Source: Streptomyces spectabilis
GTDB taxonomy: Bacteria > Actinomycetota > Actinomycetes > Streptomycetales > Streptomycetaceae
Assembly: GCF_008704795.1 (NCBI RefSeq)
Contig: NZ_CP023690.1
Span: forward strand, 6,520,501 to 6,584,500
Direction: 5' to 3'
DNA: 64,000 bases
How positions within the stretch are numbered: the first letter of the stretch is position 1; each line of letters begins with the position of its first letter. Below are positions 1 to 64,000 of the stretch, one piece after another. Position numbers and translations under genes: made by a program. A model generated the notes under the pieces. It did not search any database. It saw nothing but the letters and a program-made list of their open reading frames with translations, and was not told the origin of the DNA.

Positions 1-929
1 CGGTGAATGTAGATGTCGAAGGCGAGCCGGGCCTGTTCGTCGCCCTCGTCGATGCGACGGCGGATCTCCCGCATGTCGTTGTCGCCGCACAGGCCGATAA
101 GGCCGCTCTTCTTGTTGAGGAGCGTGTCGATTTCGTCGATGGAAAGGCCGCCGACCCGCGCCAGATGGAAGATCACGGCCGGATCCATGTCTCCGGAGCG
201 CGTACCCATCACGAGCCCCTCCAAAGGCGTGAGCCCCATGGAGGTGTCCACGCAGCGGCCGCCGCGCACGGCGGACGCGGACGCGCCGTTGCCGAGGTGC
301 AGCACGATGACGCTCACGTCCTCGGGGGCCTTGCCGAGCAGCTCCGCGGTCGCCCGCGACACATACGCGTGCGAGGTGCCGTGGAAGCCGTACCGGCGTA
401 CGCGGTGCTCGTCGGCGGTGGCGACGTCGATCGCGTAGCGGGCCGCCGACTCCGGCATCGTCGTGTGGAAGGCGGTGTCGAAGACCGCGACCTGGGGCAG
501 GTCCGGGCGGAGCGCCTGGGCGGTGCGGATGCCGGTGATGTTGGCCGGGTTGTGCAGCGGGGCCACCGGCACCAGGCGCTCGATCTCGGCGAGGACCGCG
601 TCGTCGATGACCGTGGGCTCGGTGAACTTCAGGCCGCCGTGCACGACGCGGTGGCCGATCGCCGCCAGCTCGGGCGAGTCCAGGCCGAGCCCGTCCGCGG
701 CCAGTTCCTCCGCGACGGCCTTCAGGGCGGCCTCGTGGTCGGCGATGGGCCCGGTGCGCTCGCGCTCGGCGCCGCCGCCCGTCAGCGGGGTGTGCTTGAG
801 CCGGGAGGTCTCCTCGCCGATGCGCTCGACGAGACCCACGGCCAGCCGGCTGCTGTCCGCCATGTCGAGCAGCTGGTACTTCAGCGACGAGGAGCCGGAG
901 TTGAGGACGAGGACACGGGACGAGCTCAC
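1..929 (-). CDS. ackA: Acetate kinase (3' end cut by window edge)
   Basis: Interconverts acetyl phosphate plus ADP with acetate plus ATP in the cytosol, the second step of the Pta-AckA overflow pathway. The N-terminus (VLVLNSGSSSLKY, residues 6-18) is the phosphate-binding signature of the acetokinase family, and GHRVVHGG, FDTAFHTTMP, HLGNGASA and GTRSGDMDP follow in the expected order. About 309 residues are present of the roughly 400 usual, because the gene runs off the left edge. The GTG start at 929 overlaps the pta stop by four bases (GTGA), so the two are translationally coupled and belong to one operon. Confidence 0.96.
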   Translation of the reverse strand, partial: MSSSRVLVLNSGSSSLKYQLLDMADSSRLAVGLVERIGEETSRLKHTPLTGGGAERERTGPIADHEAALKAVAEELAADGLGLDSPELAAIGHRVVHGGLKFTEPTVIDDAVLAEIERLVPVAPLHNPANITGIRTAQALRPDLPQVAVFDTAFHTTMPESAARYAIDVATADEHRVRRYGFHGTSHAYVSRATAELLGKAPEDVSVIVLHLGNGASASAVRGGRCVDTSMGLTPLEGLVMGTRSGDMDPAVIFHLARVGGLSIDEIDTLLNKKSGLIGLCGDNDMREIRRRIDEGDEQARLAFDIYIH

Positions 930-3025
930 TGGGGGGCCTTCTCGGTGGGGGACTGGGTGGGGGTCTGGGCCTGGATCGCCGTGATGGCGACGGTGTTCAC
1001 GATGTCCTGGACGAGCGCGCCGCGGGACAGGTCGTTGACCGGCTTGCGCAGGCCCTGGAGCACCGGGCCGACGGCGATCGCGCCGGCGGAGCGCTGCACG
1101 GCCTTGTAGGTGTTGTTGCCGGTGTTGAGGTCGGGGAAGATCAGGACGCTGGCCTGGCCCGCGACGTCGGAGCCCGGCAGCTTGGTGGCCGCCACGGACG
1201 GCTCGACGGCGGCGTCGTACTGGATCGGGCCCTCGATCTTCAGGTCCGGGCGCTGGCCGCGGACCAGCGCGGTGGCCTCGCGCACCTTGTCGACGTCGGC
1301 GCCCGAGCCGGAGGTGCCGGTGGAGTACGACAGCATCGCGATGCGCGGCTCGACGCCGAACTGCGCGGCCGTGCCCGCCGACTGGACGGCGATGTCCGCG
1401 AGCTGCGTGGCGTTCGGATCGGGGTTGACCGCGCAGTCGCCGTACACGAGGACCTTGTCGGCCAGGCACATGAAGAACACGGACGACACGATCGACGCGT
1501 CCGGCTTCGTCTTGATGATCTCGAAGGCGGGGCGGATGGTCGCGGCCGTGGAGTGCACGGAGCCGGACACCATGCCGTCGGCGAGGCCGCCCTGCACCAT
1601 CAGCGTGCCGAAGTAGTTCACGTCCGCCACCACGTCGTACGCCAGCTCCACGGTCACGCCCTTGTGGGCGCGCAGGCGCGCGTACTCCTCGGCGAAGCGC
1701 TGGCGGAGCTCGGACGTCTGCGGGTCGACGAGCTGCGAGTCCGCGAGGTCCACGCCGAGGTCGGCGGCCTTCTTGCGGATGGCCTCCGCCGGGCCGAGCA
1801 GCGTCAGGTCGCACACGCCGCGGCGCAGCAGCACGTCGGCGGCGCGCAGCACCCGCTCCTCGGTGCCCTCGGGCAGGACGACGCGGCGGCGGTCGGCGCG
1901 GGCCCGCTCCAGGAGCTTGTGCTCGAACATCATCGGCGTGACGCGGTCGCTGCCGGACACCGAGAGGCGCTCCAGGAGCTCGGCGGTGTCGGTGTGCCGC
2001 TCGAAGACGCCGAGGGCGGTCTCCGCCTTGCGCGGCGTCGCCGCGTTCAGCTTTCCCTCCAGGGCGAACAGCTCGCCGGCCGTCGGGAAGGAGCCGCCGG
2101 AGACGGCGATCACGGGCGTGCCCGGCGCGAGCCGGTCGGCCAGGCGCAGGATCTCCGGGCCCGGCTGCTCGTTCAGGGTGAGCAGGACGCCCGCGATCGG
2201 CGGGGTGCCCGCGCTGTGCGCGGCGAGCGCGCCGACGACCAGGTCGGCGCGGTCGCCGGGGGTGACGACCATGCAGCCCGGGGTCAGGGCGTTCAGGAAG
2301 GTCGGCAGCATCGCGCCGCCGAAGACGAAGTCGAGGGCGTCCCTGGCCAGGCCCGAGTCGTCGCCGAGGAGCACCCTGCCGCCGAGCGCGTGGGTGATCT
2401 GCGCGACGGTCGGCGCGGCCAGGGCGGGCTCGTCCGGCAGCACGTAGCAGGGCACCGGCAGGCCGGCGGCGAGGTGCTCGTGGATCTCGGCGCGGTCGGC
2501 CGGGGCCACGCGGTTGGTGACCATCGCGAGGACGTCGCAGCCCAGGGCCTCGTAGGCGCGGTAGGCGTTGCGGGTCTCGGCGCGCACCGACTCGGCGGTC
2601 TGGTTCTTGCCGCCGACGACGGCGAGGACGGAGGCGCCGAACTCGTTCGCGAGCCGGGCGTTGAGCGACAGCTCGTCGGGGAGCTGGGTGGCGGCGAAGT
2701 CGGTGCCGAGCACCAGGACCACGTCGTAGGAGCGCGCGACCTCGTGGAAGCGGTCGACGAGCTGGGAGACCAGCTCGTCGGTGCCCTGCTCGGCCTGGAG
2801 CGCGGAGGCCTTGTGGTAGTCCATGCCGTACACGGACGCGGGGTCCTGTGAGAGGCGGTAGCGGGCGCGCAGGAGCTCGAAGAGCCGGTCCGGTCCGTCG
2901 TGGACGAGCGGGCGGAAGACACCCACACGGTCCACCTGGCGGGTCAGGAGTTCCATGACTCCCAGCTCGACGACCTGACGGCCGTCGCCCCGGTCGATCC
3001 CGGTCACGTACACGCTGCGCGTCAC
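926..3025 (-). CDS. pta: Phosphate acetyltransferase
   Basis: Converts acetyl-CoA and phosphate to acetyl phosphate and CoA, feeding acetate kinase. The 699-residue form is the long actinobacterial/enterobacterial type: an N-terminal BioD-like region (residues 1 to about 210), a DRTGG-type middle domain, and a C-terminal PTA/PTB catalytic domain from about residue 375 (RRVVLPEGTEERVLRAADVL), with the acetyl-CoA site stretch GMVSGSVHSTAATIRP. I chose GTG at 3025 (VTRSVYVTGIDRG) because a GGAGAG Shine-Dalgarno lies just upstream; the open frame continues further upstream without family similarity. First gene of the pta-ackA operon, divergent from pfkA. Confidence 0.96.
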   Translation of the reverse strand: MTRSVYVTGIDRGDGRQVVELGVMELLTRQVDRVGVFRPLVHDGPDRLFELLRARYRLSQDPASVYGMDYHKASALQAEQGTDELVSQLVDRFHEVARSYDVVLVLGTDFAATQLPDELSLNARLANEFGASVLAVVGGKNQTAESVRAETRNAYRAYEALGCDVLAMVTNRVAPADRAEIHEHLAAGLPVPCYVLPDEPALAAPTVAQITHALGGRVLLGDDSGLARDALDFVFGGAMLPTFLNALTPGCMVVTPGDRADLVVGALAAHSAGTPPIAGVLLTLNEQPGPEILRLADRLAPGTPVIAVSGGSFPTAGELFALEGKLNAATPRKAETALGVFERHTDTAELLERLSVSGSDRVTPMMFEHKLLERARADRRRVVLPEGTEERVLRAADVLLRRGVCDLTLLGPAEAIRKKAADLGVDLADSQLVDPQTSELRQRFAEEYARLRAHKGVTVELAYDVVADVNYFGTLMVQGGLADGMVSGSVHSTAATIRPAFEIIKTKPDASIVSSVFFMCLADKVLVYGDCAVNPDPNATQLADIAVQSAGTAAQFGVEPRIAMLSYSTGTSGSGADVDKVREATALVRGQRPDLKIEGPIQYDAAVEPSVAATKLPGSDVAGQASVLIFPDLNTGNNTYKAVQRSAGAIAVGPVLQGLRKPVNDLSRGALVQDIVNTVAITAIQAQTPTQSPTEKAPQ

Positions 3026-3122
3026 GCGTGCTCTCCGTTTCTTCTCTGTTCCCGCTGGTGAGGAGGGGGAGGGCAGCTCCGGCAGCGCCGGAAAAACACC
3101 CGATATTGTTGGTCGTGCCCTC

Positions 3123-3151
3123 TTGACAATACCTCTGCGGCTGGCTAAGTC
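3123..3151 (+). promoter_or_regulatory. Candidate sigma-70-type promoter of pfkA, overlapping pta -35
   Basis: TTGACA at 3123-3128 and TAAGTC at 3146-3151 are separated by 17 bases and lie about 75 bases before the pfkA start. The overlapping bases 3124-3129 read TTGTCA on the other strand and are well placed to be the -35 of pta, with a weaker TATCGG -10 at 3100-3105. The two divergent promoters may therefore share their -35 bases. Confidence 0.5.
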
Positions 3152-3224
3152 GCAGGCTGGGCGAACGCCGTGGAACAATCGGACCGGCTCACACGAAGCA
3201 ACAGCGAGCAGGAGACACAGCGCG

Positions 3225-4250
3225 ATGCGTATCGGAATTCTCACCGCGGGCGGCGACTGCCCGGGCCTCAACGCAGTGATCCGGTCGGTCGTGCACCGAG
3301 CCGTCACGAACTACGGCGACGAGGTCATCGGCTTCGAGGACGGGTACGCGGGCCTGCTCGACGGTCGCTACCGGACCCTGGACCTGAACGCGGTCAGTGG
3401 CATCCTCTCCCGCGGCGGCACGATCCTCGGCTCCTCCCGCCTTGAGCGCGCCCGCTTCCGCGCCGCCTGCGACAACGCCAAGGACCTGATCGAGAAGAGC
3501 GGCTTCGACGCGCTCATCCCGATCGGCGGCGAGGGCACGCTGACCGCGGCGAAGATGCTCCACGAGGCCGGGGTGCCGGTCGTCGGCGTGCCCAAGACCA
3601 TCGACAACGACATCTCCTCCACGGACCGCACCTTCGGCTTCGACACGGCCGTCGGCGTGGCCACCGAGGCCATGGACCGGCTGAAGACCACCGCCGAGTC
3701 CCACCAGCGCGTGATGGTCGTCGAGGTCATGGGACGGCACGCGGGCTGGATCGCCCTGGAGTCCGGCATGGCGGGCGGCGCCCACGGCATCTGCCTGCCC
3801 GAGCGCCCCTTCGACCCGGCCGACCTGGTCAAGCTGGTCGAGGAGCGGTTCGCGCGCGGCAAGAAGTTCGCGGTGATCTGCGTCGCCGAGGGCGCGCACC
3901 CCGCCGACGGCACCATGGACTACGGCAAGGGCGCCATCGACCAGTTCGGCCACGAGCGCTTCCAGGGCATCGGCACGGCCCTCGCCTACGAGCTGGAGAA
4001 GCGGCTCGGCAAGGAGGCCAAGCCGGTCATCCTCGGCCACGTCCAGCGCGGCGGCACGCCCACCGCGTACGACCGCGTCCTCGCCACCCGCTTCGGCTGG
4101 CACGCCGTCGAGGCCGTCCACCGCGGCGACTACGGCCGCATGACCGCCCTGCGCGGCACGGACATCGAGATGGTGCCGCTCGCGGAGGCCGTGACGGAGC
4201 TCAAGACGGTCCCGAAGGACCGGATGGACGAGGCCGAGTCCGTCTTCTAG
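3225..4250 (+). CDS. pfkA: 6-phosphofructokinase
   Basis: Phosphorylates fructose 6-phosphate to fructose 1,6-bisphosphate in glycolysis. The 341-residue protein has the nucleotide loop TAGGDCPGLNAVIR at residues 7-20, GGEGT at 101-105, PKTIDND at 123-129 with the catalytic Asp, and the MGRHAGW sugar-phosphate motif. Gly104 is the residue found in ATP-dependent enzymes, whereas Lys124 is typical of the PPi-dependent branch; this combination is known in actinomycete ATP-PFKs. The ATG at 3225 follows AGGAGA. The position next to pta-ackA matches what I recall of pfkA2 in S. coelicolor. Confidence 0.95.
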   Translation: MRIGILTAGGDCPGLNAVIRSVVHRAVTNYGDEVIGFEDGYAGLLDGRYRTLDLNAVSGILSRGGTILGSSRLERARFRAACDNAKDLIEKSGFDALIPIGGEGTLTAAKMLHEAGVPVVGVPKTIDNDISSTDRTFGFDTAVGVATEAMDRLKTTAESHQRVMVVEVMGRHAGWIALESGMAGGAHGICLPERPFDPADLVKLVEERFARGKKFAVICVAEGAHPADGTMDYGKGAIDQFGHERFQGIGTALAYELEKRLGKEAKPVILGHVQRGGTPTAYDRVLATRFGWHAVEAVHRGDYGRMTALRGTDIEMVPLAEAVTELKTVPKDRMDEAESVF

Positions 4251-4284
4251 GGCCTCGGAGCCGCTAGCACTTCTCTTCGGCGAC

Positions 4285-4296
4285 TAGAACGTTCTA
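4285..4296. promoter_or_regulatory. Perfect 12-bp palindrome between convergent gene ends
   Basis: TAGAACGTTCTA is an AT-rich perfect palindrome in very GC-rich DNA. It sits between the pfkA stop and the stop of the convergent XRE gene. It could be a protein-binding site; the arms are too short and AT-rich for a good terminator. Function unknown. Confidence 0.35.
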
Positions 4297-4306
4297 TCCA
4301 GAGGTT

Positions 4307-5011
4307 TTATAGATGTCCCGGGACCAGGGGCCAGAAGTGGTCGAGGACCCGGTCGAGGAAGTCGCGGCCCGCGTGGCCGGAGGCGTCCGCGCTCGCGCCG
4401 CCGCCCCAGCTCAGGGTCCGGACCATCCGTGACTGGTACTCCTCGTGCAGACGGCGCAGCGGGCCCTCGACGGTGCGCTTGTCGACGGCGAGGAGCTTGC
4501 TGACCGGGCGCACGTACCCCTGCCAGCGGGTCGTCACCGCGCTGCGCAGCAGCTCCGCGAGCCGGTCCGCGCGGCCGGTGACCGCGATGAAGTCCGGCAG
4601 CGTGAGCCGGAGCGTGTGCGCGAGGGCGGCCGACTGCCGGTCGCTGCCGCGCCACTGGTCGGTCTCCTCCATGCGCAGATACGCCTGGAGCTCCACGCCC
4701 GCGCCGCGCGCCACGTCCTCCGGGGCGAGGGCGCGTGCCAGGCGGTGCTCGCGCAACGTCCGCGGGGCGCCCATGAGTTCGCCGGGCGAACACCACAGCG
4801 TGGCCGCGAGCGCGGTCAGCTCCGCCGCGGTGGGCGTGGCCAGGCCCCGCTCCCACGCGCTGACGGTGTCCGCGGTGATGTGGGTCAGGCCGTAACCGGC
4901 CCGCATGCCGTAGGCGACGTGGCCGGGCGCCATGCCCAGCGCCTCGCGCAGCCGGCGTGCGGCGGGGAAGTCGAAGGGCGGGGTGGGCTGGCTCGCTTGC
5001 ACGGGGCACAC
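4307..5011 (-). CDS. XRE-type helix-turn-helix DNA-binding protein
   Basis: A 234-residue cytosolic regulator. Residues about 17-80 form an XRE-like helix-turn-helix (ITADTVSAWERGLATPTAAELTALA, recognition helix around TADTVSAWERG), followed by a region with partial similarity to a second DNA-binding unit and a C-terminal domain I do not recognise. The GTG at 5011 (VCPVQASQP) is taken as the start; an internal GTG three codons later is also possible. It is convergent with pfkA and is not obviously co-transcribed with the sugar transporter behind it. Target genes are unknown. Confidence 0.8.
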   Translation of the reverse strand: MCPVQASQPTPPFDFPAARRLREALGMAPGHVAYGMRAGYGLTHITADTVSAWERGLATPTAAELTALAATLWCSPGELMGAPRTLREHRLARALAPEDVARGAGVELQAYLRMEETDQWRGSDRQSAALAHTLRLTLPDFIAVTGRADRLAELLRSAVTTRWQGYVRPVSKLLAVDKRTVEGPLRRLHEEYQSRMVRTLSWGGGASADASGHAGRDFLDRVLDHFWPLVPGHL

Positions 5012-5152
5012 GGTAGGGGGACGGGGGCCGGACGACTACGGTGTGTTCCTACGAGGCTACGGCTCGGAGAAAGACACACCCCTCGGCGCGCTCTTTTGTG
5101 CGCCCCTGCGCCGCCCCGGCGGTCGACCGACGACGGTGCCGCACCGAAGATC

Positions 5153-5179
5153 AAGCCCGTCCGGCGCTTGAGGACGAGG
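5153..5179. repeat. Dispersed streptomycete intergenic repeat
   Basis: The stretch AAGCCCGTCCGGCGCTTGAG and following bases match a motif I recognise as highly repeated in intergenic regions of Streptomyces chromosomes. It lies in the 189-bp gap between the XRE gene start and the end of the sugar-permease operon, directly beside a GGCGC/GCGCC inverted pair, and may work as part of the operon terminator. Confidence 0.5.
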
Positions 5180-5200
5180 CGCGGAGCGCCGATGCCGCCG

Positions 5201-6031
5201 TCACCCCTTCACCGCGCCGCCCAGGGCGAAGCCGCCGCCCAGCCGCCGTGCGATCAGGACGTACAGCAGGATCACCGGCGTCGAGTAGATGAGGGAGAAC
5301 GCCGCGAGCTGGCCGTAGACGATGGCGCCCTTGCTGCCGAAGAAGTCGTTGATGCTGACCGCGGCGGGCATCTGGTCGGGGGAGAGCAGCAGCATGAACG
5401 GGACGAAGAAGTTGCCCCACATCAGGACGAAGGAGAAGACGGTCACGACGGCGACGCCCGGCCCCATCAGCGGAAGGACGATGCGGACGAGGGACTGGAG
5501 CGGCGAGGCGCCGTCCGTCCAGGCGGCCTCCTCCAGCTCCTTGGGCACGCCGTCCATGAAGTTCTTCATCAGCCAGATGGCGAACGGCAGTTGGGACGCC
5601 GCGAAGAAGAAGATCGTGCCCTGCATGGTGTCGATGAGGTCGACGCGGACGAACAGCGCGTACACCGGGACCATGATGGCGGTGACGGGCAGGCTCGTCG
5701 CGAACAGGATCGTCAGCATGAACGGCCGGTTGAGCCGGGAGGAGTAGCGCGACAGCGGGTAGGCCGCGAGGGCCGCGCTCACCACCGTCAGGAGCGTGCC
5801 GCCGCCGCACAGCAGCAGGCTGTTGAGCATCGGCGTGAAGGTGATCTCGTCGGTGAGGACCGCGTCGAAGTTGTCGAGCGTGAAGCCGTCCGGGCTCTTC
5901 ACGCCCACGTCGGCCTTGGGGTCGACGGCGGAGAGCAGCACCCAGGCGAGCGGCACCGCGAAGGCCGCCGCCACCGTGAGCAGACCGATGTCGGCGGCGA
6001 GTCGGCGGCTGCGGGCGCGGCGTGCGGACAT
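5201..6031 (-). CDS. Sugar ABC transporter permease (MalG/CUT1 type)
   Basis: Inner-membrane half of a carbohydrate ABC importer. The 276-residue protein has six predicted membrane segments starting at LLTVAAAFAVPLAWVLLSAV, and the cytoplasmic EAA loop EEAAWTDGASPLQSLVRIVL, which docks the ATPase. The start ATG at 6031 shares one base with the stop of the upstream permease (TGATG), so these two are tightly coupled. There is no ATPase gene in the operon; streptomycete CUT1 importers commonly share the MsiK ATPase encoded elsewhere. Substrate cannot be read from sequence. Confidence 0.92.
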   Translation of the reverse strand: MSARRARSRRLAADIGLLTVAAAFAVPLAWVLLSAVDPKADVGVKSPDGFTLDNFDAVLTDEITFTPMLNSLLLCGGGTLLTVVSAALAAYPLSRYSSRLNRPFMLTILFATSLPVTAIMVPVYALFVRVDLIDTMQGTIFFFAASQLPFAIWLMKNFMDGVPKELEEAAWTDGASPLQSLVRIVLPLMGPGVAVVTVFSFVLMWGNFFVPFMLLLSPDQMPAAVSINDFFGSKGAIVYGQLAAFSLIYSTPVILLYVLIARRLGGGFALGGAVKG

Positions 6032-6936
6032 CAGACCTCCGTGCGCAGCAGGCGCATGTAGACCAGCGAGAACAGGGACCCCACGAGGAGCAGGAGCAGC
6101 GCCACCGCCGTGCCGTAGCCGATCATGCTCTTCTGGAAGGCCTGCTCGTACATGAACAGCGGCAGGGTCTGGCTGCGGTTGCCGGGCCCGCCGCGCGTCA
6201 TCACCCAGATGAGGCCGAAGACGGAGAGCGTCTGGAGGGTGTTGAGCATCAGGTTCGTGCCGATGGAGCGGCGGATCATCGGCAGCGTGATGTGCCACAT
6301 CCGGCGCCAGCCGCTCGCCCCGTCGACCTCCGCGGCCTCGGTGACCTCCTTGGGGATCTCGCTGAGCGCCGCCGAGTACACCAGCATCGAGAAGGCCGTG
6401 CCCCGCCACATGTTGGCGAACGACACCGCGAGGATCGGCAGTGTGAACAGCCAGTTCTGGGACGGCAGATGGAGGACGTCGAGGACCGCGTTGAGCGTGC
6501 CGTCGCGGCGGAAGAAGGCGTACAGGAGGAAGCCCGCGACGACCTCGGGCAGCACCCAGGCCGTGATGACGACGGCCCCGGTGACGGTGCGCACCGCCTT
6601 GGACGCCCGCCGCATCAGGACGGCGAGCGCCAGGCCGAGCGTGTTCTGGCCGACGACCGACGACAGGAAGGTGAAGACGAGCGTCAGCCAGACCGCGTTG
6701 AGGAAGTCCTCGTCGTCGAAGGCCGTACGGAAGTTCTCGAAGCCGACGAAGCTCTCGTGCGCCTGGCCGGTCAGCTGGAGGTCGGTGAAGGCGATGTACG
6801 CGCAGTAGCCGATGGGGCCCGCGAGGAACAGCGCCATCAGGACGACGGCGGGGGAGACGGGCAGGGCGCGGCCCAGGGAGCGGACCAGGCGCTTGCGGCG
6901 CGGCGCCGGCGCCGGGGCAGCCGCCGGGGCAGTCAC
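6031..6936 (-). CDS. Sugar ABC transporter permease (MalF/CUT1 type)
   Basis: Second membrane subunit of the importer, 301 residues. After an Ala/Pro/Arg-rich cytoplasmic N-terminus it has six membrane segments (first VVLMALFLAGPIGYCAYIAF) and a complete EAA motif (EAAEVDGASGWRRMWHITLP) in the penultimate cytoplasmic loop. The GTG start at 6936 overlaps the binding-protein stop by four bases. It pairs with the downstream MalG-type permease and presumably receives sugar from the lipoprotein encoded upstream. Confidence 0.92.
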   Translation of the reverse strand: MTAPAAAPAPAPRRKRLVRSLGRALPVSPAVVLMALFLAGPIGYCAYIAFTDLQLTGQAHESFVGFENFRTAFDDEDFLNAVWLTLVFTFLSSVVGQNTLGLALAVLMRRASKAVRTVTGAVVITAWVLPEVVAGFLLYAFFRRDGTLNAVLDVLHLPSQNWLFTLPILAVSFANMWRGTAFSMLVYSAALSEIPKEVTEAAEVDGASGWRRMWHITLPMIRRSIGTNLMLNTLQTLSVFGLIWVMTRGGPGNRSQTLPLFMYEQAFQKSMIGYGTAVALLLLLVGSLFSLVYMRLLRTEV

Positions 6937-8297
6937 CTCTCGATCACCTTGCCGTCCGTGGCCGACCTGACCTCGTCGTCGTAGCCGCTCGCCGCGCCGT
7001 CCACGGAGTCGTCACGCGTGGTGACCTTCTCCATGGCCTCCTGCATCGCGGTGGAGACCTTCGGGTACGCGGGGTAGGCGGGCCGGTAGTGGGTGGCGGC
7101 CACCAGGTCGGTGAAGAAGCGGATGCCGGGCTGGGCCTTCACGTACTCCGGGTCCTCGGCGACGTCCTCGCGCACGGAGATCCCGGAGTTGGCGATGTAC
7201 CACCTCTTGGCGTTCTCTTTCGTCTGCATCGTCTCGATGAACTCGAACGCCAGGTCGGGGTTGCCCGCCTTCGCCGGGATCGCCCAGGTCCAGCCGCCGG
7301 ACATGCTGACCTTGCCCGGGGCCTGGCCGTGCTGCGTGGGCATGGCCGCGAGGCCCAACTCCTTGGACCAGTCGGGCCATTCGTGCCCCGAGCCCTTCAG
7401 CCAGTCCTGCGGCAGCCAGGAGCCGTCGAGGTTGATGGCGAGCTTGCCCTTGGGCAGGAACTCGCCGCGCACGCGCGTGGCCATGTTCGGATCGAGCGCG
7501 TCCTCGACGTCCGGGCCGAGCTTCTCCTTGTAGACGGTCTCGACGAACCTGAGCGCGTCCTTGAAGCCCTTGCTGCCCACGACCCACTTCTTGGCCTTCG
7601 GGTCGTACACCGGGTCCTTGCCCGTGCCGTACAGGAGCATCTCCAGGCCCTGCATGGCGGAGGTCTCGCCGCCGGGCTTGCCGGTGTACACGTTCAGCGG
7701 CACGACACCGGGCACCTTCTCCTTGACGGTGCGGGCCGCGTCCAGGACCTCGGCCCAGTTCTTCGGCTGCCAATCCTGCGGCAGGCCCGCCTTCTTGAAG
7801 ACGTCCCTGCTGAACCACAGGCCGCGGGTGTCCGTCCCGTCCGGCACGCCGTACGTCCTGCCGTCCTCCGCCCGCGCCGCGGCCTTGGCCGTGTCGATGA
7901 ACTTCGGCCACTCCTTCCACTTCTCCAGATACGGGTCGAGCGGCTTCAAGTACCCGCTGGTGATGTCGGAGTTGATGAGGAAGGTGTCCTCGTAGACGAG
8001 GTCCGGCGCGGTCTTCGGGGAGCGCAGCATCTGCTGCACCTTCGTGTAGTACTCGGCGTCCGGCGCCTTGATCGGCACCAGCTTCACCTTCTTGCCCGGA
8101 TGCGCCTTCTCGAACTGCTTCTTCATGGCCTCCAGGTAGTCGTCCATCACCTGGATCTGGTTGTCCATGGACTGCTTGTACGACACCTTCACGGTGTCCG
8201 GGTCGTCGCCGGAGCCGCCGCCGCACGCGGTGAGGGCGCCGGCGGCGAGTACGGTCGCGAGGAGGAGAGGGGCGGAAGCGGTGGGGCGCACGGGCAC
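6933..8297 (-). CDS. Extracellular sugar-binding lipoprotein of ABC importer
   Basis: Captures a carbohydrate at the cell surface and delivers it to the two permeases. The 454-residue protein starts with a lipoprotein signal peptide ending in the lipobox LTAC, with lipidated Cys25 followed by a GGGS linker, then a family 1 solute-binding fold (for example PDLVYEDTFLINS, MSGGWTWAIPAKAGNPDLA). The GTG start at 8297 has an excellent AGGAGG site a few bases upstream. It is the first gene of the operon and is preceded by operator-like repeats at 8358-8394. Family resemblance is to maltose/oligosaccharide-binding proteins, but the ligand is not determinable. Confidence 0.93.
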   Translation of the reverse strand: MPVRPTASAPLLLATVLAAGALTACGGGSGDDPDTVKVSYKQSMDNQIQVMDDYLEAMKKQFEKAHPGKKVKLVPIKAPDAEYYTKVQQMLRSPKTAPDLVYEDTFLINSDITSGYLKPLDPYLEKWKEWPKFIDTAKAAARAEDGRTYGVPDGTDTRGLWFSRDVFKKAGLPQDWQPKNWAEVLDAARTVKEKVPGVVPLNVYTGKPGGETSAMQGLEMLLYGTGKDPVYDPKAKKWVVGSKGFKDALRFVETVYKEKLGPDVEDALDPNMATRVRGEFLPKGKLAINLDGSWLPQDWLKGSGHEWPDWSKELGLAAMPTQHGQAPGKVSMSGGWTWAIPAKAGNPDLAFEFIETMQTKENAKRWYIANSGISVREDVAEDPEYVKAQPGIRFFTDLVAATHYRPAYPAYPKVSTAMQEAMEKVTTRDDSVDGAASGYDDEVRSATDGKVIER

Positions 8298-8357
8298 GAC
8301 CTCCTACGGTCCGGCGCGGCCGCGCTGCCTGCCGCGCGCGGCCGCTGCCCGGTGAAC

Positions 8358-8394
8358 GTAAGCGCTTGCTGGAAGCAAGGTCAATGCCCTTGCA
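8358..8394 (-). promoter_or_regulatory. Operator-like repeats upstream of sugar ABC operon
   Basis: GTAAGCGCTTGC at 8358-8369 contains the perfect AAGCGCTT palindrome typical of LacI-family operators. Overlapping it is a second dyad, CTTGCT (8365-8370) and AGCAAG (8374-8379) around GGA, and a further CTTGCA at 8389-8394. The cluster lies 60-100 bases before the binding-protein start, where a repressor would control the operon. No LacI-family gene is in the window, so the regulator must act in trans. Confidence 0.6.
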
Positions 8395-8419
8395 GGGGCG
8401 TGGCGGGCCCGCCGCGCGC

Positions 8420-8611
8420 TCAGCGGTGCAGCCGGGCCGGGAGGTCGTCCCACTGCGGGCCGAGGCGGTAGTGGGAGGTGTGCACGCAGTCCGGGCACAC
8501 GTACTGCGTGCACCAGCCGCCGCCCCGGCACCGCACCTCGCCCACGGGTATCGGGGCGGTGGTCCAGTGGCCGCAGACGCCGAGCACTCGGTCCGGGAGA
8601 GCAGTACGCAT
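8420..8611 (-). CDS. Small cysteine-rich protein, unrecognised
   Basis: A 63-residue protein with five cysteines (13, 28, 34, 39 and 42) and several histidines; the CxxC pair in YVCPDCVH together with earlier Cys/His residues suggests a zinc-ribbon-like metal site. The ATG at 8611 is preceded by GAGGAG about eleven bases upstream, and the coding frame has G/C-rich third positions like its neighbours, which supports a real gene. It lies between the sugar importer promoter region and dctA and reads in the same direction as both. I cannot assign a function. Confidence 0.6.
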   Translation of the reverse strand: MRTALPDRVLGVCGHWTTAPIPVGEVRCRGGGWCTQYVCPDCVHTSHYRLGPQWDDLPARLHR

Positions 8612-8640
8612 GAGGGTGGTCAGCTCCTCTGAAGTCGTAT

Positions 8641-8677
8641 CGCCGGCCCCCGGACCGCGGGGGTCCGAGGGCCGGCG
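8641..8677 (-). terminator. Hairpin terminator after dctA
   Basis: A nine-base-pair stem CGCCGGCCC (8641-8649) with GGGCCGGCG (8669-8677), extended inside by GGAC/GTCC, lies 32 bases beyond the dctA stop. There is no U-tract, as is usual for streptomycete terminators. Confidence 0.65.
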
Positions 8678-8708
8678 CGCATCACCTGGGGGGCACCGCC
8701 GCGAGGGC

Positions 8709-10148
8709 CTAGGCCTTCACCGGGGCCTTCTCCAGCGGCACCTGCTCGGGCACGGCCTCCGCCGCCGGAGGCGCCCCGTGTTCGTCGTCGACCAGCGTGC
8801 GCTCGTCGAAGGGCAGCTCGCCGTCGAGCACGAGGGCGACCCGCTCCCGGTCGACCTCCTTCGTCCACGTGCCGATGAGGAGCGTGGCCACCGCGTTGCC
8901 CGCGAAGTTGGTCAGCGCGCGGGCCTCGCTCATGAAGCGGTCGACGCCGATGATGAGGCCGACGCCGTCGACGAGCGCGGGCTTGTGGGACTGCAGGCCG
9001 CTGGCGAGGACCGCGATGCCGGAGCCGGAGACGCCCGCCGCGCCCTTGGAGGCGATCATCATGAAGAGGAGCAGGGAGATCTGCTCGCCCACGCCCAGCG
9101 GCTGGTCCATCGCGTCGGCGATGAAGAGCGAGGCCATGGTCAGGTAGATCATCGTGCCGTCGAGGTTGAAGGAGTACCCGGTCGGCACGGTGATGCCGAC
9201 GACGGGGCGGCTCACGCCCAGGTGCTCCATCTTCGCGATGAGCCGCGGCAGCGCGGACTCCGACGACGAGGTGGAGAGGATGAGCAGGAACTCCCGGCCC
9301 AGATACCTCAGCAGCTTGAAGAGGTTGACCCCGGTGACCAGGCGCAGCAGCGTGCCAAGCACGAGCAGGATGAAGAGCGCGCAGGTGACGTAGAAGCCGA
9401 TCATGATGGTGGCAAGGGCCTTGAGCGCGTCCGTGCCGGTCTCGCCGATGACGGCGGCCATCGCGCCGAACGCGCCGATGGGCGCGGCCCACATGATCAT
9501 GCCGAGGATGCGGAAGACCAGCTTCTGGATGTGCCCCACCCCGCGGAGGATCGGCTCGCCCGTGCGGCCCATGGCCTGGAGCGCGAAGCCGACGAGGAGT
9601 GCCACGAGCAGGGTCTGGAGGACCTCGCCCTGGGTGAAGGCGGAGACCATCGTCTTCGGGATGATGCCGAGCGCGAAGTCGACGAGGCCCTTGTCCGCCT
9701 CGTCGGCCGCGTCGTGGCCCGCGGCCTTGTCCGACGTGGTGAGGTCCATGCCGGAGCCGGGGTGCAGGATGTTGCCGACGACCAGGCCGATGGCCAGGGC
9801 CACCACCGACATCGCGACGAAGTAGGCGAGGGCGAGCCCGCCGACCTTGCCGACCTTCGCGGCCTGCCGGACCGAGCCCACGCCGAGCACGATCGTGCAG
9901 AAGATGATCGGCGAGATCATCATCTTGATCAGGTTCACGAAGCCGGTACCGAGGGGCTTGAGCTCCTTGGCGAAGTCCGGCGCGATGAAGCCGACCGCGA
10001 TGCCGATGAGCACGGCCCCGATGACGGCGATGTAGAGGTAGTGGGTGCGGTCCCGCTTCGCGGGGGGCGCGGGCGGGGTGTCCGGCCCCGCGGCGTACGG
10101 CCCCGCTCCGGTCCCGGCGGCGCCCGCCGCCGTTCTGTCATCTGCCAC
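8709..10148 (-). CDS. dctA: C4-dicarboxylate:cation symporter, DctA family
   Basis: Membrane symporter of the DAACS (dicarboxylate/amino acid:cation) family, expected to import succinate, fumarate and malate with protons or sodium. The 479-residue protein has an Ala/Pro-rich N-terminal tail, then the usual set of membrane segments; the serine-rich loop STSSSESALPRLI and the substrate-site helix with PTGYSFNLDGT are the diagnostic motifs. The GTG at 10148 has AAGGAGG immediately upstream. It is divergent from a DcuS/DcuR-like two-component system, the typical arrangement for dicarboxylate-induced transporters. Glutamate transport by a relative is an alternative. Confidence 0.9.
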   Translation of the reverse strand: MADDRTAAGAAGTGAGPYAAGPDTPPAPPAKRDRTHYLYIAVIGAVLIGIAVGFIAPDFAKELKPLGTGFVNLIKMMISPIIFCTIVLGVGSVRQAAKVGKVGGLALAYFVAMSVVALAIGLVVGNILHPGSGMDLTTSDKAAGHDAADEADKGLVDFALGIIPKTMVSAFTQGEVLQTLLVALLVGFALQAMGRTGEPILRGVGHIQKLVFRILGMIMWAAPIGAFGAMAAVIGETGTDALKALATIMIGFYVTCALFILLVLGTLLRLVTGVNLFKLLRYLGREFLLILSTSSSESALPRLIAKMEHLGVSRPVVGITVPTGYSFNLDGTMIYLTMASLFIADAMDQPLGVGEQISLLLFMMIASKGAAGVSGSGIAVLASGLQSHKPALVDGVGLIIGVDRFMSEARALTNFAGNAVATLLIGTWTKEVDRERVALVLDGELPFDERTLVDDEHGAPPAAEAVPEQVPLEKAPVKA

Positions 10149-10217
10149 GGTTGCCTCCTTGGGCGACTACGACCTCTGCGTCCTCGCGAGTCGTGCGGCT
10201 CACGTCCTGGCGATTCC

Positions 10218-10253
10218 GGGTGACTATCTCCCGGGGTGTGAGGGCGGTCACCC
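10218..10253. promoter_or_regulatory. Dyad in dctA / sensor kinase intergenic region
   Basis: GGGTGAC (10218-10224) and GTCACCC (10247-10253) are perfect 7-bp arms separated by 22 bases, in the 190-bp divergent region between dctA and the histidine kinase. This is a reasonable place for the DcuR-like regulator to bind. Only the symmetry is seen; binding is inferred. Confidence 0.35.
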
Positions 10254-10338
10254 TTGCGTTCATTGAGTTCGCGCGCCGGAGCGCTGGGAGCCGCCGGGGG
10301 CCGTCGCCGATGTTCCTTTAGGTCAGGCGCGTACGGCG

Positions 10339-12024
10339 ATGCAGACTTGCACCATGTCCCAGGCCTCCCGAGCGCCCCGCCGACCGCGGGCTCCGCGCGC
10401 CCCGCGCAGCCTCGCCGGTCAGCTCTTCGCCATGCAGGTGGTCCTGGTGGCGGTCGTGGTCGCGGGCTGCGCCCTGTTCACGTACCTCAGCGACCGGCAC
10501 CAGGCGGAGGAGGCGGCCCGCCGCCAGGCCACGGCGGCGGCGCGCGCGGTCGCGGACTCGCCGTCGGTGCGCGCGGCGATCCGCGGGGACGACCCGTCCC
10601 GCGCGCTCCAGCCGTACGCGTCCCGGGTGCAGCGGGACACCGGCGTCGCCTTCGTCACGATCATGGACAGGCGCGGCATCCGCTGGACCCACCCCGACCC
10701 GGCCCGCATCGGGCAGCGCTTCCTCGGCCACCGGGCGGAGGCGCTGCGCGGCCAGACGTTCACGGAGACGTACACGGGCACGCTCGGCCCCTCCGTGCGC
10801 GTGGTCACGCCCATCCACGACGGCGGCCGGATCGTCGGCCTGGTCAGCGCGGGCATCACCATCGACGAGATCACCGCGAAGGCGCGCGGCCAGCTCGTGG
10901 CGCTCCTCGGCGTCGCGGCGGCGGCCCTGGTGCTCGGCGCGGTCGGCACGTACGTCATCAACGCGCGCCTCCGCCGCAGCACCCACGGCATGAACGCGGC
11001 CGAGCTGAGCCGCATGCACGACTACCACGAGGCCGCGCTGCACGCCGTGCGCGAGGGCCTGCTCATGCTCGACGGACGGCGGCGCGTGGCCCTGATCAAC
11101 GACGCGGCCCGCGAGCTGCTCGGCGCGGACGAGGGCGTCGTCGGCGCGTACGTCACAGACCTCGGCCTGCCCGCGCCGCTGACCGGCGCGCTGCTCGACG
11201 CGGCGCCGCGCGTGGACGAGGTGCACCTGACGGCGGACCGGGTCCTCGTCGTGAACACCTCGCCGGTCTCCGGCGGCGACCGCAAGGGCACCGTGGTCAC
11301 CCTCCGCGACCACACCGAGCTCCAGGCCCTCACCGGCGAGCTGAACTCCGAGCGCGGCTTCACCCGCGCCCTGCGCTCCCAGGCCCACGAGGCCGCCAAC
11401 CGGCTGCACACCGTGGTGTCCCTGATCGAACTGGGCCGCGCCGACGAGGCGGTGGAGTTCGCCACGGCCGAGCTGGAGCTGGCCCAGGCCCTCACCGACC
11501 AGGTCGTCGCGGCCGTCAACGAACCGGTGCTCGCGGCCCTGCTCCTCGGCAAGGCGGCCCAGGCCAACGAGCGCGGCGTCGAGCTGGTCGTCTCGGACGA
11601 CACCAGCGTCGACGACGGCGAGCTGCCGAGCGCGCTCGCGTCGCGCGACCTCGTCACCATCCTCGGCAACCTCATCGACAACGCCGTCGACGCGGCCCAG
11701 GGCTCCCCGTCCGCCCACGTCACCGTGGCCGTCCTCGCCCGCCCCGACTCCCTGCTGCTGCGCGTCACGGACACCGGGCCCGGCGTCCCCGAGGTCCACC
11801 GCGAGGCCATCTTCACCCGGGGCTGGTCCACCAAGTCGCCCGACGGCCGCGGCCTCGGCCTCTCCCTGGCCCACCAGGCGGCCGTGCGCAACGGCGGGAC
11901 ACTGACCGTGGCCGAACCCCCGGCGGGCGGCGCGGAGTTCACCGCCACGCTGCCGCTCACGCCCCCGCCCGCCACCACCGCGCCCCGCGCAGCCGCCGGG
12001 CACCGAGAAGGGGCCCAGAGATGA
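10339..12024 (+). CDS. Sensor histidine kinase, DcuS/CitA family
   Basis: Membrane sensor expected to detect extracellular di- or tricarboxylates and phosphorylate the response regulator encoded next. Of 561 residues, about 29-50 form the first membrane segment, 50-190 an extracytoplasmic PDC/Cache sensor (IMDRRGIRWTHPDPARIGQRF is the conserved DcuS/CitA-type stretch), about 192-213 the second segment, then a PAS domain. The phosphoacceptor is His350 in SQAHEAANRLH, followed by an N box (NLIDNAVDAA), DTGPGV and GRGLGLSL of the ATPase domain. ATG at 10339 or 10354 could be the start; neither has a strong ribosome site. The stop overlaps the regulator start (ATGA). Confidence 0.92.
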   Translation: MQTCTMSQASRAPRRPRAPRAPRSLAGQLFAMQVVLVAVVVAGCALFTYLSDRHQAEEAARRQATAAARAVADSPSVRAAIRGDDPSRALQPYASRVQRDTGVAFVTIMDRRGIRWTHPDPARIGQRFLGHRAEALRGQTFTETYTGTLGPSVRVVTPIHDGGRIVGLVSAGITIDEITAKARGQLVALLGVAAAALVLGAVGTYVINARLRRSTHGMNAAELSRMHDYHEAALHAVREGLLMLDGRRRVALINDAARELLGADEGVVGAYVTDLGLPAPLTGALLDAAPRVDEVHLTADRVLVVNTSPVSGGDRKGTVVTLRDHTELQALTGELNSERGFTRALRSQAHEAANRLHTVVSLIELGRADEAVEFATAELELAQALTDQVVAAVNEPVLAALLLGKAAQANERGVELVVSDDTSVDDGELPSALASRDLVTILGNLIDNAVDAAQGSPSAHVTVAVLARPDSLLLRVTDTGPGVPEVHREAIFTRGWSTKSPDGRGLGLSLAHQAAVRNGGTLTVAEPPAGGAEFTATLPLTPPPATTAPRAAAGHREGAQR

Positions 12025-12710
12025 CCGCGCCAGAGCCGATCCGCGTCCTCGTCGTCGAGGACGACCCCGTCGCGGCGGACGCCCACGTCCTGTACGTCAA
12101 CCGGGTGCCCGGCTTCGAGGCGACCGCGACCGCCCACACCGCGGCGGAGGCGCGCCGCGCGCTCGACCGCGGGCCCGTCGACCTGATCCTCCTGGACCTG
12201 AACCTCCCCGACGGCCACGGTCTCGCCCTGGCCCGCAGTCTGCGCGCCGCCGGGCACAAGGCGGACGTCATCGCGGTCACCTCCGCCCGCGACCTGACCG
12301 TCGTCCGCGAAGGCGTCTCCCTCGGCGTCATCCAGTACGTCCTGAAGCCGTTCACCTTCGCCACGCTCCGCGACCGGCTCACGCGCTACGCCGAGTTCCG
12401 CAGCGCGGCGGGCGAGGCGACCGGGCAGGACGAGGTGGACCGCGCCCTCGCGACCCTGCGCGCCCCGGCGCCCGCCACCCTGCCCAAGGGCCTCAGCGGC
12501 CCCACCCTCGAACGGGTCACCCGCACCCTCAGGGACGCCCCGCCCGACGGCCTCACCGCCGCGGCCGCCGCCGACCTCACGGGCCTCTCCCGGATCACGG
12601 CCCGCCGCTATCTGGAACACCTGGTCGACACGGGCCGGGCGGCCCGCAGCCCCCAGTACGGCCAGGTGGGCCGCCCGGAACTGGTCTACCGCTGGCTGCC
12701 GCCGTCCTGA
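12021..12710 (+). CDS. Response regulator, DcuR/CitB family
   Basis: A 229-residue cytosolic regulator. The receiver domain has the acidic pair D14-D15, phosphoacceptor Asp59 in LILLDLNLPDGHG, a conserved Ser/Thr in VTSARD and Lys in YVLKPF. The C-terminal part (from about 170) is the winged HTH seen in CitB/DcuR regulators, with GLSRITARRYLEHLV as likely recognition helix. It is coupled to the sensor kinase by an ATGA overlap and probably activates the divergent dctA. Its 3' end overlaps the convergent DUF397 gene by 25 bases. Confidence 0.92.
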   Translation: MTAPEPIRVLVVEDDPVAADAHVLYVNRVPGFEATATAHTAAEARRALDRGPVDLILLDLNLPDGHGLALARSLRAAGHKADVIAVTSARDLTVVREGVSLGVIQYVLKPFTFATLRDRLTRYAEFRSAAGEATGQDEVDRALATLRAPAPATLPKGLSGPTLERVTRTLRDAPPDGLTAAAAADLTGLSRITARRYLEHLVDTGRAARSPQYGQVGRPELVYRWLPPS

Positions 12711-12907
12711 GCGACCCCGGCCAGAAAGGCCCTCCAGGCGGGAAGCCCGAGGAGCAGGGCGGGGCCTTCGGGGTTCTTGGAGTCGCGTATGCCGACGGCG
12801 CCGCTGCCGCTGGGCTGGGGGGTGAGGTCGGCGACCTCTATGCAGTTGTTGCCGGTGCCGCCGCTGTACGACGACTTGAACCAGGTGCTCCTGTGGTGCG
12901 TGGTCAT
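12686..12907 (-). CDS. DUF397 protein
   Basis: A 73-residue protein of the DUF397 family, common in streptomycetes next to XRE regulators. The signature WFKSSYSGGTGNNCIEVA followed by VGIRDSKNPEGPALL is complete. It starts four bases after the stop of the XRE gene, so both are one transcript. In other streptomycetes such pairs behave like regulator/antagonist modules affecting development or antibiotic production; whether this one does is inference. Confidence 0.9.
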   Translation of the reverse strand: MTTHHRSTWFKSSYSGGTGNNCIEVADLTPQPSGSGAVGIRDSKNPEGPALLLGLPAWRAFLAGVAQDGGSQR

Positions 12908-12911
12908 CGGC

Positions 12912-13793
12912 CTACAGCTCTCTGTCTAGTTGGTGCACGAAGTGGGCGGTGTCCTCCGGCGGCAAGGCCGAGGCAACCATGGCGTCGAACCGACGGGTGA
13001 AGCGATCCACCTCGCGCGGCTTGTCCGAGGTGGAGACGGCGCCCCACGCGTTGTCGATCTGTACTCGGGGAGGCAGCTGTTCGCCGAGGTGAAGGAGTGC
13101 GAAGTCGCTCGCGGATCGATAGCCCGTTCGGAACGGCAGCACTTGAATCGTGACATGGCTCCAAGCCGCGAGCTCAGCGATTTTCGCGTACTGCTCGCTC
13201 ATGACGTCGGTGCCTCCGACCGGGTAGCGCAGGGCGGCTTCGCCGAGGATGACGTGGAGCCGTACGGGGTTCTCTCGCGTAAGGATCTCCTGACGCTTCA
13301 TCCGCAACGCCACACTGCTTCGGATGAGTTCGGAGGTGGTCTCCTCGATAGGCTTCTCCACCTCGTGAATGGCCCGTGCGTAGTCTTCCGTCTGCAAGAG
13401 GCCGTAGACGAGCGTGGGATGGTACGCCTTCATGCTGCGGGCCTCGGGTTCCAGGCCGACAAAGCCAGGCATTCCGGCGGGCATGAGCCCGCGGTACTGG
13501 GTCAGCCAATCCTGGCGGGACGACTCGCGGTTGAGGCTGATCAGCGCCTCGATGACGTCCTCGTCGGTGACCCCGTACTTGCCGAGGAGCTTGCGCAGGT
13601 CGCCCACATTGCGGAAGTTCAGATCGCCGTTCTCGATGCGTTGCAGGGATGCCTCGGAGATGCGCAGCCCCTGGGCCGCTTGCCGTCGGGTGAAGCCACC
13701 CCCTCGGTCTCCGAGCCCACAGTTCTCGCGCAACTGCCTCAGTTGAAGTCCGAGTTCCAGCCGCTGAACGGTGCGCCCGCGCTTCGCTGCCAT
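12912..13793 (-). CDS. XRE-family regulator with DUF5753 domain
   Basis: A 293-residue DNA-binding protein. Residues about 12-75 hold the XRE helix-turn-helix (FTRRQAAQGLRISEASLQRIENG), and the remainder is the DUF5753 effector domain, recognisable by GLEPEARSMKAYHPTLVYGLLQTEDYARA and the later ILGEAALRYPVGG. ATG at 13793 is preferred over the GTG two codons earlier. It forms an operon with the DUF397 gene downstream and is divergent from the RsbW-like ATPase gene. Partner and target unknown. Confidence 0.9.
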   Translation of the reverse strand: MAAKRGRTVQRLELGLQLRQLRENCGLGDRGGGFTRRQAAQGLRISEASLQRIENGDLNFRNVGDLRKLLGKYGVTDEDVIEALISLNRESSRQDWLTQYRGLMPAGMPGFVGLEPEARSMKAYHPTLVYGLLQTEDYARAIHEVEKPIEETTSELIRSSVALRMKRQEILTRENPVRLHVILGEAALRYPVGGTDVMSEQYAKIAELAAWSHVTIQVLPFRTGYRSASDFALLHLGEQLPPRVQIDNAWGAVSTSDKPREVDRFTRRFDAMVASALPPEDTAHFVHQLDREL

Positions 13794-13970
13794 GTGCACC
13801 ACCTGTGTGCTGTCGTACGTGTGACTTGGCTTTGCGTGCCGAGTGTGGCAGCGCATACGCGCAGCGCGCAGCCGCTTGTGCAGAACTGGGCATAGTCCAA
13901 TTCGCAGCCTGCTGATTAATCAGTCGGCTTTCGATTGAAGTCGAACGCGCAAGGCGGGGAGCGTGGACCC

Positions 13971-14405
13971 ATGACGAACCCCACGGCACCCCCACCCTCG
14001 GTCCGGCTCGTGCGGGCCTGGGCCACCTCCTACCCCATGACCCCCGCGGCCGCGGGCCTCGCCCGGCAGGGCGCGCGGGGGCGGCTCGCGGCGTGGCGGT
14101 GGGGCGGGGACGTCGACGACGCCGTGCTCGTCGTGTCCGAGCTGGTCGCCAACGCTGCCCGGCACGGGCGCGTCGCGGGGCACTGCCTGTGGCTGCGGCT
14201 CGCCGTGGCGGAGGGCGGATGCCTGGTCGTCGACGTGTCGGACCCGGTGGGGGAGTTCCCGGGCTTCGGGGCGGGAGCCCCGGCGGTCACGGGGGAGGGC
14301 GGCCGGGGCCTGCTCGTCGTACGCGAACTGGCCCAGGACGTGGGCTGGTTCCCGCGCCAGGGCCAGGGAAAGACGGTCCGCGCACTGCTGCCCGGGACGG
14401 GTTGA
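13971..14405 (+). CDS. RsbW-like ATP-binding protein (HATPase_c)
   Basis: A 144-residue stand-alone GHKL ATPase of the anti-sigma-factor/serine kinase type. The N box VSELVANAARHG (residues about 46-57), the G1 box DVSDPVG and the G2 box GGRGLLVVRELA are all present; no other domain is attached. Such proteins are very numerous in streptomycetes and usually act on anti-sigma antagonists or sigma factors, none of which is encoded here. ATG at 13971 follows GGGGAGCG. The gene ends only eight bases before the stop of the convergent XRE-TPR regulator. Confidence 0.85.
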   Translation: MTNPTAPPPSVRLVRAWATSYPMTPAAAGLARQGARGRLAAWRWGGDVDDAVLVVSELVANAARHGRVAGHCLWLRLAVAEGGCLVVDVSDPVGEFPGFGAGAPAVTGEGGRGLLVVRELAQDVGWFPRQGQGKTVRALLPGTG

Positions 14406-14412
14406 GCACGGA

Positions 14413-15804
14413 TCAGGCGGTGACGCCGAGCTCCCTGCGGGTCCGCTGGGCGAACTCGCGCACGGCCGGCTCGCGGCGCCAGGGGGTGAGGGCGGTGTTG
14501 AACTCGCGGACGTAGTCCTTGGCCCTGCTGGACTGGACGCGGGCGAGGATGTCGACGGACCGGTGACCGAGCCGGAGGCCGTGGTCAAGGTCGCGGGCTT
14601 GGAGGTGGGCGGTTCCGACGATGGCGAGCCGCATGCCGACGGAGCGGGTGAACACCCCCGGCTGCATCGCGGCGGCCCGCTGGTTCCAGGCCAGGGCCGC
14701 TTTGGGGTTGTTCAGGTCGCGGAAGACCTCGGAGGCGTCCGCGGACAACCGCGCGTGGTGGTAGAAGTCGATCCATCCGGGCTCGTCGCCGCTGTCCTGA
14801 CGCGCTCGGTCGAGGAGGTCCTCGGAGGAGGCCAGGGCTCGGGAGGCGGCCCGCGCGTCGTTCTCGCGGGCGTGCGCACGGGCTTCGATGAGCTTGGTGA
14901 ACGCCAGCACTCTGGGGGCGGCCCGGTCCCTGGCCCGGCTGAAGGCGCCCTGGGCCATGTCGATGGCTTCGGAGGTGAAGCCGCGCATGAGCGCCTGCAG
15001 GGCCATGGTGGTGAGCACGTAGCAGCCCAGCTGTACGTCACCGCCCGCGCGGGCGAGGCTGAGGGCCTGGATGAAGTGCCGCTGGGCTTCGCTGTGTTCG
15101 CCGATGTCGAAGGCGGTCCACCCGGCCAGGCGGGACAGTTCGGCGGTCACGGAGAACAGTTCACGGCCGACCTCGTCGCTGAAGTCGCCTTGCAGCAGCG
15201 GGCCCGCGCGGTGGTCGAGGCAGGCGGTGACCGAGCTGGCCTTCCAGTTCCCGCCGCCGTAGCGGGAGTCCCAGCGGCGGGCGTCGTCGGCGGCTTCCCG
15301 CAGCTCGTCCAGGTCGGCCCGGCCGACCCGGTGGCTCCCGCGGCGCTCGGCACTGTCGTCGGCGGGGGTGATGAGCCAGCGGGTGACGGGGGTGGCGAAG
15401 GCGGAGGCGGCGAAGCCGGATCCGGCCATGAAGTCGCGGCGGTTCACGGATCTCCAGAACGTGGTGGCGGCGCGCACGGCGCCGGCGGGGTCCCTGGGGA
15501 AATCCAACCCCACATCCGCGTCGATCGCCGTCGGCTCGCCCATGCCGATGTCCGCCAGGGTGACGGGCCGTCCCAGCCTCTCCGCGATGGCCTGCGCCAG
15601 CAGGCGGGGGACCGGCCATTTCGGGGTCATGCCGCGACGGCACCAGTTCGCCACGGACGTGTGTGAGTAGTCGCTCGCCATCCCGGCGGCGTGGGCGAGC
15701 TGGTTGATGCGCAGAGCCAGGGACTTGTGGCTCGCGCCGGAGGCCTCGATGAGCCGGGCCAGGTCCATGTTGGGCGGACGGGCCCGGCGGACGGTCGATG
15801 CCAC
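14413..15804 (-). CDS. XRE-type regulator with TPR-like C-terminal region
   Basis: A 463-residue cytosolic regulator. The N-terminus (about residues 13-60, LIEASGASHKSLALRINQLAHAA then TSVANWCRRGMTPK) is a helix-turn-helix; residues about 190-450 are helical and tetratricopeptide-like (TAFDIGEHSEAQRHFIQALS). Between them, around residue 122, the sequence NRRDFMAGSGFAASAFATP resembles a Tat signal, but its internal position makes export unlikely. I chose GTG at 15804, preceded by GGTGAGG; ATG at 15768 lacks a ribosome site. It is divergent from the amidotransferase cassette and is its most likely regulator. Confidence 0.85.
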   Translation of the reverse strand: MASTVRRARPPNMDLARLIEASGASHKSLALRINQLAHAAGMASDYSHTSVANWCRRGMTPKWPVPRLLAQAIAERLGRPVTLADIGMGEPTAIDADVGLDFPRDPAGAVRAATTFWRSVNRRDFMAGSGFAASAFATPVTRWLITPADDSAERRGSHRVGRADLDELREAADDARRWDSRYGGGNWKASSVTACLDHRAGPLLQGDFSDEVGRELFSVTAELSRLAGWTAFDIGEHSEAQRHFIQALSLARAGGDVQLGCYVLTTMALQALMRGFTSEAIDMAQGAFSRARDRAAPRVLAFTKLIEARAHARENDARAASRALASSEDLLDRARQDSGDEPGWIDFYHHARLSADASEVFRDLNNPKAALAWNQRAAAMQPGVFTRSVGMRLAIVGTAHLQARDLDHGLRLGHRSVDILARVQSSRAKDYVREFNTALTPWRREPAVREFAQRTRRELGVTA

Positions 15805-15933
15805 GACCTCACCCCTTGCCGGTTTCCGGGAAGGCGCCGACTCGCACAGGCGGCGTGCACGAAGAGCCGTACGCACTCCACACGTTGGGTCATCGAGGGT
15901 ATTGCCTGATGGGCCCATGAGGACCGCTTCGCG

Positions 15934-15985
15934 AGTTGTGAGCCCCCCTTGCGAGCCTCCCTCCGTTCGCTGCGGGCAGTTGTGA
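15934..15985. promoter_or_regulatory. Direct repeats in the regulator/amidotransferase intergenic region
   Basis: AGTTGTGA occurs at 15934-15941 and again at 15978-15985, 44 bases apart, about four helical turns. They lie in the 264-bp divergent region between the XRE-TPR regulator and the asparagine-synthetase-like gene. They are candidates for regulator binding; no clear -10/-35 pair was identified. Confidence 0.35.
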
Positions 15986-16068
15986 TGAGGGTCCGGGCCG
16001 CCGCCGGACGGATCACTCTTCGGTGGCGGCCGCCACGGCACCACCACGCCACCGGGAGTGACCCAGAC

Positions 16069-17835
16069 ATGTGTGGAATCGCGGGCCTGGCCGGAGCCGA
16101 TGCCGCCCGGCATGCCCTGACCGTCGAGGCCATGGGCGCCTCGCAGGCCCACCGCGGTCCGGACGGCACCCTGCACGCCGTCGGCCGGGACAGGCGGGCG
16201 GTGCTGTCCATGAACACGCTGCTGATCGCCAACCCGCAGGCGACACCCGGCCCCTACCTCGACCACGCGTCCGGGGTGCTGCTGGCCTTCAACGGGGAGA
16301 TCTACAACTACCGGCAGCAGGCCAAGGCCTGGGGCATCCGCCTTGACGACTGCGACAGCGATGCGCACGTGCTGCTGCGGGCCTGGATGAAGATCGGCCC
16401 GTCCTGCCTGGAGGCGCTGGACGGCATGTTCGCCCTGGCCGTCCACGACCCCCGCGCCGGGAAGCTGTTCCTCGCGCGGGACCGGCTGGGGGAGAAGCCG
16501 CTCTACTGGCGACTGGACGGCGGTCGCCTGGCCTTCGCCTCCGAGGTCACCACTCTGACCGGCTACGGACCGGCCCCGCTGGTGCTGCGCCCGGAGATGC
16601 TGGGGGTCGAGACGCCGACCGGTGTCGACACTCCGTTCCAGGGCGTTCAACTGCTGGCCCCCGCGGCGCTGCTGACGTTCGATGTCGCCACCGGCTCCTT
16701 GACGCAGACCACCTGGTGGTCCCTGTCCGGCTGCGAGCCCTTCGAGGGCACCTACCAACAGGCCCTGGCGACCCTCTCCACCCTGCTGTTCGAACAGATC
16801 CCGCTCAGGGCTCCGGCCGGCGACTTCGCGCTGCTCCTTTCGGGCGGCCTCGACTCGGCCGTGCTGGCCCACCTGATGCGGCCGCCGGTCTGCGTCACCA
16901 TCCGCTACCCGGGCCAGGACCGCCTGGACGAGTCGCGGACCGCCGCGATGATCGCGCGGGACGTCGGCGCCGAACTGGTGGTGGTCGAACCCGGCCCGAC
17001 CGACTTCGCCACCGCCCTGCCCCACATGACGCGCGCGCTGGACTACCCGATGGGAAACGCGTCCACGTTCTCCGAGTACATGGCCTACCGGAAGATCGCC
17101 GGTCTCGGCCTTCGGGTGGTCACCGGCGGGCTCGGACCGGACGAGTTCTTGATGGGCTACGTCCGCCATGCCCTGGTCCTCTTCGGCGCTGATGCGGTTC
17201 TGGGGGCCGGGATGGATGCCTACCGACCGCTCGCGGCCAAGCTCACGCACACCGCCGGTCAGGACCTGGAGCCGGCCGAGGCCCTGACCCGGCTCGTCCT
17301 GCGCGGCCCCGACCCCGACGGCCGCGTCCGCGACCTGATCACCACGGCCATGGACGGGGCGGGCGGGGACCTGACCCGCGCCCTCACGCTGGCCGATCTG
17401 GCGACGGCCTGGCGGCCGCTGGTGCTGACCAGCGACAAGCTCGCCTCCGCCCACGCCCTCGAACGCAGGTCCCCCTACCTGGCCCGCGACGTGGTGGAGC
17501 TGTCCTATCGCCTTCCGGAGCAGTACAAGATCCGCCATCCCGCGCAGGGCAAGCGGATCCTGCGGGATGTGGCGAAGGCCCTCGGCCTGCCGCGGGAGGT
17601 CTGGGACAGCCGGGACAAGCTCGGCTTCGCCAGCCCCGTCCCGGCCTGGCTGACCGGCCCCCTCGCGGCTTGGGCAGACGCGCGGATCCACACCGCGCTG
17701 GTCGAGGCTCCCCTCTCGCTGAGGCCGCTGCTGGAGGCCGGGCTCAAGCGCGGGGGCCGCTTCGACCGCACCCGGACGCAGGCCCTTATGGCAGCGGCCT
17801 GGATTGCGGACCGAGCGGTGAGGGACGCCGCGTGA
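16069..17835 (+). CDS. Asparagine-synthetase-like glutamine amidotransferase
   Basis: A two-domain enzyme of 588 residues. The glutaminase domain starts with catalytic Cys2 (MCGIAGLAG) and has HRGPDG, FNGEIYNY and ARDRLGEKPLYW; the synthetase domain has the ATP PP-loop SGGLDS at 258-263 and KLGFASPVPAWL near the C-terminus. The motif that reads GEGSDE in E. coli AsnB reads GLGPDE here (354-359), so the general-base Glu is Leu355, which argues against ordinary asparagine synthesis. AsnB-like enzymes such as WbpS and MoeF amidate uronic acids. With a nucleotide-sugar dehydrogenase two genes downstream, I infer a sugar carboxylate as substrate. ATG at 16069 follows GGGAG. Confidence 0.88.
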   Translation: MCGIAGLAGADAARHALTVEAMGASQAHRGPDGTLHAVGRDRRAVLSMNTLLIANPQATPGPYLDHASGVLLAFNGEIYNYRQQAKAWGIRLDDCDSDAHVLLRAWMKIGPSCLEALDGMFALAVHDPRAGKLFLARDRLGEKPLYWRLDGGRLAFASEVTTLTGYGPAPLVLRPEMLGVETPTGVDTPFQGVQLLAPAALLTFDVATGSLTQTTWWSLSGCEPFEGTYQQALATLSTLLFEQIPLRAPAGDFALLLSGGLDSAVLAHLMRPPVCVTIRYPGQDRLDESRTAAMIARDVGAELVVVEPGPTDFATALPHMTRALDYPMGNASTFSEYMAYRKIAGLGLRVVTGGLGPDEFLMGYVRHALVLFGADAVLGAGMDAYRPLAAKLTHTAGQDLEPAEALTRLVLRGPDPDGRVRDLITTAMDGAGGDLTRALTLADLATAWRPLVLTSDKLASAHALERRSPYLARDVVELSYRLPEQYKIRHPAQGKRILRDVAKALGLPREVWDSRDKLGFASPVPAWLTGPLAAWADARIHTALVEAPLSLRPLLEAGLKRGGRFDRTRTQALMAAAWIADRAVRDAA

Positions 17836-17863
17836 TCATCAACTGCCTCACTACGGTGACCGG

Positions 17864-18301
17864 ATGCACCAAGACATCACCCCGGCCCCGGAGCCGTCCA
17901 CCGCCCGCGGAGCGGTCGCGATCATCACCAACCGCCGTGGCGAACTCCTCCTCCATCTGCGCGACGACCTGCCGCACATCGCCTGGCCCCACCACTGGAG
18001 CCTGCTGGGCGGCGGGACCGACCCGGGCGAGAGCCCGGCCGAGACGATCGTCCGCGAACTGGACGAGGAAGCCGGCCTGGCTGCCGAGGAGCTGACCGAG
18101 CTCTTCGAGATCCGTGACGAGCACGGCTCCGGCCAGACCCTCACCGTCTTCGCCGCCCACTGGGACGGCGACGAGAGGCAGTTGCCGCTGGCCGAAGGCG
18201 TCAAGCTCCAGTTCTTCGCCCCCGAGCACCTCGACATCCTCACCATCCCCCCGTTCATCAGGGACGCGATCCACCGCCATACGGCCGCTGAGCCCGCCTG
18301 A
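17864..18301 (+). CDS. NUDIX hydrolase
   Basis: A 145-residue hydrolase of nucleoside diphosphates linked to another group. The Nudix box is intact (GGTDPGESPAETIVRELDEE followed by AGL), with the metal-binding glutamates in REL.EE. The gene starts 28 bases after the amidotransferase stop and precedes the sugar dehydrogenase, so a nucleotide-sugar or a nucleotide by-product is a plausible substrate. An alternative is a housecleaning role such as oxidised-nucleotide removal. The ATG at 17864 is preceded by GGTGACC, a weak ribosome site. Confidence 0.9.
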   Translation: MHQDITPAPEPSTARGAVAIITNRRGELLLHLRDDLPHIAWPHHWSLLGGGTDPGESPAETIVRELDEEAGLAAEELTELFEIRDEHGSGQTLTVFAAHWDGDERQLPLAEGVKLQFFAPEHLDILTIPPFIRDAIHRHTAAEPA

Positions 18302-18309
18302 CTCTGCCT

Positions 18310-18341
18310 CTGGTGGGGTCGTCCGGGGGCGGCCCCACCAG
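18310..18341 (+). promoter_or_regulatory. Hairpin between NUDIX and sugar dehydrogenase genes
   Basis: CTGGTGGGG (18310-18318) and CCCCACCAG (18333-18341) form a perfect nine-base-pair stem with a 14-base loop. The descending arm ends at the first base of the GAAGGA ribosome site of the next gene, so the structure could attenuate transcription or modulate its translation. Confidence 0.5.
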
Positions 18342-18353
18342 AAGGACACCTCT

Positions 18354-19673
18354 GTGAAGCTCACCGTGATCGGCTGCGGCTACCTCGGCGCCACCCACGC
18401 GGCCTGCATGGCCGAACTCGGCCACGAAGTACTGGGCGTGGAAGCCGACCTGGACAAGGTCGCGATCCTCAACTCCGGCAGGGCCCCCTTCCACGAACGC
18501 GACCTCGACGGCCTCCTGGCCGAGCACACCGCCAGCGGACGCCTGACGTTCACCGCCTCCTGCGCGGAAGCTGCCGAGTTCGCCGACCTGCACTTCATCG
18601 CTGTCGGCACCCCGCAGCGGCCCGACGGCGCCGGCTACGACCTCACCCAGCTCTTCACAGCCGTTCGCCGGCTCGCCCCCCGGCTCACAGCCCCGGCGGT
18701 GGTCGCCGTCAAGTCCACCGTCCCGGTCGGCACCGCTCCGCGCGTCCGCGACCTGCTGCACGCGTACGCACCCGCCGGAGACGCGGTCGAGGTCGCCTGG
18801 AACCCGGAGTTCCTGCGCGAGTCGTGCGCCGTCGAGGACACTCTCCGCCCCGACCGGCTCGTCCTCGGCTTCCCCGCCGAGCACTCCTGGGCCGAGACCG
18901 TGCTGCGGCAGTGCTACAGCGAGATCATCGAAGCGGGAACGCCGACGATCACCACCGACTGGGCCACCGCCGAGCTCGCCAAGGGCGCCGCGAACTCCTT
19001 CCTAGCCACGAAGATCTCCTTCATCAACGCGATGGCTGAGGTCTGCGAAGCCTCCGGCGCTGACGTCGCCCAGCTCGCCGACATCCTCGGACACGACATC
19101 CGCATCGGTCCCCGCGGCATGCGGCCCGGCCTCGGCTTCGGCGGCGGCTGCCTGCCCAAGGACCTCGCGGGCTTCATCGCCCGCGCCGACGAACTCGACG
19201 CTGCCGCAGCCGTCGGCATCCTCCGCGAAGCCGCCGCAGTCAACGCCCGTCGCCGCCGACGTGTCGTCGACCTCGCCCGCGAAGAGCTCGGCACCGACTT
19301 GCGAGGCAAGCGGATCACGATGTGGGGCGCGGCCTTCAAACCCGAGACCGACGACATCCGCGACTCGCCCGCCCTCGCCGTCGCCCAGGTCCTCCACGAC
19401 CTCGGCGCCACTGTCACCGTCACCGACCCCGAAGCCCTCGACAACGCGCGCAAGCTTCATCCCGAACTCGACTACGCCGAGGACCCGGTCGACGCCGTCC
19501 AGGATGCCGACCTGCTGTTGCACCTGACCGAATGGCCGCATTACTCCCGCATCGATCCCCAGCGGCTCACCGGCCGCGCCGTGAGCTCCACGGTCATCGA
19601 CGGTCGCGGCACCTTGGACGCCCACCGCTGGAGCGAAGCGGGATGGACCGTCCGAGCCCTCGGCCGCCCCTGA
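18354..19673 (+). CDS. UDP-glucose/GDP-mannose dehydrogenase family enzyme
   Basis: NAD-dependent four-electron oxidation of a nucleotide hexose to the hexuronic acid. The 439-residue protein has the Rossmann motif GCGYLGATHAAC at residues 7-18, the substrate loop NPEFLRESCAVEDTLRPDR, the helix AELAKGAANSFLATKISFIN, and catalytic Cys266 in GFGGGCLPKD, so it looks fully active. Whether the sugar is UDP-glucose, UDP-GlcNAc/ManNAc or GDP-mannose is not determinable. GTG at 18354 follows GAAGGA. Third gene of the amidotransferase cassette, ending convergent to tetR. Confidence 0.92.
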   Translation: MKLTVIGCGYLGATHAACMAELGHEVLGVEADLDKVAILNSGRAPFHERDLDGLLAEHTASGRLTFTASCAEAAEFADLHFIAVGTPQRPDGAGYDLTQLFTAVRRLAPRLTAPAVVAVKSTVPVGTAPRVRDLLHAYAPAGDAVEVAWNPEFLRESCAVEDTLRPDRLVLGFPAEHSWAETVLRQCYSEIIEAGTPTITTDWATAELAKGAANSFLATKISFINAMAEVCEASGADVAQLADILGHDIRIGPRGMRPGLGFGGGCLPKDLAGFIARADELDAAAAVGILREAAAVNARRRRRVVDLAREELGTDLRGKRITMWGAAFKPETDDIRDSPALAVAQVLHDLGATVTVTDPEALDNARKLHPELDYAEDPVDAVQDADLLLHLTEWPHYSRIDPQRLTGRAVSSTVIDGRGTLDAHRWSEAGWTVRALGRP

Positions 19674-19675
19674 CG

Positions 19676-19696
19676 CGTCCCCGGGGGACGGGGACG
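19676..19696. terminator. Bidirectional terminator between convergent genes
   Basis: CGTCCCC (19676-19682) pairs with GGGGACG (19690-19696) across a seven-base loop, directly after the dehydrogenase stop and before the tetR stop. Confidence 0.6.
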
Positions 19697-19706
19697 GCGG
19701 CATGGA

Positions 19707-20357
19707 TCAGTCGGCCTGCGTCGAAGCCACCTCGTTCACCAGGGCCGTTGCCTCCGGGAGGGGGAGGCCTGCCGCGGTCAGGAAGGTGGTGGCGGCCGCG
19801 CGGCCCGCCTCCTCCGTGTCGAGGATGCCGTCGTTCACCGCCTCCATGAGGCCGAAGACGATGCTTTCGAGGACGTAGACCAGGGCGCGCGGCGGCACCT
19901 GTGTGGTGAACCTGCCCTCGTCCAGGGCGCGTTGGAACATCACGACGCCCGCCTCGTTCATGGGGGCGAGGCGTTCGCGGATGCCGTCCATGGTGACGGC
20001 GCGCTGGGCCAGGGAGAGCAGCAGGCGGTAGCGGTCGGTGACGCGCCAGACGCCGAGCATCGCGGCGGCGATGGCGCGCGTCGGCTCCTCGGCGTCGGCG
20101 TAGGCGGCGGAGTGCGCGGCCATCACCGCTTCGACGGCCTCGTCGAGGAGGGCGGTGACCAGGGCGTCGCGGCTCGGGAAGTGGCCGTAGACCGTGCGGC
20201 GCACCACCCCGGCGCCCCGGGCGATCTGGTCCATGGACGCGTCCGGGTCCCGGGTCAGCTCGGTGTGGGCGACGTCGAGGATGCGGCGGCGGTTGGCGTC
20301 CGCGCGGGCCGTGGCGGCGTTCACGGTGCCCGACGGCGTCGGCTTCGTACGGCTCAT
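19707..20357 (-). CDS. TetR-family repressor
   Basis: A 216-residue repressor with an N-terminal helix-turn-helix (residues about 20-65: ILDVAHTELTRDPDASMDQI then GVVRRTVYGHFPSRDALV) and an all-helical ligand-binding domain. ATG at 20357 (MSRTKPT) is chosen because similarity to the family begins soon after; an ATG nine codons upstream lies closer to the operator. It is divergent from a DHA2 efflux gene, and three 18-bp near-palindromes lie between them, so it most likely represses both itself and the pump until a toxic ligand binds. Confidence 0.92.
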   Translation of the reverse strand: MSRTKPTPSGTVNAATARADANRRRILDVAHTELTRDPDASMDQIARGAGVVRRTVYGHFPSRDALVTALLDEAVEAVMAAHSAAYADAEEPTRAIAAAMLGVWRVTDRYRLLLSLAQRAVTMDGIRERLAPMNEAGVVMFQRALDEGRFTTQVPPRALVYVLESIVFGLMEAVNDGILDTEEAGRAAATTFLTAAGLPLPEATALVNEVASTQAD

Positions 20358-20385
20358 GGCGCCATTGTGCCGCCGATCCATGTAC

Positions 20386-20403
20386 TTGCACATCGCTGTG
20401 CAA
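20386..20403. promoter_or_regulatory. TetR operator candidate 1
   Basis: TTGCACATCGCTGTGCAA has perfect 7-bp arms TTGCACA/TGTGCAA around TCGC. It lies next to the tetR start and may overlap the tetR promoter. Confidence 0.75.
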
Positions 20404-20424
20404 GACGGCTGCCTGTGAGCTACA

Positions 20425-20460
20425 TTGCACAGCGACGTGCAATTACACAGTGATGTGCAA
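20425..20460. promoter_or_regulatory. TetR operator candidates 2 and 3, abutting
   Basis: TTGCACAGCGACGTGCAA (20425-20442) and TTACACAGTGATGTGCAA (20443-20460) are two further 18-bp copies of the same symmetric site, directly adjoining each other. They lie just before the ribosome site of the efflux gene, consistent with repression of its promoter; copy 1 begins 39 bases upstream of copy 2. Confidence 0.75.
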
Positions 20461-20496
20461 GTTCCTGCGCCCGACGTACCCCGAGGGGTGACCCCG

Positions 20497-22188
20497 ATGC
20501 CTTTGACGATCAATGAGCCGGTGGAGCGGATGGACCGGCCCTACGCCCGCCGCTGGTGGGCACTGCTCGTGCTGTGCCTGAGCCTGCTGATCGCCGTCAT
20601 GGCGAACACCGCGCTGACGGTGGCGGCGCCCGACATGACCCGCGACCTCGACCTCAGCAGCTCCGACCTGCAATGGGTCATCGACGCGTACACGGTCCCG
20701 TACGCCGCCCTGATGCTGCTGTTCGGCGCGATCGGCGACAAGTACAGCCGGCGCGGCGCACTCGTGCTCGGGCTGCTCGTGCTCAGCGCGGGCGCGGCGG
20801 CGGGGGCGCTCGCCGACACCTCCACGGCCGTCATCGTGGCGCGCGGCGTGATGGGGGTCGGCGCGGCAATGATCATGCCCGCGACGCTCTCGCTGCTCGC
20901 GGCGACGTTCCCGCGCGAGGAGCGGGCGAAGGCGATCACGCTGTGGGCGGCCACCTCCGGCATCGCGATCGCCGCGGGGCCGCTCATCGCGGGCCTGCTC
21001 CTGGAGGACCACGGCTGGGCGTCGACGTTCCTCATCGACGTCCCCGTGGCGGCCGTCGCGATCGTCGGCGCGTTCGTCTTCGTGCCGCCGTCGAAGTCCT
21101 CGTCGGCCGGGCGCATCGACTACGTGGGCGGGCTCCTTTCCGTCGTCTGGATCGGCGCGCTCATCTACATGATCATCGAGGGGCCCGGCTTCGGGTGGGG
21201 CGCGAGCGCCGTCACGGCCGCCGTGGTCGCCGCCGTCGGACTCGTCGTCTTCGTCGTCTGGGAGCTGCGCCATCCGCGCCCCGTCCTGGACGTCCGCAAG
21301 TTCGCGCAGCGCGGCTTCTCCGGCTCCAACCTGGCGGTGTCCCTCTTCTTCGTGGCCGCCTTCGGCGCCTTCTACTTCCTCACCCAGCACCTCCAGTTCG
21401 TCCTGGAGTACGACCCGCTGGAGACGGGCGTGCGCATGCTGCCGCTCGCGGGCGCGGTGTTCGTCGGCTCCGCGCTCACCGGCTTCCTCACGCCGAGGCT
21501 CGGCGCGAAGGTGATGGTCACCGCGGGCATGGTCGGCGGCACCACCGCCCTGGCCCTGCTCACGGCCGTCGACGCGACGTCGTCGTACGGGGACTTCGTG
21601 CTGCCCCTCGTCGTCCTCGGCCTGTCGATGGGCCTCGCGGTCTCGCCCTGCACGGACGCGATCATGGGCGCCTTCCCGGAGTCGGAGCTCGGCGTCGGCG
21701 GCGCCGTCAACGACACCTCGCTCGAACTGGGCGGCTCCCTCGGCATCGCCGTCCTCGGCTCGGTCCTCGGCACCTCGTACGCCGACGGCCTCGCCGACGA
21801 GACGGCGGGCAGCAAGCTCCCGGCGTCCGCCCTGGAGCAGGCCCAGGACTCCGTCGGCGCGGGCGGCGGCGTCGCCCAGGCGATCGGACAGCAGGCCCAG
21901 CGCCTCGCCGAGCAGGCCGCGGGCGCCGACTCCCCGCGGAAGGCCGCCGAACTGAAGGCCCAGGCCGCCGAACTCGCCCAGGGCGCCGAGCAGATGAAGC
22001 ACGCCGTGGGCACCTCGTTCTCCGACGCGGTGGCCCACACCAGCCTGGTCGGCGCGGTCGTCCTCGGCGTCGGCACGCTGATCGTGGCGGTCCTCCTGCC
22101 GAGGAAGGGCCGGACGCCCGCGGAGCCCGCCCGCACCGCCGCCGCGCCCGCTCCCGACGCGCGGAAGGAACCCGTGTCACAGGCCTGA
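20497..22188 (+). CDS. MFS drug efflux transporter, DHA2 (14-TMS) family
   Basis: Proton-driven multidrug exporter of 563 residues. The first membrane segment WWALLVLCLSLLIAVMANTA is followed by the family motifs LQWVIDAYTVPYAALMLLFG and GDKYSRRG (motif A), and the motif-C-like region GIAIAAGPLIAGLLLE. A long helical Gln/Ala-rich loop (about residues 455-520) separates the last two membrane segments, as in many actinobacterial DHA2 pumps. ATG at 20497 is preceded by GAGGGG. Regulation by the divergent TetR protein is likely. Confidence 0.93.
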   Translation: MPLTINEPVERMDRPYARRWWALLVLCLSLLIAVMANTALTVAAPDMTRDLDLSSSDLQWVIDAYTVPYAALMLLFGAIGDKYSRRGALVLGLLVLSAGAAAGALADTSTAVIVARGVMGVGAAMIMPATLSLLAATFPREERAKAITLWAATSGIAIAAGPLIAGLLLEDHGWASTFLIDVPVAAVAIVGAFVFVPPSKSSSAGRIDYVGGLLSVVWIGALIYMIIEGPGFGWGASAVTAAVVAAVGLVVFVVWELRHPRPVLDVRKFAQRGFSGSNLAVSLFFVAAFGAFYFLTQHLQFVLEYDPLETGVRMLPLAGAVFVGSALTGFLTPRLGAKVMVTAGMVGGTTALALLTAVDATSSYGDFVLPLVVLGLSMGLAVSPCTDAIMGAFPESELGVGGAVNDTSLELGGSLGIAVLGSVLGTSYADGLADETAGSKLPASALEQAQDSVGAGGGVAQAIGQQAQRLAEQAAGADSPRKAAELKAQAAELAQGAEQMKHAVGTSFSDAVAHTSLVGAVVLGVGTLIVAVLLPRKGRTPAEPARTAAAPAPDARKEPVSQA

Positions 22189-22256
22189 CGCCGTCGGCCG
22201 CGCGACCTCGTCGAACCGGTGGCCCGGCGATCAGCTCCTTGCCATGATGCTGACCC

Positions 22257-24674
22257 ATGGAAACGGGAAGGCCGGGGCCCGCGGGTGTCCGCTGGATGCT
22301 CGGCGGCGGCGTGGTGGTCCTGGTCGCCGGGTGCCTCTGGGCAGGCTGGTCCGTGTCCCGCGGCGGGCTCCAACCCCAGGACGTGTCAGGGGTGTTGGGG
22401 CTGCCCGTCGGCATTCTCGGCGTCCTCGTCGGCGCCGCCGTCAGCCTCAGCGCGCTGCGCCTGCAGCAGGCGACGGACGCCCGGGCCGTCGCGCTCGACG
22501 GGCTCGCCGCGACCGTCGAGGAGATCGAGGTCGCCGAGCGCGCGCACATGCTCGGCAACGGCGCGCACCTGATCGACCTGCGCGTCGAGGTCACCCCCCG
22601 GCAGGGCGGCACCGAACCGCCGGGACCGCAGCGGCTCTCCGACGTGGCGGCCTGGTACTGCGCCGCGCCGGGCCGCCTCGTCGTCACCGGGGCGCCCGGC
22701 GGCGGGAAGACGGTCTTCGCCGTGCACCTGGTCGTCCGGCTGCTCGCCGCGCGCGGGCCCGCGGACCCGGTGCCCGTGCGGCTCGCCATCGGGGACCTGC
22801 CCGCGCCCCGCACCCACCGGCGCTGGTGGGGCCGCTGGCGCACGGTGGGCGGCTTCGAACGCTGGCTGACGAACAGCCTGGTCAAGGTGTACCGGCTGCG
22901 GGAGCGCACCGCCGCGGACCTCGTCGCGCGGCGCCTCGTCATCCCCGTACTGGACGGGCTCGACGAGATGGACACGGAGGTCGAAGGGGATGCGCCGAGC
23001 CGGGCGCAGCAGGCCCTCGACGAGCTGAACGCCTACGAGTCCGTGGACGGCAGCGCGCCCGTCGTCCTGACCTGCCGCGAGCAGCGGTACGCGGAGCTGT
23101 CCGAACGCTACGCCTGGCTGCGGCAGTCGGCGCTGCTGCGGATCGCGGGCGTCGAGGCCGACGAGGCCCGCCGCTACGTCGAGTCCCGGTCCGACGGCCG
23201 GGGCTCGCCGCTGGACGCGCTGCTCGAGGGCGCGGGCGAGGCCGTGGCCCAGGCGCTCAGCTCGCCGTTCTACCTGGGGCTCGCGTACGCGGTGTACGGG
23301 GAGGCGGGGCGGGGCCAGGCCCAGCCGCCGACGGACCTCGGAACGGCGGACGAGGTCCGGGAGCACCTCCTGGCCCACTACATCCCGGCGGCGACGCGGG
23401 CCGCGAACGCGGCGGCGCGGCAGGCGCGGCGGCGCGTCGTCGCGACGGAGTCGCCCTGGGGCCGTCAGGGGGAGTACGAGCCCGCGCGTGTGCATCAGTG
23501 GTTGCACCACATGGCGGGGGAGGAGGGGAGGCTGTCGTCGCTCGGCCAGGCCCTCGGGGTGACCAGGGCGCGCGTGCTCGGGGGTGTGGTCATGGCGCTG
23601 CTGGTCGGGGCGGCGCTTATGTGGGGTCAGGCCGTGCAAAGGCTCTTCCCCGCCCGCTGGTGGGATCACGAGCACGGTGTCGTGGTGTCCGTGGCTGTGG
23701 CCGCGGTGGTGGGGGCGCTCGCCGGGGCCCTGTTCGTGATGGCGGTGTCCGACGAGATGGCCTTCACGCCGACGGACGAGGTGCGCGGCGTCCGCGCGAG
23801 CCTGAGGAGTCGGCTGGGCCGGGCCGCCGCACAGTGGGCAGAGATCGCTTCCTGGACCCTCCTGCTGCCGGGCATGCTCGTCCTGGGGGCCACGAGCCGC
23901 GTCGCGGGCTGGCTGGAGTGGGCCCCGGAGCACGCGTTGTACGGAGTGGGCGCCGTCGTCGGCTTCAGCTGCTGCGTGGGGATCGCGGCCAGCGAGTCCA
24001 CGGTCGCTCACAAGGACGTCCCCAGCCTCCTCGGGTGCTTGCTGACGCCCCCGATCGGCTGGTTGCTCGGGGCCCTGACGCCGGAGGCCGAGAGCTTGCC
24101 GGGGCGCGTGATCGCCTACGCCGCGATCTGGGGTTTCGGCGTTCTCCTGGTGGGCTGGACCGGCGCCACGGGCTTTTCCTTCGCGGTGGGGTTCGGCATG
24201 TACCTGGTGGCGGCATGGCCCGGAACAGCAGGGCCCGGCGGCGGGTTCTGGGGCGGCGTCGGAGCCGGGCTCATCGCCTTCTACGTGCTGGGCTGTCTGT
24301 TCCTCGGCGCGGGCTCCGCCGAGCGGACCTGGCGGGGCGTGGGGCGCGTGCGGCGAGTGATGCGCCTGCCCACGTGGCTCAGGATGGTGCTCATCCCGTT
24401 CATCCTGGGCGTGGTGGGGGAGGAGTTGCTCGGATTGGCCGGGGTGGTCGGCGTGGCCATGGTGTGGGTCGCGGCGAGCGCGGCTCTGCTGCTCGCCATT
24501 CTGCTGGTGGGGCTGGTCGCGGTCTGCCTGGGCCGCATCCCGCTCCACACCGACGCCTTCACCACCTGGGCCTACCACGCGGGCCTGCTCCGCATCGTCG
24601 GCGGCGACTACCAGTTCCGCCACAGCGAGCTGCACGCCTGGCTGGTGCGCAACCCCCGCGCCCCCGCCCCCTGA
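22257..24674 (+). CDS. Membrane-anchored NACHT-type NTPase
   Basis: An 805-residue STAND-type NTPase. Two N-terminal membrane segments (about 14-33 and 47-66) precede a NACHT-like domain with Walker A GAPGGGKT at 145-152 and Walker B VLDGLDEM at about 232-239, where the extra acidic residues are typical of NACHT. From about residue 440 onward there are many more hydrophobic segments, predicted to form a polytopic membrane domain. No sensor repeats or nuclease effector domain are visible. Bacterial NACHT proteins often act in anti-phage defence, with the C-terminus as sensor, but membrane NACHT proteins of streptomycetes are largely uncharacterised. The ATG at 22257 has only a weak ribosome site. 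Confidence 0.85.
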   Translation: METGRPGPAGVRWMLGGGVVVLVAGCLWAGWSVSRGGLQPQDVSGVLGLPVGILGVLVGAAVSLSALRLQQATDARAVALDGLAATVEEIEVAERAHMLGNGAHLIDLRVEVTPRQGGTEPPGPQRLSDVAAWYCAAPGRLVVTGAPGGGKTVFAVHLVVRLLAARGPADPVPVRLAIGDLPAPRTHRRWWGRWRTVGGFERWLTNSLVKVYRLRERTAADLVARRLVIPVLDGLDEMDTEVEGDAPSRAQQALDELNAYESVDGSAPVVLTCREQRYAELSERYAWLRQSALLRIAGVEADEARRYVESRSDGRGSPLDALLEGAGEAVAQALSSPFYLGLAYAVYGEAGRGQAQPPTDLGTADEVREHLLAHYIPAATRAANAAARQARRRVVATESPWGRQGEYEPARVHQWLHHMAGEEGRLSSLGQALGVTRARVLGGVVMALLVGAALMWGQAVQRLFPARWWDHEHGVVVSVAVAAVVGALAGALFVMAVSDEMAFTPTDEVRGVRASLRSRLGRAAAQWAEIASWTLLLPGMLVLGATSRVAGWLEWAPEHALYGVGAVVGFSCCVGIAASESTVAHKDVPSLLGCLLTPPIGWLLGALTPEAESLPGRVIAYAAIWGFGVLLVGWTGATGFSFAVGFGMYLVAAWPGTAGPGGGFWGGVGAGLIAFYVLGCLFLGAGSAERTWRGVGRVRRVMRLPTWLRMVLIPFILGVVGEELLGLAGVVGVAMVWVAASAALLLAILLVGLVAVCLGRIPLHTDAFTTWAYHAGLLRIVGGDYQFRHSELHAWLVRNPRAPAP

Positions 24675-24765
24675 AATGCCGTTGACGGCGGCGAACGGGC
24701 CCCGCCACGCTGAGAGTCCTCGGGCCGCCCGACCAGCGGCCGCGGTACGACGGGGGAGTTCACCC

Positions 24766-26406
24766 ATGACCACGCTGATCGTCTCCAGCGGCCCCGGCGA
24801 CGAGGGCACTCCGGGGAGCGAGCAGGCCGAGCTGGAGCGGGTCGGCGGCCTCTTCACGCAGTTCGTCGAGGCCGTGGCGCGCCGCCCCCGGGACGAGCGG
24901 AGCGGCGAGCGCGACCTCACCGCGCGCCTGCGCGAGCACCTCGGCACCGAACCCGGCCAGGCCCCGGTCGTGAAGGCCGCCTACGCGCCCTACGACCACC
25001 CGAACGTGCACCTGGCCCTTGAGCGCTGGTTCGCCGCAGACTCGCGCTCGTACGAGCTGATCGGCATGACCGGCGCCGACCACCGCGGGCACTACACGCT
25101 CTCCGAGATCCTCGAATCCGCGAGCCGCTACGACCGGTTCGTGATCGGCGCGGTCGACTACGCGCACCTGCCGGTCTCCCCGGACACCGAACTCGCCTGT
25201 GTGTCCTTCGGGTTCTACCTGGGTGCCGAGCGCACCGAGGACGGCCGCGAGGAGCGCTACGTCGTGCTTCTGCGCGGCCCGAACGACGAGTACCACAACG
25301 AGAAGGTCCAGCTCGAAGTCCTCGCCGCGGACCGCGACACCGCGAAGCGGCTGCTCGCCGGGGTCGACGCGCTGATCCGCGAGCACAACGTCCTGCGCGG
25401 CCAGGTCCTGTCCTTCGAGGGCGGCGACTTCAGCGAAGGGCTCGGCCCGTTCCGCTTCCATCGCCGCCCGGACCTGGACCGCGAGGGCATCGTCCTTCCC
25501 GACGGGCTCCTGGACCGCGTGGAGCGGCACGTCGTGGGCGTGGCCCGGCAGCGCGAGCGGCTGCGCGCCGCGGGCCAGCACCTGCGGCGCGGCCTGCTCC
25601 TGTACGGGCCGCCCGGCACCGGCAAGACCCACACCATCCGGTATCTGCTCTCCGGCATGCCGGACTTCACCGTCGTCCTGCTCTCCGGCGTCACGATCAG
25701 CGCGATCGGCCCGGCCTGCGCGCTCGCCCGCATGCTCCAGCCCGCCCTGGTCGTCCTGGAGGACTGCGACCTCGTCGCCGAGGCCCGGGACTACAGCGAC
25801 GGCGAACAGCCCCTGCTCTTCCAGGTCCTGAACGAGATGGACGGCCTCGGCGACGACGCCGACGTGGCCTTCCTGCTCACCACCAACCGCGCCGACCTGC
25901 TCGAGCCCGCGCTCGTGCAGCGCCCCGGCCGCGTGGACCTCGCGGTGGAGATCCCGCTGCCCGACGCGGACGGCCGCCGTCGGCTCCTCGCCCTGTACGG
26001 CGGCGGGCTCGGCCTCGACGACGAGCTCGCGGAGGAGGTCGTCGTACGCACGGAGGGCACCACGGCGTCCTTCACCAAGGAGCTCGTCCGGCGCGCGGTC
26101 CTCATCGCCGCCGAACGCGACGCGGCCACGGAGGCGGCCGATGTCCGCGCCGCCCTGGACGAACTCCTCTCGGACCGCGACCTGTTGACGCGGCGCCTGC
26201 TCGGCGTACCGGGCGACGACGAGGACGACGACGAGGACGACGACGGGTACGGCGACGAGTTCGGGGACGACGACGATGACGGCGGCGATGACGACGGCGA
26301 CGACGGCGGGCCCGGCGGTCTGCCGCGCCGTCTGCCGGGTCCGGGGCGCCTCGGGGACAACGGCGGGGGCTTCTTCACCGAGGCGTCGTACCGCCCGCTG
26401 CGGTGA
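24766..26406 (+). CDS. AAA+ ATPase, Bcs1/CDC48-like, with acidic C-terminal tail
   Basis: A 546-residue cytosolic AAA+ protein. Residues 1 to about 255 form an N-terminal domain I do not recognise; the AAA module has Walker A GPPGTGKT (281-288), Walker B LVVLEDCD (328-335) in the ED order seen in Bcs1-type ATPases, sensor TTNRADLLEP and the arginine-finger stretch QRPGRVD. No protease domain follows, unlike FtsH. The C-terminus (about 485-515) is almost entirely Asp/Glu/Gly, then a short basic segment. ATG at 24766 has a GGGGGAG ribosome site. It follows the NACHT gene by 91 bases on the same strand. Confidence 0.85.
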   Translation: MTTLIVSSGPGDEGTPGSEQAELERVGGLFTQFVEAVARRPRDERSGERDLTARLREHLGTEPGQAPVVKAAYAPYDHPNVHLALERWFAADSRSYELIGMTGADHRGHYTLSEILESASRYDRFVIGAVDYAHLPVSPDTELACVSFGFYLGAERTEDGREERYVVLLRGPNDEYHNEKVQLEVLAADRDTAKRLLAGVDALIREHNVLRGQVLSFEGGDFSEGLGPFRFHRRPDLDREGIVLPDGLLDRVERHVVGVARQRERLRAAGQHLRRGLLLYGPPGTGKTHTIRYLLSGMPDFTVVLLSGVTISAIGPACALARMLQPALVVLEDCDLVAEARDYSDGEQPLLFQVLNEMDGLGDDADVAFLLTTNRADLLEPALVQRPGRVDLAVEIPLPDADGRRRLLALYGGGLGLDDELAEEVVVRTEGTTASFTKELVRRAVLIAAERDAATEAADVRAALDELLSDRDLLTRRLLGVPGDDEDDDEDDDGYGDEFGDDDDDGGDDDGDDGGPGGLPRRLPGPGRLGDNGGGFFTEASYRPLR

Positions 26407-26442
26407 CGCGGGTGCCGGGGCCCGCCCCGACCCACCGCCTTT

Positions 26443-26482
26443 ACTTACCTCTCGGTGAGTACCTGACCAAATAGTCGGTACT
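26443..26482. promoter_or_regulatory. Overlapping imperfect dyads upstream of oxidoreductase gene
   Basis: ACTTACC/GGTGAGT (26443-26449 and 26454-26460) and AGTACC/GGTACT (26458-26463 and 26477-26482) are adjacent inverted repeats in an AT-richer stretch 35-75 bases before the start of the next gene. The half-sites resemble HxlR/MarR-type operators. No such regulator is encoded nearby. Confidence 0.4.
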
Positions 26483-26516
26483 TGTCGAGGCATGCGTACT
26501 GATCAAGCATGGGGGC

Positions 26517-27401
26517 ATGCCTCAGGACAACAACACCAAGACCCCCGTCACCGTCATCGGCCTCGGCGCCATGGGCAGCGCCCTCGCCGGAGCCTTCCTC
26601 GGCGCAGGCCACCCCACCACCGTCTGGAACCGCTCGGCGGGCAAGGGCGAGGACCTCGTCGCCCGGGGCGCCGTCCGCGCGGCGAGCGCCGCCGAGGCGG
26701 TGCGCGCGGGCGACCTGGTCGTCGTGTGCGTCGTCGACTACGACGCCTCGGCGGCCGTCCTCGAACCGCTCGCCGCAGACCTCGCCGGGCGCACCCTGGT
26801 GAACCTCACCTCCGACACCCCGGAGCGCGCCCGCGAGGCCGCCGCGTGGGCCGCCGCGGCGGGCGTCGACTACCTGGACGGGTCGGTCATGGTGCCCACG
26901 GCCGTCATCGGCACGCCGGACGCGCTGCTCTTCCACGCGGGTCCGCGCGCCGCGTACGACAAGCACGAGCAGACCCTCAAGGCGCTGGGCGGCCACACCA
27001 CGTACGTCGGTGAGGACCACGGCCTCGCCGCCGTCTACGACCTGTCGCTGCTCGACTACTTCTGGACCGCGATGTCCGGCCTCGTGCACGCCTTCGCGCT
27101 CGCGGCGGCGGACGGCGTCCCGGCCGCCGCGATCGCCCCCTTCCTCAAGGCGAACGCCGGTCTCGTCACCTCGATCGTGGACGGCATGGCGGCGGAGATC
27201 GACTCCGGCAGCTACCCCGGCGCGGAGGCGAACCTGGCGATGGAGGTGGCGGGCATCGACCACATCGTGCACACCGCCGAGCGCCGCGGCCTCGACGCCA
27301 CCGTGCTGCGCGCCGTCAATGCGGTGGCCCGGCGCGCCATCGACCTCGGCCACGGCGCCGACGACTGGACGGCGACGGTGGAGGCGGTCCGCAAGCCCTG
27401 A
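26517..27401 (+). CDS. NAD(P)-dependent oxidoreductase, imine reductase type
   Basis: A 294-residue member of the beta-hydroxyacid dehydrogenase/imine reductase group. The dinucleotide site VIGLGAMGSALAGAF is at residues 13-27, and WNRSAGKG provides the usual phosphate-recognising Arg/Ser that implies NADPH. The C-terminal helical domain (from about 165) is the dimer-swapped part typical of imine reductases; the Lys that serves hydroxyacid dehydrogenases is not evident in the GLAAVYDLSLLDYFW helix. The physiological substrate is unknown. The start ATG at 26517 directly follows GGGGGC. Confidence 0.85.
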   Translation: MPQDNNTKTPVTVIGLGAMGSALAGAFLGAGHPTTVWNRSAGKGEDLVARGAVRAASAAEAVRAGDLVVVCVVDYDASAAVLEPLAADLAGRTLVNLTSDTPERAREAAAWAAAAGVDYLDGSVMVPTAVIGTPDALLFHAGPRAAYDKHEQTLKALGGHTTYVGEDHGLAAVYDLSLLDYFWTAMSGLVHAFALAAADGVPAAAIAPFLKANAGLVTSIVDGMAAEIDSGSYPGAEANLAMEVAGIDHIVHTAERRGLDATVLRAVNAVARRAIDLGHGADDWTATVEAVRKP

Positions 27402-27425
27402 GCGCCCGCCGCCGATCGGCGCTGG

Positions 27426-27445
27426 CCTTGACGCCGACGTCAAGG
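27426..27445. promoter_or_regulatory. MerR-type operator/promoter dyad
   Basis: CCTTGACGCCGACGTCAAGG is a perfect dyad with eight-base arms around CCGA and contains a TTGACG -35-like element. It ends 14 bases before the merR start, consistent with autoregulation by a MerR protein binding at its own promoter. Confidence 0.65.
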
Positions 27446-27459
27446 GTTACGGTCGCGGC

Positions 27460-27900
27460 ATGCGCATCGGCGAACTCGCGTCACGCGTGGGGACGACCAC
27501 GCGGACACTGCGGTACTACGAGTCGCGCGGGCTGCTGCCCGCGCGGCGCGACGGCCACGGCCATCGCACCTACGACGAGGGCGACGTCCGGCTCCTGGAG
27601 CAGATCAGGACGCTTCAGGACTTCGGCTTCGACCTGGAGGAGACCCGGCCGTTCGTGGAGTGTCTGCGCTCCGGGCATCCGGCCGGTGACTCCTGTCCGG
27701 CGTCGGTGGCCGTGTACCGCCGCAAGCTGGCCGAACTCGACGCCCTGATGGAGGAGTTGGGCGCGGTTCGGGCACAGGTCGGCGCGCAGCTGGAGCGGGC
27801 CGAGCGGGCGCTCGTGGAACTGGCCGCCGACGCGGACGCTCCGGGCGGTCCGGAGCCGCTGTGCGAACTCGCTGTGCGAACCGAGCGACGTGGTGGATGA
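27460..27900 (+). CDS. MerR-family regulator
   Basis: A 146-residue regulator. The winged helix-turn-helix RIGELASRVGTTTRTLRYYE at residues 2-21 and the following SRGLLPARRDGHGHRTYDEGD are complete; a coiled-coil helix (RKLAELDALMEELGAVRAQV) mediates dimerisation. Cysteines at 69 and 79 flank RSGHPAGDS and could sense a metal or thiol. The start ATG at 27460 is separated by only 14 bases from its operator, so the mRNA leader must be very short. The thioredoxin gene follows after 21 bases, pointing to redox control. Confidence 0.9.
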   Translation: MRIGELASRVGTTTRTLRYYESRGLLPARRDGHGHRTYDEGDVRLLEQIRTLQDFGFDLEETRPFVECLRSGHPAGDSCPASVAVYRRKLAELDALMEELGAVRAQVGAQLERAERALVELAADADAPGGPEPLCELAVRTERRGG

Positions 27901-27921
27901 CGTAAGGGGTGGTGGACGGAC

Positions 27922-28266
27922 ATGAGTGGTGTGCGGGCCGAGGGTCTGGCCGAGGTGACGGACGCGGATTTCGGATTCGAGGTGCTGAGCGGTGAGCGGC
28001 CGGTGCTCGTGCAGTTCACGGCGGAGTGGTGCGGGCCGTGCCGGCAGCTGGCTCCGGTGCTCGGCGATATCGCGCGGGAGGAGGCGGAGCGGCTGAAGGT
28101 GGTGCGGATCGACGTGGACCGGAATCCGGAGACGACGGTCGCTTACGGCGTGCTTTCCACGCCGACGCTGATGGTGTTCCGCGACGGCGAGCCGGTGTGG
28201 CAGGTCGTCGGGGCGCGGGCGAAGCGGAAGCTGCTGGGCGAGCTGGAGGGGGCGGGCGTGCTCTGA
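27922..28266 (+). CDS. Thioredoxin
   Basis: A 114-residue single-domain thioredoxin. The active site WCGPC is at residues 36-40, the cis-proline motif STPTLMVF follows at about residue 75, and length and fold match classical thioredoxins, so it should reduce protein disulfides in the cytosol using thioredoxin reductase. It is co-transcribed with the MerR gene. AAGGGG lies upstream of the ATG at 27922. Confidence 0.94.
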   Translation: MSGVRAEGLAEVTDADFGFEVLSGERPVLVQFTAEWCGPCRQLAPVLGDIAREEAERLKVVRIDVDRNPETTVAYGVLSTPTLMVFRDGEPVWQVVGARAKRKLLGELEGAGVL

Positions 28267-28370
28267 GCCCCCGCGGCCGCCCGGTCCCCGCCCCGGCCCT
28301 CGTCCGGCCTGGGCCTCGCCCCGCCGCCATCCGGCCTTGGCCAACCTTGGCCCCGCCCCGGTCGGAGATG

Positions 28371-28419
28371 AGAAAAGCCCCGGTGTCATTGACGCCCGGG
28401 GCTTTTCTCTGCGTATAGT
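28371..28419 (+). promoter_or_regulatory. Perfect hairpin overlapping the promoter of the helR-like gene
   Basis: AGAAAAGCCCCGG (28371-28383) and CCGGGGCTTTTCT (28396-28408) are perfect 13-base arms with a 12-base loop. The hairpin with a T-rich end is a good terminator for the thioredoxin gene. However, a -35 TTGACG lies in its loop (28389-28394) and a -10 TATAGT follows at 28414-28419, so the right arm fills the 19-base spacer. It may double as a regulatory element for the helicase gene; helR genes elsewhere carry a palindromic rifamycin-associated element, whose consensus should be compared. Confidence 0.6.
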
Positions 28420-28505
28420 GGATTCTTTCGCATTGCTCTGCGCATTTGGGCGCACGAGTAGTACGGGAATCGTTATGACAGCACTGTATCTGGCGAGGGG
28501 CTGAA

Positions 28506-30758
28506 TTGTCAACCGAGGAATTGCGGGAAGAGCAGCAATTCGTCTCCGGGCTGTACGCGCGCCTCGACGCGCTGCGCGAGGAGGCCGAGTCCGCCGTGAG
28601 CGCGTCGCTCCAGCAGGTCGGCAACGGCCTCCAGGCGCGCCTGGAGCGCGACGTCCTGGTGGCCGAGCGGTCCGGGCTGCTCGCCGCGCTCGACTCCAGT
28701 GAGAACGGGCTGTGCTTCGGGCGGCTCGCGTTCCGCGACGGCCGCGACCACCACATCGGGCGGATCGGCATCCGCGCCTCCGACACGGAGCGCACGCCGC
28801 TCGTCATCGACTGGCGCGCGGACGTCGCGCGCCCCTTCTACCTCGCCACCGGGCACACCCCGATGGGGCTGCGCAGACGGCGGCACATCACCACCCGGGG
28901 CCGCGAGGTCACCGCTCTCCACGACGAGATCCTCGACCTCGACGACGCGACCCGCACCGGGCACGAGGGCGCCGACGCCGACGAGGTGCTGCTCGCCGCC
29001 CTCGGCTCCGCGCGCACCGGCCGCATGCAGGACATCGTGCAGACCATCCAGGCCGAGCAGGACCGCATCATCCGCGCCCCGCACCGCGGGGTCCTCGTCG
29101 TCGAGGGCGGCCCCGGCACCGGCAAGACCGTCGTCGCGCTGCACCGCGCGGCGTATCTGCTGTACGCGCACCGGGAGTTGCTCGCCAAGCGGGCCGTCCT
29201 GATCGTCGGGCCCAACCCGGCCTTCCTCGGCTACATCAGCGACGTGCTGCCCGCGCTCGGCGAGACCGGGGTGCTGCTCGCCTCGCTCGGCGAGCTGTTC
29301 CCCGGGGTCACGGCGACCGGCAGGGACACGCCCGCGGCAGCCGAGGTCAAGGGCCGCGCCGAGCTGGCCGACGTGCTGCGGCGGGCCCTGGAGGACCGGC
29401 AGCGACTGCCCGAGCCCGGGGCCCCGCTGATCATCGAGCACGACGACGGCGACCTCGTCCTGGACTGGGAGATCGCCTACGAGGCGCGGGCCGCGGCGCG
29501 CGAGACCGAGCTGCCGCACAACCTCGCGCGGCCCACGTTCGCCTTCCACGTCATCGACGCGCTCACCGCGCAGCTCGCCGAGCGCATCGGCCACGACCCG
29601 TACGGCGGGCCCAACTTCCTCGGGCCCGACGACATCGCCCAGCTCGGCAAGGGCATCGCGGCCAGCGCCGAGGTGCACGCGGCGATCGAGGAGCTGTGGC
29701 CCGCGCTCACCCCGCAGCGGTTCGTCACCGACTATCTGGAGGAGCCCGCGCACCTGGCCGACGCGGACGCCGCCGCCGTGCGCCGGGCCCCCGGCGCGGC
29801 CTGGACGCCCGCCGACGTACCGCTGCTCGACGAGGCCGCCGAGCTGCTCGGCAAGGACGACAGCGCGGCGCTCGCCCGCGCGGAGGCGGAGCGGCAGCGG
29901 CAGGTCGCGTACGCGCAGGGCGTGCTGGACGTGTCGTACGCGTCGCGTACGTACGAGTTCGAGGACAAGGACGACGAGGACGCCGAGGTCCTCCTGGCGC
30001 ACGACATCATGGACGCCGAGCGGATGGCCGAGCGGCACGAGGAGGCCGACCACCGCGGTGCGGCCGAGCGGGCCGCCGCGGACCGGACCTGGGCGTTCGG
30101 GCACATCATCGTCGACGAGGCGCAGGAGCTGTCCGCGATGGCCTGGCGGCTGCTCATGCGGCGCTCGCCGACGCGGTCCATGACGCTCGTCGGCGATCCC
30201 GCGCAGACGGCGGAGGCCGGGGGTGTCGGCTCCTGGGCGGACATCCTCGCGCCGTACGTCGAGGAGCGGTGGGAGTTCGCGCGGCTCGGCGTCAACTACC
30301 GGACGCCCGCGGAGATCATGGCCCTCGCGGCGGAGGTGCCCCGCAGGGCGGGGCGGCCCGACTTCGAACCGCCGCGGTCGGTACGGGCCACCGGCGTGGA
30401 GCCCTGGGCCCGGCGCGTGGCCTGCGGTGCGCTGGCGGGCGCCGTCGCGGAGGCCGTCGCGGACGCTCCCCGCGAGGGGCGGCTCGCGGTCATCGCTCCC
30501 CGTGACCTCCACGCGGAGCTTGCCGTGAAGCTGCCCGGCGTCACCGCGGGGGAGCTGCCCGACCTCACCCGGCCCGTCGTCCTCCTCGATCCCCGGCAGG
30601 CCAAGGGCCTCGAATTCGACACGGTGTTCGTGGTCGAGCCGTCCCGCTTAGACGTCAGCGACCTGTACGTCGCCCTGACCCGAGCCACCCAACGCCTCGG
30701 CCTCCTCCACACGGGCCCGCTCCCGGACACCCTGCCCCCGGGACTCGCGGCGGACTGA
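28506..30758 (+). CDS. helR: HelR/HelD-like RNA polymerase-associated helicase
   Basis: A 750-residue superfamily 1A, UvrD-like NTPase of the HelD class. An N-terminal coiled-coil arm (residues 1-60) would reach the RNA polymerase secondary channel; Walker A GGPGTGKT is at 201-208, Walker B VDEAQE at about 536-541, then LVGDPAQT, LGVNYRT and the late SF1 motif LYVALTRATQRL. An acidic insertion, YEFEDKDDEDAEV at about 482-494, matches the primary-channel loop that displaces nucleic acid or rifamycins from polymerase in HelR proteins. The TTG start at 28506 follows GAGGGG. Function as a rifamycin-resistance or polymerase-recycling factor is inferred from the family. Confidence 0.88.
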   Translation: MSTEELREEQQFVSGLYARLDALREEAESAVSASLQQVGNGLQARLERDVLVAERSGLLAALDSSENGLCFGRLAFRDGRDHHIGRIGIRASDTERTPLVIDWRADVARPFYLATGHTPMGLRRRRHITTRGREVTALHDEILDLDDATRTGHEGADADEVLLAALGSARTGRMQDIVQTIQAEQDRIIRAPHRGVLVVEGGPGTGKTVVALHRAAYLLYAHRELLAKRAVLIVGPNPAFLGYISDVLPALGETGVLLASLGELFPGVTATGRDTPAAAEVKGRAELADVLRRALEDRQRLPEPGAPLIIEHDDGDLVLDWEIAYEARAAARETELPHNLARPTFAFHVIDALTAQLAERIGHDPYGGPNFLGPDDIAQLGKGIAASAEVHAAIEELWPALTPQRFVTDYLEEPAHLADADAAAVRRAPGAAWTPADVPLLDEAAELLGKDDSAALARAEAERQRQVAYAQGVLDVSYASRTYEFEDKDDEDAEVLLAHDIMDAERMAERHEEADHRGAAERAAADRTWAFGHIIVDEAQELSAMAWRLLMRRSPTRSMTLVGDPAQTAEAGGVGSWADILAPYVEERWEFARLGVNYRTPAEIMALAAEVPRRAGRPDFEPPRSVRATGVEPWARRVACGALAGAVAEAVADAPREGRLAVIAPRDLHAELAVKLPGVTAGELPDLTRPVVLLDPRQAKGLEFDTVFVVEPSRLDVSDLYVALTRATQRLGLLHTGPLPDTLPPGLAAD

Positions 30759-31137
30759 GGTCGGGGCGCGGGGCTCGTCTCGGGCTTGGCCTCAGGCTGA
30801 CGCCGGGGCCCTGGGCTCGCCTGGGGCTGACGCCGGGGCCTGGTTCGGCGGCGGTGGCGTGCCGCGGTCGCTCCCGGGCCCCGCGAGGGCGCCCCGCCGC
30901 GCGCGCCCGGGCCCACCCCAGTCAGCCCCTGCGCGGCTCCCGGGCCCTGCGATGCCCCAGCCCCGCGCGGATCCCCGGCTGCGCGAAGCCGCCGCGCTGC
31001 GCGCAGCCAGGGGCGGGCCCGCCCACCCGCCCCCACCATGCCCAGGCGGCGGGGGTGGCGGGCGGGCCCACCCCGGCGCCGGATTCCCGGCCCGCTCCCG
31101 GGCGCCCAGACGCAGGCAGCAGCCAGGCCCCGGCCCC
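30759..31137. other. Gene-free, extremely GC-rich interval
   Basis: About 380 bases between the helR-like stop and the next gene. It holds two copies of GGCTGACGCCGGGGCC at 30795-30810 and 30825-30840 with a 30-base period and otherwise low-complexity GC-rich sequence with many short inverted repeats. Open frames on both strands are Pro/Arg/Gly-rich and not credible. No clear terminator or RNA was identified. Confidence 0.6.
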
Positions 31138-31347
31138 TCACGCCCCCACCCGCCAGACCCCGCCGGCCCCGCGGCCGGGCCAGTCCTCCTGGGTCCACGC
31201 GACACGCAGGCGCGCGCCCTCGACGCAGTCGGTGAGGACGCCGAGGTGGATGCGGGGGCAGCGGTCGAGGTGCTCGCGGTAGGCCCCGTACAGATCGGGG
31301 AACTCGTAGTCGTCCGCGTAGCCGTCGAGGTCGGTGGCGGTCATCAT
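31138..31347 (-). CDS. Small hypothetical protein
   Basis: A 69-residue protein with an acidic, Tyr-rich N-terminus (DLDGYADDYEFPDLYGAY) and a basic C-terminus. Its ATG at 31347 overlaps the stop of the upstream gene by four bases (ATGA), so it is the second gene of a coupled pair. I recognise it as a type often found behind the 154-residue protein encoded upstream in streptomycetes but cannot assign a role. Confidence 0.7.
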   Translation of the reverse strand: MMTATDLDGYADDYEFPDLYGAYREHLDRCPRIHLGVLTDCVEGARLRVAWTQEDWPGRGAGGVWRVGA

Positions 31348-31808
31348 CGGCCCACTGTCCTGAGGGGCGTGGCCGTCGCGAGCAAGGCGCGCAGGTAGCG
31401 GCTGTCGCACAGGGCTCCGGGGTGCTGCGGCAGCACCACCCAGCGGGAGAGCACGGTCGCGTGGCCGGGGCGCGGGACACCTAGGTAGGTGCCGGTGGTG
31501 AGCCGTTCGGCCGGGCCGTCCCAGTCGGCGCCCGGCGCGGCGAGGACGTAGTACGGGCCGCTGCTGCTGCGGAGGTCCCGGATCACCGGCCCGTCCAGCC
31601 AGGTTTCCAGGGCGGTGGCCACCGTGTGCGGCGCGTCGCTGCCGACCGCGTCGTGGACGCGCTCGGCCGTGACACGGATCGCGTCGAATCGGCGGCCGAG
31701 GGGCAGGAGCGCGACGCCGTGCTTCTCCCACTCCGCCCACACCTTGCCCGGCCTCGGGTCGGCCTCCGCCAGCCACTGCGATACGGCCCTGTGCAGTTCG
31801 GTGTCCAC
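31344..31808 (-). CDS. Uncharacterised actinomycete protein
   Basis: A 154-residue protein without an obvious catalytic motif. HGVALLPLGRRFDAIRVTAE, then GPYYVLAAPGADWDGP and TGTYLGVPRPG, are the conserved-looking stretches; a distant resemblance to the N-terminal domain of bifunctional primase-polymerases is possible but the acidic catalytic pair is not evident. GTG at 31808 follows AGGGGC. It is coupled to the small gene downstream and lies behind an XRE regulator on the same strand, 86 bases away, which may control it. Confidence 0.75.
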   Translation of the reverse strand: MDTELHRAVSQWLAEADPRPGKVWAEWEKHGVALLPLGRRFDAIRVTAERVHDAVGSDAPHTVATALETWLDGPVIRDLRSSSGPYYVLAAPGADWDGPAERLTTGTYLGVPRPGHATVLSRWVVLPQHPGALCDSRYLRALLATATPLRTVGR

Positions 31809-31894
31809 GATGTGCCCCTATCGTCGCTGATCAGGTGTGATGGCGACGGTAGGGGCAGTACACGAGAGGCGAGGACCGGATTCCGGTCCCCTCC

Positions 31895-33145
31895 TCATGC
31901 CGCCAAGATGCCTACCGCGACAGCCAGTTCCGACGCCCGGCGCCGTCGCTCCGACTGCTTCGACTCAACCTCTTCGAGAATGATCCGGCGCGCGTAGCCG
32001 TTGTAGGCGATCGTCTCCGGGGCCGAGCGGTGAGCCTTCTCCAGCGTGGCGATGGCGACGTCCGGCTGGCCGTCGAGGTGGAAGCCGCGCGCTTCCTCGA
32101 TCCTGTGCCGGGCCCGGCGGGGCCGGGACTTGATGACGGTCTCGTCCGCCTTCGCCGCCTGGCGCACGGACTCTCCGCCCTGATGCAGCTCGACGGCGAC
32201 AGTGACGGCGTGCGCTCCCATGATGGCGCGGCTGAAACTGGTGACGGGGTGGTAGTAGTCCCGCGGCAGCCGCTGCGCCATGTCGTTCGCCTTGTCCCAG
32301 TGCCGCCAAGCGGTGCCGTTGTCCCGTCGTCGGGCCGCGGTGTAGCCGAGTTCGAACTGGAGGGCTCCGGCGATGGCCAGGACGTCGTCGGAGGCGTCCG
32401 GGAGGAGCGGCTCCAGGAAGCGGACGGCTTCGAGGTTGACGGCGTCGGCGGCGTCGAAGTGGCGCGGGCCGCTGTCGCGATGCGCCTGCGCCAGCAGCCA
32501 TGCGGCGACCCCGACCGTGTGCGGGTCCTCCGACTCCTGGGCGGCGGTCATGCCTCGTTCGGCGACCCGCCACAGGAGACTCGGATCCGGCTGGTAGGCG
32601 ACGAAGAACTGGCACAGGCCGTACGCATCGGCGAGCAGCACCTGAGCTGCCCGCCTGTCGACCGCGCTGTCCGCGTGGCGGCAGAGCGCCTGGCTGTCGC
32701 GGATGAGGTCGGGCAGCAACTTCCCGATGACCTCGCGGTGGTTGGGTGCCTGGTGGCGCGCCTTCCAGGCGGCGTGGAGTCGGGCCTTCACGTGGGCCAT
32801 GGGCGGTGGCTCGGTGCGGGAGGCGAGAGCGAAGGAGTCGACCGCGGCCTTCACCGCGGCGAGACGCGGGTGGCCAGGGCCGATGAAGAGATCTACGCGC
32901 ATGTCCGGGTGACCTGTCAGCTCCGCGAGATCACGTACCCGCAGTGCCTCGGCGATGCGCATCACCATCGCCACGCCGGGCGCGTTCTGCTGCCCGTTCT
33001 CGATCTTCTTCAGGGTGTGCGGCGAGACCCCCACGAAGTCGGCCAGTTGGTGTCGTGTCATGCCACGGCGTTCGCGGAGAATTTGCACGCGCTGCCCGAA
33101 GCGCAGCGGGTCGGCGTACGGGTCCGGGGTAGCGTCTGAAGACAT
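31895..33145 (-). CDS. XRE-family regulator with helical C-terminal domain
   Basis: A 416-residue regulator. The helix-turn-helix is at residues about 16-72 (MTRHQLADFVGVSPHTLKKI), and the rest is alpha-helical, TPR-like (AWLLAQAHRDSGPRHFDAADAVNLEAVRFL). This architecture resembles streptomycete regulators that respond to small molecules or peptides. ATG at 33145 has a modest GAGGC ribosome site. It is divergent from a NUDIX gene and heads a likely transcript with the two uncharacterised genes downstream. Confidence 0.85.
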   Translation of the reverse strand: MSSDATPDPYADPLRFGQRVQILRERRGMTRHQLADFVGVSPHTLKKIENGQQNAPGVAMVMRIAEALRVRDLAELTGHPDMRVDLFIGPGHPRLAAVKAAVDSFALASRTEPPPMAHVKARLHAAWKARHQAPNHREVIGKLLPDLIRDSQALCRHADSAVDRRAAQVLLADAYGLCQFFVAYQPDPSLLWRVAERGMTAAQESEDPHTVGVAAWLLAQAHRDSGPRHFDAADAVNLEAVRFLEPLLPDASDDVLAIAGALQFELGYTAARRRDNGTAWRHWDKANDMAQRLPRDYYHPVTSFSRAIMGAHAVTVAVELHQGGESVRQAAKADETVIKSRPRRARHRIEEARGFHLDGQPDVAIATLEKAHRSAPETIAYNGYARRIILEEVESKQSERRRRASELAVAVGILAA

Positions 33146-33250
33146 CGGCCTTGCCTCTCTCTGGACAGCTCACCACTGTCAGACTAGGAGCAAGGTCGGC
33201 CTCGTGTCCGGCCTCAGTCGCGGCTGCACCCTTGTGAAAGCGTGGCCCTG

Positions 33251-33721
33251 ATGGTGCGTACCGAGTACTACGACGACCCCGGCGCGCCGGAGCCCAACTC
33301 CCTCGTGGTGGCCGCCTCCGCGGTCGTCGTCGATGGGGGCGGTCGCCTCCTCCTTCAGCGGCGTCGTGACAGTGGGCTGTGGGCGTTGCCCGGTGGTGGC
33401 ATGGAGATGGGCGACTCGCTTCCCGGGGCGGCAGTGCGGGAGGTGAAGGAGGAGACGGGCCTCGATGTGGAGATCACGGGGCTTGTCGGGACGTACACCG
33501 ACCCCAAGCACGTGATCGCGTACTCCGACGGCGAGGTGCGCAGGCAGTTCAACGTGTGCTTCACCGCCCGTGTCACGGGCGGTGACCTGGCCATCTCGGA
33601 CGAGTCGACCGAGCTGCGCTTCGTCGCGCGCGAGGAGCTCGAAGACCTGCCGATGCACCACACGCAGCGACTCCGCCTGCGGCACTTCCTCGAGGGCCGG
33701 CCCGGACCGTATCTGGGATAG
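33251..33721 (+). CDS. NUDIX hydrolase
   Basis: A 156-residue NUDIX hydrolase. The box [20 protein letters not shown] followed by ETGL is complete, and the N-terminal strand [20 protein letters not shown] is typical of ADP-ribose or MutT-like members. GTG at 33242, three codons upstream, is an alternative start; neither has a strong ribosome site. It converges with glgB, leaving only seven bases between the stops. The substrate is unknown. Confidence 0.88.
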
Positions 33722-33728
33722 GTCCGGT

Positions 33729-36128
<2,400 letters not shown>

Positions 36129-36165
36129 GGAGACGGCCTCCTGTCCGAGGGGCGTGGCGAAGGGG

Positions 36166-37617
36166 TCAGCGGACGTCGTCGGGGCGGCCGGGCGTCGCGG
36201 CGCCCCGGCGCGGGCCCGCGGCGTCCGCGGCGAGCTGATCGAGGGCGGCAAGGGGCACCGGCAGCCAGTCGGGGCGGTGGCGGGCCTCGTACACGGCCTC
36301 GTAGACCGCCTTGTCGGTCTCGTGGGCGCGCAGGAGCACCGGCTCGGTGCGCGGGTCGCGGCCCGAGACGTCGGTGTATCCGGTGCAGTACGCGGCCCGG
36401 CAGACGTCCGCCCAACCGGGGGACCAGGGGCGGTAGGAGCGGGCGGCGTAGTCGAAGGAGCGCAGCATGCCCGCGACGTCGCGGGCCGCGGGCTGCGGCA
36501 TGCGGCGCTCGGCGAGCGGCCGCGCGGGCTCGCCCTCGAAGTCGATGAGGGACCAGGCGCCGGTGGGCGCCCGCAGGCACTGGCCCAGATGCAGATCGCC
36601 GTGGACGCGCTGGGCCGTCCACACGGTGCCGCTGTGGGTGCCGAGGTCGGCGAGCGCCTGGTACGCGGTGCGCAGCGCGGGCTCGTACGGGCGCAGGGCG
36701 GGCACCGCGCGGGCGGCCGCCTCCAGGCGCTCCGTCATGCCCCGGGCCAACAGCTCCACCTGGGCGCGGCCGAGCGAGACGGTGGGCAGGGCCGCGGCGA
36801 GCGCCGCGTGCACCTCGGCGGTGGCGCGGCCGAGCGCCCGGGCCTCGGCGGTGAAGTCCTCGCCCTTGGCGAGGGCCTGAAGGGCCAGCTCCCAGCCGTC
36901 GCAGGCGCCGCGTACGTACGGCTGGAGGACGCCGAGCACCAGCGGCTCGTCGACGCCGTCGGCCGTCAGCCAGGCGGCGGGCGCGGGCACGCGGGCGCAG
37001 TCCTGCCGGGCGAGGGCGAGCGGCAGCTCCAGATCGGGATTGACGCCGGGCACCACCCGGCGGAACAGCTTCAGTATGAACGCGTCGCCGTACACGAGCG
37101 AGGAGTTGGACTGCTCGACGCCGCACGTGCGGGGGGTGAGCGCGGGCGGTATGTCGCTGTGCTCGGCGCGCGCGAAGCGCAGCACGCCGAGCCGTCCCGG
37201 CATCCGCAGGCGCTCCAGGATCAGCCCGGTCAGGCGCGGGTCGAGCAGGGCCTCGTACACGGTCCTGCCCGCCAGGGCGCCCTGGGTGACGTGGCCGATC
37301 AGCGCGGGCGCGAGCGGCGGCGGCAGCTCGGCCCGCACCCCTATCAGGAGCTGGTAGCAGTCGGCGGGCAGCTCGTGCTCGGCCGCGGCGTCCGGGCCGG
37401 CGAGCAGCGGCTGGCGCACCCGGACCAGCAGGTGCAGCAGGCCGAGTTCCGCCCCGGGCGGCAGGAGTTCGGTCGCCGCCACGAGCTCGAAGCCCGTGAC
37501 GGGGCGGCCCTTGCCCGCGAACCACCGCTGGCGCGGCAGCCAGCCGCGCAGCAGCGGGTCGAGCGACGCGATCAGCGCGCCTGCGTCGGCACTGGGGCGG
37601 GTGGCGGCTTCCGACAT
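36166..37617 (-). CDS. mak: Maltokinase
   Basis: Phosphorylates maltose at C1 to give maltose 1-phosphate, the GlgE donor. The 483-residue protein has the maltokinase N-cap ([14 protein letters not shown], residues about 26-39) and an aminoglycoside-phosphotransferase-like kinase lobe with the catalytic loop [15 protein letters not shown] and the metal site [16 protein letters not shown]. It is a separate gene, not fused to treS as in some actinobacteria. ATG at 37617 follows GAAAGGA. glgB starts 37 bases downstream. Confidence 0.95.
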
Positions 37618-37763
37618 GGCGTCGTGTCCTTTCCGCGCCCTCGACGGGGGAGGTCAAGGGGAGGTGCCGGGGGTGCCGGGCAAGGGCCGTGCCGTGGGCG
37701 AGTGCCCGGTGCGGCGTGACTCACGCCCGCCGCGGGCGGGTTCACAGCACTGTCACGGCGACC

Positions 37764-39491
<1,728 letters not shown>

Positions 39492-39509
39492 GTGTGGGTG
39501 ACCCTCCGA

Positions 39510-41531
39510 TCAGCGGTAGGACGGTCGCAGGACGAGTACGTGCGCGGGCGTGACGCCCGGATCCAGGCGCACGTAGTTGGCCCTGCCCCAGTGGTAGGTC
39601 TCGCCGGTGAGCTCGTCGCGCACCGGCACGGACTCGTGCCAGTCGAGGCCGAGCCGTGGCATGTTCAACGACACCGTCGCTTCCTGGGTGTGGTGGGGGT
39701 CGAGGTTCACGACCACCAGAACCGTGTTCGAACCGCCGGGGTGCCGCACGGTCTTGGAGTACGCCAGCACCGCGTCGTTGTCCGCCTCGTGGAAGTGCAG
39801 GTCACGCAGTTGGCCGAGGGCGGCGTTGGCGCGCCGCGCCGCGTTCAGCTGGGTGATGAGGGGCGCGAGGGAGCGGCCCTCGCGCTCGGCGGCCGCCCAG
39901 TCGCGCGGGCGCAGCTCGTACTTCTCCGAGTGCAGGTACTCCTCGCTGCCGGGGCGCAGCGGCGCGTTCTCGTACAGTTCGAAGCCGCTGTACACGCCCC
40001 AGGTCGGGGAGAGCGTCGCGGCGAGCACCGCGCGCACCGCGAAGGCGGGCGGCCCGCCCTGCTGCAGATAGGCGTGCAGGATGTCCGGCGTGTTCACGAA
40101 GAAGTTCGGCCGCAGGTAGTGCGCGGTCTCCGTGGACAGCTCGACGAGGTAGTCGGTCAGCTCCTGCTTGTCGTTGCGCCAGGTGAAGTACGTGTACGAC
40201 TGGTGGAAGCCGATCGCGGCGAGGGTGCGCAGCATCGCGGGCCGGGTGAAGGCCTCGGCGAGGAAGAGGACGTCCGGATCCGTGCGGTGGATGTCGTCGA
40301 GGACCTCCTCCCAGAACGCGACGGGCTTGGTGTGCGGATTGTCCACGCGGAAGACGCGCACGCCGTGCCCCATCCAGAAGCGCAGGAGCCGGACGGTCTC
40401 GGCGGTGACGCCCGCGGCGTCCTGGTCGAAGTGGAGGGGGTAGATGTCCTGGTACTTCTTCGGCGGGTTCTCCGCGTACGCGATGGAGCCGTCCGCGCGG
40501 TGGGCGAACCAGTCGGGGTGCTTCTCCACCCACGGGTGGTCGGGCGAGCACTGGAGCGCGAAGTCCAGGGCGACTTCGAGGCCGAGACGGCCGGCCTCGC
40601 GCACGAACGCGTCGAAGTCGTCGAGCGTGCCCAGGTCGGGGTGCACGGCGTCGTGGCCGCCCTCGGGCGAGCCGATCGCCCAGGGCACGCCGACGTCGTG
40701 CGGCCCGGCCGACAGGGAGTTGTTCGCGCCCTTGCGGAAGGTGGTGCCGATGGGGTGCACGGGCGGCAGATAGACGATGTCGAAGCCCATGTCCGCGATC
40801 GCCGGGAGCCGCCGCGCCGCCGTGCGGAACGTCCCGGACACGGGCGGCTCGCCCGCGCGGACCACCGCGCCCTCCGAGCGCGGGAAGAACTCGTACCAGG
40901 AGCCGAAGAGCGCGCGCTCGCGGTCCACCCGCAGGGTGAAGTCCTCGGTGGAGGTGACGAGTTCACGCAGCGGATGAGCTGCGAGCACGGCGTCCGCGTC
41001 CGGGGTGAGCGCCCCGGCGAGGCGGGCGGAGGGCGCGCGGGCCGCGTCGCGCAGGGCCTCGACGGCGGCCCGCAGAGGGCCGCGCAGTTCGGCGGGCGCC
41101 CCGGCGGCGGCGCGCTCGTAGAGCCGGGAGCCTTCGAGGAGCACCAGGTCGGTGTCGATGCCCGCGGGTATCTTGATCTCCGCGTGGTGGCGCCAGGTCG
41201 CCAGGGGGTCGCTCCACGCCTGCACGGCGAACGACCAGTCGCCGAGCGCGTCCGGGGTGACGTCGGCGCCCCACCGGTCGGTGCCGGGTGCCAGCTCGCG
41301 CATGGGCGTCCAGGGTCCGGCGCGCCCGGCCGGGTCCCGCAGCACCACGTTCGCGGCGACCGCGTCGTGGCCTTCGCGGAAGACGGTGGCGCTGACCTGG
41401 AACGTCTCGCCGACGACGGCCTTGGCGGGGCGAAGGCCGCCGAGCACCACGGGCTCGACGGCGAGGATGGGGATCCTTCCGGTGACCGGCACGGAGGTGA
41501 ACTCCCTTGTGTCCTTGCGGGGTTCGGGCAT
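39510..41531 (-). CDS. glgE: Alpha-1,4-glucan:maltose-1-phosphate maltosyltransferase
   Basis: Extends linear alpha-glucans with maltose units from maltose 1-phosphate. The 673-residue GH13_3 enzyme is close in length to the characterised S. coelicolor GlgE. The nucleophile is Asp397 in GVRVFRVDNPHTKP, the proton donor Glu is in VLFLAEAFTRP, and the donor-site region DFALQCSPDHPWVEKHPDWF is conserved. ATG at 41531 follows CAGGAG. First gene of the four-gene cluster. A regulatory site was not identified in the upstream 300 bases. Confidence 0.96.
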   Translation of the reverse strand: MPEPRKDTREFTSVPVTGRIPILAVEPVVLGGLRPAKAVVGETFQVSATVFREGHDAVAANVVLRDPAGRAGPWTPMRELAPGTDRWGADVTPDALGDWSFAVQAWSDPLATWRHHAEIKIPAGIDTDLVLLEGSRLYERAAAGAPAELRGPLRAAVEALRDAARAPSARLAGALTPDADAVLAAHPLRELVTSTEDFTLRVDRERALFGSWYEFFPRSEGAVVRAGEPPVSGTFRTAARRLPAIADMGFDIVYLPPVHPIGTTFRKGANNSLSAGPHDVGVPWAIGSPEGGHDAVHPDLGTLDDFDAFVREAGRLGLEVALDFALQCSPDHPWVEKHPDWFAHRADGSIAYAENPPKKYQDIYPLHFDQDAAGVTAETVRLLRFWMGHGVRVFRVDNPHTKPVAFWEEVLDDIHRTDPDVLFLAEAFTRPAMLRTLAAIGFHQSYTYFTWRNDKQELTDYLVELSTETAHYLRPNFFVNTPDILHAYLQQGGPPAFAVRAVLAATLSPTWGVYSGFELYENAPLRPGSEEYLHSEKYELRPRDWAAAEREGRSLAPLITQLNAARRANAALGQLRDLHFHEADNDAVLAYSKTVRHPGGSNTVLVVVNLDPHHTQEATVSLNMPRLGLDWHESVPVRDELTGETYHWGRANYVRLDPGVTPAHVLVLRPSYR

Positions 41532-41761
41532 GACCGCTCCTGTTCCGCGTGTGCGTGGGCGGATGCTGGCTGTGGAGGGGTTCCGCGGGTGCGCGTGCAC
41601 TGATCCGCGCCGAGCGTGTGCACGCGCGTACCGGTGGAGCCTTCCCACGCTTCTCGGGTGGGCAATCCGGCGCCTTGTTAACTACTCGCGCGTAACGGCA
41701 TGCACAAGACCGGTCACGGCAGGACCGGGCGACCCGGCCGTCCCGCCGCGGCAACGACGAA

Positions 41762-41792
41762 CCCCCGGCAGGCGAGGTGCGCCTGCCGGGGG
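41762..41792 (-). terminator. Strong hairpin terminator after the first subtilase
   Basis: CCCCCGGCAGGCG (41762-41774) and CGCCTGCCGGGGG (41780-41792) form a perfect 13-base-pair stem with a five-base loop, 46 bases beyond the subtilase stop. It separates the protease from the glgE cluster transcribed in the same direction. Confidence 0.8.
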
Positions 41793-41837
41793 CGGTGGTA
41801 CGGCGGTGCGGTGCTGGACCGACCGACTACGCGACGG

Positions 41838-43007
41838 TCACGACTTGACCTGGAGCAGTCGGTTGGGCGTGCCGGGGCCCGGGCTCGTGATCCGGTTCTT
41901 CACGGACCGGTTGACGAGCATCCGCATCACCTCGGACGGCGGTGCCGTGCGCTTGTCGGCGAGGTACAGGGCCGCGGCCCCGGCGACGTGCGGCGCCGCC
42001 ATCGACGTGCCGGACAGCGTCGCGGACGCGTTGTCGTTGGCGATGCCCGCCGACTTGATGGCCACGCCGGGGGCGAACATGTCGACGCTCAGGCCGTAGT
42101 TGGAGAAGACGGGCTTGGCGTCGCCGCGGTCGGATGCCGCGACGGTGAGCGCTTCGGCGACGCGCGCGGGCGAGGTGCCGCTCGCGGGCTGGCCGGCGTT
42201 CCCGGCCGCGACCGAGTACGTCACCCCGGACGCGATGGAGTTCCGCACGGCCTGGTCGAGCGCGGCGTTGGCGCCCCCGCCCAGGCTCATGTTCGCCACG
42301 GCGGGCTTGCGTGCGTTCCTGGTCACGAAGTCGATGCCCGCGATGACGCCGGACAGCGAGCCCGAGCCCTGGTTGTTGAGCACGCGCACGCCGACGACCT
42401 TGGCCTTCTTCGCGACGCCGTACTTCGTGCCCGCGACGGACCCGGCCACGTGCGTGCCGTGCCCGTTGCCGTCCTCGGCGATCGGGTCGTTGTCGACGAA
42501 GTCGAAGCCGGAGCGGGCGCGCCCGCCGAAGTCCTTGTGCGTGGTGCGCACGCCGGTGTCGATGACGTACACGGTGACGCCCGAGCCCGCCGAGTTCGGA
42601 TAGCGGAACGTCCTGTTGAGCGGCAGCTTGGGCTGGTCGATGCGGTCCACGCCCCAGGCGGGCGGGTTGACCTGCTTCCCGTCCGCGTGCAGCGTGATGT
42701 CCTGGCTGACCGCGCTGACCGACGGGTCGTCGGCGAGTCGCTCGGCCTCGGCCGAACTGGCCTTCACGGCGAAGCCGTTGAGGGCCGAGCGGTAGGTGTG
42801 AGTGATCTTCACGCCGTATTCGTCGGCGATGTCCCTGCCCTCCGCGGACGCCGCGCGGGTGTCCGACTTCAGGGTCACGATGTAGCCGTGCTCGGCGGCG
42901 CCGGGCGCGGCCTGGGACGACGGGGCGGCGACGGCGAAGCCGCCGACGAGAGCGACGACCGTGATGGCCGATACCCGTCGTATACGACGCGTGTGTGACA
43001 ACTGCAT
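41838..43007 (-). CDS. Secreted subtilisin-like serine protease (S8), copy A
   Basis: Extracellular protease of 389 residues. A signal peptide (residues 1-33, ending PSSQA) is followed by an I9 propeptide/inhibitor (YIVTLKSDTRAA to about residue 115) and an S8 catalytic domain with Asp150 (YVIDTGV), His183 (NGHGTHVAG), the oxyanion Asn in SVAAGNAG, and Ser335 (SGTSMAAPHVAG). It ends RLLQVKS without extra C-terminal domains. ATG at 43007 follows GGGGAGGGAA. It is a tandem paralogue of the next gene upstream, sharing propeptide and catalytic layout with identical spacing between active-site residues. Confidence 0.95.
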   Translation of the reverse strand: MQLSHTRRIRRVSAITVVALVGGFAVAAPSSQAAPGAAEHGYIVTLKSDTRAASAEGRDIADEYGVKITHTYRSALNGFAVKASSAEAERLADDPSVSAVSQDITLHADGKQVNPPAWGVDRIDQPKLPLNRTFRYPNSAGSGVTVYVIDTGVRTTHKDFGGRARSGFDFVDNDPIAEDGNGHGTHVAGSVAGTKYGVAKKAKVVGVRVLNNQGSGSLSGVIAGIDFVTRNARKPAVANMSLGGGANAALDQAVRNSIASGVTYSVAAGNAGQPASGTSPARVAEALTVAASDRGDAKPVFSNYGLSVDMFAPGVAIKSAGIANDNASATLSGTSMAAPHVAGAAALYLADKRTAPPSEVMRMLVNRSVKNRITSPGPGTPNRLLQVKS

Positions 43008-43106
43008 GTGCTGGTTCCCTCCCCATTGGACGCGACCTTCCCTCCCCTGGGAAGCGGCCGGTGTCCTGGCCGCGTCAGGTCGCGTGTCCATGAAGCGTGG
43101 CCTGCC

Positions 43107-43126
43107 CGGGTGAACCGCAACAAGCC
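43107..43126 (-). promoter_or_regulatory. Element shared upstream of both subtilases (copy A)
   Basis: On the plus strand 43107-43126 reads CGGGTGAACCGCAACAAGCC, 16 of 20 bases identical to the element at 44604-44623 before the second subtilase, at 100 versus 90 bases from the start codons. The rest of the leaders is dissimilar, so it may be a common promoter or regulator site. Confidence 0.4.
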
Positions 43127-43271
43127 TGTGCGACAACGGGGAACCCGCGTTAACCCGCCAGTGCCGAGCCCTGCGGTAGGCGTACACGTGCAACTTGAGT
43201 GAAAGCGTGGAGGGGAGCCCGAGGACTTAGGTGGCGCTTGGGTGTCGGGTCGGGCAGAGTCACGACCCGGA

Positions 43272-43304
43272 CCCCCGGCAGGGGCTGAGGAATCCCGCCG
43301 GGGG
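43272..43304 (-). terminator. Hairpin terminator after the second subtilase
   Basis: CCCCCGGC (43272-43279) pairs with GCCGGGGG (43297-43304), with inner GGG/CCC pairing possible, shortly after the stop at 43318. Confidence 0.65.
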
Positions 43305-43317
43305 CCGCTGGTGCGGG

Positions 43318-44514
43318 CTACTTAACTTGGAGCAGTCGGTTCGGCGAACCCGTGCCGATGCCCGACAGTTTGTTCTTGACCGACCGGTCGGTGAGCCACT
43401 TGGCCACCTTGGCGGGCTTGGCCGTGCGGTGGCCGGCGAGGTAGAGCGCCGCGACACCGGCGACGTGCGGCGCGGCCATCGACGTGCCGGAGTACGTCGC
43501 CGTGGCCGTGTTGCTCGTGTTGGACGCGGACTTGATCGCCACGCCCGGCGCGAACAGGTCCAGGCGCGAGCCGTAGTTGGAGAACGAGGCGCGCTTGTCG
43601 CGCCGGTCGGACGCCCCGACGGTCAGGGCCTCCTTGACGCGGGCGGGCGAGGAGCGCGTCGCGGACTCGCTCTCGTTGCCCGCGGCCACCGAGTAGGTGA
43701 CGCCGGAGGCGATGGACTTGCGCACCGCCGCGTCCAGCGGGGCGAAGGCCGGGGTGCCGATGCTCATGTTGGCGACGGCGGGCCCCCGCGCGTTCCTGGT
43801 CACCCAGTCCACGCCCGCGATGATCCCGCCGAGGGTGCCGCCGCCCTCGGAGTCGAGCACGCGCACGGCCACGATCTTGGCCTTCTTGGCGACGCCGTAC
43901 TTCGTGCCCGCGACGGTTCCGGCCACGTGCGTGCCGTGGCCGTTGGCGTCCTGGGCGTTGGAGTCGTTGCCGATGAAGTCCCAGCCGGAGCGGGCCCGGC
44001 CGCCGAAGTCCTTGTGCGCGGTGCGCACGCCGGTGTCGATGACGTAGACGGTGACGCCCGCGCCCTTCGACCCCGGCGCGGTGTACGACTTGTCGAGCGG
44101 CAGGCTCTTCTGGTCGATGCGGTCCAGGCCCCACGACGGCGGGTTCGGCTGCCGCGCCGCGGCCCCCGCCCCCAGGTCCACCTGGATCTTCCGGTCCGCG
44201 ACGACACCGGCGACCGCCGGGTCGGCCGCGAGCCGGCGCGCCTCGGCGGCGGTGGCCCGCACGGCGTAGCCGTTGAGCGCCGCGCTGTAGGTGTGCTGGA
44301 TGCGCGTGTCGTACTTCTCGGCCAGGTCCTTGCCCGCGCCGGACGTGGACTTCGTGCCCTGCTCGAGCGTCACGATGTACGTGCCGGTGGGGCTCGTGTC
44401 CCCGGAGCCCGGTGCGGCGTGCGCCGACGGGGTCGCGGTGGCCAGCAGGCCCACCGCCGCGACGGCCGCGACGGCCCCCGCCCGACGCCGTCCTCTGGTG
44501 CGTTGTATGTCCAT
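43318..44514 (-). CDS. Secreted subtilisin-like serine protease (S8), copy B
   Basis: A 398-residue paralogue of copy A. Signal peptide residues 1-33 (ends PSAHA), I9 propeptide beginning TYIVTLEQGTKSTSG, catalytic Asp160 (YVIDTGV), His193 and Ser345 (SGTSMAAPHVAG) with the same spacing as in copy A; both end RLLQVK. ATG at 44514 is preceded by AGGGGAGGGAACG. The two copies are separated by 310 bases with a terminator, so each is transcribed alone. Roles in nutrient acquisition or processing of other exported proteins are inferred. Confidence 0.95.
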   Translation of the reverse strand: MDIQRTRGRRRAGAVAAVAAVGLLATATPSAHAAPGSGDTSPTGTYIVTLEQGTKSTSGAGKDLAEKYDTRIQHTYSAALNGYAVRATAAEARRLAADPAVAGVVADRKIQVDLGAGAAARQPNPPSWGLDRIDQKSLPLDKSYTAPGSKGAGVTVYVIDTGVRTAHKDFGGRARSGWDFIGNDSNAQDANGHGTHVAGTVAGTKYGVAKKAKIVAVRVLDSEGGGTLGGIIAGVDWVTRNARGPAVANMSIGTPAFAPLDAAVRKSIASGVTYSVAAGNESESATRSSPARVKEALTVGASDRRDKRASFSNYGSRLDLFAPGVAIKSASNTSNTATATYSGTSMAAPHVAGVAALYLAGHRTAKPAKVAKWLTDRSVKNKLSGIGTGSPNRLLQVK

Positions 44515-44603
44515 GTACTGCGTTCCCTCCCCTGGAAACGGCTGGTTGTCGTCGCCCTGTGCGCGCTGCGCGGGCGCAGGCGTGCTGGGCAGCGTCTCGT
44601 GTG

Positions 44604-44623
44604 CGGGTGAGCGGTCACAAGCC
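44604..44623 (-). promoter_or_regulatory. Element shared upstream of both subtilases (copy B)
   Basis: On the plus strand CGGGTGAGCGGTCACAAGCC, the counterpart of 43107-43126. The bases beyond it on either side diverge. Confidence 0.4.
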
Positions 44624-44769
44624 GCACGGCGGGGCGGAATCGGTCATATCGCCCGCCTTTTGGCTGGTTACGGCTCAACCCAAGTTCAGGCTTGGAAGCA
44701 TGCTAGTAAATCCGAGGATTGACTTGGGATTTTCCCCTCCCTGATGATCAGTGAGGGCCCCGGGCGGCA

Positions 44770-44819
44770 ACCCGCCTGTGCTTCACCGAAGTCCGGACTT
44801 CGGTGAAGCACAGGCGGGT
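44770..44819. repeat. Perfect 50-bp palindrome without spacer
   Basis: Two 25-base arms meet at 44794/44795 (GTCC|GGAC) with no mismatch; the symmetry breaks at 44769/44820. It lies in the 390-bp divergent region between the second subtilase and the SnoaL-like gene, so it is not an ordinary terminator of either. As RNA it would form a 25-bp hairpin with no loop; as DNA it could extrude a cruciform. It could also be an inverted-duplication artefact or scar. Confidence 0.85.
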
Positions 44820-44904
44820 GCCGACCCACCCGCGGCACCCGCGCGGCGAAGTGCGCGTCCGAAGACCGCCAGCACCCGGCCCGGCGACGGACCACCCTCG
44901 CCAC

Positions 44905-45360
44905 ATGACCACCACGCCACGCACCGACGCCCGCTCCGTGCTGACCGCCATGTACGCGGCCGAGACCCGCTATCTGGCCGCGGGCGGCCCCGGCCGCGCC
45001 TCCTTCGCCACGCTCGCGCCCCACTTCGCGCCCGACGTCGTCCTGCACCAGGCCGACGCCCTGCCGTACGGCGGCGTCTGGCGCGGGCACGAGGGGCTCG
45101 AACGGTTCTTCCTCGCGATGGCCGACACCTGGGCGGAGTTCGACATCGTGCGCCAGGAGTTCCTGGGGCAGGGCGACAGCGGCGGCGACGGCGGGCGGCA
45201 GGTGGTCGGCGTGCACAGCGACATCCGCGCCCGCGTCCGGGCCACCGGGCGCGCGCTCGCCTTCCCGATCCTCCAGTCCATCGCCGTCGAGGAGGGCAGG
45301 ATCCGCGAGGTCCGGCCGTTCTACTGGGACACGGCGGCGATCGCGGCGGCCTGCCGCTGA
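44905..45360 (+). CDS. SnoaL-like / NTF2-fold protein
   Basis: A 151-residue protein of the SnoaL-like cone-fold family. The arrangement YAAETRYLAAG, LAPHFAPDVVLHQADALPYGGVWRGHEGL, FLAMADTWAEFDIV and a C-terminal IRPFYWDT-like strand is characteristic. Members include polyketide cyclases, ketosteroid isomerase-like enzymes and many uncharacterised stress proteins; the substrate is unknown. ATG at 44905 lacks a clear ribosome site; an in-frame ATG at 44803 lies inside the palindrome and is less likely. Divergent from the subtilases. Confidence 0.8.
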   Translation: MTTTPRTDARSVLTAMYAAETRYLAAGGPGRASFATLAPHFAPDVVLHQADALPYGGVWRGHEGLERFFLAMADTWAEFDIVRQEFLGQGDSGGDGGRQVVGVHSDIRARVRATGRALAFPILQSIAVEEGRIREVRPFYWDTAAIAAACR

Positions 45361-45383
45361 GCGGCGCGGCGCCGGTTTCCGCG

Positions 45384-45413
45384 TTGACAGGGCGCGGGAC
45401 CGGCGTCTGTAAT
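45384..45413 (+). promoter_or_regulatory. Strong consensus promoter
   Basis: TTGACA (45384-45389) and TGTAAT (45408-45413) with an 18-base spacer are the best sigma-70-type promoter seen in the window. Transcription would begin near 45420, almost 250 bases before the hemerythrin gene. Confidence 0.7.
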
Positions 45414-45420
45414 GGTGCGC

Positions 45421-45492
45421 GTGCCGCGTGGCTTGGGCCAAAGAGCAGTGGGCAGGCCTTCGACCGGGCGAGCACTTCACCAAGGGACATGA
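45421..45492 (+). CDS. Putative leaderless 23-residue leader peptide
   Basis: A GTG at the predicted transcription start opens a 23-codon frame (VPRGLGQRAVGRPSTGRALH and three more) whose TGA overlaps the ATG of a second mini-ORF. It is Arg/Gly-rich and of unknown role. Leaderless GTG starts are common in streptomycetes, but there is no protein-level evidence. Confidence 0.3.
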   Translation: MPRGLGQRAVGRPSTGRALHQGT

Positions 45493-45536
45493 CCTTGCGT
45501 TCACTCCGTACCGCGCCGCCGCGTCCGCTGACGTAG
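45489..45536 (+). CDS. Putative 15-residue leader peptide
   Basis: ATG at 45489 is preceded by CAAGGGAC and overlaps the stop of the preceding mini-ORF (ATGA). It encodes MTLRSLRTAPPRPLT and ends at TAG. The coupled arrangement and the hairpin just after it (45545-45576) suggest a translation-dependent attenuator for the hemerythrin gene. Confidence 0.3.
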   Translation: MTLRSLRTAPPRPLT

Positions 45537-45544
45537 CCGCGCCC

Positions 45545-45576
45545 GCGCCCTCCGCCCCCTTCGGGCCCCGGGGCGC
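45545..45576 (+). terminator. GC-rich hairpin in hemerythrin leader
   Basis: GCGCCC (45545-45550) pairs with GGGCGC (45571-45576), with further pairing between the C-run at 45555-45559 and Gs at 45563-45565. It may attenuate transcription between the strong promoter and the hemerythrin start. Confidence 0.45.
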
Positions 45577-45668
45577 CCGTGTGCCCTTCTTCCCTTTCAC
45601 CGCGTCCGTCGGGTCCGTCACGTTCCCGTACGCGCGGACGCACACCCCTGTCTGGAGATCCCTTCCGC

Positions 45669-46178
45669 ATGCCCACGACCACTGACGCCGCGCGGCCCCG
45701 CGAGGTCCGCACCCTCGCCGACAAGCTCCTGGAGGTGCACGACTGGCTGCGCGAGCAGCTCGGCCACCTCCGCGCCGAGGCCGCTGCGCACCTGGACGCC
45801 CGCGCCGCCCACCAGGGCCCCGGCGCACCGCCCGCGCCCGGCCTCGGCCTGCAGATCCGGCAGCGCTGCCTGGAGTTCTGCGACGCGCTCACCTTCCACC
45901 ACACGGGCGAGGACGAGCACGTCTTCCCCGGTGTCCTCGAACACCACCCCGACCTGCGCGAACCCCTCGCCCGCCTGGCCGCGGAGCACCGTGACATGGC
46001 CCGCCTCAAGGAGCGCCTCCTCGCCCTGCTCGACGACATCACGACCACCGATCCGGAGGAGTTCCGCACGGAGTTCGACGCCCTGGCGGGGCTCCTCACC
46101 GCCCACCTCGACCACGAGGAGGGCTGGCTGGTGCCGGTCCTCGCCGACGTGCCGTTCCCGCCCGGCCCGCCCTCCTGA
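45669..46178 (+). CDS. Hemerythrin-like domain protein
   Basis: A 169-residue four-helix protein with the hemerythrin HHE pattern: His24 in LEVHDWLREQL, FHHTGEDEHVFPGV, AEHRDMARL and LTAHLDHEEGWLVPVL provide the His and Glu ligands for a di-iron centre. Such proteins bind O2, NO or sense iron/redox state in the cytosol. ATG at 45669 follows GGAGA. It is followed by two kinase genes on the same strand after 77 bases. Expression is probably shaped by the unusual leader upstream. Confidence 0.88.
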   Translation: MPTTTDAARPREVRTLADKLLEVHDWLREQLGHLRAEAAAHLDARAAHQGPGAPPAPGLGLQIRQRCLEFCDALTFHHTGEDEHVFPGVLEHHPDLREPLARLAAEHRDMARLKERLLALLDDITTTDPEEFRTEFDALAGLLTAHLDHEEGWLVPVLADVPFPPGPPS

Positions 46179-46255
46179 CTGCCGGCGCCCCGGTGGACCG
46201 AGTAATCTGCCGGGGCGTTTCGTGAGACGACAACGGCACAGGGGGACGGGGCGGG

Positions 46256-48877
46256 ATGATCGGTCGGTTGAGGGACTCGTCCCCACGCAGGACGGGCCCG
46301 TACGAGACGGTCGCCCGGCTCGGCGCGGGCGGCATGGGCGAGGTGTTCCTCGCCGTGCCGCAGGACGCGTCCGGGGCCGCGGACACGTCCGCCGCCCCGG
46401 ACGGCCCCCGCACCCCGTACGACCCGGACGGCCTCGTCGCCGTCAAGGCCATCCGGCGGGACGTGGTGGGCGAGCCCGCCTTCCGGGCCCGCTTCCGGCG
46501 GGAGATCGCGGTCGCCCGCTCCGTCACCAGCCCGTACGTCGCCCGGCTCGTCGACGGTGACGCCGACGCCGAACAGCCCTGGCTCGCCACGGAGTACGTC
46601 GCCGGGCCCACCCTCGCCGAGGCGGTGCGGCGGCACGGGCCGCTGCCCGTGCCCGCCGTCGCCGCGCTCGGCGCCGCCATGGCCAGGGCGCTCGCCGCCG
46701 TGCACGCCGCCGGGGCGCTGCACCGCGACCTGAAGCCCGCCAACGTCCTCATCGGCCCGGAAGGGCCCAAGCTCATCGACTTCGGCGTCGCCCGCACCCC
46801 CGGCGCCACCACCATGACCTCCACCGGGCTCCTCGTCGGCACCCCCGGCTTCATGTCGCCCGAGCACGTCGCGGGCGGACGGCACGTGGTGGCCGCGTCC
46901 GACGTCTTCTGCCTCGCCTCCGTCCTCGTGTACGCGGCCGTGGGGCGCGACCCCTTCGGCGACGGGCCCGTGGCCGCCGTCCTGTACCGGGTCTCGCGCG
47001 CCGAGGCCGAACTCGACGGCGTACCCGCCGAATTGCGGGACGCCCTCGCCGACTGCCTGGTCGTGGACGCGGCGGCGCGGCCCGGGCCCGAGGCGCTCGC
47101 CGAGCGTCTCACGGGCCTCGCCGGTGCGGACGGCGCGGGCTTCGTCTGGCCCGCGCCCGTCCTGGAGGCCATCGGCGAGGTGCGGCGCGACGTCGAGCAG
47201 CTGTGCGCCGCCGGGCGGCCGCTGCTTCCCCTGCCCGCGCCGCCCTCCGTGCCGCCCGGCCAGGAGCCCACGCCCACCTGGTCGCCCACCGCCCTGAACG
47301 CCCCTGCCGTGCCCGGCACTCCGGCCGCCCACGAACTGCCCACCATGGGGGCCGCCGCGCCCGCGGCGGCGACCGTGCCCGGCGCGCGCCGGACGCGCGG
47401 GCGCCGCACCGCGTTCGCGGTCGTCGCCGCCGTGGCCGTGGCCGGGGGCGCCACCGGTGCCCTGCTCGCGCTGTTCGGCCCCGACTCCGGCTCCGGCGAC
47501 GACGGTGCGAAGGGCGGCGCGACCCGGCCCGGCGCCTCCTCGTCCGGCGGCCTGCCGCCCGCCCGCCTTATCGCCGCCGCGGGCGTGGACAAGGACGGTA
47601 CCGACGACCGCAGTGGCCTCGTCCCGCAACACCCGGAGCAGCGCCCCAAGGGCTGGAAGCCGTGGCGCGGCTCCTTCTCGCACGCGCCCATGAACTGCGC
47701 CGCCGACACCCGCGCCGTCCTGTGCCTGCTCACCAACGGCACGTACGAATCCCTCGGCGCGTCCGACGGCAAGCGCCGGTGGACCTCCGACGGGCGCACG
47801 GGCGACGACGTGGGCACCGGGGGCGAGGCCTATCTGAGCCCCTCCGGGAAGCTGTTCATGCCCGGCGACCGCCTGGCCCCCGTCGTGCGCGGCGGGACGT
47901 CCGTCATCGCCCACAAGGGAGTCCTCCAGGTGCGCGACTCCGCGTCCGGCGACGTGCGCTGGTCCGCGCGCCCGCCGCAGGGCCGGTACTTCACCCGCGC
48001 GCTGCTCGGCGACGACCTGCTCCTCGTCACCGCCGAGGCCAAGCCGTACGCCGACGGCGGCCCCCAGGGCGCCACGCTCCTCGCGTACCCGCTGCGCGGC
48101 GGCGCGCCCCGCTGGACCGCGCCGCTCGCCACCGAGGAGCTGTCCGGCGCCGAGCAGAACGGCATGTACGGCGCCGAAGTCGTCCGGCACGGCCGGGTCT
48201 ACGCCTGGTCCGCGCAGGGCCTGATCGCCCTCGACGCCAGGACGGGCGCACGCGGCGGCAAGGCGTACGACGGCGAACAGTGCCGCAGCGTGATGGCCGT
48301 GGGCGAGCAGATCCTGTGCGCGGCCGTGGTGACCGGCAGCTCCGACTTCGAGGACGCCACCGAGGAGGCGGGCACCCGGGTGACCCGGCTCGACGCGCGC
48401 ACCCTGGCCACCGAGGGCGCGTTCGCCTTCAAGGCGCCGCCGCTGCCGCCGGACGGGATGGCGCCGCCGGACATCGTCGTCAGCGCCGTCGGCCCCGGCA
48501 ACGCCCTCGCCTACGACACGGCGGGGGCGAAGCTCCTGGTCGCCGAGTCGAAGAAGGGGCGGGTCACCCGCGAGGAGCCGCTGTCCCTCACCGGGGACGG
48601 GACCCGGCGGATGCTGTCGTCGGCGCCGCTGCTCATCGGGGAGCGCGCCCTGTTCGCCGACAACACCACCCTGCGCACAGTGCCGCTCACCGCGTCCGGC
48701 GAGGTACGCGCCCTGCGGGTGCCGGGCGCGCCGGGCGACCGCGCGCCGAAGCGAGGGAGCGACACCGGCACCGTCATCGCCGACCAGCCGCGGTCGCCGA
48801 CGGTCCTGCCGCTCGGCGGGGTCGCGACGATCGTGTACGACCAGGGCACGGTCGTCTCCGTCCGCATCCCCTCCTGA
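46256..48877 (+). CDS. Transmembrane Ser/Thr kinase with PQQ-type beta-propeller, copy 1
   Basis: An 873-residue Hanks-type kinase. Cytoplasmic kinase domain: glycine loop LGAGGMGEVF (about 22-31), Lys in VAVKAIRRD, HRDLKPANVL with catalytic Asp158, DFGVAR and GTPGFMSPEH activation segment. A Pro/Ala-rich juxtamembrane region leads to one membrane segment at about 385-410, then an extracellular PQQ-like beta-propeller (GWKPWRGSF, LGASDGKRRWTSDG, IALDARTG) likely to sense a ligand. ATG at 46256 lies behind GGGGGACGG. It is 47 bases upstream of its paralogue. Confidence 0.93.
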   Translation: MIGRLRDSSPRRTGPYETVARLGAGGMGEVFLAVPQDASGAADTSAAPDGPRTPYDPDGLVAVKAIRRDVVGEPAFRARFRREIAVARSVTSPYVARLVDGDADAEQPWLATEYVAGPTLAEAVRRHGPLPVPAVAALGAAMARALAAVHAAGALHRDLKPANVLIGPEGPKLIDFGVARTPGATTMTSTGLLVGTPGFMSPEHVAGGRHVVAASDVFCLASVLVYAAVGRDPFGDGPVAAVLYRVSRAEAELDGVPAELRDALADCLVVDAAARPGPEALAERLTGLAGADGAGFVWPAPVLEAIGEVRRDVEQLCAAGRPLLPLPAPPSVPPGQEPTPTWSPTALNAPAVPGTPAAHELPTMGAAAPAAATVPGARRTRGRRTAFAVVAAVAVAGGATGALLALFGPDSGSGDDGAKGGATRPGASSSGGLPPARLIAAAGVDKDGTDDRSGLVPQHPEQRPKGWKPWRGSFSHAPMNCAADTRAVLCLLTNGTYESLGASDGKRRWTSDGRTGDDVGTGGEAYLSPSGKLFMPGDRLAPVVRGGTSVIAHKGVLQVRDSASGDVRWSARPPQGRYFTRALLGDDLLLVTAEAKPYADGGPQGATLLAYPLRGGAPRWTAPLATEELSGAEQNGMYGAEVVRHGRVYAWSAQGLIALDARTGARGGKAYDGEQCRSVMAVGEQILCAAVVTGSSDFEDATEEAGTRVTRLDARTLATEGAFAFKAPPLPPDGMAPPDIVVSAVGPGNALAYDTAGAKLLVAESKKGRVTREEPLSLTGDGTRRMLSSAPLLIGERALFADNTTLRTVPLTASGEVRALRVPGAPGDRAPKRGSDTGTVIADQPRSPTVLPLGGVATIVYDQGTVVSVRIPS

Positions 48878-48924
48878 ACCCCGCCGCTCCGGCCCGTACC
48901 TCTTCCCGCCCTTGAGGAGACCCC

Positions 48925-51276
48925 GTGCTCGAACCGCTGACCGGGCCGCCGCGCCACGTCGGCCCGTACCGGCTGCTCGCCCGCGTCGGCGCGGGCGGCA
49001 TGGGGGAGGTCTTCCTCGCGCGGTCACGGCCGGGCACGCCGCTCGTCGCCGTGAAGACCGTGCGCTCCGACCTCGACATCGACCACGAGTTCCGGGTCCG
49101 CTTCCGCCGCGAGATCGCCGCCGCCCGCGCGGTGTCCGGGCCCGGCACCGCGGCGCTCCTCGACGGCGACGCGGCCGCCGAAGTGCCCTGGCTGGCCACG
49201 GAGTACGTGGCCGGGCCCGCACTCGGGCAGACCGTGCGGCGGTGCGGCCCGCTGCCCGCAGGCGCGGTGCGCGCGCTCGGCGCCCGGCTCGCGCACGCCC
49301 TCGGCACCGTGCACCTCGCGCAGGTCCTGCACCGCGACCTCAAGCCGGGCAACGTCCTGCTCGCCCCGGACGGCCCCCGGCTCATCGACTTCGGCATCGC
49401 GCAGGCCTTCGACGCGACGGCGCTCACCACCGCGGGCATGATCGTGGGCACGCCCGGCTACCTGGCACCCGAGCAGCTCCTGGGCAGCCACGCGGTGGTG
49501 CCCGCGTCCGACGTGTTCGCGCTCGGGGCGGTCCTCGCGTACGCGGCGAGCGGGCGGGGCCCCTTCGACGACCAGGAGATCGCCTCCGTCATCTTCCGCA
49601 TCACGCAGGGCGACGCCGATCTGTCCGGGGTGCCTGAGGACGACGGCCTGCGGGAGACCGTGGCGGCCTGTCTCGCGCCCGCGCCCGATGACCGGCCCAC
49701 CGCCGCGGAGCTTGCGGGCCGCCTGGAGGAGCCGTCGGCCGCGGCCGCTGTGCCCTGGCCGGCCGAGGTCCTGTCCCTCTTCGCCGAGCACCGCGAGGCC
49801 GTGGAGCGGTGCGAACGGGCCGCGGCGGAGGGGGAGTTCGCGGCGGCGGACACGGTGACCGGTGGGGCGCCGGAGGTCGGCGGCCACCCCGCGCCGCTGT
49901 CGGCCTCCGTGCCGGGACCTTCGCCCAGCCCGCCCGCCCCGGCCGCGCGCCGCCGGTGGCCGTGGATCGCCGCCGCCGTGCTCGCCGTGTCCGCCGTGAC
50001 GCTCGCCGCCGTACTCCTGCCGGGAGGCGGCGGCGGTGACGGCGCGGGCCGCGCCCCGCAAGCCGCGGCGTCCGGCGGGGCGGGCGGTGGCGGCGCGCGG
50101 GGCCCGCTCGTCGTGTCCGAGTACGGCGACGCGCACCGCACCGGCGACCACGGCCCCGAGGGCCTGCGCGCAGCCGCCCGGCCCGAGGGCTGGAAGCCCT
50201 GGTCCGTGGCCCGCCCCGAGGGCCTGGACGACCGGGGCGACGGCTGCGTCCTGGCCGGTGCCACGCTGGTGTGCCGCGACGGCAAGGGCGCGGCCGCGGG
50301 CTTCGACGCGGCGAGCGGACGGCACCGGTGGACCACGCGCGGCTTCCCCGGCCGCGCGGACGAGCTGACCGGCCACCACGCGGTGCCGCCCGAGGCAGGG
50401 CCCGAGGGCCGCGCCGTGTACGTGCCGAGCGAACTCGGCGTCACCAAGGTCGACGTGGCCTCCGGCGCGGAGCGCTGGCGCAAGCCCACGCCCACGGGCT
50501 CGGGGACGCTCGCCCTCGCGTACGCCGATGACGTCGTGTACGCCGTCGAGTTCCGCCTCGGCGGCTCCGCACCGGGCGACGCGCCCGGCAGCAGCGTGGT
50601 CCGGGCCCGCGCCGCGTCCGACGGCCGCGAGCTGTGGCGGTCGAAGGCGCTGCCCAAGACGGCGGGCCCGCTGGTCGTGGACGGCGGCCGGGTGTTCACG
50701 GCCCTGGAGAAGGGCGGTGTCGTCCGCCTGGACGCGAGGACCGGCGACACCGCCCGCACCGCCGCCGTCCCGTGCGACGACCTCATGCTGCGCGGCGCCT
50801 CCGCACTGGTGTGCTGGAGCCGGGCGAGCGACGGCGTGCGCGAGCTCGACCCCGCGACCCTGCGCACCCGGCGCGTCGTCGCGGCCGACGTGCGGCCCTC
50901 CGGGCCGCGCCCCGTGCTCGGCCCGCGGGGCGTGCTCGTCGTGGCGAGCGACAGCCCCGATCCGGACGCCGTCATCGAACACGAGCTGAGCGCCTACGAC
51001 TGGCGCACCGGCAAGCGCCGCTGGCGCTACGGCGCCCCGAACGACCTGGCCACCCTGGCGCTCGCGGGCGACCGGGTGCTGTCCGCGGGCGCCTTCGAAC
51101 TGCGTGGCCTGCGCCTGGACGGCGACGTCGACACCCTGCGCACCAAGGAGATCCCGAAGGCGGGCGCCACCGGCATCGCGGACCCCTTCGCCACGTTCGG
51201 AAAGCCGCTCTACGCCGGTGGAGCCGTCTTCGCCACGACCGCCGAGGGGAAGGTCGTCTCCGGGAACGCGCCTTGA
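48925..51276 (+). CDS. Transmembrane Ser/Thr kinase with PQQ-type beta-propeller, copy 2
   Basis: A 783-residue paralogue of copy 1 with the same order: VGAGGMGEVFLA glycine loop, VAVKTVRSD, HRDLKPGNVL with Asp138, DFGIAQ, GTPGYLAPEQ, a Pro-rich linker, a membrane segment at about 348-370 ([19 protein letters not shown]) and an extracellular propeller (GWKPWSVARPEG, GFDAASGRHRWTT, RLDARTGDT). Only the kinase is strongly conserved between copies; the sensor parts differ more, suggesting different ligands. GTG at 48925 follows TTGAGGAGA. Probably co-transcribed with copy 1. Confidence 0.93.
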   Translation: MLEPLTGPPRHVGPYRLLARVGAGGMGEVFLARSRPGTPLVAVKTVRSDLDIDHEFRVRFRREIAAARAVSGPGTAALLDGDAAAEVPWLATEYVAGPALGQTVRRCGPLPAGAVRALGARLAHALGTVHLAQVLHRDLKPGNVLLAPDGPRLIDFGIAQAFDATALTTAGMIVGTPGYLAPEQLLGSHAVVPASDVFALGAVLAYAASGRGPFDDQEIASVIFRITQGDADLSGVPEDDGLRETVAACLAPAPDDRPTAAELAGRLEEPSAAAAVPWPAEVLSLFAEHREAVERCERAAAEGEFAAADTVTGGAPEVGGHPAPLSASVPGPSPSPPAPAARRRWPWIAAAVLAVSAVTLAAVLLPGGGGGDGAGRAPQAAASGGAGGGGARGPLVVSEYGDAHRTGDHGPEGLRAAARPEGWKPWSVARPEGLDDRGDGCVLAGATLVCRDGKGAAAGFDAASGRHRWTTRGFPGRADELTGHHAVPPEAGPEGRAVYVPSELGVTKVDVASGAERWRKPTPTGSGTLALAYADDVVYAVEFRLGGSAPGDAPGSSVVRARAASDGRELWRSKALPKTAGPLVVDGGRVFTALEKGGVVRLDARTGDTARTAAVPCDDLMLRGASALVCWSRASDGVRELDPATLRTRRVVAADVRPSGPRPVLGPRGVLVVASDSPDPDAVIEHELSAYDWRTGKRRWRYGAPNDLATLALAGDRVLSAGAFELRGLRLDGDVDTLRTKEIPKAGATGIADPFATFGKPLYAGGAVFATTAEGKVVSGNAP

Positions 51277-51298
51277 CCGCCTCACTAACACGGGCCAC

Positions 51299-51323
51299 AA
51301 CTTGCCTTTGTCCGGGGCAAGTT
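51299..51323. promoter_or_regulatory. Inverted repeat upstream of glgP
   Basis: AACTTGCC (51299-51306) and GGCAAGTT (51316-51323) are perfect arms around a nine-base spacer, 78-102 bases before the glgP start. The CTTGC/GCAAG half-sites resemble those before the sugar ABC operon. It could be an operator, or a terminator for the kinase gene, which ends 23 bases earlier. Confidence 0.5.
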
Positions 51324-51400
51324 CACGGTCCCGTGGTGGCGGGGCGGTCCGACCCCCTACCGTCGATGGGTCACGTACGTCCTCCGACAGAGGTGCCGCC

Positions 51401-54055
51401 GTGAAAGCCATCCGCCGCTTCACCGTACGTCCCGTCCTGCCCGCCGCCCTCGCCCCGCTCAGCGAACTCTCCCGCAATCTGCGCTGGTCCTGGCACACCG
51501 GGACCCGTGACCTCTTCCGCGACGTCGACCCCGCCCTGTGGGACGCGTCGGGCGACGACCCCGTGCGCCTGCTCGGCTCCGTGCCCGCCGCCCGCCTCGC
51601 CGAGCTCGCCGCCGACGAGGACTTCCTGCGCCGCCTCGGCGAGAGCGCCGAGGACCTGCGTGAATACGTCACCGGACCCCGCTGGTACCAGGAGCGGCAG
51701 GCCGAGTCGCCCGACGACGGGCTGCCCGCGCCCGGCGGTGAACTCCCGGCCGCCGTCGCCTACTTCTCGCCCGAGTTCGGCGTCACGGCCGCCCTCCCGC
51801 AGTACTCCGGAGGCCTCGGCATCCTCGCGGGCGACCACCTGAAGGCGGCCAGCGACCTCGGCGTGCCCCTCATCGGCGTCGGACTGCTCTACCGGCACGG
51901 CTACTTCCGGCAGTCCCTCACCCGCGACGGCTGGCAGCAGGAGCACTACCCGCTGCTCGACCCGAACGAGTTGCCCCTGACCCTGCTGCGGGAGACCGAC
52001 GGCAGCCCCGCCCTGGTGCGGCTCGCGCTGCCCGGCGGCCGGGCCCTGCGCGCCCACGTCTGGCAGGCGCAGATCGGCCGCGTGCCGCTGCTGATGCTGG
52101 ACTCGGACGTCGAGGAGAACGACCCCGGCGCCCGCGAGGTCACCGACCGGCTCTACGGCGGCGGCAGCGAGCACCGGCTGCTCCAGGAGATGCTGCTCGG
52201 CATCGGCGGCGTGCGCGCCGTGCGCGCCTACTGCCGCCTGACCGGGCACCCCGCCCCCGAGGTCTTCCACACCAACGAGGGCCACGCGGGCTTCCTCGGC
52301 CTGGAGCGCGTCCACGAACTGGTCCAGGGCGGGCTCGCCTTCGAGAGCGCCCTGGAGTCGGTGCGCGGCGGCACCGTCTTCACCACCCACACGCCGGTGC
52401 CCGCCGGGATCGACCGCTTCGACCGCGAGCTGGTCGCCCACCACTTCGGCCCCGACGCCGAACTGCCCGGCATCGACGTCGAGCTGATACTGCGCCTCGG
52501 CATGGAGACCTACGCGGGCGGCGACGCCAACGTGTTCAACATGGCCGTGATGGGGCTGCGCCTGGCCCGCGGCGCCAACGGCGTCTCCACGCTGCACGGC
52601 AAGGTCAGCCAGGAGATGTTCCAGGGCCTGTGGCCCGGGTTCGACCCCGAGGAGGTGCCGATCGCCTCCGTCACCAACGGCGTGCACGCGCCCACCTGGG
52701 TGGCCCCCGAGGTGTTCCGGCTCGGCGCCCGGCAGATCGGCGAGCGCCGCACCGACCGGGCCCTGTCCGTCGGCGGCTCCGAGCGCTGGGACGCCGTCGC
52801 CGACATCCAGGACTCCGACATCTGGCAGCTCCGCCGCGAGCTGCGCGCCCAGCTGGTGGACGAGGTGCGCCGCCGTCTGCACGTGTCCTGGCGGCAGCGC
52901 GGCGCCGCCACCGCCGAACTCGGCTGGATCGACGAGGTCCTCGACCCGGACGTCCTCACCATCGGCTTCGCGCGCCGCGTCCCCTCGTACAAGCGTCTGA
53001 CGCTGATGCTGCGCGACCAGGACCGGCTCCTGGAGCTGCTCACGCACTCCGAGCGGCCGGTGCAGATCGTCGTCGCGGGCAAGGCGCACCCGGCCGACGA
53101 CGGCGGCAAGCGGCTCATCCAGGACCTGGTGCGCTTCACCGACGACCCGCGGGTGCGGCACCGCATCGTGTTCCTGCCCGACTACGGCATGGCGATGGCC
53201 CAGAAGCTGTACGCGGGCTGCGACGTGTGGCTGAACAATCCGCTTCGCCCCCTGGAGGCGTGCGGCACCTCCGGCATGAAGGCCGCGCTCAACGGCTGCC
53301 TCAACCTGTCGGTCCTGGACGGCTGGTGGGACGAATGGTTCGAGCCCGACTTCGGCTGGGCGATCCCCACGGCCGACGGCTCGGCCACCGACGACCACCG
53401 CCGCGACGACCTGGAGGCGGCCGCCCTGTACGACCTCCTGGAGCGGCGGATCACTCCCCGCTTCTACGAGAACGGGCCCGAAGGCCTTCCCGACCGGTGG
53501 ATCGAGATGGTGCGGCGCACCCTGACCCGGCTCGGCCCGAAGGTCCTCGCCGGACGCATGGTGCGCGAGTACGTGGAGCGCCTGTACGTGCCCGCCGCGC
53601 GCGCCCACCGCGTGCTCGAAGCGGACGCCGCCTCGGGGTTCGCCGCCTGGAAGAACCGCGTCCGCGCGGCCTGGCCCGGCGTCGCCGTCGACCACGTCGA
53701 GGCCACGGCCGTGGGCACCACCGCGGAGCTGGGCGCGACCCTCGCCCTGCGGGTGCGCGTGCGCCTCGGCGAGCTGGCGCCCGACGACGTCGAGGTGCAG
53801 GCCCTCGCGGGCCGCGTCGACCCCGAGGACCACATCGCGGACGCCACCCCGGTGCCGCTGAAGCCCACCGGCGCCCCCGACGGCGAGGGCCGCCTGCTGT
53901 ACGAGGGCCCCCTGGCCCTGGACCGCACCGGCCCCTTCGGCTACACGGTCCGCATCCTCCCGTCCCACCGCCTCCTGGCCAGCAACGCGGAACTGGGCCT
54001 GGTGGCGGTCCCGTCAGAGGCGACGGGCGAGGCGGCGGGCGTCTTGATGCGCTGA
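51401..54055 (+). CDS. glgP: Alpha-glucan (glycogen) phosphorylase
   Basis: Releases glucose 1-phosphate from alpha-1,4-glucan. The 884-residue protein is of the long actinobacterial type (N-terminus VKAIRRFTVRPVLPAALAPL), with PAVAYFSPEFGVTAALPQYSGGLGILAGDH, HTNEGHAGFLGLER and the PLP site CGTSGMKAALNGCLNLSVLDG, where Lys627 would hold the cofactor. GTG at 51401 follows AGAGGTG. In S. coelicolor, from memory, glgP is next to glgE; here about 9.9 kb of other genes intervene. Confidence 0.95.
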   Translation: MKAIRRFTVRPVLPAALAPLSELSRNLRWSWHTGTRDLFRDVDPALWDASGDDPVRLLGSVPAARLAELAADEDFLRRLGESAEDLREYVTGPRWYQERQAESPDDGLPAPGGELPAAVAYFSPEFGVTAALPQYSGGLGILAGDHLKAASDLGVPLIGVGLLYRHGYFRQSLTRDGWQQEHYPLLDPNELPLTLLRETDGSPALVRLALPGGRALRAHVWQAQIGRVPLLMLDSDVEENDPGAREVTDRLYGGGSEHRLLQEMLLGIGGVRAVRAYCRLTGHPAPEVFHTNEGHAGFLGLERVHELVQGGLAFESALESVRGGTVFTTHTPVPAGIDRFDRELVAHHFGPDAELPGIDVELILRLGMETYAGGDANVFNMAVMGLRLARGANGVSTLHGKVSQEMFQGLWPGFDPEEVPIASVTNGVHAPTWVAPEVFRLGARQIGERRTDRALSVGGSERWDAVADIQDSDIWQLRRELRAQLVDEVRRRLHVSWRQRGAATAELGWIDEVLDPDVLTIGFARRVPSYKRLTLMLRDQDRLLELLTHSERPVQIVVAGKAHPADDGGKRLIQDLVRFTDDPRVRHRIVFLPDYGMAMAQKLYAGCDVWLNNPLRPLEACGTSGMKAALNGCLNLSVLDGWWDEWFEPDFGWAIPTADGSATDDHRRDDLEAAALYDLLERRITPRFYENGPEGLPDRWIEMVRRTLTRLGPKVLAGRMVREYVERLYVPAARAHRVLEADAASGFAAWKNRVRAAWPGVAVDHVEATAVGTTAELGATLALRVRVRLGELAPDDVEVQALAGRVDPEDHIADATPVPLKPTGAPDGEGRLLYEGPLALDRTGPFGYTVRILPSHRLLASNAELGLVAVPSEATGEAAGVLMR

Positions 54056-54061
54056 ACGGCA

Positions 54062-54114
54062 GCGCCCCGAAGGGGCGCGGGGAACTGCGCGACCAGCCAC
54101 GACGGACCCGCAGA
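54062..54114. repeat. Dispersed streptomycete repeat with hairpin
   Basis: GCGCCCC (54062-54068) and GGGGCGC (54072-54078) form a tight hairpin, followed by GGGAACTGCGCGACCAGCCA and more of a module I recognise as abundant between convergent streptomycete genes. It directly follows the glgP stop and probably terminates it. Confidence 0.65.
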
Positions 54115-54132
54115 CACATACGAAAATGGTGC

Positions 54133-54167
54133 GGGCGGCATCCAGGGGGTCTCCCCGGATGCCGCCC
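54133..54167 (-). terminator. Hairpin terminator after first M4 protease
   Basis: GGGCGGCATCC (54133-54143) and GGATGCCGCCC (54157-54167) are perfect 11-base arms, extended by GGGG/CCCC in the loop, 12 bases beyond the protease stop. Confidence 0.8.
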
Positions 54168-54178
54168 GGTTCAGAGGG

Positions 54179-55819
54179 TTACTTGACGTTCACTCCGGTC
54201 CAGGCGGCGGCAACCGCCTTCGCCTCGGCGGAGTTCGCGCCGTACAGGTCGCTCGCGGCCTTCACGGTGTCCTTGCGCGCCTGCGCGTAGTTCGTGGTCG
54301 AGGTGAAGTACGACGTCAGGGCCTTGAACCAGATCTTCTCGGCCTTGTCGCGCCCGATGCCGGTGACCTTGGAGCCGTCCTTGGTCGGGCTGTCGTACGC
54401 CACACCGTTGATCGTCTTCTTCCCGCTGCCCTCGCTCAGCAGGTAGAAGAAGTGGTTGGCGATGCCGGAGGAGTAGTGGACGTCGACGTTGCCGGCGTTG
54501 CTGCTCCAGTAGTCGAGGGACGAGCCGTCCTTGGAGGGCTTGTCCATGTAGCGCAGCGGGGTGCCGTCGCCGTTGATGTCGATCTTCTCGCCGACGAGGT
54601 AGTCGCCCTTGTCCAGGGCGTTGTTCGCCTTGAACTCGACGGCGGCGGCGAAGATATCGCTGGTGGCCTCGTTCAGGCCGCCGGACTCACCGCTGTACTC
54701 CATGTTGCCGGTGGCCGAGGTGACGCCGTGGGTCATCTCGTGGGCGGCCACGTCGATGGAGGTCAGGGGCTTGGCGTTGCCCTCGCCGTCGCCGTACGTC
54801 ATGCAGAAGCAGGAGTCCTGCCAGAACGCGTTGACGTAGGCGTTGCCGTAGTGCACGCGGGACGTGGCGCCCTTGCCGTCGCCCTTGATGCCGCTGCGGC
54901 CGTGCACGTTCTTGTAGTAGTCCCAGGTGAGGCCCGCGCCGTAGGCGGCGTCGACGGCGGCGGTCTGGGTGTTGGAGGGCTTGCCGGTGCCCCAGACGTC
55001 GTCGGCGTCGGTGTAGAGCTTGCCGCCGCTGGAGCCGTGGTTCAGGTCCAGGGTCTTGTGGTTGCCGCGCCCGGAGTCGGTGAGCTGGAAGGTGCTGCCG
55101 CTCTTGACGGAGCCGACCGTGACCTTGCCGCTGTACTGGCTGTTGCCGGTGCCGGTCTCGATGGCCTGGTGCTGGTACAGCTTCTTGCCGGTGGCCGCGT
55201 CGGTGATGACGTGCAGCTCGCTCGGCGTGCCGTCCTTCTGCACGCCGGTGACGACCGTCTCGTAGGCGAGCGTGGGCTTGCCGTCGGCGGCCCAGACGAC
55301 CTTGCGCGGTGCGCGCGGGTCGGCCTTGGCGGTGTCGCCGGTCTTCGCGGCCGTCGACTTGGCGGCGGCGGCCACGGACTTCGGGGCCAGCTTCGCGTCG
55401 GTGGACGCGACCTTGATGGCGGCCTTGGTCGCCTTGCTGACGCCCTTGACCGAGCCGTCCTTCGCGGTGTGGACGACGAGGTCGCCGCCGAGGACGGGAA
55501 GTCCGGCGTAGGTGCGCTCGTAGCGCGTGTGGGTGGTGCCGTCGCGGTCCTTGACGACGTCGCGGACGACCAGCTTCTCCTTCGCGCCGAGGCCGATGCG
55601 GTCCGCGGTGGCCGCGGCCTTGTCCTCGGCGCCCTGGAGCAGGTCGGCGCGGGCGGAGGCGGAGAGCGGGGCGGTGGCCGCGGCGGGGGCCGGGGCGGCG
55701 GCTCTGGCGGTGTCGGGCTGTGCGGAAGCGCCGGTGGTCATTCCGGCGGTGAGCAGCGCTCCGGCGGCGACGGCGGTGGCGATGGCCAGGGTGGAACGCT
55801 TCGATATGTGGGGGGTCAC
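54179..55819 (-). CDS. Secreted thermolysin-family (M4) metalloprotease, copy 1
   Basis: Extracellular zinc neutral protease of 546 residues. Signal peptide residues 1 to about 34 (TLAIATAVAAGALLTAGM then ending ASA), an FTP/PepSY propeptide (KDRDGTTHTRYERTYAGLPV), and the M4 catalytic domain with HEMTH at 360-364, the third ligand Glu in GGLNEATSD, and the active-site His in VDVHYSSGIANHFF. GTG at 55819 is chosen for AAGGAG five bases upstream. Paralogue of the next gene upstream; the two likely overlap in substrate range. Confidence 0.95.
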   Translation of the reverse strand: MTPHISKRSTLAIATAVAAGALLTAGMTTGASAQPDTARAAAPAPAAATAPLSASARADLLQGAEDKAAATADRIGLGAKEKLVVRDVVKDRDGTTHTRYERTYAGLPVLGGDLVVHTAKDGSVKGVSKATKAAIKVASTDAKLAPKSVAAAAKSTAAKTGDTAKADPRAPRKVVWAADGKPTLAYETVVTGVQKDGTPSELHVITDAATGKKLYQHQAIETGTGNSQYSGKVTVGSVKSGSTFQLTDSGRGNHKTLDLNHGSSGGKLYTDADDVWGTGKPSNTQTAAVDAAYGAGLTWDYYKNVHGRSGIKGDGKGATSRVHYGNAYVNAFWQDSCFCMTYGDGEGNAKPLTSIDVAAHEMTHGVTSATGNMEYSGESGGLNEATSDIFAAAVEFKANNALDKGDYLVGEKIDINGDGTPLRYMDKPSKDGSSLDYWSSNAGNVDVHYSSGIANHFFYLLSEGSGKKTINGVAYDSPTKDGSKVTGIGRDKAEKIWFKALTSYFTSTTNYAQARKDTVKAASDLYGANSAEAKAVAAAWTGVNVK

Positions 55820-55910
55820 GCATGCTCCTTGTGTGAAGGCCCGGATGGCATGGGGGACCACCCGGGCCGAACTGGTGCTGTGCGGATGAACGTGTGTGCC
55901 GTGCGTGAGC

Positions 55911-55939
55911 AGCGTGCCATTTGAGCCAGGTACATGTCA
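55911..55939 (-). promoter_or_regulatory. 29-bp box shared by both M4 protease genes (copy 1)
   Basis: Identical at 26 of 29 bases to 57961-57989; the core CAGGTACATGTCA (55927-55939) is the same in both and contains the palindrome ACATGT. It ends 91 bases before the start codon here and 172 bases before it in the other copy, while surrounding leader sequence differs, so it is probably a conserved promoter/operator. Confidence 0.6.
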
Positions 55940-56042
55940 GGACCTTGATTGAATGTTGGCCAGATTGCGTCCGTTGGCCGATGGTCAAGGTCCGCCATGC
56001 GAACACCGGGTGAACGGACCGCCGGATGCGTCCACGCGGTGA

Positions 56043-56087
56043 GGGGCGGCGCCGCCCCGGGGGTTGGCGGTTCCGGGCTCCCGGAAC
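56043..56087 (-). terminator. Two hairpins after second M4 protease
   Basis: GTTCCGG (56070-56076) pairs with CCGGAAC (56081-56087) close to the stop, followed by the perfect 16-base palindrome GGGGCGGCGCCGCCCC at 56043-56058. Together they should end transcription of the gene at 56106. Confidence 0.7.
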
Positions 56088-56105
56088 GGCGCCGGCTCGG
56101 GTCGG

Positions 56106-57788
56106 CTAGGGGCGTGCGCCGACGTTGACGGCCGCCCAGGCGTTGGCGACCGCGGTGTACTCGGGGCTCGACGTGCCGTACAGCTCGCCGGTCGCGGCCA
56201 GCGTGCCGGTGCGCGCCGCCGCGTAGTTGGTGGTCGTGGTGAACTTCGTGGTGAGGGCCCTGAACCAGATCTTGGCGGCCTTGTCGATGCCTATTCCGGT
56301 CACAGGCTTGTTGTCATACGTCGGCGAGTTGTACGAGACGCCGTTGATGACCTTCGCGCCGCTGCCCTCGCTCAGCAGGTAGAAGAAGTGGTTGGCGATG
56401 CCCGAGGAGTAGTGCACGTCCACGTTGCCCGCGCTGCTGCTCCAGTTGTCCAGCGAACGGCCGTCCTTGGAGGGCTTGTCCATGTAGCGCAGCGGAGTGC
56501 CGTTGCCCCGGATGTCGATCTTCTCGCCGACGAGGTAGTCGCCGACGTCGCTCGCGTTCTTGGCGTTGAACTCGACGGCGGCGGCGAAGATATCGCTGGT
56601 CGCCTCGTTCAGGCCGCCGGGCTCGCGGCTGTACTGCATGTTGCCGGTCGCGGCGGTGACGCCGTGGGTCATCTCGTGCGCGGCCACGTCGATCGACGTC
56701 AGCGGCTTGGCGTTGCCCGAGCCGTCGCCGTACGTCATGCAGAAGCAGGAGTCCTGCCAGAACGCGTTGACGTAGTTGTTGCCGTAGTGCACGCGTGAGG
56801 AGGCGCCGCGGCCGTCGTTCCTGATGCCGTTGCGGCCGTGCACGTTCTTGTAGTAGTCCCAGGTCAGGGCCGCGCCGTAGTGGGCGTCCGCGCCCGCGGT
56901 CTCGGCGTTGGAGGCCTGGCCGTTGCCCCAGACGTCGTCCGGGCCGCTGAAGAGGGTGCCCGAGCCGGACGTGCCGCGGTTGAGGTTGCGCGTCTGGTGG
57001 TTGCCGCGCGCCGTGTCGGTGAGCGTGTACTGCGAGCCCGACTGCTGCGTGGTGAGCGGGACCTGGCCGCTGTACTGCGTGTTGCCGGTGCCCTGGTGGA
57101 CGCCCTGCCACTCGCCGAGCTTCTTGCCGGTCCTGGCGTCGGTCACCACGTGCAGCTCGTTGGGCGTGCCGTCCTCCTGGAGGCCGCCGACCACGGTCTC
57201 GTACGCGAGCTTCGGGGCGCCGCCCTTGGCGTCGGCGAGCCAGACGACCTTGCGGGGCTCCTGGGACGTCTTGAGCTTCGTGGAGCCGTCCGCCTTCGAG
57301 GCGCCGAGCGCCTGCTTCTCGGCGCTCGCCGCCTTGACGTCGGCGCTCGTGCCGGTGCCCGCGAGGCGGGCCTTGGAGGCGCGGTTGACGTCCTTGACCG
57401 TGCCCGACTTGTCGGTGGCGACGACGAGGTCGCCGCCGAGGACGGGGAGCCCGGCGTAGGTGCGCTCGTAGCGCGTGTGGGTGGTGCCGTCGCGGTCCTT
57501 GATGACATCGCGGACGACCAGCTTCTCCTTCGCGCCGAGGCCGATGCGCTCGGCGGTCGCGGCGGTGGTGGCGTCCGCCGCGCGGATCAGCTCGGCCCGC
57601 TGGGACGGGGAGAGCTGCTGCGGCAGGGCGCCGGCGTCGGCCTTGGTCCCGGACGACGCCTGGTCGGCCGACGCGGTGGTGGCCTGGACGGTCACGCCGA
57701 GCAGCGCGGCGGCGGCGACGAAGGCGCCGATGGCGGTGGCACGCCGACGGGCGGGGGTTCTACGGGGTGTGGGGGATGTGCTCAACAC
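56106..57788 (-). CDS. Secreted thermolysin-family (M4) metalloprotease, copy 2
   Basis: A 560-residue tandem paralogue. Signal peptide to about residue 42 (AIGAFVAAAALLGVTVQATT, ends ASA), propeptide with the same KDRDGTTHTRYERTYAGLPV block, and catalytic domain with HEMTH at 371-375, GGLNEATSD and VDVHYSSGIANHFF. Differences from copy 1 concentrate in the propeptide and the surface of the catalytic domain. GTG at 57788 follows AGAAGGAG. The gene has its own terminator and a copy of the shared upstream box. Confidence 0.95.
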   Translation of the reverse strand: MLSTSPTPRRTPARRRATAIGAFVAAAALLGVTVQATTASADQASSGTKADAGALPQQLSPSQRAELIRAADATTAATAERIGLGAKEKLVVRDVIKDRDGTTHTRYERTYAGLPVLGGDLVVATDKSGTVKDVNRASKARLAGTGTSADVKAASAEKQALGASKADGSTKLKTSQEPRKVVWLADAKGGAPKLAYETVVGGLQEDGTPNELHVVTDARTGKKLGEWQGVHQGTGNTQYSGQVPLTTQQSGSQYTLTDTARGNHQTRNLNRGTSGSGTLFSGPDDVWGNGQASNAETAGADAHYGAALTWDYYKNVHGRNGIRNDGRGASSRVHYGNNYVNAFWQDSCFCMTYGDGSGNAKPLTSIDVAAHEMTHGVTAATGNMQYSREPGGLNEATSDIFAAAVEFNAKNASDVGDYLVGEKIDIRGNGTPLRYMDKPSKDGRSLDNWSSSAGNVDVHYSSGIANHFFYLLSEGSGAKVINGVSYNSPTYDNKPVTGIGIDKAAKIWFRALTTKFTTTTNYAAARTGTLAATGELYGTSSPEYTAVANAWAAVNVGARP

Positions 57789-57960
57789 GGACTCCTTCTG
57801 CGCGGCCGCGGGGGTGCGCGGCCTGTGGCGACCCGGCGGCGGGTGACCGGCCGGGCAGAGCAGGGCAGTACGTGGTGCCTGGCGCGCGTCGTGCCGCCGG
57901 GGCGGGCGCGCCGCGCGCGGGAGTCGTCGGGGTGGAGCGCCCGTGCGACTGGTGAGGGGA

Positions 57961-57989
57961 AGAGTGCCATTCGAGACAGGTACATGTCA
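57961..57989 (-). promoter_or_regulatory. 29-bp box shared by both M4 protease genes (copy 2)
   Basis: Counterpart of 55911-55939, with three substitutions; CAGGTACATGTCA is at 57977-57989. It lies in the gap before the end of the ABC exporter gene at 58080, leaving a leader of about 170 bases. Confidence 0.6.
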
Positions 57990-58079
57990 TTCAGTTGGCG
58001 TACTTTGGCTGGAATACGTCCGCCTGTAGGGTTCGGGCGTCCGTTATGCGGCGCATCGGGGGATTGCCCCCCGGGGTGG

Positions 58080-59894
58080 TCAGCCCACTACGCTCTCTCG
58101 CCACGCCCGGTGCAGTTGGGCGAAGGGGCCTGTGGCGGCGGTCAGTTCGGCGGGGGTGCCGTCCTCGACGACTCGGCCGTGCTCCATGACCAGGACGCGG
58201 TCGGCGATCTCCACCGTGGACAGGCGGTGGGCGATCACGACCGCCGTGCGCCCCCGCAGGACCGTGTCCATCGCGCGCTGCACGGCCCGCTCCCCGGGGA
58301 TGTCCAGGGAGCTGGTGGCCTCGTCCAGGATCAGCACCGCGGGGTCGGCGAGCAGCGCGCGGGCGAACGCCACCAGCTGGCGCTGCCCGGCCGAGATGCG
58401 GCCGCCGCGCTTGCGCACGTCCGTGTCGTAGCCGTCGGGCAGGGCCGCGATGAAGTCGTGGGCGCCGATCGCCTTCGCGGCGCGCTCGATCTCCTCGCGG
58501 GTGGCCTCCGGGCGGCCGATCGCGATGTTCTCCGCGACCGTGCCGGAGAACAGGAACGCCTCCTGGGTGACCATCACGACGCCGCGCCTGAGCTCGGCCG
58601 TCGCCAGTTCGCGCAGGTCGACGCCGTCGAGCAGGACCCGTCCTTCCGTGGGGTCGTAGAACCGGGCGAGCAGCTTCGCGAGCGTGGACTTGCCCGCGCC
58701 CGTGGAGCCGACGACGGCGACGGTCTGCCCGGCGGGCAGCGTGAGGTCGAAGCGCGGCAGGATCTCGCCGCCCGTCCGGTACGCGAACCGCACGCCGTCG
58801 AACCGGACGGTCCGGCCCGGGTGTTCGGACGCGAGCCCGGGCAGCGGGCGCGCGACGGACTGCTCCGGCTCCGGCACGGACGGCGTCTGCGCGAGCAGTC
58901 CCGCGATCTTCTCCAGGGACGCCGCCGCCGACTGGTAGGAGTTGAGGAACATCCCGAGCCGGTCGATCGGGTCGTACAGGCGCCGCAGATACAGCACGGC
59001 CGCCGCGAGGACGCCGAGGGCGAGGGTGCCCTCCGCGACGCGGTACCCGCCCCACAGGACGATCCCGGCCACCGAGGTGTTCGCGACGAGCCGCGAGCCC
59101 ACCACGTACCGGGCCATCTCCAGGATCGCGTCGCCGTTCACGCGCTCGTGCGCGCGGTTCAGGGCGGCGAACCGCTCGTCGTTGGCCCGCTCGCGGCGGA
59201 ACGCGCGCACCGGCCGGATGCCGTTCATCGTCTCGGTGAACTTCACGATCACGGCGGCGATGGCCGTGGAGCGGACCCGGTACACCTTGGCCGCCCGGTG
59301 CTGGAAGAGCCGGATCAGCAGGTACAGCGGTACGAACGACGCCACCGCCACCGCGCCGAGGCCCAGGTCGAGCCAGAGCAGCAGCGCCGCGATGTAGACG
59401 AACGACAGGATGACCGTGAGCAGCTCCTGGAGGCCCTCGCTGAGCAGCTCGCGCAGCGACTCGACGTCCGTCGTGGACCGGGAGATCAGCCGCCCGGAGG
59501 TGTACCGCTCGTGGAAGTCCACGCTGAGCGCCTGCGCGTGCCGGAAGATCCGCCCGCGCAGATCGAGCAGCACGTCCTGGTTGACCCGCGCCGAGGCCAG
59601 GATGAAGGCGTACTGGAGCACGCCGGACAGGGCCGCGGACAGTCCGTAGGCGACGCCGACGGCGATCAGCGGGCCGTAGTCGTCCTTGCGCACGGCGGGC
59701 ACGGCCGAGTCGATGGCGTACGCCACCAGGAGCGGGCCCGTCTGGACGGCGGCCTGCTGGAGGAGCAGCAGCACGGCGGCCAGCGTGACCCGGCCGCGGC
59801 GCGGCGCGAGCAGCGACCGCAGAAGGCGCCCGGTCGCGCCGGGCGGCGCGGGCAGCGTGTCCTGGTCGAAGTCGTCGAGGCCCTGCTTGCTCAC
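58080..59894 (-). CDS. ABC exporter half-transporter, subunit 2
   Basis: A 604-residue membrane ABC protein: six membrane helices (first [20 protein letters not shown]) then a nucleotide-binding domain with Walker A GSTGAGKS, a signature reading SAGQR instead of SGGQR, and Walker [13 protein letters not shown] with the catalytic Glu. The GTG start at 59894 overlaps the stop of subunit 1 (GTGA), so they form a heterodimer. Exported substrate (lipid, drug or peptide) unknown. Confidence 0.93.
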
Positions 59895-61660
59895 TTCGCT
59901 CCCCCTGACATCAGCCACGCGTACTCGGCGTTGTCCCGCAGCAGTTCCTGGTGTGTGCCCACGGCGGCTATGCGGCCGCCGGAGAGCAGGGCGACGCGGT
60001 CCGCGAGCAGCACCGTCGACGGGCGGTGCGCCACCACCAGGGCCGTGGTGTCCTTCAGGACCCGCCGCAGCGCGGCCTCGACCAGCGCCTCCGTGTGGAC
60101 GTCGAGCGCCGACAGCGGGTCGTCGAGCACCAGGAACCGCGGCCGCCCCACGACCGCGCGGGCCAGGGCGAGCCGCTGCCGCTGGCCGCCGGACAGGCTC
60201 AGGCCCTGCTCGCCGACCTGGGTGTCCGCGCCCTGCGGAAGGTCGTGCACGAAGTCGGCCTGCGCGACCGACAGGGCGTGGTCCAGATCCCGCTCCCCGG
60301 CGTCCGCCGCGGCGCCCATGAGGACGTTCTCGCCGACGGACGCGGAGAACAGGGTGGGCTCCTCGAAGGCCACCGACACCAGCTCCCGCACCCGCTGCCG
60401 GGGCAGGTGCGCGATGTCCTGGCCGTCGAGGGTGATGCGGCCGCCGCTGACGTCGTGCAGCCGGGGCACCAGGGCGGTGAGCGTGGTCTTGCCGCTGCCG
60501 GTGGCGCCCACCAGGGCCATCGTCTCGCCCGTACGGACGTGCAGATCGATGCGGGACAGGACCGGCGGCGTGTCGTCGTCCGCGTCGGGATAGTGGAAGG
60601 ACACTCCTTCGAAGCGCATCCCGTCGGCGGCGGGGCCGTCCCCGGCCACGGTGTCCGGGTCGGACTCCTGCTCCGCGTCGAGCACTTCGAAGTACCGCTC
60701 CGTGGCCGTCGCCGCCTCCTGGCTCATGGCGAGCAGGAAGCCCATCGACTCCACCGGCCAGCGCAGCGCGAGCGCCGTGGACAGGAACGCCACAAGGGTG
60801 CCCGCCGACAGGTCGCCGTCGGCGACCCGCACGGAGCCGAGCACGAGCGCCGCCCCGATGGCCAGCTCCGGCAGCGTCGTGATGACGCCCCAGATCGCGG
60901 CGAGCAGCCGGGCCTTGGCCAGCTCCGTGCCGCGCAGGGTCCGCGAGAGCTCGCGGAACGCCCGCGCCTGGCTGCGGTGCCGGCCGAAGCCCTTGATGAT
61001 GCGGATGCCGAGCACGCTCTCCTCGACGACCGTCGTCAGATCGCCGACCTGGTCCTGCGCGCGCCGCGCCACGTCGGCGAACCGCGCCTCGAAGTACGAC
61101 ACGACGACCACGAGGGGCACCACCGGCGCGAGCAGCACCAGGCCGAGCGTCCAGTCCTGGGCGAGGAGCAGGGCCACGCCCACCAGGATCGTCGCGCCGT
61201 TCACCACCATGAAGGTCAGCGGGAAGGCGAGGAACAGGCGGATCAGCATCAGGTCCGTCGTGCCGCGCGAGAGCAACTGGCCCGAGGCCCAGCGGTCGTG
61301 GAACGCCACCGGCAGCCGCTGGAGGTGCCGGAACAGGTCCGCCCGCATCGCCGCCTCGACGCCCGCGAGCGGCCGCGCCACCAGCCACCGCCGGAAGCCG
61401 AAGAGCAGCGCCTCCGCGACGCCGAGGCCGAGCAGGAGCAGCGCCCCCAGCCAGACCCCGGCCGTGTCCCCGTCGGCCACGGGCCCGTCCACCATCCACT
61501 TCAGGATGAGCGGGAAGACCAGGCTCGTACAGGACGCCACGATCGCGACAAGTGCGGCCCAGAACAGGCGCTTTCGGACAGGGCGGACGTACGGCCACAG
61601 GCGCGTGAGCGTCCGGACGGCCGACCGGCCGCCCCCGGCGGATTCGAGTGTGGTGGACAT
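59891..61660 (-). CDS. ABC exporter half-transporter, subunit 1
   Basis: A 589-residue partner with six membrane helices (LFWAALVAIVASCTSLVFPL) and a nucleotide-binding domain: Walker A GATGSGKT, canonical signature LSLSGGQRQRLALARA, but Walker B FLVLDDPLSALD, where Asp replaces the catalytic Glu. The heterodimer would therefore have one consensus and one degenerate ATP site, as in TM287/288 and BmrCD. ATG at 61660 has only a weak ribosome site. Divergent from the ABC-2 exporter. Confidence 0.93.
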   Translation of the reverse strand: MSTTLESAGGGRSAVRTLTRLWPYVRPVRKRLFWAALVAIVASCTSLVFPLILKWMVDGPVADGDTAGVWLGALLLLGLGVAEALLFGFRRWLVARPLAGVEAAMRADLFRHLQRLPVAFHDRWASGQLLSRGTTDLMLIRLFLAFPLTFMVVNGATILVGVALLLAQDWTLGLVLLAPVVPLVVVVSYFEARFADVARRAQDQVGDLTTVVEESVLGIRIIKGFGRHRSQARAFRELSRTLRGTELAKARLLAAIWGVITTLPELAIGAALVLGSVRVADGDLSAGTLVAFLSTALALRWPVESMGFLLAMSQEAATATERYFEVLDAEQESDPDTVAGDGPAADGMRFEGVSFHYPDADDDTPPVLSRIDLHVRTGETMALVGATGSGKTTLTALVPRLHDVSGGRITLDGQDIAHLPRQRVRELVSVAFEEPTLFSASVGENVLMGAAADAGERDLDHALSVAQADFVHDLPQGADTQVGEQGLSLSGGQRQRLALARAVVGRPRFLVLDDPLSALDVHTEALVEAALRRVLKDTTALVVAHRPSTVLLADRVALLSGGRIAAVGTHQELLRDNAEYAWLMSGGAK

Positions 61661-61804
61661 CAGGGGCGAGCCTACGTTTCACCACTGACAGCGCCCACTG
61701 AGTTTCGTCCCGTACGCCGTCCTCCGCTGGTCCTAGGTCCTCCGCCCGCACGCCTACGAGCTGCGGGAACGCGCGGTGCTCCGCCGAGTCGTAGGGCGCG
61801 GTCA

Positions 61805-61814
61805 ACCGATCGGT
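61805..61814. promoter_or_regulatory. Palindrome in the region between two exporter operons
   Basis: ACCGATCGGT is a perfect 10-bp palindrome 63 bases before the ABC-2 ATPase start and 145 bases from the other operon. A TetR-type operator is possible; no regulator gene is adjacent on the left. Confidence 0.3.
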
Positions 61815-61876
61815 CGATGCCGGGTCGAGCGCGACGGGCGATGCCGCGCCCGGACCACGGACGCGAGGCTCGTCGC

Positions 61877-62794
61877 ATGCCTCATACGACACCCGTCATC
61901 GAAGTCACGGGTCTGCGCAAGTCCTACGGCGGCCGGACCGCCGTGGACGGCGTCTCGTTCGCCGTCGACGAGTTCGAGATCTTCGGGATCCTCGGGCCCA
62001 ACGGCGCGGGCAAGACCACCACCGTCGAGTGCGTCAGCGGCCTGCGCGTGCCCGACGCGGGCACCGTCCGCGTGGCGGGGCGCGACCCCGTCGCCGACCA
62101 CGCGCGCGTGACCCGCGTCCTGGGCGCGCAGCTCCAGGAGAGCGAGCTCCAGGGCAAGCTCACGGTGCGCGAGGCGCTCGAACTGTACGCCGCCTTCTAC
62201 CCCGACCCCGCCGACTGGCGCCCGCTCGCCGCGCGCCTCGGCCTGACCGACCGGCTCGGCACCCGCTTCGCCCAGCTGTCCGGCGGCCAGAAGCAGCGCC
62301 TGTTCATCGCGCTCGCCCTCATCGGCAACCCTCGCGTCGTCGTCCTCGACGAGCTGACCACCGGGCTCGACCCGCACGCGCGCCGCGACACCTGGAAGCT
62401 GATCGAGGACGTGCGCGACAGCGGTGTCACCGTCCTGCTCGTCACCCACTTCATGGAGGAGGCCCAGCGCCTGTGCGACCGCGTCGCGGTGATCGACCGC
62501 GGCCGCGTCGTCGCGCTGGACAGCCCGGCGGGCCTGATCAGCGGCACCGCGGGCGCCACCGTGATCTCCTTCGCGCCGTCGGCCCCGCTGGCACCGGGGG
62601 AGCTGGCCGCGCTGCCGGGCGTCACGGCCGCGGCCGAGCGGGACGGCCGCGTCACACTGAGCGGAACGGACGCCTCCGTGGACGCCCTTCTCACCCTCCT
62701 CGCCCGCCGCGGGGTGCGGGCCCACCAGCTCCGCGTCACCGACGCGACGCTCGACGACGCCTATCTGGACCTCACGACGGGAGCCCGCCCATGA
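61877..62794 (+). CDS. ABC-2 type exporter ATP-binding protein
   Basis: A 305-residue ATPase of the DrrA-like drug/lipid exporter class. Walker A GPNGAGKT (about 37-44), signature LSGGQKQRLFIALAL, Walker B VVVLDELTTGLD, and the H-loop THFMEEAQRLCDRV are complete; the extra C-terminal domain ends with the DDAYLDLT motif common in this class. The ATG at 61877 has no strong ribosome site. Its stop overlaps the permease start (ATGA). Confidence 0.94.
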   Translation: MPHTTPVIEVTGLRKSYGGRTAVDGVSFAVDEFEIFGILGPNGAGKTTTVECVSGLRVPDAGTVRVAGRDPVADHARVTRVLGAQLQESELQGKLTVREALELYAAFYPDPADWRPLAARLGLTDRLGTRFAQLSGGQKQRLFIALALIGNPRVVVLDELTTGLDPHARRDTWKLIEDVRDSGVTVLLVTHFMEEAQRLCDRVAVIDRGRVVALDSPAGLISGTAGATVISFAPSAPLAPGELAALPGVTAAAERDGRVTLSGTDASVDALLTLLARRGVRAHQLRVTDATLDDAYLDLTTGARP

Positions 62795-63552
62795 CCACCG
62801 CCACCTCTCCCGGCGCCGCGGGCCGCGCCGTCCTGAAGGCCGAGTGGCGGCTCTTCCGGCGCGAACCCGTCTCGCTGTTCTGGGTCCTCGGCTTCCCGAC
62901 CGCGCTGCTCGCCGTCCTGGGGTCGATCCCGTCCTTCCGGGAGGCGCAGGACGACCTCGGCGGCCTCCGCGTCATCGACGCCTACGTGCCCGTGACCGTG
63001 CTCCTCTCCATGATCATGGCGGGGCTCCAGGCCATGCCGCCGGTCGTCACGGGCTACCGCGAGCGCGGCGTCCTGCGCCGCATGTCCGCGACCCCGGTGC
63101 GGCCCTCCGCCGTGCTCGGTGCGCAGATGGGGCTGCACGGGGCGGCCGCGCTCGGCTCCGCGCTGCTCTCGCTGGCCGTGGGCCGGGCCGTGTTCGACGT
63201 GCCGCTGCCGCGCCAGGGGCTCGGGTACGCGCTCGCCCTGCTCCTCGCCGTCGCGGCCGCGCTCGCCCTCGGCGCCCTGGTCTCGGCGCTCGCGCGCACC
63301 TCGAAGGCCGCGAGCGCGATCGGCTCGGCCGTGTTCTTCCCGATGCTGTTCAGCGCGGGCGTGTGGCTTCCGGTACGGGCGATGCCGGACGCCCTCGCGC
63401 ACGTCGTCGAGGCCCTGCCGTTCGGCGCCGCCGCCGAGGCGCTCAACCAGGCGGCGGACGGCTCCTGGCCCGGCCTCGCCCACCTGGGCGTCCTCGCCCT
63501 GTGGACGGCGGCCCTGACCCTGGCCGCCACTCGCTGGTTCCGCTGGGAGTGA
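62791..63552 (+). CDS. ABC-2 type exporter permease
   Basis: A 253-residue membrane subunit with six predicted segments, including VPVTVLLSMIMAGLQAMPPV, the amphipathic GYRERGVLRRMSATPVRPSA typical of ABC-2 permeases, and AIGSAVFFPMLFSAGVWLPV. It pairs with the ATPase gene it overlaps. Two-gene exporters of this type followed by a two-component system usually give resistance to an antibiotic or envelope stress; the next gene fits that pattern. Confidence 0.93.
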   Translation: MTTATSPGAAGRAVLKAEWRLFRREPVSLFWVLGFPTALLAVLGSIPSFREAQDDLGGLRVIDAYVPVTVLLSMIMAGLQAMPPVVTGYRERGVLRRMSATPVRPSAVLGAQMGLHGAAALGSALLSLAVGRAVFDVPLPRQGLGYALALLLAVAAALALGALVSALARTSKAASAIGSAVFFPMLFSAGVWLPVRAMPDALAHVVEALPFGAAAEALNQAADGSWPGLAHLGVLALWTAALTLAATRWFRWE

Positions 63553-63592
63553 CCGGGTGCCCGGGGTGGTTGAGGTGACTGAGGGGACCGGA

Positions 63593-64000
63593 GTGACGGA
63601 CGTGACCGCCCCGCCCGTGGCCGACACTGGACGGATGGCGACGACCACGCGCGACCCGGCGCACGACACCCCCGGGAGGGCCGCCCGCGCCGAGGCCGCG
63701 CGCCCCGCCCTCGTGGACGAGCGGTGGGAGCTGTTCCACCGGTGGGGGCCGCTGGCCCTGCTCGCCTTCGGCACCCTCCTCGCCGTGCCCACCACCGGCC
63801 TCGTCGGCATGGGGCACGGCACCTGGAGCCTGGCCGTGGGCCTGCTCGCGGCCGCCGTCGCCCTCCAGGCCTGGTGGATCGCCGCGGCCCGCTCCCGCCC
63901 CGGGCCCTCGGCCGCGGGCACCGCGTACTACTTCCTGCGCTGGGCCCTCGCGTTCACGCTCGCCTGGCTGAACCCGTTCTTCGTGTTCTACGCCGTCACC
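63593..64000 (+). CDS. Membrane protein, probable sensor histidine kinase (cut by window end)
   Basis: An open frame of 136 codons running off the right edge. It begins with a polar N-terminus and then has at least three membrane segments (WGPLALLAFGTLLAVPTTGL, TWSLAVGLLAAAVALQAWWI, and a third ending WLNPFFVFYAVT). No kinase motifs are inside the window; the type is inferred from position behind an ABC-2 exporter and from the N-terminal pattern of NarL-partner kinases. GTG at 63593 follows GAGGGG; ATG at 63635 is an alternative. Confidence 0.65.
   Translation, partial: MTDVTAPPVADTGRMATTTRDPAHDTPGRAARAEAARPALVDERWELFHRWGPLALLAFGTLLAVPTTGLVGMGHGTWSLAVGLLAAAVALQAWWIAAARSRPGPSAAGTAYYFLRWALAFTLAWLNPFFVFYAVT

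Follow-up and report, generated by a model that had tools for sequence, protein, structure and literature searches.

We found that Streptomyces spectabilis carries a real, dedicated and mobile four-gene cassette consisting of an NsdA-family regulator, an AsnB-like amidotransferase (AmT), a NUDIX hydrolase and a nucleotide-sugar dehydrogenase. By analogy with known AsnB-like enzymes, its product is probably a small sugar-acid amide, plausibly a uronamide. The gene order, co-inheritance, plasmid presence, folds, core catalytic residues and conserved upstream element of the cassette were established by computation. All positions are those of the window, i.e. the whole 64,000-nucleotide stretch analysed (contig NZ_CP023690.1, positions 6,520,501 to 6,584,500).

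Layout, co-inheritance and mobility of the cassette

The regulator gene (14413..15804, minus strand; 463 aa) diverges from the AmT gene across the intergenic stretch 15805-16068, and the GTG at 15804 was taken as its start because the conserved N-terminus of its relatives (VAST...RPPN) begins there. AmT (16069..17835, plus strand; 588 aa) begins at the ATG at 16069 (MCGIAG...) and has its stop at 17835. The genes for the NUDIX hydrolase (17864..18301; 145 aa) and the UDP-glucose-type NDP-sugar 6-dehydrogenase (18354..19673; 439 aa, GTG start) follow in tandem on the plus strand with gaps of 28 and 52 bases, and the gaps are also short in most relatives. Pfam domains above cut-off were Asn_synthase and GATase_7 in AmT, NUDIX in the hydrolase (PF00293, 61 bits vs 21.1) and all three UDPG_MGDP_dh domains in the dehydrogenase. 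Coordinates and domains thus agree with the initial annotation, which had described these three enzyme genes in tandem and a divergent regulator.

Of 295 genomes of the genus, 13 carry AmT, as do 3 of 394 in a class-wide sample; both counts include the genome of the window. A 121-genome sample of the genus has seven carriers (the own genome, G014, G022, G025, G049, G067 and G114), and the close relatives of the partner genes are found with them: NUDIX relatives of at least 75% are confined to the same seven (next relatives 51%), dehydrogenase relatives of at least 78% occur in all seven and in no others (next, 62%), and regulator relatives of at least 80% occur in the same seven only (next, 59%). 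The one exception is G007, which lacks AmT and has a 74% regulator copy covering residues 135-463 only; since a weak N-terminal piece adjoins, this copy may be a remnant. The AmT match of G114 extends over residues 1-232 in a stretch that contains stops, and its cassette lies on more than one contig. The suggestion that the regulator is dedicated to these genes held up in this sample, with that single partial exception.

We compared 35 loci, namely L141 and 34 named loci from a set of 80; the other 46 of this set (L058-L103) are distant relatives of 24-35% identity and were left out of the cassette count. All four genes are present as single segments with at least 85% coverage at 23 of the 35 loci; hence, the four-gene arrangement is not due to chance. 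Twenty-two of them were treated as distinct, because L033 duplicates the cassette within a genome that another locus already represents. Among the 12 loci short of the full set, L032 is truncated by the end of its contig, L035 and L036 have the regulator, AmT and dehydrogenase without NUDIX, L042 has a regulator split in two, L047, L048 and L057 (two Actinomadura, one Actinoallomurus) have AmT and NUDIX only, and L049, L050, L052, L054 and L056 are partial or broken. Because these three Actinomadura and Actinoallomurus loci have the pair without a linked dehydrogenase, AmT and NUDIX look like the core of the cassette; however, NUDIX was lost at the two Streptomyces loci. L141 belongs to a different family of the same class and keeps the full gene order at 51-66% identity. 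With these loci, and with NUDIX and dehydrogenase relatives confined to AmT carriers, the cassette passed the co-conservation check that had been set beforehand.

Distances between the protein copies are correlated across the four genes (Spearman 0.74-0.85 for 23 sequences; 0.66-0.81 without L141), and none of 999 Mantel shuffles reached any of the observed correlations. Correlated distances are expected for any genes inherited as a set.

AmT was also found on nine plasmid records, all from Streptomyces, among 72,556 searched. The four plasmids examined are all linear and have the four genes each, with different neighbours in all four; on pFRL6, the regulator and dehydrogenase are each in two pieces. 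In S. cyaneochromogenes, the cassette lies about 60-70 kb from both chromosome ends. The cassette is self-contained and carried by a minority of Streptomyces, also on plasmids.

The neighbours of the cassette in the window (TetR/MFS and XRE-DUF5753/ATPase) do not travel with it: searches with these four neighbours at 34 loci gave only weak XRE matches (28-36%) at 3 loci. At seven loci, further flanking genes were inspected by eye. No recurring extra gene was found, in keeping with the minimal module of the initial annotation, and the four-neighbour search and the few flanks read revealed no glycosyltransferase, phosphatase or exporter travelling with the cassette. Membership of a larger cluster is unsupported, the four searched neighbours not being shared and the plasmid neighbours differing. 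A PADLOC search of the four proteins for known anti-phage defence systems matched only NUDIX, weakly and to one candidate model (PDC-S07, 37 bits).

The regulator and its upstream element

The cassette regulator matches NF053720, a subfamily model of the NsdA family of Streptomyces regulators, at 410 bits (cut-off 75), but falls short of NsdA itself (NF050130, 179.8 vs 830) and of NsdB (132 vs 700); it also stands out in heading a metabolic cassette. Pfam gives no domain in it, so the 'XRE-TPR' label of the initial annotation has its support in the NCBIfam name, and the regulator itself is real. The genome has 18 NsdA-family matches over the cut-off, two of which are possibly pieces of one gene.

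Intergenic alignment was tried for 27 loci, of which 21 were alignable together with the window; in the other six, the start of the regulator was not located. A strongly conserved block, GYGAGTTGYGAGCCCC..TGYGAGC, is common to the alignable regions; it has changed more in L046, and the window's copy has one extra base. This copy is the candidate operator, GCGAGTTGTGAGCCCCCCTTGCGAGC, with repeated GYGAG (15931..15956, plus strand), and the 9.8 Mb genome has no other match to the gapped pattern; a reversed control gave none, and the ungapped pattern with 3 mismatches gave no match in the same genome. Of the 34 named loci, 28 have the ungapped pattern when as many as 5 substitutions are tolerated (no hit needed more than 4); a scan of 18 other loci did not find it. 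Among the named loci, the pattern is absent from the AmT-NUDIX-only loci L047, L048 and L057 and from the partial loci L050, L052 and L054. Two of those pairs, from Actinomadura, face a different XRE regulator, and the Actinoallomurus pair has an MFS-type gene directly upstream on the same strand. L141 has a repeated GTGAGC in the same regulator-AmT gap. A scan for sigma-70 promoters (consensus only) and terminators gave nothing. We infer that the conserved element may serve as the operator of the cassette regulator.

Four sister NsdA-family genes with 53-59% identity were also examined, and three are divergent from other small gene sets. One (L192) faces a dTDP-sugar epimerase, a dTDP-glucose 4,6-dehydratase and an ATP-grasp gene, another (L191) faces weak phosphoesterase, TauD and dCTP deaminase-like genes, and the third (L195, 55%) faces a class III aminotransferase; the neighbours of the fourth (L194) are on the same strand. 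A similar element, TGAGCCCCCTTCGTGAGC, was found at L195, and no similar repeat at L191 or L192. These four genes, which are not a survey, hint at a class of small NsdA-headed cassettes.

Predicted chemistry and the altered donor pocket

We consider it quite possible, if somewhat short of an even chance, that this is a horizontally mobile metabolite cassette in which UDP-glucuronate is amidated and the product released by NUDIX, under NsdA-type repression. The dehydrogenase would convert UDP-glucose to UDP-glucuronate, the ATP-PPase domain of AmT would adenylate the C6 carboxylate, and ammonia freed in the N-terminal Ntn domain of AmT would displace AMP to give UDP-glucuronamide. NUDIX would split the pyrophosphate to yield uronamide-1-phosphate and UMP, so a small uronamide would leave the pathway, and the NsdA-type regulator would repress the operon via the GYGAG repeats between the divergent genes. 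Here we infer the substrate and the donor, the order of the steps, the product, the operator function and the direction of regulation, drawing the chemistry from protein families and the WbpS precedent. The pathway is consistent with the restriction of the partner-gene relatives to the seven AmT genomes and with the gene order kept in L141.

The precedent comes from passages of PMC7468200 and PMC6025236, which describe AsnB-like enzymes that amidate sugar uronates (WbpS/WbqG and wbpO/wbpS of Helicobacter pullorum). In these passages, WbpS/WbqG were proposed or genetically shown to convert a sugar uronate to its amide, and in one case the gene of the amidating enzyme adjoins a sugar dehydrogenase gene. 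These enzymes, of O-antigen, a T9SS linking sugar and the H. pullorum N-glycan, are AsnB-related like AmT. However, AmT scores 183.3 bits against a cut-off of 816.9 on TIGR03108 (WbpS / eps_aminotran_1), the family in which a passage of PMC7468200 places WbpS, so the comparison made in the initial annotation can hold only in function. Distant relatives L058, L067 and L062 are likewise below this cut-off (526-566). AmT is also set apart by pocket residues that differ from those of the 30 relatives aligned and by its NUDIX and NsdA partners, with no polysaccharide genes seen. In the literature searched, and within the limits of the search wording, we found no description of a Streptomyces gene cluster of NUDIX, asparagine synthase and sugar dehydrogenase, and no mention of 'UDP-glucuronamide'; matches for glucuronamide biosynthesis in Streptomyces were, among those listed, largely species or strain descriptions.

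The core catalytic residues of the cassette enzymes are intact. AmT members form a long-stemmed clade and are class II (Ntn, Cys) amidotransferases, with Cys2 in 107 of the 109 copies that have a residue there, N75 in 123/124, E77 in 122/124 and D98 in 124/124; SGG-DS and DE are each kept in at least 122/124. The glutamine pocket is altered (T50 and H100 in the window's AmT): the glutamine-contacting Arg (AS-B Arg49) is found in 0 of 124 members and His replaces the nearby Glu in 123, whereas both residues are kept in 30 of 30 distant relatives aligned. Against E. coli asparagine synthetase B (1ct9), the changes are R49 to T, E100 to H and E348 to L. Since the Arg that contacts glutamine is absent, glutamine cannot be assumed to be the source of the amide nitrogen, and this is the strongest fact against a routine reading of the pathway. 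A first structure model of AmT from a narrow alignment was poor (pLDDT 56) and was remade with 45 more diverse sequences.

This pocket raises the possibility, unlikely but deserving weight, that AmT acts on an NDP-uronate with a donor other than L-glutamine, the T50/H100 pocket taking another amide, an amine or a hydroxylamine-type carrier to give a substituted uronamide. The near invariance of Cys2, N75, E77 and D98, as for glutamine use, argues against this, and another residue, e.g. R82 (118/124 copies), might replace the lost Arg. The hydroxyamidotransferase TsnB9 (PDB 7ylz; 22% identity to AmT) itself keeps the Arg that AmT lacks in the alignment.

The dehydrogenase, the first enzyme of the proposed UDP-glucuronate pathway, scores 386.5 vs 189.8 on TIGR03026 and has the NAD motif and the active site G[FY]GGGCLPKD in 23/23 copies, which bears out its naming as a nucleotide-sugar dehydrogenase; a stricter lysine-region pattern is found in 15/23. 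Its best PDB relative is a UDP-glucose dehydrogenase (E 1e-95; GDP-mannose dehydrogenase, E 1e-47), and it is nearest to UDP-glucose enzymes, yet below the AglM and TuaD equivalog cut-offs. The own genome has a second copy (55%), and all 15 genomes checked have a match of E 1e-80 or better. The dehydrogenase gene is not beside AmT-NUDIX at three named loci, which counts against the pathway and would fit a different reading, doubtful and slightly less likely than the other-donor one: that AmT amidates a small non-sugar carboxylate, the UDP-GlcA of the dehydrogenase serving a separate purpose or a later conjugate. The synthetase domain of AmT also departs from many positions fixed in distant relatives (E326Y, G357P and K454T among them), in favour of such a substrate. 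Against it, the dehydrogenase accompanies AmT in 7/7 genus carriers of the 121-genome sample, and the genomes of the three exceptional loci all have an unlinked dehydrogenase elsewhere, which also speaks for the UDP-glucuronate pathway.

The Nudix box of NUDIX is complete in the window and in all 23 cassette copies aligned. NUDIX is MutT-like, which counts against the pathway: the curated models that it matches best are of the general MutT/Nudix kind, and it reaches the cut-off of none. The closest relatives outside the cassette (46-51%) do not reveal its substrate, being generic or tandem NUDIX proteins; the nearest are domains of tandem-NUDIX proteins rather than known UDP-sugar hydrolases, with the match in the middle of three NUDIX-like stretches in 8 of 10 sequences examined by eye. 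Neither AmT nor the cassette dehydrogenase had a match in 16 neighbourhoods of these relatives. The absence of NUDIX from L035 and L036 also weighs against the pathway, as does the lack of an accompanying glycosyltransferase, phosphatase or exporter.

A bolder proposal, which we regard as improbable, is that the AmT clade gave up L-glutamine (Arg to Thr and Glu to His, with Cys kept) and with NUDIX makes a substituted uronamide, a small diffusible signal or antimetabolite that would be sensed by its own NsdA-type regulator; the cassette would then belong to a wider family of small mobile units with NsdA paralogues at their head. Public annotation (asparagine synthetase B or asparagine synthase-related) favours a last reading, in which a mobile element carries an ordinary asparagine synthetase. 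This is very improbable and was rejected on model score and residues: AmT scores slightly under the TIGR01536 cut-off (246.6 vs 267.1; L141 relative, 244.6), which sustains the earlier view that it is not a standard asparagine synthetase, it has lost the glutamine Arg, the genome has 8 further Asn_synthase-domain matches, and the E348 equivalent is Leu in 122/124 copies, weak evidence by itself because Asp occupies this position in 29 of 30 distant relatives.

The cassette is small, tightly co-inherited, plasmid-borne and scaffold-free, so it could be moved into a laboratory Streptomyces for a direct product search. It would add a pathway to a free sugar amide, apart from those of polysaccharides, and would test the purpose of an NsdA-family regulator. 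The unusual nitrogen-donor pocket of AmT merits testing, as it would show whether an AsnB-type enzyme works without the glutamine-contacting arginine.

Incomplete and probably decayed cassette copies

The cassette copy on plasmid pFRL6 (L187, 7245-12562) is probably decayed, since its regulator and dehydrogenase are each matched as two pieces. We found no NUDIX match in the cassettes of loci L035 and L036, where the AsnB-like amidotransferase and dehydrogenase genes are spaced by ~265-280 bases.

Genome G007 holds a regulator copy (L193, 7930-9175) with 74-76% identity across residues 135-463, and its N-terminal portion is present as a weak piece only. The amidotransferase is absent from G007. 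This regulator copy is possibly the remnant of a lost cassette.

Related proteins and neighboring genes

Closest to the cassette NUDIX protein is the middle NUDIX stretch of ~500-aa Streptomyces proteins (L118-L125, L134, and L138), which by eye apparently carry three such stretches in tandem.

Within the window, the large ORF at 22257-24674 has many hydrophobic segments and contains GAPGGGKT, which resembles a P-loop; by eye it looks like a NACHT-type membrane NTPase. An XRE-DUF5753 regulator gene adjoins a HATPase_c_2 gene at 12912-14405, and this pair was found again (47% and 38%) near L195:2465-4128.

Elsewhere in the window's own genome, at 4.74 Mb, a second AsnB-like gene (724 aa) has a further NsdA-family gene facing it (L172:7324-11608). 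This NsdA-family gene belongs to the 46-48% type, which has matches in most of the 121 Streptomyces genomes.

Sister NsdA-family regulators

Three sister regulators are divergent from other genes: dTDP-sugar and ATP-grasp genes (L192:1525-8832), phosphoesterase/TauD/dCTP deaminase-like genes (L191:3337-8638), and a class III aminotransferase gene (L195:7258-12452). These arrangements hint at a general cassette type in which NsdA-family regulators are divergent from small gene sets.
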